DNA of 35,667 nucleotides from Chitinophaga pinensis (GTDB taxonomy: Bacteria; Bacteroidota; Bacteroidia; CAMBQF01): NCBI GenBank assembly GCA_945869825.1, contig CAMBQF010000015.1, positions 1-35,667 on the forward strand, in the 5' to 3' direction. A model generated the notes under the pieces. That model worked only from the letters and a program-made list of their open reading frames with translations, was not told the DNA's origin and searched no databases. The first letter of the stretch is position 1; every line of letters begins with the position of its first letter. Below, piece after piece: positions 1 to 35,667 of the stretch. Both the position numbers and the translations under genes were made by a program.

Positions 1-846
1 AAAGATGCCATTGCCGACAGGTTCCGCAAGGTGAGTAATAACGAGCGTCCGTCGGTAGATGTTATGTCGCCCGATGTTAGGATTAACGTACACATCAGCA
101 GTAACTATTGCACCTTATCATTAGACTCTTCGGGCGAATCGCTTCACCGTAGGGGTTATAAACTAGGTATGCATGAGGCGCCTATGAGCGAGGTACTGGC
201 AGCCGGCTTGTTAATGCTTAGCGGTTGGGATAAAACTACCCCGCTGATTGACCCTATGTGCGGTTCGGGAACATTCTTAACCGAGGCGGCCCTAATGGCG
301 ACCAATACGCCTCCGGGTATGTTCCGCAAACAGTTTGGTTTTGAACGTTGGAGAGGGTTTGATGAGAACCTATGGCGCAAGGTAAAAGGCGATGGGAAGG
401 CATCTATAAAACCATTGACTACTGAAATATCGGGCTCTGACTTCAATACCAAAAGCCTGGAAGCCGCGGCCGATAACATTAAAAACTGTGGTTTTGAAAT
501 GGATATCCGTGTTGAGAAGCTGGCCTTTGAAAAGATGGATGCACCGGGCAAGCCTGTGTTTTTAATAATGAACCCGCCCTATGGCGAGCGTTTAAAACCC
601 GAGCAGTTAAACGGGTTATATGCCATGATAGGCACCAAGCTTAAAAACGATTTTGCAGGCAGCGAGGCATGGATAATATCGCCCAACGTTGATGCAATGA
701 AGAATGTAGGCCTTAAACCATCGCGCAAAATAACCGTCTACAATGGCCCATTAGAGTGCAAATTTATGAACTTTAAAATGTTTAGGGGCAGCCTTAAAGA
801 GTTTAAAGGGGGTGTGGCAGAAGCGGCTAAACCCGCCTCAGAATAA
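1..846 (+). CDS. THUMP-type class I SAM-dependent rRNA methyltransferase (RlmL/YpsC family), 5' end cut by window
   Basis: The frame is open from base 1, so the true start lies upstream; the GTG at 31 is internal. The first visible residues (KDAIADRFRK followed by RPSVD and a PD-RINVHI stretch) match the end of the THUMP domain and linker of the RlmL/YpsC family. The methyltransferase domain follows, with SAM-binding motif I (DPMCGSGTFLTEAAL, nt about 250-294) and catalytic motif IV NPPYGERL (nt about 571-594), the N-P-P-Y signature of N2-guanine and N6-adenine methyltransferases. By family it probably makes N2-methylguanosine in 23S rRNA using S-adenosylmethionine; the exact target cannot be read from sequence. 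It is convergent with folP, with a palindromic repeat between them. Confidence 0.9.
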   Translation, partial: KDAIADRFRKVSNNERPSVDVMSPDVRINVHISSNYCTLSLDSSGESLHRRGYKLGMHEAPMSEVLAAGLLMLSGWDKTTPLIDPMCGSGTFLTEAALMATNTPPGMFRKQFGFERWRGFDENLWRKVKGDGKASIKPLTTEISGSDFNTKSLEAAADNIKNCGFEMDIRVEKLAFEKMDAPGKPVFLIMNPPYGERLKPEQLNGLYAMIGTKLKNDFAGSEAWIISPNVDAMKNVGLKPSRKITVYNGPLECKFMNFKMFRGSLKEFKGGVAEAAKPASE

Positions 847-897
847 ATCCCCTCTTGAAAGGGGTGTCAATCCGCCTAAGGCGGATGACGGGGTGTG
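847..897. repeat. Intergenic palindromic repeat between convergent genes
   Basis: The sequence holds a CCCCT/AGGGG inverted pair (about 849-864) followed by a perfect 7-bp stem ATCCGCC-TAA-GGCGGAT (870-886) and GACGGGGTGTGT. I recognise the general form CCCCTC..GAGGGG-TGTC-stem-GACGGGGTGTG as a common dispersed intergenic repeat of Bacteroidota genomes. It fills the gap between the methyltransferase stop and the folP stop and may also act as a bidirectional transcription end. Confidence 0.7.
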
Positions 898-902
898 TTA
901 CT

Positions 903-1760
903 TTAAACCGACTGACTAAAATTCCAAAGAGTTACCGCCTCCACTGCCTCTTTAACATCGTGTACACGTAGTATAGCGGCTCCTTTTTCTAGCGCAATGG
1001 TATTGGCGGCAATAGTGCCGGGTAAGGCTTCAGAGGCTGTCAAGCCAAGCGGTTTGTATATCATCCCCTTGCGCGATACGCCTGCCAGTATGGGGCAACC
1101 CAATAGTTGTAGCTGCCTAAGGTTGCTTAGTAATTGATAATTATGCTCGGTAGTTTTGCCAAAGCCAAAGCCGGGGTCAACAATAATATCAGCCACCCCA
1201 AGGCGTTTCAGTTCATTGATTTTTTGAGAAAGAGAGAGTAATACTTCGGCAACTACATTGGTATACTCGGGGTTTTGCTGCATGGTTTGCGGCGTGCCTT
1301 GTATATGCATTAGTATATAGGGTACATGCAGTTTGGCTACGGTGGCAAACATGGCGGCATCCATAGTTCCGCCGGCAATGTCGTTTATAATGTGTGCGCC
1401 TGCTTTTATCGCTTCTTCGGCTACAACAGCGCGGTAAGTGTCAACAGATATAATAGCATCTGGAAATTCAGTAGCAATAGCTTTTACAACAGGTAGTAAC
1501 CGTTCCAGTTCTTCGTCAATGCTTATTTCCGTAGCGCCGGGGCGGGTTGATGCCGCACCAATGTCGATGATATCGCCCCCATGGGTAAGAATCTCTTCGG
1601 CACGTTTTATGGCTGCCTCTATGGTGTTGTTCTTGCCGCCATCATAGAACGAATCGGGCGTGGCATTAAGTATCCCCATTACCACAGGATAGGCAAAACT
1701 GAAAAGTTTCCCGTTAATGTTAAAAACATTATTGGGGGTAAATAATGTATCTTGTGGCAC
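903..1760 (-). CDS. folP: Dihydropteroate synthase
   Basis: Condenses 7,8-dihydropterin pyrophosphate with p-aminobenzoate to give 7,8-dihydropteroate in cytosolic folate synthesis. Family motifs run in order: MGILNATPDSFYDGG (pterin/pyrophosphate loop), DIGAASTRPGA, SVDTYRA, IINDIAGG, DPGFGFGKT, GVSRKG and the C-terminal ILRVHDV. The start is chosen at the GTG at 1760 (285 aa, the usual family length). A longer frame exists to a TTG at 1826, but a TAnnTTTG promoter element at 1786-1779 lies inside that extension, and the extra residues do not resemble the family. Divergent from the DUF1599 gene, a neighbourhood I recall as common in Bacteroidota. Confidence 0.93.
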   Translation of the reverse strand: MPQDTLFTPNNVFNINGKLFSFAYPVVMGILNATPDSFYDGGKNNTIEAAIKRAEEILTHGGDIIDIGAASTRPGATEISIDEELERLLPVVKAIATEFPDAIISVDTYRAVVAEEAIKAGAHIINDIAGGTMDAAMFATVAKLHVPYILMHIQGTPQTMQQNPEYTNVVAEVLLSLSQKINELKRLGVADIIVDPGFGFGKTTEHNYQLLSNLRQLQLLGCPILAGVSRKGMIYKPLGLTASEALPGTIAANTIALEKGAAILRVHDVKEAVEAVTLWNFSQSV

Positions 1761-1767
1761 CTTGTAA

Positions 1768-1775
1768 TAACTTTG
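1768..1775 (+). promoter_or_regulatory. Bacteroidetes -7 element for the DUF1599 gene
   Basis: TAACTTTG fits TAnnTTTG exactly and lies 50 nt upstream of the ATG at 1826. The -33 box is poor. It is interleaved with the folP promoter on the other strand, so the two divergent promoters overlap. Confidence 0.55.
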
Positions 1776-1778
1776 GAG

Positions 1779-1808
1779 CAAAAATACGCCCGATGACGAT
1801 TGCTGCAA
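1779..1808 (-). promoter_or_regulatory. Bacteroidetes-type promoter for folP
   Basis: On the minus strand TTG (1808-1806), 19 nt, then TATTTTTG (1786-1779) fits the TTG-N19-21-TAnnTTTG consensus. Transcription would begin near 1773, about a dozen bases before the GTG at 1760. This is the main reason for preferring that start. Confidence 0.6.
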
Positions 1809-1825
1809 GCGCTGAAAACCACACA

Positions 1826-2368
1826 ATGGAAAAAACTCTTCAACAATACCAATCTGTTATAAACCGCTGCCGCTCTGTTTTTGAGAAGAAGATGAATGAT
1901 TACGGCAGTTCTTGGCGCATTTTACGTACCTCGTCGCTTACCGATCAGTTGTTCATAAAAGCCCAGCGCATACGCAGTATCGAGGAAAAAGGCACCCAGC
2001 TTATTGATGATGGGGTGGTAACAGAGTACGAAAGCCTGGTTAACTATGCTATTATTGCCCTTATACAACTGGAGCTTACCCCGGCCGAAGAGCCACATAT
2101 GCCCGTTGACAAAGCCATACAGCTATATGTTAAGTACGCTGACAGTGCTAAAGACCTGATGAGCAAAAAGAATCACGACTATGGCGAGGCTTGGCGCAAC
2201 ATGCGTGTTAGCTCATTAACCGACCTTATCCTGTCTAAAATTATGCGCATTAAGCAAATTGAAGATAACGACGGCCGCACCCTTATTTCAGAGGGGATTG
2301 ACAGCAACTACTACGATATTCTTAACTACGCTGTATTCGCCCTTATCAAACTGGAAGAGGTGGAGTAA
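1826..2368 (+). CDS. DUF1599 (nucleotide modification-associated domain 1) protein with internal duplication
   Basis: 180 aa from the ATG at 1826, giving the family-like N-terminus MEKTLQQYQSVINRC. A 27-residue upstream extension in frame spans both divergent promoters and is not used. The protein is two copies of one unit of about 80-90 residues: the first has KKMNDYGSSWRILRTSSLTD, then RIRSIEE and LVNYAIIALIQLE; the second has KKNHDYGEAWRNMRVSSLTD, then RIKQIED and LNYAVFALIKLEE. The family is DUF1599, which I recall as linked to nucleotide modification by comparative genomics; no biochemical activity is known to me. Cytosolic, with no signal peptide. It converges on lnt with a REP-like repeat between. 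Confidence 0.85.
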   Translation: MEKTLQQYQSVINRCRSVFEKKMNDYGSSWRILRTSSLTDQLFIKAQRIRSIEEKGTQLIDDGVVTEYESLVNYAIIALIQLELTPAEEPHMPVDKAIQLYVKYADSAKDLMSKKNHDYGEAWRNMRVSSLTDLILSKIMRIKQIEDNDGRTLISEGIDSNYYDILNYAVFALIKLEEVE

Positions 2369-2402
2369 CGTCATTGCGAAGAGCAAAGCGAGAAAGCAAT
2401 CT
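2369..2402. repeat. REP-like repeat (GTCATTGCGAAG..GAAAGCAATCTC type)
   Basis: The segment starts CGTCATTGCGAAGAG and ends AAGCAATCTC, so ATTGC and GCAAT form its ends. I recognise this as a dispersed repeat widespread in Bacteroidota and some other phyla. It fills the whole gap between the convergent DUF1599 and lnt genes. Confidence 0.75.
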
Positions 2403-4016
2403 CTACTTTTTAACTTGTTTCTTCCTTTCCCTAAAAACCTTCACCTTTAACCAAACAGCCCCGGCTAAAAACAGCAGCAGCAACCAGTTGCAAATGCGCG
2501 CTATATAGTCGCCATGCAGGGTATAAAACGTAAGTTCCGTATTAGCATTTATGGTTTGCTTAATAGCCGCGGGCTCCCAGTATTTAGTAGCCTGAAACAT
2601 TTCGCCACGTTGGTTTATAAAGCACGATATACCTGTATTTGCCGACCGTGCAATGCTCCGCCTACTCTCTATAGCCCTTAGCCTTGCATAGCTGCAATGC
2701 TGTCTGTGCCCGGGAGTATCGCGCCACCATCCATCGTTGGTTATAATAAATACAAGTTGTGCGCCTTTCTTAACAAACTCGCCCATATACTCACCATACA
2801 CGCTCTCGTAGCAAATAGATGGGGCAATTTTCATCCCGCTGTTGTGGTTCTCAAATACATGCTGAATGGTATCGCGCCCAAGGCTGCCCGTCATACCGCC
2901 AAGGTCTATGGCATACTTCTCTAAAAAGCCTGCCCAGGTTGGCATACGCTCAACCCCCGGCACCAGTTTAGATTTATGCGAGTATTGCACCAGCTCTGTA
3001 GTATCCAGTTGCAGGGCTGTATTATAGCTATCGTAAAAGTAGTTGCCTTGCCTGTCTTTTCGCGCCGTAGCCGATGGGGTCTCCCACTTTTTATAATGCC
3101 TGTAGCTCGATGCTCCCGTTACCAAAAGCGCATGAGGACTGGCTTTTAGCATCTTACGCAGCAGTTGCACCTCTGTATATTCATTTATAAAATCCTCCTC
3201 TATACCGGCAGATAGCGCCGTTTCCGGGCCAATAATATAATCTATGGTAGGGTCTATTAATGGCTGGGCTAATTTTATAAACTTCTCCGTTTGTTGAATA
3301 TAGGTTCCGCTGGCAAATTTTTCGTTATATGGGTCTATGTTTGGCTGCACAACCAACACATTTACAGGGACTGTTTTTTCAGCATACCCATTATACCTAA
3401 CTATTGATAATATTATAGGTATCAGTATAATACAAGTAAAAATTAATCCCGGGTATAATACTTTTTTTACATCAGCCTTATCAAATTTTACCAATGCAAT
3501 AAAGAACAAAATATTAGCCGTAAAAATCCATGTTGTACCACCAAAAACACCTGTATATTCATACCATTGCACCCATTTATAATTCTCGCTAAAAACATTG
3601 CCCAATGTTAACCAGGGCCAGGTTAAATCCCACTCCAGGTGAAATTTTTCAAAGGCTATCCAGTACACCGGTAACGATAGCAGCCCCCACTGCCCGGGCA
3701 GGTATTTGTAGGTAAACTGAAAGGCTGTGTACACAATGGTAAAGAACAGTGATAGCAGCACAATGGCAGCTACCCCACCCGGCGGCGATGAAAACCAAAC
3801 CCAGTAAGTTGTTAACGTATTCCATAAAACAAAGGCTATGTAGGCAAAAAACGTTATTTGCAGGGTGCCAGCCCTCTGCTTCTTCAAATCATATGATATC
3901 AGCAAAAGCGGCACAAATGCTATAAAAATCAACGGTGCAAAACCGCGCTCAGGCCACGCTACACTAAACAGCAACCCGCTTAAAACAGATAACCCTAATT
4001 TCTTTATAAAACTCAT
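2403..4016 (-). CDS. lnt: Apolipoprotein N-acyltransferase
   Basis: Adds the third acyl chain to the N-terminal cysteine of lipoproteins in the inner membrane. The N-terminal half is hydrophobic with several membrane segments (about residues 5-210), followed by a periplasmic nitrilase-like domain. The Glu-Lys-Cys catalytic triad is visible: E265 in IIGPETAL, K348 in HKSKLVP, C402 in PSICYES. A last membrane helix lies near the C-terminus (about 508-526). Start taken at the ATG at 4016 (537 aa; MSFIKKLGLS), because the upstream ATG at 4052 adds a polar 12-residue stretch that would include the likely promoter (CATATTTG, G at about 4023). At least four predicted lipoproteins in this window would be substrates. 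Confidence 0.93.
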   Translation of the reverse strand: MSFIKKLGLSVLSGLLFSVAWPERGFAPLIFIAFVPLLLISYDLKKQRAGTLQITFFAYIAFVLWNTLTTYWVWFSSPPGGVAAIVLLSLFFTIVYTAFQFTYKYLPGQWGLLSLPVYWIAFEKFHLEWDLTWPWLTLGNVFSENYKWVQWYEYTGVFGGTTWIFTANILFFIALVKFDKADVKKVLYPGLIFTCIILIPIILSIVRYNGYAEKTVPVNVLVVQPNIDPYNEKFASGTYIQQTEKFIKLAQPLIDPTIDYIIGPETALSAGIEEDFINEYTEVQLLRKMLKASPHALLVTGASSYRHYKKWETPSATARKDRQGNYFYDSYNTALQLDTTELVQYSHKSKLVPGVERMPTWAGFLEKYAIDLGGMTGSLGRDTIQHVFENHNSGMKIAPSICYESVYGEYMGEFVKKGAQLVFIITNDGWWRDTPGHRQHCSYARLRAIESRRSIARSANTGISCFINQRGEMFQATKYWEPAAIKQTINANTELTFYTLHGDYIARICNWLLLLFLAGAVWLKVKVFRERKKQVKK

Positions 4017-4082
4017 AAAATGCAAATATGTAAAATTATGGTTAATGTTCAATTTTAAATAGGCTACTTATAAGTGTTTAAT

Positions 4083-4090
4083 TATATTTG
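4083..4090 (+). promoter_or_regulatory. Bacteroidetes -7 element for the TPR/PorE-like operon
   Basis: TATATTTG matches TAnnTTTG and lies 23 nt before the ATG at 4114. No clear TTTG -33 box is seen at the expected spacing. Confidence 0.5.
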
Positions 4091-4113
4091 TAGCTAAATT
4101 TAAGAGAAATAAG

Positions 4114-5139
4114 ATGAAGAACCTTACTCTTTTAGCTGTTTTGTTGATTTTTAGCGTATCGGTTAACGCGCAGGGCGAGAAGGCAAAAAAGGCTTTTAAT
4201 GCAGGCGTAACCAATTACGACAAGAAAAATTTCGCATCGGCGCTTAAAGATTTTGACAATGCCATAGCCCTTGAGCCTAAGTTTACTCAGGCCTATTTTA
4301 ACCGTGGTGTTACCAAGTATGAGCTTAAAGACTACACTGGTGCGGTTAAAGACCTTACCTCGTGTATTGTTTTGGGTGAAAACACTGAAAAAATCTACTT
4401 CTTGCGCGCTAAAGCAAAAATAGCCACTAAAGAGTATGAAGGGGCATTAATTGATTGCGACCGTGCGGTTGATATTAACCCGGCCAACCACGAAAACTAT
4501 TACTACCGTGGCGGTGTTAAGGTTGAGTTAGGCGATTACACATCAGCAATTATTGATTTTGATAAATGCATTTCTATGAAAGCCGACTTTGCCGAAGCCT
4601 ATAACGACAGAGGCAGCGCAAAGCGCGAAAGCGATGACCTTGATGGTGCCATTGCCGACTACCGCAAAGCTATTGAACTTAAGCCCGATTTTGCACAGGC
4701 CTATAACAACCTGGGCAGCTCGCTTAAAAAGAAAGGCGATTTAACAGGCGCTATCACAGCATATACCAAAGCTACAGAACTTAAAAACGATTACTATATA
4801 GCTTTCAATAACCTTGGCAGTGTTTACTTTGATAAAGAAGACTATGCAAAGGCCGCTGAAAACTTTACAAGGGCTATCCAGATTAATCCTAACTATTATT
4901 TCGCTTATAATAACCGTGGGGCTGCCCGCATGAAGAGTAAAGACTTTAGCGGTGCCGTTGCCGACTTTACACAAGCTCTCAATATTAATAAAGATTACTC
5001 TTACGCATACCTAAACAGGGGTATTGCTAAAGAAATGAATAGCGATTTTAAAGGTGCTTGCGAAGATTGGCATCTTGCCCTTAATAAAGGTTTGGCTACC
5101 GCCCAAACATTTATTGATAACCAGTGCACCAAAAAGTAA
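4114..5139 (+). CDS. Exported tetratricopeptide repeat protein
   Basis: 341 aa with a cleavable Sec signal peptide (MKNLTLLAVLLIFSVSVNAQ) and then TPR units through to the C-terminus. TPR signatures recur about every 34 residues, such as AFNAGVTNYDKKNFASALKDFDNAIALEPKF in parts and the repeated AYNNLG/AYNNRG and LKPDFAQAYNN helices. I count about eight units. TPRs form a protein-binding solenoid; nothing here indicates catalysis. The next gene starts 26 nt downstream on the same strand and itself begins with TPR-like helices, so the two are likely co-transcribed and may act in one periplasmic complex. The specific partner is unknown. Confidence 0.88.
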   Translation: MKNLTLLAVLLIFSVSVNAQGEKAKKAFNAGVTNYDKKNFASALKDFDNAIALEPKFTQAYFNRGVTKYELKDYTGAVKDLTSCIVLGENTEKIYFLRAKAKIATKEYEGALIDCDRAVDINPANHENYYYRGGVKVELGDYTSAIIDFDKCISMKADFAEAYNDRGSAKRESDDLDGAIADYRKAIELKPDFAQAYNNLGSSLKKKGDLTGAITAYTKATELKNDYYIAFNNLGSVYFDKEDYAKAAENFTRAIQINPNYYFAYNNRGAARMKSKDFSGAVADFTQALNINKDYSYAYLNRGIAKEMNSDFKGACEDWHLALNKGLATAQTFIDNQCTKK

Positions 5140-5165
5140 TTAGTTAAAACCTAAGCATTAATAAG

Positions 5166-7229
5166 ATGAAGAAAATTGGACATTTCATACTTGCATTAAC
5201 CCTATGGTTTTTGGCAGGCAGCTTAAATGCCCAACAAAATGTTGAGTTTACAAAGGCTAATTTTCCAAACCTTAAATCAGAACTTAAGGATGCCCAAGCC
5301 AACATTAAAGAAGGTGATAAATTTTATAATCAGGGGCCTTACTTTTATCAACAGGCATTGCCTTTCTTTTTAAAGGCGAATAATTTTAACCCTAACAATG
5401 CCATGCTTAACTATAAAATTGGCAACTGTTTATTACGTTCTCCACAAAAGGCAAAAGCTATTGAGCACTTGGAAAAAGCACAAAAACTTAAGCCCGATAT
5501 CGGAAGCGGTATCTACTTCTCTCTTGCCACAGGCTACCAAAACAATCTGCAGTGGGATAAAGCTATAGACTTTTATAAAACCTATAAAGCAACTATACCT
5601 GCAAAATACCCCGACGAGATTTTTATTACTGATAAACGTATTGCCGAATGCGAAAATGGCAAAAAGTTTGTAGCTAACCCGGTGCGTATCTTAATTGAAA
5701 ACGCTGGCAATGGAATTAATACAATTTACCCTGAATACTCTCCTGTAATTTCTGCAGATGAGTCTGTTATGTATTTCACCTCTCGCCGCGATAATACAAC
5801 CGGTGGCGGTATATCTAATATTGATGAAAAGTACTACGAAGACGTTTACCGTGGCGTTCGTGATACTCAAGAATCGTGGGGCAATGTAGCTAACCTCTCA
5901 TCAGTTAATACTGATTATAACGATGCTACCGTTAACCTTTCGCCCGATGGACAAAAGCTATTGCTTTATAAAGATGGTAAACGTGGTGGCGATATTTACC
6001 AGTCTATTCTGGTAGGCAATGAGTGGTCTAAGCCAGAACCATTAAGCAACTCGGTAAATACACCGTATTATGAAACCCATGCATCTTATTCTTTTGATGG
6101 CCGTATACTATACTTTGTAAGTAACAAGCCTGATGGTAGCTATGGTGGTAAAGATATTTATTACTGCTATGTTGATGAAAAAGGTAACTTAGGTCAGCCT
6201 ATCAACATTGGGCCTGAAATTAATACACGGTTTGATGAAGAAGGTGTTTTTGCCCACCCCGATGGTAAAACACTTTATTTCGCATCTCAAGGCCACACAA
6301 CCATGGGCGGGTTCGATTTCTTTAAATCTACCTTTAAAGACGGAAAATGGGGCAAGCCCGAAAACTTAGGCTACCCTATCAACTCTGCCGATGATGATGT
6401 TTTCTTTGTTGTAACTGCAGATAGCCGCCGAGCCTATTTCTCTTCATTTAAGCAAGATGGTTTTGGCGAAAAAGATATTTACCGCCTTACTTTTTTAGGT
6501 GATGAAAAGCGCTTTGTTCTTAACACAGAAGATAACCTTTTATCTAGCCTTGATATAACTGTTAATCAAAAGCTTATAGAACAAAAGCTTGATATACCCA
6601 CTGGCGAGCTTACCATCTTAAAAGGTACCGTTTACGATAAGATTACCAAAAAGCCGCTTTTTGGTACCATAGAGATTGTCGATTTGGAGCAAAACTCTAT
6701 TGTATCAACTTTCTCATCTAACAGTGCTACAGGTAAGTACCTTGTTTCTCTGCCTTCGGGCCGCAACTATTCGGTAACAGCTATTGCCGATAATTACCTG
6801 TTCAAGTCTGAAAACTTTAACATACCTAAAGCTACAGGCTACCAAGAGGTTGAAAGGGATTTTCCGCTCGATAGGATTGATGTTGGCCGTAAAATTGTAT
6901 TGAAAAACATTTTCTTCGACTTTGACAAATATACTCTTCGTGATATATCAGGCGCCGAGTTAGAACGCCTTGTTAAATTAATGAACCAGTACCCAAAACT
7001 TAAAATTGAAATATCTGGCCATACAGATAACGTAGGTTCTGAAACTTATAATAAAACCCTGTCAGAAAACCGCGCTAAAGTAGTGGTTGACTATTTAATC
7101 AACAGGGGTATAGATAAATCTCGCCTGGTGTTTAAAGGCTATGGTTTCTCGCAACCTATTGCATCTAACGATAGCGATGGTGGCCGCCAGTTAAACCGCC
7201 GCACAGAGTTTAAAGTATTAGCTAAATAA
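5166..7229 (+). CDS. PorE-like OmpA-family protein (TPR, beta-propeller, carboxypeptidase regulatory domain, OmpA C-terminal)
   Basis: 687 aa with a Sec signal peptide (cleavage near LNAQ). Order of domains: TPR helices (about 30-150); a WD40-like PD40 propeller (about 165-445) with repeated YSPVISADESVMYFTSRR, YSFDGRILYFVSNKPDG and HPDGKTLYFASQG blades; a carboxypeptidase-regulatory-like fold (about 480-570, beginning ILKGTVYDKITKKPL); and an OmpA peptidoglycan-binding domain (about 580-687) with FFDFDKYTL, GHTDNVGSETYN, LSENRAKVVVDYL and LNRRTEF. This is the architecture of PorE, a component of the type IX secretion machinery of Porphyromonas gingivalis. Unlike PorE as I recall it, no lipobox cysteine follows the signal peptide. 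Bacteroidota carry several paralogues of this build, so PorE identity is likely but unproven. Confidence 0.8.
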   Translation: MKKIGHFILALTLWFLAGSLNAQQNVEFTKANFPNLKSELKDAQANIKEGDKFYNQGPYFYQQALPFFLKANNFNPNNAMLNYKIGNCLLRSPQKAKAIEHLEKAQKLKPDIGSGIYFSLATGYQNNLQWDKAIDFYKTYKATIPAKYPDEIFITDKRIAECENGKKFVANPVRILIENAGNGINTIYPEYSPVISADESVMYFTSRRDNTTGGGISNIDEKYYEDVYRGVRDTQESWGNVANLSSVNTDYNDATVNLSPDGQKLLLYKDGKRGGDIYQSILVGNEWSKPEPLSNSVNTPYYETHASYSFDGRILYFVSNKPDGSYGGKDIYYCYVDEKGNLGQPINIGPEINTRFDEEGVFAHPDGKTLYFASQGHTTMGGFDFFKSTFKDGKWGKPENLGYPINSADDDVFFVVTADSRRAYFSSFKQDGFGEKDIYRLTFLGDEKRFVLNTEDNLLSSLDITVNQKLIEQKLDIPTGELTILKGTVYDKITKKPLFGTIEIVDLEQNSIVSTFSSNSATGKYLVSLPSGRNYSVTAIADNYLFKSENFNIPKATGYQEVERDFPLDRIDVGRKIVLKNIFFDFDKYTLRDISGAELERLVKLMNQYPKLKIEISGHTDNVGSETYNKTLSENRAKVVVDYLINRGIDKSRLVFKGYGFSQPIASNDSDGGRQLNRRTEFKVLAK

Positions 7230-7271
7230 TTAATATATTTATAAAAACAACCTTTAAAAGTTATACCACAA

Positions 7272-8096
7272 ATGAAAAAGTTTTTACTGTCAGCCGCAGC
7301 CATCGGCATTATGGCTATCAATGTTAATGCGCAATGTACACCTGGCAATATTCAGGCCGATTTTCAACCACTTATTGCAACATCATTACCCGCAGCAGCA
7401 GTAGGCCAGCCTTACAATACTACTATTTTATTCAAAGCCCCTGCTACTCTTACTATTAGTGCCGCAGATATTCCTTCAAACTTATTACCTGCCCAAATTG
7501 CTCCTTTTATTGGATTACTGCCTGCAAGCTTTACTGTTGGTGTTGATGCTATGACTGTGGGCCCGGTTACCGGTCTTCCCAGCGGTTTAACTGCAGCAGT
7601 TGGTGGTGGTACTACTTTCGCTGCTAACGAGCAAGGTTGTGTTGGTATTACTGGCACCGCTACTGCAGGCGGCAACTACACTGTTAACTTAGGTGTGCAA
7701 TACAACGTCACTTTAGATGCTTCTGCCCTTGGTTTACCTCTTGGTGGTTCATTCCCAATACCTCAACCAATACCAAGCCCGCAAGCTAAAACCTACAACA
7801 TTTCTGTTCCAACTTCTATAGAAGAGTTAGACGTTACCGCATTTGATTTAACTGATAATGCTCCAAACCCTTTCTCAGATCAAACCAACATCTTATTCAG
7901 CACCCCTAAACAAACTAATGTTGAACTTACTGTATTTAACATGTTGGGCAAAGTGGTATTCCAAAACAAATACCAGGCTAAACAAGGTAAAAACAACATC
8001 GAGTTTTCTGCTGATAAATTATCAGGTGGTTTATACATCTACAGCCTAAGCAATGGCTCAGAAGTTCGCACTGGTAAAATGCTTGTTACTAAGTAA
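7272..8096 (+). CDS. Secreted protein with T9SS type A sorting domain
   Basis: 274 aa. Signal peptide (MKKFLLSAAAIGIMAINVNAQ), then about 170 residues of low-charge sequence rich in Ala, Gly, Pro and Thr that I cannot assign to a family. The C-terminal 75-80 residues form a T9SS type A domain: NAPNPFSDQTNILFS, then VELTVFNMLGKVVF, a GKNNIEFSADKLSGGLYIY strand pair, and a closing GKMLVTK. Such domains direct passage through the outer-membrane type IX channel and surface attachment or release. It follows the PorE-like gene by 42 nt on the same strand and is ended by a strong hairpin. Function of the passenger is unknown. Confidence 0.82.
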   Translation: MKKFLLSAAAIGIMAINVNAQCTPGNIQADFQPLIATSLPAAAVGQPYNTTILFKAPATLTISAADIPSNLLPAQIAPFIGLLPASFTVGVDAMTVGPVTGLPSGLTAAVGGGTTFAANEQGCVGITGTATAGGNYTVNLGVQYNVTLDASALGLPLGGSFPIPQPIPSPQAKTYNISVPTSIEELDVTAFDLTDNAPNPFSDQTNILFSTPKQTNVELTVFNMLGKVVFQNKYQAKQGKNNIEFSADKLSGGLYIYSLSNGSEVRTGKMLVTK

Positions 8097-8116
8097 TCTA
8101 TCAATTTATAGATATT

Positions 8117-8150
8117 AAAAATCCCCAACGGTATACCGTTGGGGATTTTT
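8117..8150. terminator. Perfect-palindrome terminator between convergent genes
   Basis: A 34-nt perfect inverted repeat: 5' arm AAAAATCCCCAACGG, TATA centre, 3' arm CCGTTGGGGATTTTT. Because the arms end in A-tract and T-tract it can act on both strands, ending the T9SS-protein transcript from the left and the hydrolase operon from the right. Confidence 0.9.
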
Positions 8151-8228
8151 GTTTTAAGCTATGTTGTTATCCTTATTGGTTGCCCGGCAATTGAAATTGA
8201 CTTTCAGGATATGTAACTAATAAATAAG

Positions 8229-11200
8229 TTACTCTTTGATAATCTTGTAGGTACGCAATCCTTTAGAATCGGCTACCTGTAACAGGTATAACCCGCTTTC
8301 AAGCCCTTTCATATCAAGTTCTGTTACGCCTGTAAAGGCTTTTTTGCTATACACAGTTTGGCCGTTTACAGCCATTAGGGTTAATGTACTGTTTGTGTTT
8401 TTAAGGCTTACAAATACCTTGTCTGTTGCCGGGTTGGGGAATATTGTTACAACGCTGGAAGTAATATTGGCCAGGTTACCTTTTATGTAGTTGTAAGGCG
8501 CAGTTGTAAAGTCGCAGCCGTTGTTATCAATTATATTTACTGTATAGTCTCCGTTATCGCCAGGGGTTATGTAAGACATCGTAGCACCCTCTATAAGCGT
8601 ACCATTATTATACCATTGGTATTGCCAAACAGGTGGTGCAGGGTTTAAATACAAAGAGTCGCCCTGTTGTATAATAGTAGAGGTGTTTTGCGGATTATCT
8701 GTAACACTGTATTGGGCAACAATACCAATGCAGCCATTAGTATCAGTAGCAATCTGCTCATAATAGTTTCCACCACCATAAGAAGCCCAGATATCTTGTA
8801 CGGTTTCGCTGCCGGGGTTCCATACATACGATACAAAGCCTGCAGCCCCTGTCAGTATAATTGAATCATTAGGGCATATAAATCTATCGCCAAATACAAT
8901 TGGTTGGGGATTTGCATTTACCGTAACTGTAATATAGCTGGTATCTGCACAGGCTGTTCCCGTACCCGATACTAAACCGTAGGTGCCACTTTCGGTTACT
9001 GTTATGTCTAGGGTCGTTTCGTTGCCCGGCAGCCATAGTGGGCTGGTAATAATATTGCCGCTTAAGGTGATGCTGTCGCCATTACAAAATGTTGTAGCAC
9101 CCAATGGGGTAATAACCGGCGGGTTGGCAATGCCAATTGCAACCGTTACCGTATCGCTGTTGGTACAGGTGTTTCCGTCTGTTACAGTTAAATAATAGGT
9201 AGTGGTTTGGGTAGGCTGTACAGTTACTTCGGCGGTATTGCCGCTAAAACCTGCAGGGGCCGATGTCCATACATAGCTGTAACCATTTACTGCTGCTGAG
9301 CCTATTTGCACCGGAGCTTGGCTGCATGTTGTAGCATCGTTGCCAGCATTGGCCACTGGCAAAGTAAAACGGTTCACATCAACATTGTCAGTAACAGTAC
9401 ATGCCTGGTAACCAACTGTTATAACATAGTTATTGTTTTGCATAGCAGTTGATACAGGGTTTTGTATCGCTGCATTATCAAGTCCGGTGCTTGGCAGCCA
9501 TGCATAAGAAAGGCTTGTTGGCAGTTCTAATACGTTCACTTTAAAGTCGGTTAGCGTACCAGAATCAAACAGGGCATCATCTACTGCATATAATGTCCAT
9601 ACACCGCTTACAGGGCCTAAATAGGTTATAAATGCTGCACCTTCGGGCTTATAGCTAACGTTTGTAAATGTAGTGTTGGCGGCTGGTGGCACAGTAGCGG
9701 CGGCATCGTTAAAAGTAACATTGGTGTAGCCATCTCCATTGCCTCCATTATCAGTAGATATTAGAAATACCTGACTGTTTGGGCTTACCAGGTAAATATC
9801 CAAGTCCTGATTATAGGCATGGGTAATGCTTAATGTTATTCCTTTAAAAGAGTAGCTGCCTGATGGTATTGTTACCGTTTTATTGGCCCTGCCTGCCAGT
9901 TGCACGGCTGTTGGCAAAGTGTTATTTGCTACAACACCACCTCCTGGCGAGTTATCAGGTATGTTTACGTTACCTGCAGCGGCACTAAACGTATTAGGTA
10001 CAAATGGTGTTAGGGTAACACCCAGTTGCGCAGGAGCGCCAGGGCATAGCGTTTGGTTGCTAAGGGCAGTTATAAAAGGAGGATTAAGTACAGTTAAGTT
10101 TACAGTATCTTTAGCTGTACATGCACCTATAGCCCCGGTTAGTATATACTGGAAATTACCTGGTTGGCTGGGTGTAAATACAGGGTTTGCTATACCGGCA
10201 TTGCTTAAATCTGTAGCGGGCAACCAGCTGTAATTTACATTTGGCGTAGGTGTTATGCCTAAAGCCAGCGTATTTCCGGTACACAGTGTTGTGTTGCTGC
10301 CTGCATTGGCGGTAGGTGTTGGGTTTACGATGATGGTTACACTATCTGTAACCGCGCAGTTACTTTGCAGGTTGGTGTAGTTTAATATATAAGTAGTGGT
10401 ACTTTGTGGTGTTAAGGTTGGAGTTGCAATACCCGATGTGTATCCTGCAGGGTTCGATGTCCAGTTGAACGTATACCCATCCATAATTGTACTGCCTAAA
10501 GTAACAACCGTTCCAGCGCATACAGTAGCATCAGTTCCGGCCTGCAATGTGCAGGTTTGGTTATAGGTTATGTCTGTGCCTAATGGCAAAAGCGCGTCAA
10601 AGTTGCTGTTGGGTGCGCAGGTACCTTTCAGGTACTTATTCATAAAAGGTATCAGGTAGGTTTCTAATGATGTATGCTGCTGCCCCCTTGATATGGCTGG
10701 CGAAGGCGAACAGGTAATCTCCCCAAAGTTGCAGTTAAAATTATCATCAGCAAATTGGCAATGGCTTCCACCGGTAATAGTTATATGGGTTTTACACTTG
10801 CTTACCAGGGCATTATACATCAGTATCTGGTGGTCGGCTGGTGGTGTTACACAATCATTCCCACCTGAAAATATAAGCGATGGTACGTTAATTGTTCCAG
10901 CTGCTGCTACTGCCGATGGGTTTGTTTCGGCAGCGGCCAAAACACATAGGGCTGTTATATTAGGATTGTTTTGTGCGCCTAGTAAAGCTGCACCTCCGCC
11001 CATAGAGTGTCCCATAAGGGCTGTTGTAGGCGCTGTTTTCTGGTAAAAGAAAAATGCAGGGTCGGCCGTGCCCCTGGTCTGTATTTGTTCTGCCACATAG
11101 GCAAGGTCTAAACCAAAGTCGCCATGGCTGGGTGGCAAGCCCCCTTCAGTCCGCGGAAAAGCCACTATATACCCTTGTGGCACCAGTGCTTCCCATATGT

Positions 11201-11462
11201 TCTGGTAAGCACTCCACACCATTACAAACCCGTGGCCAAATACTATCACTGGGTGGTTGTTTCCGGTAACAGGTACATCATCACCTGTAGTGGCAGCGGG
11301 GTAATAAATTTCAGTTTGTATCTGCCTGCCAGTGCCGCCTCCACTTCCAAAACCTCCTGTGCGGCTTGGGTCGGCAAATGTTATGGTTGTATGGCCTATT
11401 TGTGCCTGCAGGCAAATGGTTAAGCCAAGCAGGGCCAAAGCCAGTGTAGCAATTCTTTTCAT
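8229..11462 (-). CDS. Secreted alpha/beta hydrolase (polyesterase/chlorophyllase-like) with Ig-like repeats, P domain and T9SS tail
   Basis: 1077 aa. Signal peptide (to about residue 21), then an alpha/beta-hydrolase (about 22-285): oxyanion-region HPVIVFGHGF, nucleophile elbow GHSMGGG (Ser153), likely Asp203 in FSGGNDCVTPP and His234 in GGSHC. Next come Ig/PKD-like adhesion-type repeats with recurrent CxG and NAG motifs (about 305-465), a proprotein-convertase-type P domain (about 498-645; NQDLDIYLVSPNS, GVWTLYAVDDA), more Ig-like modules, and a T9SS type A domain (last 75 residues, FPNPATDKVFVSL). The hydrolase domain is a paralogue of the upstream gene, whose stop lies 2 nt before this start, so they form an operon. 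Ester hydrolysis at or outside the cell surface is inferred; the substrate is unknown. Confidence 0.85.
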   Translation of the reverse strand: MKRIATLALALLGLTICLQAQIGHTTITFADPSRTGGFGSGGGTGRQIQTEIYYPAATTGDDVPVTGNNHPVIVFGHGFVMVWSAYQNIWEALVPQGYIVAFPRTEGGLPPSHGDFGLDLAYVAEQIQTRGTADPAFFFYQKTAPTTALMGHSMGGGAALLGAQNNPNITALCVLAAAETNPSAVAAAGTINVPSLIFSGGNDCVTPPADHQILMYNALVSKCKTHITITGGSHCQFADDNFNCNFGEITCSPSPAISRGQQHTSLETYLIPFMNKYLKGTCAPNSNFDALLPLGTDITYNQTCTLQAGTDATVCAGTVVTLGSTIMDGYTFNWTSNPAGYTSGIATPTLTPQSTTTYILNYTNLQSNCAVTDSVTIIVNPTPTANAGSNTTLCTGNTLALGITPTPNVNYSWLPATDLSNAGIANPVFTPSQPGNFQYILTGAIGACTAKDTVNLTVLNPPFITALSNQTLCPGAPAQLGVTLTPFVPNTFSAAAGNVNIPDNSPGGGVVANNTLPTAVQLAGRANKTVTIPSGSYSFKGITLSITHAYNQDLDIYLVSPNSQVFLISTDNGGNGDGYTNVTFNDAAATVPPAANTTFTNVSYKPEGAAFITYLGPVSGVWTLYAVDDALFDSGTLTDFKVNVLELPTSLSYAWLPSTGLDNAAIQNPVSTAMQNNNYVITVGYQACTVTDNVDVNRFTLPVANAGNDATTCSQAPVQIGSAAVNGYSYVWTSAPAGFSGNTAEVTVQPTQTTTYYLTVTDGNTCTNSDTVTVAIGIANPPVITPLGATTFCNGDSITLSGNIITSPLWLPGNETTLDITVTESGTYGLVSGTGTACADTSYITVTVNANPQPIVFGDRFICPNDSIILTGAAGFVSYVWNPGSETVQDIWASYGGGNYYEQIATDTNGCIGIVAQYSVTDNPQNTSTIIQQGDSLYLNPAPPVWQYQWYNNGTLIEGATMSYITPGDNGDYTVNIIDNNGCDFTTAPYNYIKGNLANITSSVVTIFPNPATDKVFVSLKNTNSTLTLMAVNGQTVYSKKAFTGVTELDMKGLESGLYLLQVADSKGLRTYKIIKE

Positions 11463-11464
11463 AG

Positions 11465-12619
11465 TTATTGCAGTATTACTCTATAAGGTTTCAATTGATT
11501 GTTCTGTGCAATAATAAGGGTATAAACACCTGCTTGCATACCGTTTGTTGATAAGCTGCTTGTGCTGCCACTAAAGCTACCGGTAAGTATATTTTGTCCT
11601 AAAGTATTTAGCAAGCTATAGTGCACACTGCCTGCAAGGCTTTCATTATTTATATTAATGGCTGAAGTTGCCGGGTTTGGGAATATTTTAATGCCTGAAA
11701 ATGCGTCCTCTTTTACACTTGTAGCTAATAGCGGGCAGGTTTCATTATGGGTAATTCCTCCTTCACTAAGCAGTACACTACCAAAAGTAGTTAAGGCGGT
11801 TCCATCGTTTTTAAGCCAGTAATTTAGCCAGGGCGTAAGCAGGCTATTGGTAATAGTTTGTTGTTCATTGCGCGTTATGCTAAAGCCTCCTCCTCCTTCG
11901 CCAATTTCGCAAACAGAGCCAGTATTGGCAAAGTAGCAATGCCCACCCCCTGTTATGCTTATAAATACTTTGCATGTGCTTTTTAGCGAGTCGTAAATAG
12001 GTATATGTGCTGTTGCGGGTGGGGTAACAGGGTCTGCCGAACCTGAAAATATTAGTGTTGGTTTACTCACCGTTGCTGCTGCGTTAATTGATGATGGATT
12101 AGTAACCGCAGGGGCTAAACCAACCAATGCCGTTACATCAGGGTCGTTTTGCGCACCAAGGTAGCTGGCTCCACCACCCATAGAGTGCCCCATATATGCC
12201 GATGTGGTAGTTAGCTTTTGGAAAAAAACAGAGCCATTATTGGTTGCAGCATCATTTTGTATAGAGTTTTTCAAAAAGATAAAATCGGTACCCATCTCGC
12301 CATGGTTGGGTTGAATACCACCTTCAGTAGTAAGCATAACCACTACATAACCATTTGGAACCAACTCTTCCCATATATTATTATACACCGCATATTGCAT
12401 TAAAAATCCATGGCCAAAGATTATCAAGGGGAACTGGCCGTTGGCTACTGCTACATCATCGCCAGCTGTTACCCCGGGGTAATAAACCTGTGCGGTAACA
12501 TTGCGGTTATTGCGTGCTGGGTCTGTTGTAGCTAATGATAAATGCCCAATGGCATATGGCTGGGCTTTTAATACCAGCGTTAATACAACCAGCAAAATCG
12601 GCAGTAATTTTTTAATCAT
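11465..12619 (-). CDS. Secreted alpha/beta hydrolase (polyesterase-like) with T9SS tail
   Basis: 384 aa. Signal peptide to about residue 19, an alpha/beta-hydrolase core (about 22-275) and a T9SS type A sorting domain (about 305-384; IFPNPATSAININ, NTLGQNILTG, GVYTLIIAQN). Catalytic residues by pattern: Ser146 in GHSMGGG, Asp196 in SADPVTPP and His227 in GGGHCYFANTG. The Asp-to-His stretch (PTLIFSGSADPVTPP, HIPIYDSLKS, ITGGGHC) reads very like that of bacterial cutinases and the PET hydrolase of Ideonella, as I recall those sequences. It is the compact form of the next gene. A TATATTTA element at 12645-12638 is a weak promoter candidate. The polyesterase assignment is inference; a lipase, chlorophyllase or PAF-acetylhydrolase-like activity is also possible. 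Confidence 0.85.
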   Translation of the reverse strand: MIKKLLPILLVVLTLVLKAQPYAIGHLSLATTDPARNNRNVTAQVYYPGVTAGDDVAVANGQFPLIIFGHGFLMQYAVYNNIWEELVPNGYVVVMLTTEGGIQPNHGEMGTDFIFLKNSIQNDAATNNGSVFFQKLTTTSAYMGHSMGGGASYLGAQNDPDVTALVGLAPAVTNPSSINAAATVSKPTLIFSGSADPVTPPATAHIPIYDSLKSTCKVFISITGGGHCYFANTGSVCEIGEGGGGFSITRNEQQTITNSLLTPWLNYWLKNDGTALTTFGSVLLSEGGITHNETCPLLATSVKEDAFSGIKIFPNPATSAININNESLAGSVHYSLLNTLGQNILTGSFSGSTSSLSTNGMQAGVYTLIIAQNNQLKPYRVILQ

Positions 12620-12769
12620 AGTGTATATATAAGTTTGTAAATATAAACTATCTAAAATATAATAGTTTACCTTGTTGAATATTTTTTAGTAAGATAGCCC
12701 GCTATGTTTTATCTGGTATAGATGTATACCTGTAAGTATTGTTTGCTACTTTTACACCATTATTTCAAT

Positions 12770-13765
12770 ATGAAAAAATTCTTAACGGCACTATCGGCAT
12801 TAGCCGTACTTTTAGTTGCCAACGTTTCTGCTCAAACTTCACAACCTATTAACCGTATAGCATTTGGCTCTTGTAATAATGAAGATTTAGAGCAACCCCA
12901 TTGGGAGCACATCATGTCTCAAAACCCTGATTTGTGGATTTGGATGGGGGATAATATATATGCAGATACGGAAGATACCCTTGTACTAAAAAGTTGTTGG
13001 GACAAACAAATGAACAACCCTGGGTATACAAAGCTTGTTAAAACGGTTCCTGTTATAGGCACATGGGACGACCACGATTACGGGCAAAATAACGTAGGTA
13101 AAGGCAACCCAATTAAAAAGGCAAGCCAGCGCATGTTCCTTGATTTTGTTGGCGAGCCAAAAGACTCTCCACGCCGAAAGCAAGAGGGTGTTTACACTTC
13201 ATATACTTACGGCCCCGAAGGTAAAAAGGTAAAGGTAATTTTGCTTGATACCCGCTACAACCGCGACGATTACAGCCGTAAAGGCGATTTGCTGGGCGAT
13301 GAACAATGGAAGTGGCTGGAAAACGAATTGAATACCTCTACCGCCCAAATTAATATTATAGGCACCAGTATCCAGTTTATTCCCAACCGCGCCTTGTACG
13401 AACTGTGGAAACGTTTCCCCGAATCGAAGAAAAGGCTTGATACACTTATCGTATCATCTAAGGCTTCTGGTGTGCTTTTTATTAGTGGAGATGTGCACCA
13501 CTCTGAATTTTTGAAAGATGAAATTAAAGGTCGTGAATACCCTATATATGAGTTTACCTCTAGTGGCTTAACGCATTATAATAAGATATACCATGCCTTT
13601 AACAAGCGCCGCACTGTGGGCAAGGTTTTCTTTGGAAAAGCCTATGGTATTATCGATTTCGACTGGGGCCCACAACCTGCTGTTTCATTCAGAATAATAG
13701 ATGAGTTTAACAATGTAGTCCGCGAGCACAAAATGCTTATGACCGACCTCGGGGTTAAATTCTAA
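12770..13765 (+). CDS. PhoD-like metallophosphoesterase (alkaline phosphatase D family)
   Basis: 331 aa from the ATG at 12770, which gives a clean signal peptide (MKKFLTALSALAVLLVANVSAQ); the ATG at 12722 would put 16 odd residues in front of it. Motifs of the PhoD metallophosphatase fold: FGSCNN, WMGDNIYAD (metal-binding Asp/Asn), TWDDHDYGQNN, ILLDTRYNR and FISGDVHHSEF (histidine ligands). Family members cleave phosphate mono- or diesters in the periplasm or outside using Ca/Fe or similar metals. No T9SS tail is present, so it is probably periplasmic. Shorter than the classical Bacillus PhoD (no N-terminal Fn3-like domain). Divergent from the hydrolase operon. Confidence 0.87.
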   Translation: MKKFLTALSALAVLLVANVSAQTSQPINRIAFGSCNNEDLEQPHWEHIMSQNPDLWIWMGDNIYADTEDTLVLKSCWDKQMNNPGYTKLVKTVPVIGTWDDHDYGQNNVGKGNPIKKASQRMFLDFVGEPKDSPRRKQEGVYTSYTYGPEGKKVKVILLDTRYNRDDYSRKGDLLGDEQWKWLENELNTSTAQINIIGTSIQFIPNRALYELWKRFPESKKRLDTLIVSSKASGVLFISGDVHHSEFLKDEIKGREYPIYEFTSSGLTHYNKIYHAFNKRRTVGKVFFGKAYGIIDFDWGPQPAVSFRIIDEFNNVVREHKMLMTDLGVKF

Positions 13766-13789
13766 TTCTGTTTATTTTGAAAAGAGCAA

Positions 13790-13847
13790 AATCTCCCTTT
13801 AAATAAAGGGAGTACCTTTGGCCTTGTGCCAGAGAGGAGGGATTTTT
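13790..13847. repeat. Intergenic palindromic repeat, copy 1
   Basis: Contains the perfect inverted repeat TCCCTTTA-AA-TAAAGGGA (13794-13811) followed by GTACCTTTGGCCTTGTG and a G/A-rich end. A related copy lies at 14448-14500 on the other side of the next gene, in the same orientation. It sits between convergent genes and may end transcription. Confidence 0.65.
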
Positions 13848-13851
13848 ACCG

Positions 13852-14436
13852 TTATTTAATCATAGTAACCATCACCCCAAACCATTCCCGCATAAAACCC
13901 TGCAATTGCCCGTAATCTGCTAAATCCAGCTTAGCACTCAGTTTTATAAATTCATTTTTGTTTAGTAGTGTTGAAATAGTGGAGTTATCAAGGCTATCAA
14001 CAGTCAGGTAATTATCCTCTCCGTAATGGTATTCCCATGCTGATTTGTTGCATGATACATATAACCCTGGTGGCTTATTCTCATGCAAACTACGTTCTAC
14101 GGCCTGTTGGTATTGTTCTTTATAAGTGCCTTGCAGGTGGAGGGTAATACTAAAGAAGTTACCCCACCAAAACATAGTCCTAAAAGCCAGTATGTTTTCT
14201 TTACCAAACACAGCAGGATAGTCCAGCACCAAATATGGCAGGCCATTATAATTTTCTCCCCTTGATATTTTCGGCAAACCTGTTTTAGGGAATGCAACAC
14301 CTTCACCCTCCCAAATATTACTATACATAGTCTGCAACCCCTCAAACTCCGCCCTCACCTTAGCAACTATATCCGCCTTAACCAATAAAAATTGGCTGTT
14401 AGTTACAATGCCATATTCCTCTGGCGTTAGCTGCAT
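13852..14436 (-). CDS. Conserved-looking hypothetical protein
   Basis: 194 aa (MQLTPEEYGIVTNSQF...), no signal peptide and no membrane helix. I do not recognise a family. Visible features: a predicted alpha-helical N-terminus, aromatic-rich strands in the middle (YLVLDYPAVFGKENILAFRTMFWWGNFFSITLHL), then LYVSCNKSAWEYHYGEDNYLTV and a C-terminal EFIKLSAKLDLADYG helix. Codon use looks like that of neighbours, and the frame is intact with an ATG start, so it is probably a real cytosolic protein. It is bracketed by two copies of the same intergenic repeat and lies downstream of, but not tightly linked to, the cytochrome/beta-helix pair (96-nt gap). Confidence 0.7.
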   Translation of the reverse strand: MQLTPEEYGIVTNSQFLLVKADIVAKVRAEFEGLQTMYSNIWEGEGVAFPKTGLPKISRGENYNGLPYLVLDYPAVFGKENILAFRTMFWWGNFFSITLHLQGTYKEQYQQAVERSLHENKPPGLYVSCNKSAWEYHYGEDNYLTVDSLDNSTISTLLNKNEFIKLSAKLDLADYGQLQGFMREWFGVMVTMIK

Positions 14437-14447
14437 ATTCCAGTTTT

Positions 14448-14500
14448 AAATCTTTCTATAAATAAAGTGAGTACCCTTTGGCCTTGTAGAAGAGGGGGAT
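14448..14500. repeat. Intergenic repeat, copy 2 (degenerate)
   Basis: AAATCTTTCTATAAATAAAG then GTACCCTTTGGCCTTGT and AGAGGGGGAT; it matches the 13790-13847 element along most of its length, but its inverted repeat is decayed. Confidence 0.6.
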
Positions 14501-14532
14501 ATTAATGACTGAAATAAAAGCAGAAATAAATA

Positions 14533-15633
14533 TTACTGGACCGCTGTTACAGGCTTCATAGCCGTTATCCACTGCCTTATCAGGTCAACACTCTCCGTAT
14601 GCACCACACTACGCCCCAACTCCGGCATCATTACTTCCGACTCGGTAGATGCTAAACGGTATAGCAAAATAGAATTATCGGGGTTGCCAGGGTCAATATC
14701 AAACTCTTTATTACCCGCACCGGCACCGGCGGCAACAGGGGCTTTCTTAACTCCCCACGATGTTGGGTTTTGTTGTACAATACGTAAATCTAACCCCGAA
14801 TTTTTGGCAGGGCCTTTAGGGTTGTGGCAGTGTGCACAGTTAATATCAAGCCACGCACGGGCACGGGCATCAAGGCTGCCTGTTTCGGGCTTATCCCAAA
14901 CCGCATACGTATTTATTTCGCCCGCTTTGGGTAGCTCTTTTAGTATGCCCACACTAACCCATTTAGCCAGTTGGTTTTTAAGCCCGTCAGCATAATGGTA
15001 GTCCTTGTTAAGGTTACCCAGTTTAGGGCCAATAGGCGTTATTTTACCGGCACTTTCGTGGCAGCCACCACACTGGTTTTTGTTGGGCACGGCATAGTTT
15101 ATATCAAACTTTTTACCATCCTTATTTACAAAGCTAACGGGGAATTGAGAGCCTGCTATTTCTTTTACAGCCTCGGTTTGGTCTGCATTCCAAACGTAGG
15201 TATCTGCATCCCATCCACTTTCGCGGTGTACAAGCATTCGGGTTTCAACAATACGCCTGCCTTTAGATGGGTCCCGTGCATCAACAGGGTAAAAAAAGTT
15301 CTTAATTAAAACACTGCCTACGGGCAAATCAACTAAGCCTGTTTCGCTGTCGTAACCAGCATGTCCGGCATCTTTGGGGACATACACAAAACGGGCTTTC
15401 TCTGCATAATCGCTAAACAAAGGTGTATTAAGGTCGTAGGGCAACAACCCTTCATTAGGTACAAGGTCGGCCATTTTACCAATAAACAGGTTGTATTCTG
15501 ATAGCTTTTCAAATGCAGGCTGGGTATAGTCAAGCATAAGCTTGCCACTACCATTGCACCCCGAAGTGTAAACACCCGCCAAAACTATACCTGCGCATGC
15601 CAGAATAAAAAGGCTTTTCCGTACTAAATTCAT
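14533..15633 (-). CDS. Diheme c-type cytochrome, SO2930/HNE_0200 family
   Basis: 366 aa. N-terminal signal with a possible lipoprotein cysteine C26 (YTSGC, an imperfect lipobox). Two haem c sites: CGGCH (C188, C191, H192) and CAHCH (C266, C269, H270); a methionine pair at 335-336 (VMMPELG) could give a distal ligand. The motifs LSEYNLF, LPYDLNTPLFSDYAEKARF and LPVGSVLIKNFFYP mark the family I know as TIGR03806 / SO2930 diheme cytochromes. These typically neighbour a TIGR03805 beta-helix protein, as here (30 nt upstream, same strand). It presumably moves electrons in the periplasm or on a membrane; partner and substrate are not established. Confidence 0.88.
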   Translation of the reverse strand: MNLVRKSLFILACAGIVLAGVYTSGCNGSGKLMLDYTQPAFEKLSEYNLFIGKMADLVPNEGLLPYDLNTPLFSDYAEKARFVYVPKDAGHAGYDSETGLVDLPVGSVLIKNFFYPVDARDPSKGRRIVETRMLVHRESGWDADTYVWNADQTEAVKEIAGSQFPVSFVNKDGKKFDINYAVPNKNQCGGCHESAGKITPIGPKLGNLNKDYHYADGLKNQLAKWVSVGILKELPKAGEINTYAVWDKPETGSLDARARAWLDINCAHCHNPKGPAKNSGLDLRIVQQNPTSWGVKKAPVAAGAGAGNKEFDIDPGNPDNSILLYRLASTESEVMMPELGRSVVHTESVDLIRQWITAMKPVTAVQ

Positions 15634-15663
15634 AACTATTGTTACCCTACTAATAAATTTACC

Positions 15664-16977
15664 TTAGTTAGATTTTGGTTCCTCAGCCTTTGCAGGCGCA
15701 GCCGTAGTTGCGGCCACCGGGGCTGCAGCTACTTTTGTATCAGCAGCCTTGTATGGTTCAATAGCGGTCAGGGTACAATCAAAGAGGGTAATATCTGTGC
15801 TAATATTCTTCATGTTGTTTGCAAGGTCAATATTAGCAAAAGTAGCAGCGCCGTTATTTCGTATACAAATGCGTTTGTCTTCGGGCAGTTTACCATCAAC
15901 CAACATGCCTGGGAATAAAATACCATCAAAAGCAATATCAGGCGTGTTGCCTTTAAATGCCAATGCAAGGGCTTTGCCTAAATCGCGGGTAGTATCGGGC
16001 AGGCCAGGCTTTTTAGTCATTTTATTATCGTGTATAGATATGCCCCACACAAATGGATTGTAGCCTTTATTTAAGCCTTCGGGGTCTTTAATTTCCCGGC
16101 CAGTAGCCATATAGGTAACAATACCACAGTTAACTGTTTGGTGGTTTAAAAACTCGTTATTAAATACCTCTACGTTTGGTGTTGCCATTACCAAAAAGCC
16201 TGTACCGGCAGGAACTATAGCTACAGAGTTTGCTGGTGGTGCAAAGTTAGCCAGGTTGTTATCGTGTACCTTGTTATTGTAAATGCGTATACCTGTGCCA
16301 TTTTTAACAGGAATATCAGGCAGGCTAAAAACAAGAAGGCCACCAGTGTTGTCATAAGCTTCATTCTCATATACATCAACATTGGTACAGTTTTCAATTT
16401 CAATACCAGCCACGTTGTTATGCACCTTGTTGCGGCGCACAATGGCATGGTAGCTTTGCCCAACATATATACCAGCATCTGATGCGTTAGAAACATCACA
16501 ATCTTCAACAATCACGTTGGTAGATGTTACAGGGTACAAAGCGTATGCGCCATTGGTAGAATCGTTGGGGTTTGACCACGAAACCTGCAAAGCCCTCATG
16601 GTAATATTCATACATTCTGATGCTTTAAAACCATCGCCTTTCATATCGCGCAGGCTTAGGTCGCACACTAAAACGTTTTCACAGTTGTTCACTTTCAGGC
16701 CTTCGCCACCGGTACCCTTGGCCATATTTTTAAAAGACAGTACCGTTTTGTTCATTCCCTTGCCTTTAATGGTTACATTCTTTTTATCCATCATAGATAA
16801 CGAAGAGGTAAATTCCATTGTTCCTTCATCCACATAAATAGTGTCCCCTTCTTTGGCGTTAATCAACGCCTCTTGTAGTTTTTTAGGGTCGTTAATGTAG
16901 GTAATTGCGGGTTTGTTGTTGCACGATGCTACTACCAGAGCACATGCCGAAGCAAAAAGCAGGGCTTTTACATTCAT
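15664..16977 (-). CDS. Parallel beta-helix lipoprotein partnered with the diheme cytochrome
   Basis: 437 aa. Lipobox LVVASC with acylated C19, then a right-handed parallel beta-helix built from turns such as NNCENVLVCDLSLRD, NVIVEDCDVSNASDAGIYV, HAIVRRNKVHNNVAGIEIENCTNVDVYENEAYDNTGG and IRIYNNKVHDNN. The early segment (LQEALINAKEGDTIYVDEGT) is typical of pectate-lyase/NosD-like beta-helices. The C-terminus is a low-complexity Ala/Pro/Lys tail. It matches the TIGR03805-type protein that recurs beside diheme cytochromes. A carbohydrate-binding or structural role is possible; no activity is demonstrated. First gene of a two-gene operon; a candidate promoter TTG-N20-TATATTTA lies at 17056-17026. 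Confidence 0.87.
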   Translation of the reverse strand: MNVKALLFASACALVVASCNNKPAITYINDPKKLQEALINAKEGDTIYVDEGTMEFTSSLSMMDKKNVTIKGKGMNKTVLSFKNMAKGTGGEGLKVNNCENVLVCDLSLRDMKGDGFKASECMNITMRALQVSWSNPNDSTNGAYALYPVTSTNVIVEDCDVSNASDAGIYVGQSYHAIVRRNKVHNNVAGIEIENCTNVDVYENEAYDNTGGLLVFSLPDIPVKNGTGIRIYNNKVHDNNLANFAPPANSVAIVPAGTGFLVMATPNVEVFNNEFLNHQTVNCGIVTYMATGREIKDPEGLNKGYNPFVWGISIHDNKMTKKPGLPDTTRDLGKALALAFKGNTPDIAFDGILFPGMLVDGKLPEDKRICIRNNGAATFANIDLANNMKNISTDITLFDCTLTAIEPYKAADTKVAAAPVAATTAAPAKAEEPKSN

Positions 16978-17025
16978 CTTTAATGGTGATGTTTTTTATG
17001 TTTTAACTATTAGGTTGAACTGCTG

Positions 17026-17056
17026 TAAATATAGAATTACGTCTCGGTATTATCAA
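17026..17056 (-). promoter_or_regulatory. Candidate promoter for the beta-helix/cytochrome operon
   Basis: On the minus strand TTG (17056-17054), 20 nt, TATATTTA (17033-17026): one mismatch from TAnnTTTG. It leaves a leader of roughly 40 nt before the ATG at 16977. Confidence 0.4.
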
Positions 17057-17102
17057 TCATTTTGCAAAATATTTTTTACTATTACAAAATATAACGTATC
17101 CT

Positions 17103-17798
17103 ATGCCTGAAGAAGAATTCGTGTCGTTTTTAAAATTCGATAGTGAAGCGGACACCAAGCCATATTTTGATATTTTACATGATGCCGGAATTGAGTTTTT
17201 TATTGAAGACGAGAGCTTTTCTGCCGACCCTATTGTGGGTTCAGCAAGATCTATCGTTAATGATTTTAGAATAAAGATCAGGCCCGGAGATTTTGAAAGG
17301 GCAAACGCCCTGCTGGCAGATATCTTTAAAGAACAGTTGAGCAATGTTGATAAGGATTATTTTATTTTTGATTTCACAGATGATGAATTACTAGACATAG
17401 TTAAGAAACCTGATGAATGGGGTAGGTTTAATTTTATGCTTGCACAACAATTACTTAAAAATAAAGGTAAAAGTGTTTCTGCTGATGAAATAGAAAAGTT
17501 TGAAGAAGAACGCTTAAATGATTTAAGACAAACCGAACAATCATCACCTTGGTGGATAAGCCTCTCCTATATAATGGCAATATTAGGTTGTGTAATTATG
17601 TTTTTAGGGGTACTTGCTATTTTTATTGGCTGGCAATTAACTTCTCTAAAGAAAACCTTACCTAATGGCGAGCGGTTTTATGTTTATAGCAATAGTGACA
17701 GGAAAAATGGAAGCAATATATTTTACATAGCCTTAGTTTCTACAATTATTGGGGCAATAGTTACTTATCTAAGTTACATAACCTATTTATCTCACTAA
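17103..17798 (+). CDS. DUF2007-like putative signal-transducing membrane protein
   Basis: 231 aa. The N-terminal 75 residues (LKFDSEADTKPYFDILHDAGIEFFIED, then IKIRPGDFERANALLADI) resemble the DUF2007 fold: a short ferredoxin-like domain found in 'putative prokaryotic signal transducing protein' families. A charged, helical middle (about 80-145) follows, then two membrane helices near residues 152-175 and 205-227. No enzyme motif is seen. It sits 16 nt before a redoxin gene that has its own promoter-like element. Assignment rests on pattern only. Confidence 0.65.
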   Translation: MPEEEFVSFLKFDSEADTKPYFDILHDAGIEFFIEDESFSADPIVGSARSIVNDFRIKIRPGDFERANALLADIFKEQLSNVDKDYFIFDFTDDELLDIVKKPDEWGRFNFMLAQQLLKNKGKSVSADEIEKFEEERLNDLRQTEQSSPWWISLSYIMAILGCVIMFLGVLAIFIGWQLTSLKKTLPNGERFYVYSNSDRKNGSNIFYIALVSTIIGAIVTYLSYITYLSH

Positions 17799-17802
17799 GC
17801 CT

Positions 17803-17810
17803 TATCTTTG
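17803..17810 (+). promoter_or_regulatory. Bacteroidetes -7 element abutting the redoxin start codon
   Basis: TATCTTTG, an exact TAnnTTTG, ends 4 nt before the ATG at 17815. The signal peptide fixes that ATG, so transcription from here would give an mRNA with almost no leader. No -33 TTTG is obvious. Confidence 0.5.
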
Positions 17811-17814
17811 TGAT

Positions 17815-18375
17815 ATGAGGGTTACAATAGTAATTATAGCAATATGCTGTTTCGCTTTTCTTTCCAAAGCCCAAACAGCTTTTTCTATAAAGCTAAAAGC
17901 TACAGATGGTAAAGTGTATGATTTGTCAGAACTCAAAAAAAACAAAGGGTCGGTGTTGGTATTCCTTTCTCCCGAATGCCCCATATGTCAAAAATACACA
18001 CTTACCATAAACCAAATACAGCAGGCCTTTTCATCGCAAGGGGTGGCCTTTTATGGCATTGTACCGGGTAAAAACTTCAAAAACAAAACCATTAATAAGT
18101 TTGCTATAGATTATGGTTTAAACATGCCCATACTGTTAGACCCCGATTATGTTTTAACCAAATCGGTAGGGGCAACAGTAACACCCGAGGTTATTTTATT
18201 TAATGCAGATGGTGTTATGCAATATGCTGGCAAGGTTGATAATTGGTATGAAAGTATTGGTAACCGTCGTGCTGTTATTACTGAATTATATTTAAAAGAT
18301 GCAATAAACAGCCTGTTGTCGGGTCAACTTGTTAAGGTAAAACGCACTATTCCTGTTGGGTGTTTTATTTTCTAA
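17815..18375 (+). CDS. Exported redoxin / thioredoxin-like protein (CPIC active site)
   Basis: 186 aa. Signal peptide (MRVTIVIIAICCFAFLSKAQ) followed by an AhpC/TlpA-type thioredoxin fold: KVYDLSELKKNKGSVLVFLSPECPICQKY holds the active-site pair C55-P-I-C58; GIVPGKN and the cis-Pro region VTPEVILFNADG follow. The C-terminus TIPVGCFIF (C183) is a recurring ending in periplasmic redoxins that, in other genomes, sit with c-type cytochromes. It probably reduces or oxidises thiols in the periplasm. It is followed by dxr, 78 nt downstream. Confidence 0.82.
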   Translation: MRVTIVIIAICCFAFLSKAQTAFSIKLKATDGKVYDLSELKKNKGSVLVFLSPECPICQKYTLTINQIQQAFSSQGVAFYGIVPGKNFKNKTINKFAIDYGLNMPILLDPDYVLTKSVGATVTPEVILFNADGVMQYAGKVDNWYESIGNRRAVITELYLKDAINSLLSGQLVKVKRTIPVGCFIF

Positions 18376-18453
18376 TCTACCTCGCCCTATTTTCTTAATT
18401 TCGCCCTTTAAAACAATCCCATCGCATAAGCGTTAAGCTTGCGTTACATTTAA

Positions 18454-19611
18454 ATGAATAAAGAAAAACGCCACATAGCCATTTTGGGCTCTACCGGCTC
18501 CATTGGTACCCAGGCCCTGGATGTAATCCGTGCCAACCCTCATATTTTTGTAGCCGAGGTATTAACCGCCCAAAGCAACGCCGATTTGCTAATAGCACAG
18601 GCCTTGGAGTTTAACCCCAATGCGGTTGTTATTGGCGACCAAAGCAAGTATATACTGGTTAAAGAAGCTTTGGCCAGTACCGATACTAAGGTGTTTGCTG
18701 GCGCTGCTGCCTTAGAACAGGTTGTAGAGTTTGAAAGTATTGATTGTGTGCTTACCGCCCTGGTTGGCTTTGCGGGCTTAAAACCTACCATAGCAGCCAT
18801 TAATGCTGGCAAGCCTATCGCTCTTGCAAATAAAGAAACATTGGTAGTTGCCGGCCAACTGGTAACCGGATTGGCACAAGAAAGGGCAGTAAATATTTTA
18901 CCTGTCGACTCTGAGCACTCGGCAATATTCCAATGCTTGGTGGGCGAGTTCCATAACCCAATAGAGAAGATTATACTTACCGCTTCGGGTGGCCCGTTCC
19001 GTGGAAAGGATGCTGCCTTTTTGGCAACCGTTACCAAAGAGCAGGCGCTAAAACATCCTAACTGGGATATGGGAGCTAAAATAACTATCGACTCAGCAAC
19101 CCTTATGAACAAGGGCCTGGAGGTGATAGAAGCCAAATGGTTGTTCCACCTAAAGCCCGAGCAGATTGATGTGGTGGTGCACCCGCAATCTATTATACAT
19201 AGTATGGTGCAGTTTACCGATGGTAGTATAAAAGCCCAAATGGGCCTGCCCGATATGAAACTGCCTATACAGTTTGCCTTGGCATACCCGCACCGTATTA
19301 AATCCGATTTTCCACGCTTCAATTTTGCCGACTACCCTTCGCTAACGTTTGAGCAACCCGACCTGAAGACCTTTAAATGCCTTAACCTGGCTTTTGATGC
19401 GTTGAACAAAGGTGGCAATATGGCCTGTATATTAAATGCGGCTAACGAGGTGGCGGTGGCCGCCTTTTTGCAAGACAAAATTGGCTTTTTGCAGATACCC
19501 GAGCTATTGGCTAATTGCATGGCTAAAGGCACTTTTGTAGCAAAACCAACCCTAACCGACTATTTAGAAACCGACGCGGAAACCCGTACCTTTGCCGCGC
19601 AATTGATTTAA
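18454..19611 (+). CDS. dxr: 1-deoxy-D-xylulose 5-phosphate reductoisomerase
   Basis: 385 aa, cytosolic. Converts DXP to 2-C-methyl-D-erythritol 4-phosphate with NADPH, the committed step of the MEP isoprenoid pathway. Seen: NADPH loop ILGSTGSIG (G12-G18), ALVGFAGLKPT, IALANKETLVVAG, PVDSEHSAIFQ (metal/substrate Asp-Ser-Glu), SGGPFRG, HPNWDMGAKITIDSATLMNKGLEVIEA (catalytic loop and Glu) and VVVHPQSIIHSMV. Length is normal for the family. rseP starts 8 nt after its stop, the usual dxr-rseP arrangement. A TAATTTCG element near 18396 is a weak promoter candidate. Confidence 0.97.
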   Translation: MNKEKRHIAILGSTGSIGTQALDVIRANPHIFVAEVLTAQSNADLLIAQALEFNPNAVVIGDQSKYILVKEALASTDTKVFAGAAALEQVVEFESIDCVLTALVGFAGLKPTIAAINAGKPIALANKETLVVAGQLVTGLAQERAVNILPVDSEHSAIFQCLVGEFHNPIEKIILTASGGPFRGKDAAFLATVTKEQALKHPNWDMGAKITIDSATLMNKGLEVIEAKWLFHLKPEQIDVVVHPQSIIHSMVQFTDGSIKAQMGLPDMKLPIQFALAYPHRIKSDFPRFNFADYPSLTFEQPDLKTFKCLNLAFDALNKGGNMACILNAANEVAVAAFLQDKIGFLQIPELLANCMAKGTFVAKPTLTDYLETDAETRTFAAQLI

Positions 19612-19619
19612 AAACATAA

Positions 19620-20984
19620 ATGGATACATTAATAAGAGTTTCTCAATTTATACTCAGCCTTTCTATACTTATTGCCCTGCACGAGTGGGGCCATTATATT
19701 ACGGCCAAAAAAACGGGTATGCGTGTAAACAAGTTTTACTTGTTTTTTGATTTCCTGTTCCCCTTTGCCAACATTGCTAATTTTGCCATTTTTAAAAAGA
19801 AAGTTGGCGATACCGAATATGGTTTGGGCTGGTTCCCGTTTGGAGGTTATGTGCAAATTGCAGGTATGGTTGATGAAACCACCAGCGAGGAAGACCTTGC
19901 CAAAGACCCCGAGCCTTACGAGTTTCGTGCTAAGCCGGCCTGGGCCCGTTTGCTGGTTATGGCAGGTGGTGTTACGGTAAATATGATACTGGGTATAATC
20001 ATCTTTTGGTTAGTACTTGTTGTATGGGGCCGCGAGTCGTTACCCGTAGAAAATGTTAAATATGGATACTATGCTACTGACTCTGTTATAAATAAAGCAG
20101 GTTTTAAAGATGGCGATATGGTAGCGTCGTTAAACGGAAAAAAAATTGCCGACTTTAATAAACTGAACATGGAACTGCTGTTGCTTGACGGTTGTACCAT
20201 GCAGGTAATGCGCGAAGGAAGGCCCGTTGATATTGTTATACCGGAAGGTACTACTGATAGTTTATTATCAAAAGATATCAAATCGTACTTTACTCCCGGT
20301 TTACCTACTATAGTAGATTCAGTAGAGCAGCTAAGTAACGCGCAGAAAGGAGGCCTTTTGAAAGGTGATAAAGTTATAGGCGTAAATGGTAAGTCAATTC
20401 CTATTTATCAGGATTTGTCAAAAGAAATAAGGGCTAATAAAAATAAGGACATTACACTTGCTGTGGTTAGGAATAAAGATACGCTAAGCCTGCCAATGAA
20501 GGTTAATGATAAAGGCATGATTGGTTTTAGGCCTGATTTTAAATTAGATCATTTCTTTACCATTAAAAAAGAAGAGTTTGGCTTTTTTGCCGCTTTCCCT
20601 GCAGGGGTAAAAGAGGCTTTTACCTTATTATACAACTACCCTCGCCAGTTTAAACTATTATTTACCAAAGCAGGGGCTAAACAAATTGGTGGCTTTGGCA
20701 GTATGGCTAAACAATTTAGCACCACTTGGGACTGGCATGCTTTTTGGCGTTTAACAGGCATCCTGTCTGTTATACTTGCTTTTATGAACATACTGCCGAT
20801 ACCTATGTTAGACGGCGGTTATATTTTATTCCTTTTAATTGAGGTGGTTATCCGCCGCAAGATACCCGAAAAAGTTGTGGGCTACGCTAACATGGTAGGC
20901 CTGGTGCTTATACTTGGCCTGTTATTGTTTGCCAATGGCAACGATATTTACAAATGGGTAATGGAAACATGGTTTACTAAGTAG
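19620..20984 (+). CDS. rseP: RIP site-2 zinc metalloprotease
   Basis: 454 aa inner-membrane intramembrane protease. HEWGH (H21, E22, H25) in the first membrane helix gives the zinc and catalytic residues; the LDGG motif (NILPIPMLDGGYILF, about residues 389-404) gives the third ligand Asp. Two PDZ domains lie in between, each with a G-x-x-x-G-D core (GFKDGDMVASLNGK; GGLLKGDKVIGVNGK), as in RseP. Membrane helices at about 5-25, 115-140, 375-405 and 425-445. In other bacteria RseP cuts anti-sigma factors and leftover signal peptides; no anti-sigma gene is visible here. Translationally close to dxr. Confidence 0.95.
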   Translation: MDTLIRVSQFILSLSILIALHEWGHYITAKKTGMRVNKFYLFFDFLFPFANIANFAIFKKKVGDTEYGLGWFPFGGYVQIAGMVDETTSEEDLAKDPEPYEFRAKPAWARLLVMAGGVTVNMILGIIIFWLVLVVWGRESLPVENVKYGYYATDSVINKAGFKDGDMVASLNGKKIADFNKLNMELLLLDGCTMQVMREGRPVDIVIPEGTTDSLLSKDIKSYFTPGLPTIVDSVEQLSNAQKGGLLKGDKVIGVNGKSIPIYQDLSKEIRANKNKDITLAVVRNKDTLSLPMKVNDKGMIGFRPDFKLDHFFTIKKEEFGFFAAFPAGVKEAFTLLYNYPRQFKLLFTKAGAKQIGGFGSMAKQFSTTWDWHAFWRLTGILSVILAFMNILPIPMLDGGYILFLLIEVVIRRKIPEKVVGYANMVGLVLILGLLLFANGNDIYKWVMETWFTK

Positions 20985-20998
20985 TTAATTATAATATT

Positions 20999-22537
20999 AT
21001 GCAAGATATTCTTTCTCAATTAGGCATTGCCGACCAAAATGCTGGTACATCAACCGGTTTAAACTGGCTACCCGGTACCGGTAATCAAATTGTTTCGTAT
21101 TCTCCTGTTGATGGACAGTCTATTGCCACAGCAGAGGTAACCTCTCGCGAGGGGTACGATAAAGTAGTAAAAGCCGCCGCCGATGCGTTTATAGAATGGC
21201 GTAACTGGCCCGCCCCAAAGCGTGGCGAAATAGTTCGCCAAATAGGGGAGGAGCTACGTAAATACAAAGAGCCGTTGGGCAAACTGGTATCTTACGAAAT
21301 GGGCAAGAGCCTGCAAGAAGGCCTTGGCGAAGTGCAGGAGATGATTGACATTGCCGACTTTGCAGTAGGCCTATCGCGCCAGTTGTATGGTTTAACCATG
21401 CATTCAGAGCGTCCGCAACACCGTATGTACGAGCAATGGCACCCACTAGGTGTTGTTGGTATCATATCAGCCTTCAACTTCCCGGTAGCCGTATGGTCTT
21501 GGAACTCTATGCTGGCCTGGGTTTGTGGTAACACCTGCATTTGGAAGCCATCAGAAAAAACACCTTTAACAGCTATTGCCTGCCAGCATATTTTAAAATC
21601 GGTATTCGAGCGTAACGGTGTGCCCGAGGGTGTATCGGGTTTAGTTACCGGTAGTGCCGAGGTGGGCGTTTGGCTTACTGCCGATACCCGCGTACCGTTA
21701 ATTTCTGCAACAGGTTCTACCCGCATGGGCAAAGCCGTTGCACAAACCGTTGGTTCTCGTTTAGGTAAAACCTTGTTAGAGCTGGGTGGTAACAATGCCA
21801 TTATAGTAAGCGAGCAGGCCGACCTAAATATGGCTCTTATTGGTTGCACCTTTGGTGCGGTAGGTACTGCCGGCCAGCGTTGTACTACTACACGCCGTAT
21901 CATTATCCACGAAAGCATTTACGATAAGTTTACCTCAATGTTGGTTTCGGCTTATGGCCAGCTAAAAATAGGCGACCCATTAGATTCATCTAACCACGTA
22001 GGGCCGCTTATTGATAAAGCCGCGGTTGAAATGTATAACAACGCTATCAAAGCCGCTAAAAAAGAAGGCGCTAACTTCCTTATTGAAGGGGGTGTGCTTG
22101 AAGGTGCAGGCTACGAAAGCGGTTGCTACGTTAAGCCTTGCATTGCCGAGGTAGAGAACCGTTTTGAAATTGTTCAGCACGAGACCTTTGCACCCATACT
22201 ATATGTAATGAAATACAAAACCCTAAACGAGGCCATCGCTATGCAAAACGATGTTCCGCAAGGCTTGTCTTCATCTGTATTTACGTTGAATATGCGCGAG
22301 GCTGAGTTATTCCTATCTGCTGCCGGCAGCGATTGTGGTATTGCCAACGTAAATATAGGTACATCAGGTGCTGAGATTGGTGGCGCTTTTGGTGGTGAGA
22401 AAGAAACCGGCGGTGGTCGCGAGAGTGGTTCTGACAGCTGGAAAGCATACATGCGCCGCCAAACAAACACCATTAACTACGGTACTAACCTGCCATTGGC
22501 CCAGGGTATCCAGTTTAATTTAGGGCATACCGTTTAA
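20999..22537 (+). CDS. Aldehyde dehydrogenase, ALDH7 (antiquitin) type; probable L-aminoadipate-semialdehyde dehydrogenase
   Basis: 512 aa, cytosolic. NAD-dependent oxidation of an aldehyde; antiquitins oxidise alpha-aminoadipate semialdehyde in lysine breakdown. Catalytic Glu261 (LLELGGNNA) and Cys295 (GQRCTTTRR), the substrate/NAD segment ISAFNFPVAVWSWN and WKPSEKTPLTA are all present. The C-terminal stretch NIGTSGAEIGGAFGGEKETGGGRESGSDSWKAYMRR (in parts) is diagnostic of ALDH7 over other ALDHs. It lies 14 nt after rseP on the same strand and 2 nt before a lipoprotein gene. Confidence 0.92.
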   Translation: MQDILSQLGIADQNAGTSTGLNWLPGTGNQIVSYSPVDGQSIATAEVTSREGYDKVVKAAADAFIEWRNWPAPKRGEIVRQIGEELRKYKEPLGKLVSYEMGKSLQEGLGEVQEMIDIADFAVGLSRQLYGLTMHSERPQHRMYEQWHPLGVVGIISAFNFPVAVWSWNSMLAWVCGNTCIWKPSEKTPLTAIACQHILKSVFERNGVPEGVSGLVTGSAEVGVWLTADTRVPLISATGSTRMGKAVAQTVGSRLGKTLLELGGNNAIIVSEQADLNMALIGCTFGAVGTAGQRCTTTRRIIIHESIYDKFTSMLVSAYGQLKIGDPLDSSNHVGPLIDKAAVEMYNNAIKAAKKEGANFLIEGGVLEGAGYESGCYVKPCIAEVENRFEIVQHETFAPILYVMKYKTLNEAIAMQNDVPQGLSSSVFTLNMREAELFLSAAGSDCGIANVNIGTSGAEIGGAFGGEKETGGGRESGSDSWKAYMRRQTNTINYGTNLPLAQGIQFNLGHTV

Positions 22538-22539
22538 TA

Positions 22540-23103
22540 ATGAAAAAGCTATTTGCTTTAGTATCTATACTTATTGTTGTGTTAGCATCATGCCGCCCCA
22601 AAGGCGGCATAGATGCCAATACGGGATACTTTAGCATCACAGCATTAAGAGATAGCCTAACCAAAGGCAAACCGGTACTTAAATTTAAGAAAACCTTATT
22701 TGTAGAAGGTAAGTCTGAAACCCAAACCATTACCGATAGCCTACACCTTCAAATTGCTTTTTTCGATCATTTTGAAATAAACAAACCTGCTTACAGGGGT
22801 GCTTATACTGTTGATACTATCACTTCAAAACCTGATGGTACAGGTATTTGTCATGATACAAAGTATACTAAAAATGAGAAATTCAAATTTCCGGTAACTT
22901 ATTTTTCTCATTCAAAATGCGAGAATGGGCATACCTACATTACAGCTAAATCAATAGAATCAAACCTACTGACTACAATAGCTAAAACCTTAAGAATAGA
23001 TGCTGATAATAATCGCTTCCTGAGTTATAATTATGAAATCAATGAAACATTAAATGGCGGCGCACCGTCAAGCACTATAATAATGCTAAAGCTGGCAGAG
23101 TAG
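22540..23103 (+). CDS. Hypothetical lipoprotein
   Basis: 187 aa. Signal peptide with lipobox VLASC (acylated C18), then RPKGGIDANTGYFSI. The rest is predicted beta-rich, with short repeated hydrophobic strands; no family recognised. It starts 2 nt after the ALDH7 stop, so it is translated from the same message. Its TAG stop directly abuts the TAG of the convergent gene. Confidence 0.75.
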   Translation: MKKLFALVSILIVVLASCRPKGGIDANTGYFSITALRDSLTKGKPVLKFKKTLFVEGKSETQTITDSLHLQIAFFDHFEINKPAYRGAYTVDTITSKPDGTGICHDTKYTKNEKFKFPVTYFSHSKCENGHTYITAKSIESNLLTTIAKTLRIDADNNRFLSYNYEINETLNGGAPSSTIIMLKLAE

Positions 23104-23622
23104 CTATTTCTTTTTCCTTACCCACACCTTCTTTTCAATAAACAAGGTTCCCTTTTCTCGTATTTTTGATGCTAACGATGTCCTGAACTCGTTAGCCGTT
23201 TTGTAAATATCTTTTTCAAAGCGTTTTTCGTCTACTTCGTAGGTTATCAGCGTATCCGGGGCTTTCATTTCCACTTTATAAAAGTAGAATTTACCCTCTG
23301 GGGCAGGTTCTCGTACACTGGCAATCATGCTTCCCTCTATCTTATTTATATGTACCGTGTAAGTGGTATCCAGTTGCATCATTCCCTGCGGGTCGTAAGT
23401 GGTACCGGGTTCAAAATTAAGCTGGTACCCTTTTAAGTTCTTTTTCAGGTCGGTTATCTTCATTTTAGATAAACCAGGCCCATTGCTTTGCCACGTTCCC
23501 GCAAGTTTTTTTATAAGCGTAGCTTTCTTTTGGTCGCCGGCGCTAAAGGTTGAACCATAGGGGCAGCCAGTAAAAATTAAAAGAGAAAAACTAACAATGA
23601 AAAGTGTAAGTGCTTTTTGCAT
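23104..23622 (-). CDS. Hypothetical lipoprotein (lipocalin-like LAGTWQSN start)
   Basis: 172 aa from the ATG at 23622 (MQKALTLFIVSFSLLIFTGC; acylated C20). The ATG at 23640 is rejected because it would place the TATATTTG promoter element within the coding region. After the lipobox comes KKLAGTWQSNGPG, which resembles the first strand of small lipocalin-like or META-like domains, and then alternating strands (YQLNFEPGTTYDPQGMMQLDTTYTVHI). C-terminus strongly basic. No function can be assigned. Confidence 0.75.
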   Translation of the reverse strand: MQKALTLFIVSFSLLIFTGCPYGSTFSAGDQKKATLIKKLAGTWQSNGPGLSKMKITDLKKNLKGYQLNFEPGTTYDPQGMMQLDTTYTVHINKIEGSMIASVREPAPEGKFYFYKVEMKAPDTLITYEVDEKRFEKDIYKTANEFRTSLASKIREKGTLFIEKKVWVRKKK

Positions 23623-23627
23623 AAGCA

Positions 23628-23635
23628 CAAATATA
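23628..23635 (-). promoter_or_regulatory. Bacteroidetes -7 element abutting the lipoprotein start
   Basis: TATATTTG on the minus strand (23635-23628) ends 5 nt before the ATG at 23622, predicting a near-leaderless transcript. No TTTG at the standard -33 spacing. Confidence 0.5.
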
Positions 23636-23649
23636 GCCAACTAAAAGTT

Positions 23650-23696
23650 CCCCCTTATAAAGGGGCAAAACTATTCTAATTTGTAAGAATAGTTTT
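23650..23696. repeat. Two stem-loops in a divergent intergenic region
   Basis: The first is CCCCTT-ATA-AAGGGG (23651-23665). The second is a perfect 11-bp stem, AAAACTATTCT (23667-23677) with AGAATAGTTTT (23686-23696), 8-nt loop, followed on the plus strand by a T-rich run to about 23709. The second has terminator form, yet lies upstream of both flanking genes. Confidence 0.65.
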
Positions 23697-23755
23697 TGGG
23701 ATTTTTTTTCATACAATAAGTATAGGGTTTAATAAAAAACTAGCCACTAATCACG

Positions 23756-23785
23756 TTGCCAATTCGCTACTAATTACTATCTTTG
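23756..23785 (+). promoter_or_regulatory. Bacteroidetes-type promoter for the PurF-like gene
   Basis: TTG (23756-23758), 19 nt, TATCTTTG (23778-23785): full match to the phylum consensus. The expected transcript has a leader of about 35 nt before the ATG at 23824. Confidence 0.65.
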
Positions 23786-23823
23786 CAGCGTAGAATTGCT
23801 TTAGGAGCAATACCCCAAATCTT

Positions 23824-25722
23824 ATGAGTGATAGCATTAAGCACGAGTGTGGTATAGCACTTGTCCGTCTATTAAAGCCGTTAGAGTATTACATAGCTAA
23901 ATACGGCACGCCCCTTTACGGCTTAAACAAAATGTATCTTTTAATGGAAAAACAACACAACCGCGGCCAGGATGGTGCGGGTGTTGCCAACATTAAATTT
24001 GATATGGAACCTGGCAACCGCTATATAAGCAGGCTGCGTTCAAACTCTAACAAACCCATACCCGATATTTTTGATAAGATAAACGGCTACTTTGCCGAGG
24101 TATATAAACAGCACCCCGACAGGTTAAAAGCCGTTAACTGGCTAAAACAGAACGTCCCCTTTACGGGCGAGCTAACTTTAGGCCATTTGCGCTACGGCAC
24201 GTATGGTAAAAACAGTATAGAAAACTGCCACCCGTTTTTGCGCCAAAACAACTGGATGACAAAAAACCTGGTACTGGCTGGTAACTTTAACCTTACCAAT
24301 GTTGATGAGCTTTTTGGACATTTACTTGAGTTGGGCCAGCACCCTAAAGAAAAAGCCGATACAGTTACGGTATTAGAAAAAATTGGCCATTTTTTAGATA
24401 AAGAAAACGAACGCCTTTTTAAGGAGTTTAAAAATAAAAAAATGTCGAACGAGGTAATATCTATGATGATAGGTAAAAACCTTGACATTAAAGATATACT
24501 GGCCCGCTCTACTAAAAAATTTGATGGTGGCTATGTTATAGCCGGCCTTTTGGGCCATGGCGATTCGTTTGTTATGCGCGACCCTAACGGTATACGCCCT
24601 GCACATTGGTATGCCGATGAAGAGGTTGTTGTAGTAGCATCAGAACGCCCTGCCATACAAACCGCTTTTAATGTTAAGTACGAAGATGTTAAGGAGATAA
24701 CTCCCGGCTCTGCACTAATAATTAAGCGCGATGGCAAGTATGGCGAGCAGCAGGTACTTGAGCAAAAAGAAAAAACATCATGTTCTTTCGAGCGTATTTA
24801 CTTCTCTCGAGGTAGCGATAAAGATATATACGAAGAGCGGAAAAACCTTGGTAAGCTGCTTGCCGACCAGGTTTTAGAAGCTGTAAACTACGATTTTGAC
24901 AATACCGTTTTCTCTTTTGTGCCCAATACTGCAGAGGTTTGTTTTTATGGCATGGTTAAGGGTATGGATAACTACCTGCGTGCCGAAATTAAGAAAACAC
25001 TTACCGGCTTAGGTAATACTATCACCCCCGAAGAGATTGACAATTTACTTACAAAGCGGGTAAGGATAGAGAAAGTAGCCATAAAAGATGCCAAGCTGCG
25101 CACCTTTATTACTGATGATACCCACCGCGACGACCTGGTTACCCACGTTTACGATGTAACCTATGGCTCTGTGAGGCCTACCGATACATTGGTTATTATT
25201 GATGATTCCATTGTTCGTGGTACTACGTTAAAGAAGAGTATTTTCAGGATGCTGGATAGGTTAAACCCTAAAAAGATAATAGTGGTATCATCGGCCCCGC
25301 AAATACGTTACCCAGACTGTTATGGTATTGATATGGCTAAACTGGGCGATTTTATTGCCTTCCAGTCGGCTATTGACTTGTTGAAAGATACCAAACAAGA
25401 GGCTATTATTAATGATGTGTATAAACTATGTAAAGACCAACAGGGCTTACCAAGCGACCAGCTGGAAAACCATGTTAAAAAGATATACGCCCCATTTACA
25501 GATGAGCAGATATCGGCTAAAATGGCTGAACTATTAAGGCCTGCAGATATAAAGGCTGAAACACAAATGATTTTCCAAACCATCGATAATTTACATAAGG
25601 CAATCCCAGGCCATACGGGCGATTGGTATTTCTCTGGTAACTTCCCAACACCAGGCGGTAACAAAGTAGTAAATACATCTTTTATAAACTTTATTGAAGG
25701 AAAAAACCAGAGAGCATATTAA
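23824..25722 (+). CDS. Amidophosphoribosyltransferase family protein (PurF-like)
   Basis: 632 aa, cytosolic. N-terminal Ntn glutaminase with the nucleophile Cys9 (HECGIAL, after a short propeptide-like lead), HNRGQDGAG, LGHLRYGTYG and the VLAGNFNLTN strand; C-terminal phosphoribosyltransferase with the PRPP loop VIIDDSIVRGTT (about 457-468) and SSAPQIRYPDCYGIDM. Classical PurF, which makes phosphoribosylamine from PRPP and glutamine, is about 470-510 residues; this one is longer, with extra helical segments around 80-110 and 175-225 and a C-terminal extension. I recall a second, longer PurF-like protein as common in Bacteroidota beside the canonical enzyme. It may be catalytic in purine synthesis or a paralogue; not decidable here. 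Confidence 0.85.
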   Translation: MSDSIKHECGIALVRLLKPLEYYIAKYGTPLYGLNKMYLLMEKQHNRGQDGAGVANIKFDMEPGNRYISRLRSNSNKPIPDIFDKINGYFAEVYKQHPDRLKAVNWLKQNVPFTGELTLGHLRYGTYGKNSIENCHPFLRQNNWMTKNLVLAGNFNLTNVDELFGHLLELGQHPKEKADTVTVLEKIGHFLDKENERLFKEFKNKKMSNEVISMMIGKNLDIKDILARSTKKFDGGYVIAGLLGHGDSFVMRDPNGIRPAHWYADEEVVVVASERPAIQTAFNVKYEDVKEITPGSALIIKRDGKYGEQQVLEQKEKTSCSFERIYFSRGSDKDIYEERKNLGKLLADQVLEAVNYDFDNTVFSFVPNTAEVCFYGMVKGMDNYLRAEIKKTLTGLGNTITPEEIDNLLTKRVRIEKVAIKDAKLRTFITDDTHRDDLVTHVYDVTYGSVRPTDTLVIIDDSIVRGTTLKKSIFRMLDRLNPKKIIVVSSAPQIRYPDCYGIDMAKLGDFIAFQSAIDLLKDTKQEAIINDVYKLCKDQQGLPSDQLENHVKKIYAPFTDEQISAKMAELLRPADIKAETQMIFQTIDNLHKAIPGHTGDWYFSGNFPTPGGNKVVNTSFINFIEGKNQRAY

Positions 25723-25727
25723 CTTTG
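25720..25727 (+). promoter_or_regulatory. Bacteroidetes -7 element abutting the sensor-kinase start
   Basis: TAACTTTG begins on the TAA stop of the PurF-like gene and ends 4 nt before the ATG at 25732. A TTG at 25694-25696 is 23 nt upstream, slightly long for -33. It would allow the signalling cluster to be transcribed apart from the PurF-like gene, with a near-leaderless message. Confidence 0.5.
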
Positions 25728-25731
25728 ATAA

Positions 25732-28131
25732 ATGTCTAAAGAAGAGTTTTATAAAAAATTGCTTGATAATATTCCGGCAGATATTGCAGTTCTTGATAAG
25801 CACTCGAAGTATGTATTCGTTAATAAAAATGCAATTAAAGACGATACCCGCCGCGCCTGGATTATAGGAAAGACAGATTTAGAGTATTGCGAGCACAGGG
25901 GTATAGACCCTTCTGTAGCTGCTGCGCGTACTAAATTGCATAAAGGGGCAATAGACTCTAAAACAGCTAATAAGCTGGAAGAGGAAATGGTGGTTGATGG
26001 CAAAAAGTCGTACAACTACCGTATTATGCAACCGGTTTTTGATGATAATGGTGACTTAGAGTTTTTACTTGGCTATGGCATAAGCATTAATGAAATAAGA
26101 GAAAAATACGAAGTAATAAACAAAAACCTGCGCCTTCTAAACTCATTAAACGAGCTGTTAAAGCGGCAGGTTGGTAACGATAGCCCTGAACTCATTTTTA
26201 AAAAAATATTGGATGATGTAATTAACCTTACCGATAGTAAGTTTGGTTTTATTTCAGATGTACTAATTGATGAGGTTGGTAACCCCTACATTAAAACCAA
26301 GGCAGTATCAAATATATCGTGGAATGCCGAAACCCAAAAGCTATATGAAGATGGGCAACGCAACGGCATGGAGTTTAGAAACCTCAAAACCATATTTGGG
26401 CAGGTTTTGGTTACCAAAAAGCCTTACATATCAAACAATCCGCAGACTGATTCTAATGCCAGCGGAACACCTACAGGGCATCCGCCGTTGATTAGCTTTT
26501 TGGGTGTACCTTTTATGCAGGGCGAAGAAATGATAGGTATGGTAGGTTTGGCTAATAAAACAGATGGCTATTCTGAAACAGATATAGAAAACCTGACCCC
26601 ACTGGCTCAAACCCTGTCTATTGTTTTAAAAAGCCTTAAAATAGATTTTGAAAATAAATCTATGTTGGGCCTTATCAAATCAAAAGAGCAGGAGGTTCTT
26701 GAATTGATTCGGAATTTAAAAGATATTGTTTTAAAGTTAGATGAGAACTTCAACATCCTTGATATATCTAGTGAATTTGAATCTTTTTCAGGCAAAACAG
26801 TAAATCATATTTTAGGCACTGACTTTACCAAGCTAATTAAATTGGAAGCCGACAGGGCCGATTTTTTAAGCAGGGTAGATGAACTTAATACAAACTACGG
26901 TGGCAATTTTAGCGCTAAGTACAAGTTATCTGTAAATAATATCGACAGGTATTTTGAACTTAAGTTCTCTTTGGTTTCTATAAACGGTTTCAGGTACCTG
27001 CTGGGCAGGCTCAGCGATATTTCTAAAGAAATAGAATCGTTAAATAAAATTAACGAGCTGGCTGTGGTTACTGAAAAAACACAAAGTACCGTAATAATTG
27101 CCAGTACCAATGGTGTTGTAAAATGGGTTAACCAGGCCTTTACTAATTTACTTGGCTACACATTAGATGAAGTTGTAGGTAAAACCCCTTTTGAATTTTT
27201 ACAAAAGGTAAACGAAACAGAAGATATGTCTAGAGCGGCACGTGTGGCTATGATAGCCAAACAGCCATTTTCTGGAGAGATTATAAACTACACAAAGGAT
27301 GGAAGGAAAATTTGGGTATATGTAAACTTTGTTTTTTTTAAAGATAACGATGGGGTTGAAAGTATATTAAGCGTTGCCTCAGACATTACAAAACTTAAGG
27401 TTGCCGAGGCTGAAATATTAAAATCGTTGGCAAACGAAATAAACTCTAATAAGCTTAAAAGCCGGTTTGTTAGTTTAGTATCGCATGAGTTTAGAACCCC
27501 TTTGGCAACAATACAATCATCTATAGATTTGTTTAAACTTAAGGTTGAAAAGCTTGATACAAAACTTAAAACAGATTTTGATGAAACGTATAGCACAGTG
27601 CTGGGCGAAATTTCAAAGCTTACAGAGTTGATGAATACCTTTCTTTTAAAAGAAAAGCTAAATCAAACAACTATAGAACCTAACAGGGTTTTAACTAATT
27701 TGAATGATTTTTATACAGATATTGTAAAAGATATATGTGTTTCTAATAATAATAAAGAAGTAAAATTAAATATCCCGACAGAGCATAAGTTTGGAATGGT
27801 AGACGTTTCGATGATGATGATAGTGTTGCAAAATATCATTTCAAATGCTTTTAAATATTCGTCAAAGTCTGATATGGCTCCGGAAATTAGCGTTATTTAT
27901 GGAGAAAAAACTTACGACATTGTAGTAAAAGACTTTGGTATTGGAATACCTGAAACAGATTTGCCTAATATTTTCAACGCTTTTTACAGGGCAAAAAATG
28001 TTGAAAACATACAAGGTACAGGTGTTGGATTAAACATTGTTAAAGAATACATTAGCGTTTTAAACGGCACAATTATTATACAAAACAACCAAACGGAAGG
28101 CACAAATGTTACAATCACACTCCCATATTGA
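25732..28131 (+). CDS. Sensor histidine kinase, PAS-GAF-PAS-PAS-HisKA-HATPase
   Basis: 799 aa, no membrane helix, so probably a cytosolic sensor. PAS 1 (about 5-120, with VNKNAIKDD, WIIGKTDLEYC); GAF (about 135-300, with GHPPLISFLGVPF); PAS 2 (about 325-435); PAS 3 (about 445-555, LGYTLDEVVGKTPFEF); HisKA with H585 in SHEFRTPLATI; HATPase with N box NIISNAFKY (701-709), G1 DFGIGIP (734-740) and G2 GTGVGLNIV (762-770). All kinase motifs are intact. Its last 26 nt overlap the LuxR-type regulator gene, the likely cognate partner. The ligand is unknown. PAS 1 matches the second PAS of the kinase-like protein two genes downstream. Confidence 0.92.
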   Translation: MSKEEFYKKLLDNIPADIAVLDKHSKYVFVNKNAIKDDTRRAWIIGKTDLEYCEHRGIDPSVAAARTKLHKGAIDSKTANKLEEEMVVDGKKSYNYRIMQPVFDDNGDLEFLLGYGISINEIREKYEVINKNLRLLNSLNELLKRQVGNDSPELIFKKILDDVINLTDSKFGFISDVLIDEVGNPYIKTKAVSNISWNAETQKLYEDGQRNGMEFRNLKTIFGQVLVTKKPYISNNPQTDSNASGTPTGHPPLISFLGVPFMQGEEMIGMVGLANKTDGYSETDIENLTPLAQTLSIVLKSLKIDFENKSMLGLIKSKEQEVLELIRNLKDIVLKLDENFNILDISSEFESFSGKTVNHILGTDFTKLIKLEADRADFLSRVDELNTNYGGNFSAKYKLSVNNIDRYFELKFSLVSINGFRYLLGRLSDISKEIESLNKINELAVVTEKTQSTVIIASTNGVVKWVNQAFTNLLGYTLDEVVGKTPFEFLQKVNETEDMSRAARVAMIAKQPFSGEIINYTKDGRKIWVYVNFVFFKDNDGVESILSVASDITKLKVAEAEILKSLANEINSNKLKSRFVSLVSHEFRTPLATIQSSIDLFKLKVEKLDTKLKTDFDETYSTVLGEISKLTELMNTFLLKEKLNQTTIEPNRVLTNLNDFYTDIVKDICVSNNNKEVKLNIPTEHKFGMVDVSMMMIVLQNIISNAFKYSSKSDMAPEISVIYGEKTYDIVVKDFGIGIPETDLPNIFNAFYRAKNVENIQGTGVGLNIVKEYISVLNGTIIIQNNQTEGTNVTITLPY

Positions 28132-28816
28132 TATTACCCTTGGTGATATTAAATTAGTTGTTATTGAAGACGAGGAGAAATTGCTGAGTAATATTGTTGA
28201 ATACCTGAATTTGGCAGGATACAACGTAGTAGGCTTCAGCGATCCGCTAGAAGGGTTAGAGTATTTAGAAAAGCAGCGGGTTGATGTAATTATTTCTGAT
28301 GTTAAAATGCCATCAATTTCGGGTTTCGAACTTATTTCAGATATAAGGCGGGGCAAAATTAATAAAGATGCTGTTTTTATATTTTTAACAGCAAAAGTAG
28401 AACGCGACGACCTTAGGACCGGAATGAACCTACAGGCAGATGATTATATTACCAAGCCTTTTGTAATGCAAGACCTTGTAAATGCTATAAACACAAGGCT
28501 TAAATTAAAATCTGACCGTGCCGAAAATGCCAATACCAAACCTACGCTGGTAAAACAGTATATGTTTGATATGCTGGATAAACTTACCAAGACTGAAGTT
28601 AAAGTTGTTTACCTTGTATCTATGGGTAAAAGTAACGACCAAATAGCTGAAAGGCTTTCTGTTAGCCCCAAAACCGTAGATAACCACAGAACTAATATTT
28701 CGGCAAAATTATCCATTTCTGGCCGCAATAAACTATTGCAGGTTTGTATTGAAAACAAGTTGCATATCAAAGAGTATATCCAGGAGAAAATGAGGGATAT
28801 GCCTCATTTTTTCTAA
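28106..28816 (+). CDS. LuxR-family (NarL-type) response regulator
   Basis: 236 aa. Receiver domain at about 15-130: acidic pocket IEDEE (20-24), phospho-acceptor D65 (IISDVKMP), switch T95 and K117 (ITKPF). A LuxR HTH lies at about 157-220: LTKTEVKVVYLVSMGKSNDQIAERLSVSPKTVDNHRTNI, in parts, with the usual recognition helix. Expected to bind DNA as a dimer when phosphorylated. The start lies inside the kinase gene (26-nt overlap) and no other in-frame start exists before the receiver core, so the overlap is real and suggests coupled translation. Confidence 0.93.
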   Translation: MLQSHSHIDITLGDIKLVVIEDEEKLLSNIVEYLNLAGYNVVGFSDPLEGLEYLEKQRVDVIISDVKMPSISGFELISDIRRGKINKDAVFIFLTAKVERDDLRTGMNLQADDYITKPFVMQDLVNAINTRLKLKSDRAENANTKPTLVKQYMFDMLDKLTKTEVKVVYLVSMGKSNDQIAERLSVSPKTVDNHRTNISAKLSISGRNKLLQVCIENKLHIKEYIQEKMRDMPHFF

Positions 28817-28862
28817 GTTTTTAATTGTTTTATTTACCACAACTGAGTTTTAGAAAGTTGAG

Positions 28863-30344
28863 ATGGCAAATAGTAGCAAAAGTGGTACTTGTTTAAACCC
28901 AGATTGTCAAAACGGGTTTACCTGTGCTACCTGTTATGCTTCGTACAACTTTCCGATACACAACCCTAACCCGGTTTTTTTATTTAATGAGTCATTTGAG
29001 CTGATTTATGCTAATGGCATTGCGCAAGCTAAAATAATTGATTGTTGCAATGCCTTTCAGCTTAGAGCGTTTAACTCAAAACTAAGGCAAAGTTTTGATA
29101 GTTTAATAAATAGCGACAAAGACTCTTCTCACTTTTATTTTTCTACAACTACTAATTCATTTAGGTTTGATATTGTTTATGATGCGCATGAGCAACGCAT
29201 ATACCTTTATGGAGTTGATATAACCAGAGAAAAATCATTATCTGATGAGATTAGTAATCAGACAGATTTTTTAAACAGGGTTTTAGATAATGTGCCCGTT
29301 GATATTGTTTTATTTAATACTAAACACCAATATCAGTATGTAAATAAAATTGCCGTTAAAGATGATGAAACCCGCAACTGGCTTATAGGTAAAACCGACT
29401 TTGACTATTGTGATTATAAAGGAAAGGATAAAGAAGTAGCAGAGCATAGAAGAAACGCGTTTAACAAGGCCCTGGCTAATAAAAAAGATATTGATTACGT
29501 AGACAAGATAAAGGTTGATAAGGGTACTAAATACGTGCTGCGCAGGTTTCATCCGGTAGTACATAATGGTAAAGTTACAGAGGTAGTTGGCTATGGTGTA
29601 GACATAACGGAGCAGTTACTGGCACAAAAAAGGTTAGCTAAAACTTACGAGTTGCTGTTTAACAACCAGGTATTTTTAAAACAGATACTTAGCTACTATG
29701 TGCATAATGTTAAGCATCCCATGTCTAATATTGAAGGGCTTATTGAAAACTTTAATACAGAAGACCTGGCAGATCCGGAAAATAAATTTGTTATAGAAGG
29801 ATTAATAAAATCGTACGGAGAGTTAAACCAAAGCTTTAAGGGCCTTACAGGTAGGTTAGACCATTCGTTCACTTCCTTTCAAAATGAAAAACAGCTAATA
29901 GATATTAAATCAACTATTATTAAGCATGTTGATAGTGCAATGCAAAAATACCCGCTAAAATACAGGCTGCGTTTTCCATCAGCCAGTATGGCAGGTTTAT
30001 ATTTCTACAGCTTTATGTTTAACCGTATAGTTAAACAGTTTTTTCAATTTCTTGCCCATACCGTAGATAAGTCTTATCTAAACATAACAGTAGATAATAA
30101 TTGCACCGCCAGCTTTAATACAATTACATTTCATATTTCTAAATTTCATTTAAGCAAGGCGCGTGTACTGGCAATTAAAGAAGCTGTAAAGTCAATAGAC
30201 TCAATAGATTTTGATGTTAATAAAAACAATATTGCTGATATAGCCTGTATTTTGGCCTGTAGTGGAGGGTACCTAAGCTTTGATTATACGGCAGAGAAAC
30301 TGCGCTTTGATTTGAATTTCCCTAAACTAAATATTAATGTTTAA
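28863..30344 (+). CDS. Atypical histidine-kinase-like protein: Cys4 N-terminus, two PAS domains, HisKA, no recognisable ATP-binding motifs
   Basis: 493 aa, no signal peptide or membrane helix. Four cysteines C10-x4-C15-x5-C21-x2-C24 at the N-terminus could bind zinc or an Fe-S cluster. Next: PAS-like domain (about 36-125), PAS (about 134-250; IAVKDDETRNWLIGKTDFDYC) and a HisKA-like helix pair with H281 in YYVHNVKHPMSNIEGL, in the HN-type H box seen in other Bacteroidota kinases. The region where a HATPase should lie (about 340-490) has a similar length, but I find no N-box Asn pair, no DxGxG and no GxGxG. It may be a pseudokinase, a phosphotransfer/scaffold protein or a divergent kinase. It follows the LuxR regulator by 46 nt and abuts a lone receiver. 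Confidence 0.8.
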   Translation: MANSSKSGTCLNPDCQNGFTCATCYASYNFPIHNPNPVFLFNESFELIYANGIAQAKIIDCCNAFQLRAFNSKLRQSFDSLINSDKDSSHFYFSTTTNSFRFDIVYDAHEQRIYLYGVDITREKSLSDEISNQTDFLNRVLDNVPVDIVLFNTKHQYQYVNKIAVKDDETRNWLIGKTDFDYCDYKGKDKEVAEHRRNAFNKALANKKDIDYVDKIKVDKGTKYVLRRFHPVVHNGKVTEVVGYGVDITEQLLAQKRLAKTYELLFNNQVFLKQILSYYVHNVKHPMSNIEGLIENFNTEDLADPENKFVIEGLIKSYGELNQSFKGLTGRLDHSFTSFQNEKQLIDIKSTIIKHVDSAMQKYPLKYRLRFPSASMAGLYFYSFMFNRIVKQFFQFLAHTVDKSYLNITVDNNCTASFNTITFHISKFHLSKARVLAIKEAVKSIDSIDFDVNKNNIADIACILACSGGYLSFDYTAEKLRFDLNFPKLNINV

Positions 30345-30789
30345 AAACTATTTATTAGTTATGACAGAATTTTCGGCATTGCAAAACGTAATGTTAATTG
30401 ATGATGACGATATTTCACTTTATCTAACAAGCAGAAGGCTGGAAAAAGAGGGGTTTGCTCAAAATATCATTAAGCACGAATCGGTTGATGCAGCTATTGC
30501 AGACCTGCAAAACAATCGAAACGATATAAATAAATTACCCGATTTAATTTTCTTAGATATTAATATGCCTCGAAAAGATGGTTGGGATTTTTTAGAAGAA
30601 TTGAAAAACCTTGAACTGGCATACAGAGCTCCTGTTATAATGCTAACTTCATCAGACTCTATGATGGATAAGATTAAATCATCCCGATATCCAAATTATG
30701 TATTTGGTTTTTTTAACAAGCCTTTAAAGGTTGAAGATATAATGGCCTTAATACACTTTTTAAAAAGTAAGTCTATAAGTAAACTATAG
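30337..30789 (+). CDS. Single-domain response regulator (receiver only)
   Basis: 150 aa if started at the ATG at 30337, which overlaps the previous gene by 8 nt; an ATG at 30361 (142 aa) gives the whole receiver domain too, so the start is open. Acidic pocket LIDDDD (20-25), phospho-acceptor D74 (FLDINMP), T104 and K128 (FFNKP) are all present. No output domain. Lone receivers of this kind act as phosphorelay shuttles or by protein-protein contact. Its nearest partner is the kinase-like protein just upstream. Last gene of the cluster, ended by a clear terminator. Confidence 0.9.
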   Translation: MFKNYLLVMTEFSALQNVMLIDDDDISLYLTSRRLEKEGFAQNIIKHESVDAAIADLQNNRNDINKLPDLIFLDINMPRKDGWDFLEELKNLELAYRAPVIMLTSSDSMMDKIKSSRYPNYVFGFFNKPLKVEDIMALIHFLKSKSISKL

Positions 30790-30819
30790 CAACTATAATA
30801 GTTTTACAGCTATCCTTTC

Positions 30820-30850
30820 AGCCCTTAAGTTATTACTTAAGGGCTTTTTG
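30820..30850 (+). terminator. Rho-independent terminator of the signalling cluster
   Basis: Perfect 11-bp stem AGCCCTTAAGT / ACTTAAGGGCT with a TATT loop, then TTTTG-TTTG. It separates the cluster from the giant surface-protein gene. Confidence 0.9.
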
Positions 30851-31214
30851 TTTGTTACAGGTCAATTTTTTTTCTCGGGAGTAACATAAAAATAACATAG
30901 CCTTCAGCTCAACAAAATCAACTGATTACACATTTTTGCATGCTCATTTATAGGGTGTGTACCTAAAATGTGGTGTAAGTTTACTTTGAAATTTCGTTAA
31001 AATTACATATGTTTGTGCAATATTTATTAACAAGTGTTTTTTAATTAGTGCTTAAGTGCTTGATTTTACTGAGTGGTACCGGTAAATTAAAAAATCTTAG
31101 CAGTATAATTACTGATGTAAGGTTTTTTTCTATTTGTCCTAATCTTTCAGTCGCCTCTCTGCGTATTAAGCCCTACTTAATTACAACACAACCAACATTT
31201 GTAAACAACCATTT
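30851..31214 (+). promoter_or_regulatory. Promoter and long leader of the SprB-like gene
   Basis: This is the only gap of more than 300 nt without a gene. It holds a textbook phylum promoter: TTTG (30985-30988), 19 nt, TATGTTTG (31008-31015). Transcription would start near 31020, leaving about 195 nt of untranslated leader. The leader contains a short direct repeat AGTGCTTA-AGTGCTTG near 31039-31054 and T-rich stretches. I see no known riboswitch and no credible small ORF. Confidence 0.7.
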
Positions 31215-34200
31215 ATGAATAATACCTATACCTCGCGATTAATTGACATAGTAGGTTTGGTTAAAAAAGTAAAGGCAAAGTCTTTTATGGCTTTCTTTTT
31301 GCTTTTTATTGCGTTTAGCACAACGGTGCTAGCACAGCAAAACCGAACGGGAATTGTCAATAACGGCTCACCTTCAGCATTTACTGGTAATGATGGTCGT
31401 AATTTGACCAAAGTTGATCTTAACACAGATCAGGGAGCTGACATTGAGTCTATGCTGCATAAGTTTGATAAGCAGCTTTACTTTACCCAAAACAAAGGTC
31501 AATGGAGCGGCGATATTCTATACCGTGTTGATTTTCCATACGGGCAGGCAGTAGCTACCAGCAAGGGTATGATGATGGGCTCGTTCGACCCAGAATCGGT
31601 TAGTTCTCGAGCTACGTGGATGGAAGATCAGGAGCGTGCCAAGCACGATGCGAAGCCGTTTAACAAGCCTATGCCTAACCTTAAAGGCCATGGTTGGTTG
31701 ATGGAGTTTACCGGTTCATCGGCAGCAATGACGGTAACTAACAAAGACGCCCACAAAGACTACTTTAATTATTTTAAAGGCCAAAACCCAGTAAACCATG
31801 CAACAAATGTGCAAAGCTTTGGCGAGGTATGGTATAATAACGTATACAACAATATTGATGTACGCTATTACCCATCGGCCGACGGCCAGTTAGAATACGA
31901 TATTATTGTTAAGCCCGGTGCCAACCCGGCAAACATAGCCATTAAGTTTAATGGTATTGATAAATTAGAACTGTCTCGCGAGGGGCATTTGGTGCTTAAT
32001 ACCACCGTAGGTACAATGGACCTGCCAGAGCCTTACGCTTACCAAATAGTAAATGGTAAAGAGGTTAAAATAGAAGCTGCTTATGCACTAAACGCTAAAG
32101 GCGAACTTACTTTTACCTTAGGCAAATACGATACATCTAAACCACTTGTTATTGACCCTATAGCTTTGCGTTGGGCTACATGGATGAATAATAACTCAGG
32201 CGGCGACTCTCACGGACACGGAATTTGGGTTGATAACAGCGGTAATATATATGTGGTTGCCCGTTTACAAGATGGCGGCCTTATTACAGTTGGTGCTTTT
32301 GACAACTCGGCCAACGGTAGCGTTGACGTTGCTATTGGTAAATATACTGAGCCAACTACTATTGGCGGTGCTGGTACCCGTGTATGGCAAACCTATGTTG
32401 GCGGTGGAAACTCTGACAACCCCTACGTTTGCGAAATGGGCCCAGATGGCAACTTATATGTAGCTGGTAATACTACTTCTGGCTTTCCGCTTATAGGTGG
32501 TTCAGCTTTTGGTTCATCAGGCGGGCTTGACTTTACCGGACAAACCAGCGACAACTCTTTTATAATGAAAATTAACGCTGCCGGTAACTCAATTAAGGCA
32601 GCTGTAATTGGTGGCAATGGTAGCGAAGATACTTATGACCTACGTTTTACCCCCAACGGTAGTATTGTTATTTGTGGTGCCACAACCAGTACAAACTTAT
32701 CATCATTAGGTTTTAGCAATGCATCAAACACCAACAACGGTGGCGATGATTTTTGGATGTACCAAATAAACGCCAACCTTAGCACCGTTGCTTGGATGCG
32801 TAACTGGGGCGGTAATGATGCTGACCGTATTAACATTATTAACATTAACACCAACGGTGATATTTATGCCGGTGGTTATACCGAAAGCTCTGGCTTATCA
32901 CTTGTATCTCCACGCCAAGGTACTTATGCAGGCGATAGCGATGATGGTGTAGGTTATTTAGCTAAAACAAACTCTACCGGTGTCATTCAGTGGAGCTCAT
33001 ACTTTAACTCTTCTGGTACAAATGCAACCACCAGAATTTTATGTATGGAGTTAAACAAATCCAAAAATGCTATTTATTTTGGCGGTACTACTGAAGGCCT
33101 TGCTACAAGCAACATTTCATCATCAGGCAGGTACGACAACTCTTACAATGGTGGCACGCGCGACTTTTATGTTGCCAAAATGGCACTCGACCAAACATTT
33201 GCCTACTCAACCTACATTGGTAGTGGTGGAGATGAAAATAATATGATGGGCTTAAACGTAGATGAAAATGATGACGTGTATGTCTTTGGCTACACTTATG
33301 GAAGCGATTTTCCTACGGCCAGCAACCCATTTCAATCAAGCTTAAATGGTGAGGGCGAAAAGGTATTTTTTAAATTAGAAACGGATTTGTCAACGTTGCT
33401 ATACAGCACGTATTATGGTGGAACAAATGATGAAAGCGACCCCGTTGGCCAGCGTGGTATTAAATTTAGCAATTGCCGTATTTATACCATTGTTACGTCT
33501 GAGTCGAACAACTTGCCTTTAACACAGGGGGCGCTTACAACTTCAAAAACGAGCCCTACAGACCGGCACGAACCCGGTGTTGTTGTTTGGGCCAACCCTC
33601 CAGATTTGAATAATAACACTATTGGGCCAAATCAAAATATATGCTCGGGTGGCACCCCTGCTTTGTTAGATGGTCAAACACCTACCTATGTTTTACCTAC
33701 AATTACTCGCAATGGTACAACGTCGGCACACCCTGTTCTTACATCAGGTATATCATACCAATGGCAGCGTTCTACCGATAATAACACTTGGACAAACATA
33801 TCAGGTGCAACAGGCGAAGATTTAACATCGGCCCAAATGGGTGCGTTAACGCAAACAACATACTTCCGCCGTGTATTTAATGGCGACGCTTGCGTTGTTT
33901 CGCCACAAAGCAATGTAAAGGTTGGTGTATTTAAAGTTAGCGCAGCTGTTGTTAATAATATTTGTTTTGGTGGAACAGCCGGAACAATTACGTTAACACC
34001 AACAGATGGTACAGCCGGTTACCAATACCAATTAGGTAGCGGTGCTTTCCAAACAAGCAACGTTTTTAATGGCCTAGCTGCCGGCACTTATACTGTAAAT
34101 GCTAAAGATGCTAATAATTGTACTACATCTGTTACAGTTACAATAACACAACCAACACAAGTAAGCTTTTCAGCTTCATCATCGGCTGCTACTTGCGGTG

Positions 34201-35667
34201 CCTCAAATGGCTCTATTACCATTTCGGGCGCAACGGGTGGCACATCTCCATATACATATAGCATAAACGGTAGCTCTTACCAAGGCGGTACTTCATTTAC
34301 CGGTGTGGCAGCAGGTACTTATACTGTATATGTAAAAGATGCCGCAGGTTGTATCCGTACCCAAAGCGTAACAGTATCATCGGCTAATGCATTGGTTGCT
34401 TCTATTGGGTCGCAAACCAACGTTAACTGTTTTGGTGGCGCTACAGGCTCAGTAACCCTATCTCAAACAGGTGGTACAGCAGCTTACCAATACCAATTAG
34501 GTAGCGGAGCTTTCCAAAACAGTGCAACATTTAGCAGTTTAAATGCAGGTACTTATACCTTTACTGTTAGAGATGCAAACGGTTGTACAGCTTCGGTATC
34601 TGCAACAATTACCCAGCCTTCTGCAGCCCTTGCAGGTTCAATATCAAGCCAAACTAATGTTTTGTGCCGTGGTAATTCAACAGGCTCGGTAACCATTGGT
34701 GCTACAGGTGGTACACCTGCTTACCAATATAAAATAGGTTCAGGTTCTTTAGGTTCAAGCAATGTTTTTAGCGGTTTAGCCGCAGGTTCTTATGTTATTA
34801 CCATTCAAGATAGCAAAGGCTGTACAGCTACTGTAAACGTAACAATTACCCAGCCAGCCTCGGCTTTGTCGGGTAGTATTACTGCCCAAACAAACGTAGC
34901 TTGTAACGGTGGTAACGGTTCTGTAACTGTAGCCGGTGCAGGTGGTACAGCCCCATACCAATACAAAATAGGTTCAGGTTCTCTGCAATCAAGCGGTACA
35001 TTCTCTGGCCTTTCAGCAGGTAGCTATACGGTTACTGTGCAAGATAATAACGGTTGTACTACTACGGTTCCTGTAACTATTACACAACCTTCAAACTTAT
35101 CGGTAAGCGCAACGTCTCAAACTAACGTATTGTGTTTTGGCCAGTCAACCGGTGCTGTTACGGTATTAGGTTCAGGTGGCGCAGGTTCTTATCAATATAA
35201 AATTGGTTCAGGTTCCCTACAATCTAGCGGTACTTTCTCTGGCTTAGCTGCCGGCTCGTATGTAGTAACTGTACAAGACGCTAACGGTTGTACATCAACT
35301 ATAAACGTAACCATTACCCAACCAGCGGCAGCCCTTTCGGCTTCTATAGGTTCTCAAACCAACGTATTATGCCGTGGTAATTCTACAGGTGCTGTTACTA
35401 TTACAGCTACTGGTGGCACGGGCGTATACCAATACCAATTAGGCTCAGGTTCATTCGGGGCAAGCAACGTATTCTCTGGCTTAGCAGCTGGTAGCTATGT
35501 TGTAACTGTTAAAGATGCCAACAACTGTACTACTACTGTAAACGTAACCATTACCCAACCAGCTGCTGCACTTTCTGTAACTACAGGCAGCATAGTAAAC
35601 GTACTATGCCGCGGCAATGCAACGGGTTCTGCTACAGCAAGCGCTACAGGTGGTACTGCAACATACT
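31215..35667 (+). CDS. Giant secreted SprB-repeat protein (DUF7948, beta-propeller, Ig-like, SprB repeats), 3' end outside window
   Basis: Open from the ATG at 31215 to the window edge: 1484 full codons without a stop. The N-terminus is a 24-residue basic/amphipathic lead followed by a signal core (FMAFFLLFIAFSTTVLAQ). Then a DUF7948-like domain (about 86-312; LYFTQNKGQWSGDILYRV, YNNVYNNIDVRYY, PLVIDP), a propeller-like region of repeated GN-IYVAG and STYIGG strands (about 313-790), an Ig-like domain (about 798-905; YQWQRSTDNNTWTNI), and SprB-type repeats of 77-79 residues. Eight repeats begin in the window, with key Cys at residues 917, 994, 1072, 1151, 1230, 1307, 1386 and 1465. Such proteins are T9SS-exported adhesins, some used in gliding; a C-terminal sorting domain would lie beyond the window. 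Confidence 0.9.
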   Translation, partial: MNNTYTSRLIDIVGLVKKVKAKSFMAFFLLFIAFSTTVLAQQNRTGIVNNGSPSAFTGNDGRNLTKVDLNTDQGADIESMLHKFDKQLYFTQNKGQWSGDILYRVDFPYGQAVATSKGMMMGSFDPESVSSRATWMEDQERAKHDAKPFNKPMPNLKGHGWLMEFTGSSAAMTVTNKDAHKDYFNYFKGQNPVNHATNVQSFGEVWYNNVYNNIDVRYYPSADGQLEYDIIVKPGANPANIAIKFNGIDKLELSREGHLVLNTTVGTMDLPEPYAYQIVNGKEVKIEAAYALNAKGELTFTLGKYDTSKPLVIDPIALRWATWMNNNSGGDSHGHGIWVDNSGNIYVVARLQDGGLITVGAFDNSANGSVDVAIGKYTEPTTIGGAGTRVWQTYVGGGNSDNPYVCEMGPDGNLYVAGNTTSGFPLIGGSAFGSSGGLDFTGQTSDNSFIMKINAAGNSIKAAVIGGNGSEDTYDLRFTPNGSIVICGATTSTNLSSLGFSNASNTNNGGDDFWMYQINANLSTVAWMRNWGGNDADRINIININTNGDIYAGGYTESSGLSLVSPRQGTYAGDSDDGVGYLAKTNSTGVIQWSSYFNSSGTNATTRILCMELNKSKNAIYFGGTTEGLATSNISSSGRYDNSYNGGTRDFYVAKMALDQTFAYSTYIGSGGDENNMMGLNVDENDDVYVFGYTYGSDFPTASNPFQSSLNGEGEKVFFKLETDLSTLLYSTYYGGTNDESDPVGQRGIKFSNCRIYTIVTSESNNLPLTQGALTTSKTSPTDRHEPGVVVWANPPDLNNNTIGPNQNICSGGTPALLDGQTPTYVLPTITRNGTTSAHPVLTSGISYQWQRSTDNNTWTNISGATGEDLTSAQMGALTQTTYFRRVFNGDACVVSPQSNVKVGVFKVSAAVVNNICFGGTAGTITLTPTDGTAGYQYQLGSGAFQTSNVFNGLAAGTYTVNAKDANNCTTSVTVTITQPTQVSFSASSSAATCGASNGSITISGATGGTSPYTYSINGSSYQGGTSFTGVAAGTYTVYVKDAAGCIRTQSVTVSSANALVASIGSQTNVNCFGGATGSVTLSQTGGTAAYQYQLGSGAFQNSATFSSLNAGTYTFTVRDANGCTASVSATITQPSAALAGSISSQTNVLCRGNSTGSVTIGATGGTPAYQYKIGSGSLGSSNVFSGLAAGSYVITIQDSKGCTATVNVTITQPASALSGSITAQTNVACNGGNGSVTVAGAGGTAPYQYKIGSGSLQSSGTFSGLSAGSYTVTVQDNNGCTTTVPVTITQPSNLSVSATSQTNVLCFGQSTGAVTVLGSGGAGSYQYKIGSGSLQSSGTFSGLAAGSYVVTVQDANGCTSTINVTITQPAAALSASIGSQTNVLCRGNSTGAVTITATGGTGVYQYQLGSGSFGASNVFSGLAAGSYVVTVKDANNCTTTVNVTITQPAAALSVTTGSIVNVLCRGNATGSATASATGGTATY
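33930..35667 (+). repeat. Tandem in-frame repeats encoding SprB units (231-237 bp)
   Basis: Cys codons that mark each unit fall at 33963, 34194, 34428, 34665, 34902, 35133, 35370 and 35607, giving periods of 231, 234, 237, 237, 231, 237 and 237 bp. Units 5 and 6 share long near-identical DNA (the GSGSLQSSGTFSGL segment), so recent duplication or gene conversion is likely. The array continues past the window. Confidence 0.88.

Follow-up and report, generated by a model that had tools for sequence, protein, structure and literature searches.

A degenerate HN-type histidine kinase with a retained phospho-acceptor histidine beside a lone receiver gene in Bacteroidia: a candidate phosphotransfer protein

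The window analysed here is a 35,667-nucleotide stretch of contig CAMBQF010000015.1 from a member of the Bacteroidia (assembly GCA_945869825.1). Four genes located on the same strand at 25732–30789, 3' of purF, encode (i) a sensor histidine kinase (kinase 1), (ii) a LuxR-type response regulator, (iii) a PAS-type sensor protein (P0001) with a phospho-acceptor histidine and a tail of CA-domain length devoid of ATP-site motifs, and (iv) a lone receiver. The same gene order is present in another genome of this genus (L007), where the orthologue of P0001 shares 79% identity; this locus, as L036, belongs to a public MAG from a pond (record JAIXUZ010000149.1) that is independent of the window's genome.

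Kinase 1 (25732–28131, + strand, 799 aa) has the Pfam architecture PAS-GAF-PAS-PAS-HisKA-HATPase_c and is complete, as originally predicted: its H box reads SHEFRTP, and the motifs SHEFRTPLATIQSS, NIISNAFKY, DFGIG and GTGVG are all present. It shares 94.5% identity with its counterpart in L036 (dN/dS 0.07). The 3' end of its gene is overlapped by the start of the gene for the output response regulator (28106–28816, + strand, 236 aa), which consists of a receiver and a LuxR/GerE DNA-binding domain (Pfam; dN/dS 0.18 versus L036, gene dS 0.97) and whose orthologues adjoin kinase 1 orthologues in other genomes. The luxR gene has a hairpin with a T-rich tail at its end (28783–28814, + strand), situated between the two gene pairs. 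Of 49 nucleotides, 48 are the same in L036 despite a dS of about 1 for the gene; the hairpin represents a possible terminator or attenuator, and transcription of the pairs kinase 1-LuxR and P0001-receiver may be separate. The P0001 gene (28863–30344, + strand) forms an uninterrupted reading frame of 493 codons for amino acids. Its 3' end is in turn overlapped by the gene for the lone receiver (30337–30789, + strand, 150 aa), in which Pfam and alignments identify the catalytic residues (DDDD, LDINMP, TSS and KP; dN/dS 0.13 versus L036). A strong intrinsic-terminator-like hairpin follows 3' of the receiver gene (30820–30845, + strand), with a similar hairpin in L036. Further downstream, a large open frame (31215–35666, 1484 aa) extends past the end of the window and is composed of repeated units of about 70 residues of the type TNVLCRGNSTGSVTI...GLAAGSYVVTV, which we take to resemble SprB-like surface adhesin repeats.

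The original prediction assigned two PAS domains to P0001. In case of the second (29283–29615, + strand, residues 141–251), this is borne out by the single Pfam match of the protein (PAS_4, 1e-6), and the domain is 34% identical to a PAS domain of kinase 1. The first (28953–29237, + strand, residues 31–125) is plausible and lies below Pfam detection; it is 86% identical in L036, and its assignment is based on residues 35–270 being 33% identical to the kinase of L039, the matching N-terminal region of which itself yields a weak PAS_8 match only. The proteins of L037–L039 were rejected as full-length relatives of P0001, having the PAS part alone in common and carrying a DHp domain of another type (SHDLQEPL). 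Upstream of the PAS domains, the N-terminus contains a cysteine motif CX4CX5CX2C (28890–28934, + strand; C10, C15, C21 and C24). Since all four cysteines are kept in L036 within a stretch (residues 1–30) that is just 50% identical, a metal or redox sensor appears possible.

The DHp region of P0001 (29646–29876, + strand, residues ~262–338; dN/dS 0.16) is a genuine histidine-kinase dimerisation domain of the HN type. Pfam matches neither HisKA nor HATPase in P0001. A search profile made from 22 intact HN-type kinases collected in this analysis matches residues 274–387 (6.8e-12) as well as the orthologue (6.9e-9), both in a database of 4 sequences (Z=4). In hhalign, the DHp domain and the first CA elements align with 94% probability, H281 falls on the phospho-acceptor His, and the match ends at the N box. 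H281 (29703–29705, + strand), the predicted phospho-acceptor, is preceded by LKQILSYYV and followed by NVKHPMSNIEGL; the surrounding run VHNVKHPMSNIEGLIENFN is identical in L036, while the two versions of P0001 differ overall at 21% of their residues.

The remainder of the protein (29895–30341, + strand, residues 345–493), placed by mixed kinase and profile alignments, is as long as a CA domain: it extends about 163 residues past the DHp domain, and nearly all complete relatives that carry no additional domain have 157–175 residues there. The recognisable ATP-site motifs are lost. According to two alignments, the N-box helix corresponds to residues 380–394 with K391 at the position of the Mg-binding Asn; according to the mixed kinase alignment, the G1 position reads SKFH (residues 426–429) and the ATP lid/G2 region falls short by about 12 columns around residue 455, all of these placements depending on the alignment of very diverged sequence. 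The absence of any DxGxG or GxGxG from the tail is firm, and the positions of the Mg-binding Asn, DxGxG and GxGxG are replaced or absent in P0001 and orthologue alike. The original prediction of an HN-type H281 followed by a HATPase-length tail without N box, DxGxG and GxGxG thus holds for both proteins. No HATPase or CA domain was detected in P0001 by Pfam, NCBIfam or hhalign, the latter representing the HHpred-type comparison with a complete HATPase that had been proposed as the refuting test, and a Pfam search with the last 239 residues returned no family at E<=10. Loss of ATP use is the probable consequence, judging from the sequence.

With the CA part alone, hhalign gave 0.3% probability, not above 60 shuffles (some of which scored higher); a global profile alignment of this part scored above shuffles with z = 2.7, and at least 1 of the 200 shuffles surpassed it. 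Searched against PDB sequences, the C-terminal part yielded chance matches only. The AlphaFold model from a two-row alignment (mean pLDDT 36) had no kinase match at E <= 0.001 in Foldseek. Addition of kinase rows raised the mean pLDDT to 42, and the top Foldseek matches of this model were all DHp-CA kinases or relatives, matches that are biased by the kinase rows in the input and are not proof of fold. The predicted order of secondary-structure elements fits a CA domain, and both models are poor. Going by length and predicted secondary structure, the tail may be a remnant CA fold; given the poor AlphaFold models and a CA-only profile score that did not exceed that of shuffles, it could also be something else. 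The fetched loci comprise 74 proteins of the DHp family. A CA match is present in 36, a further 35 stop no more than 20 residues past the DHp domain, one (L095) continues into a receiver, and a CA-length tail without a CA match is confined to P0001 and its orthologue.

P0001 is under purifying selection over its whole length. In comparison with L036, dN/dS amounts to 0.19 overall, 0.19 in the CA-like tail and 0.10 in the last 50 residues. The frame is intact (492–493 aa) in two independent MAGs, with a sole indel at the last residue, and the translational overlap with the receiver gene is preserved in both. P0001 occurs only in these two members of a single genus, one genome being 88% complete; in a third genome of the genus, neither P0001 nor the LuxR regulator gene has an orthologue-level match.

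When 395 genomes of the class were searched with the C-terminus of P0001, 22 gave matches, the third-slot kinases of genomes G207, G086 and G118 being among the best; the loci examined from this search contained no further degenerate P0001-like copy. The gene order kinase, LuxR regulator, third kinase and lone receiver is contiguous not only in L036 but also in two loci of another Bacteroidia family (L110 of G086 and L113 of G207), both of which adjoin dnaK; an extra kinase gene is inserted in the latter locus. In both, the third place is taken by a complete multi-PAS HN-type kinase, its motifs in G086 reading AHNLRAP, NLLSNSYKY, DNGIG and GSGLGL. The same parts are split over two contigs in G118 (L145, L114), the last three genes are present in G235 (L151), and the two gene pairs of G050 each lie on a contig of their own. 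Given the intact kinase in the four-gene loci of this other family, the third slot appears to be normally occupied by a working kinase. In G179 (L146) and G149 (L148), kinase 1, LuxR regulator and receiver are encoded beside dnaK and the third kinase gene is absent, indicating that the slot was lost as well as inactivated.

An HN-type kinase followed by a lone receiver is also found outside the four-gene loci. Two paralogues in the window's genome (L005, L006) are complete HN-type kinases, each then followed by a lone receiver, as are L024 and L026, and the receivers of all four have the LDINMP-type signature. Altogether, a lone receiver is encoded directly 3' of an HN-type DHp protein in case of P0001, L005, L006, L024, L026, L112, L113, L114 and L151. 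A DHp tree calculated from 68 proteins positions P0001 among complete kinases, beside L034 (support 99/79), on a long branch (2.49) based on few columns. The kinases of the four-gene loci form a separate clade (98/99) with P0001 outside, so that descent within the slot is argued from gene position and not from the tree. From its placement in the tree and the intact kinase in the same slot elsewhere, P0001 is thus regarded as a dead former HN-type kinase adjoining the lone receiver typical of its kind. This supports the original proposal in part, namely as regards a kinase-like protein that has kept its His domain, has lost its ATP site and neighbours a lone receiver. The complete third-place kinase of other genomes extends that proposal, since it provides P0001 with a type of active ancestor and with a natural partner, the lone receiver. 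The case is therefore stronger than at first reading with respect to an active counterpart in the same gene slot, and weaker with respect to the fold of the tail.

Sensor proteins that end directly past an HN/SHxVR-type DHp domain and have no CA domain at all, mostly with PAS domains and in one case with TPR, were observed at numerous further loci (L054, L055, L058, L059, many of L065–L092, L093:2975–5170 and L094:3438–4550). They account for 36 of the 68 sampled proteins and stem from many Bacteroidia families, a share that is not to be taken as a frequency since sampling started from a CA-less query and is biased accordingly. In the DHp tree they constitute one group (support 76/75, present in 72% of bootstrap trees). 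Five of them, as well as L095, were inspected with Pfam and displayed a HisKA match and no HATPase (four of the five under the curated cut-off). Several adjoin a lone receiver gene, and the window's genome has at least two such proteins (L093, L094), each beside a lone receiver. The same genome also encodes a PAS-DHp-receiver fusion of 619 aa without a CA domain (L095:3083–4939). P0001 was considered as a member of this group and rejected, on account of its tail of ~163 residues and its position with complete kinases in the tree. Since P0001 falls outside the group, its ATPase loss looks independent.

The window encodes all four roles of a relay together, i.e., a kinase, a single-domain receiver, a degenerate kinase and an output regulator. 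P0001 may well act as a sensor-gated phosphotransfer hub in the manner of PhyT, ChpT and Spo0B, an assignment by analogy that we hold with middling confidence. On this reading, P0001 is a dead enzyme derived from an HN-type sensor kinase that normally pairs with the downstream lone receiver: it would no longer bind ATP productively, would retain dimerisation via the DHp domain and could be phosphorylated at H281 from a receiver. The lone receiver would be phosphorylated by kinase 1 or another kinase, and phosphate would then pass from the lone receiver via H281 to the LuxR regulator; alternatively, the relay might run in reverse with P0001 as a drain. We infer the phosphotransfer by P0001 as well as its partners and direction. 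On a broader scale, one may tentatively speculate that two kinase-receiver pairs were merged into one phosphorelay through death of the ATPase in the second kinase, independently of Spo0B, ChpT and PhyT, in a manner traceable through the active kinase of relatives and as part of a wider CA-less habit in Bacteroidia; this wider scenario is somewhat less probable than the hub function itself.

Rather unlikely, and still the most serious competitor, is a function of P0001 mainly as phosphatase or phosphate sink, its DHp domain dephosphorylating the lone receiver and/or the LuxR regulator in opposition to kinase 1 whenever the PAS or cysteine sensor is engaged. Phosphatase activity is one function left to a protein that has lost kinase activity and kept its DHp domain, and the partner receiver is conserved. 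However, H281 is followed by N-V-K-H and not by E/D-x-x-T/N, the pattern of well-studied HisKA phosphatases; intact HN-type relatives do not have this pattern either, and the rule may therefore not apply here. A phosphatase role was proposed for archaeal HisKA-no-HATPase proteins (PMC5847659), and phosphatase activity was reported for several clostridial phosphotransfer proteins (PMC11210211).

Less probable again is that P0001 operates as a purely allosteric, DivL-like pseudokinase, binding the (phosphorylated) lone receiver and signalling to kinase 1 by contact while H281 stays unphosphorylated. DivL itself has no acceptor His, whereas the neighbourhood of H281 has remained unchanged in an otherwise diverging protein, which suggests that the His is in use. 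On the other hand, P0001 and kinase 1 have a related PAS domain in common (34%), the CA-like tail is maintained by selection (dN/dS 0.19), and there is a precedent in DivL, described in PMC4211667 as a kinase-derived protein reading a single-domain receiver. Continued use of ATP by P0001, as a kinase whose CA domain has diverged strongly, would be compatible with the length of the tail and with the N-box-like helix placed by the mixed alignment; it is very improbable, given that Mg-binding Asn, DxGxG and GxGxG are replaced or missing in both orthologues and that no profile detects a CA domain. Finally, a decaying pseudogene or assembly artefact, which the occurrence in two genomes only and the loss of the third gene in several relatives (kinase 1-LuxR-receiver in L146 and L148) might bring to mind, is refuted by the 79%-identical orthologue with its kept H281 region, the intact frame in two independent MAGs, the dN/dS of 0.19 and the preserved overlap with the receiver gene.

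If the interpretation of P0001 as a former kinase turned phosphotransferase is correct, the loci provide a before/after pair for this transition, with a slot that works in one family and is dead in another, and the conserved neighbours render the rewiring directly testable. It would also suggest that a class of ATPase-less, His-carrying proteins is overlooked when two-component systems of Bacteroidota are annotated, about half of the (biased) DHp sample having no CA domain. No description of a dead HN-type kinase from Bacteroidota was found in the open-licence literature; ATP-less His transfer is known from a few other bacteria, and the present case would add a new group and a new gene setting.

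Among proteins of comparable architecture, the archaeal 'HisKA, no HATPase' proteins (listed in P2CS as 'possible incomplete histidine kinase') combine sensor domains and a DHp His with no recognisable HATPase (PMC5847659). Their C-terminus is formed by a HisKA-like domain, as in the CA-less group of Bacteroidia, whereas P0001 keeps a tail of CA length. The HN-type kinases paired with a lone receiver (L005, L006, L024, L112, L113) resemble P0001 in DHp family, PAS domains, downstream receiver and length after the His, and differ in possessing the N, G1 and G2 boxes, none of which is found in P0001.

Spo0B lacks sensor domains. This dimeric His phosphotransferase of Bacillus is grouped with ChpT among kinase-derived proteins (PMC5898713). 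ChpT of Caulobacter performs His transfer without use of ATP: a DHp-like hairpin with the His is joined to a CA-like domain unable to use ATP, in which the ATP lid is lost and replaced and no bound ATP was found (PMC3433190). The lid region of P0001 likewise seems deleted in the mixed kinase alignment. The published description gives ChpT two domains only, to which P0001 adds two PAS-type domains and the cysteine motif. Pfam yielded no match to the ChpT/HPTransfase or Spo0B families with the whole of P0001 (E<=1) or its C-terminal part (E<=10). The likeness to ChpT and Spo0B put forward originally is therefore fair as a mode of action and does not extend to family membership.

PhyT (with PhyP) of Sphingomonas melonis, a degenerate HRxxN-type kinase, is like P0001 kinase-derived, with the DHp His kept and the ATPase domain degenerate. 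It receives phosphate from a single-domain receiver, SdrG, and passes it on to the output regulator PhyR, whose gene belongs to the same locus (PMC5898713). PhyT differs from P0001 in being membrane-anchored and in belonging to another DHp class; P0001 has a PAS sensor, an HN-type DHp domain and a LuxR output, with the receiver and a full kinase encoded in the same cluster. In circuit layout, PhyT nevertheless appears to be closer to P0001 than either ChpT or Spo0B.
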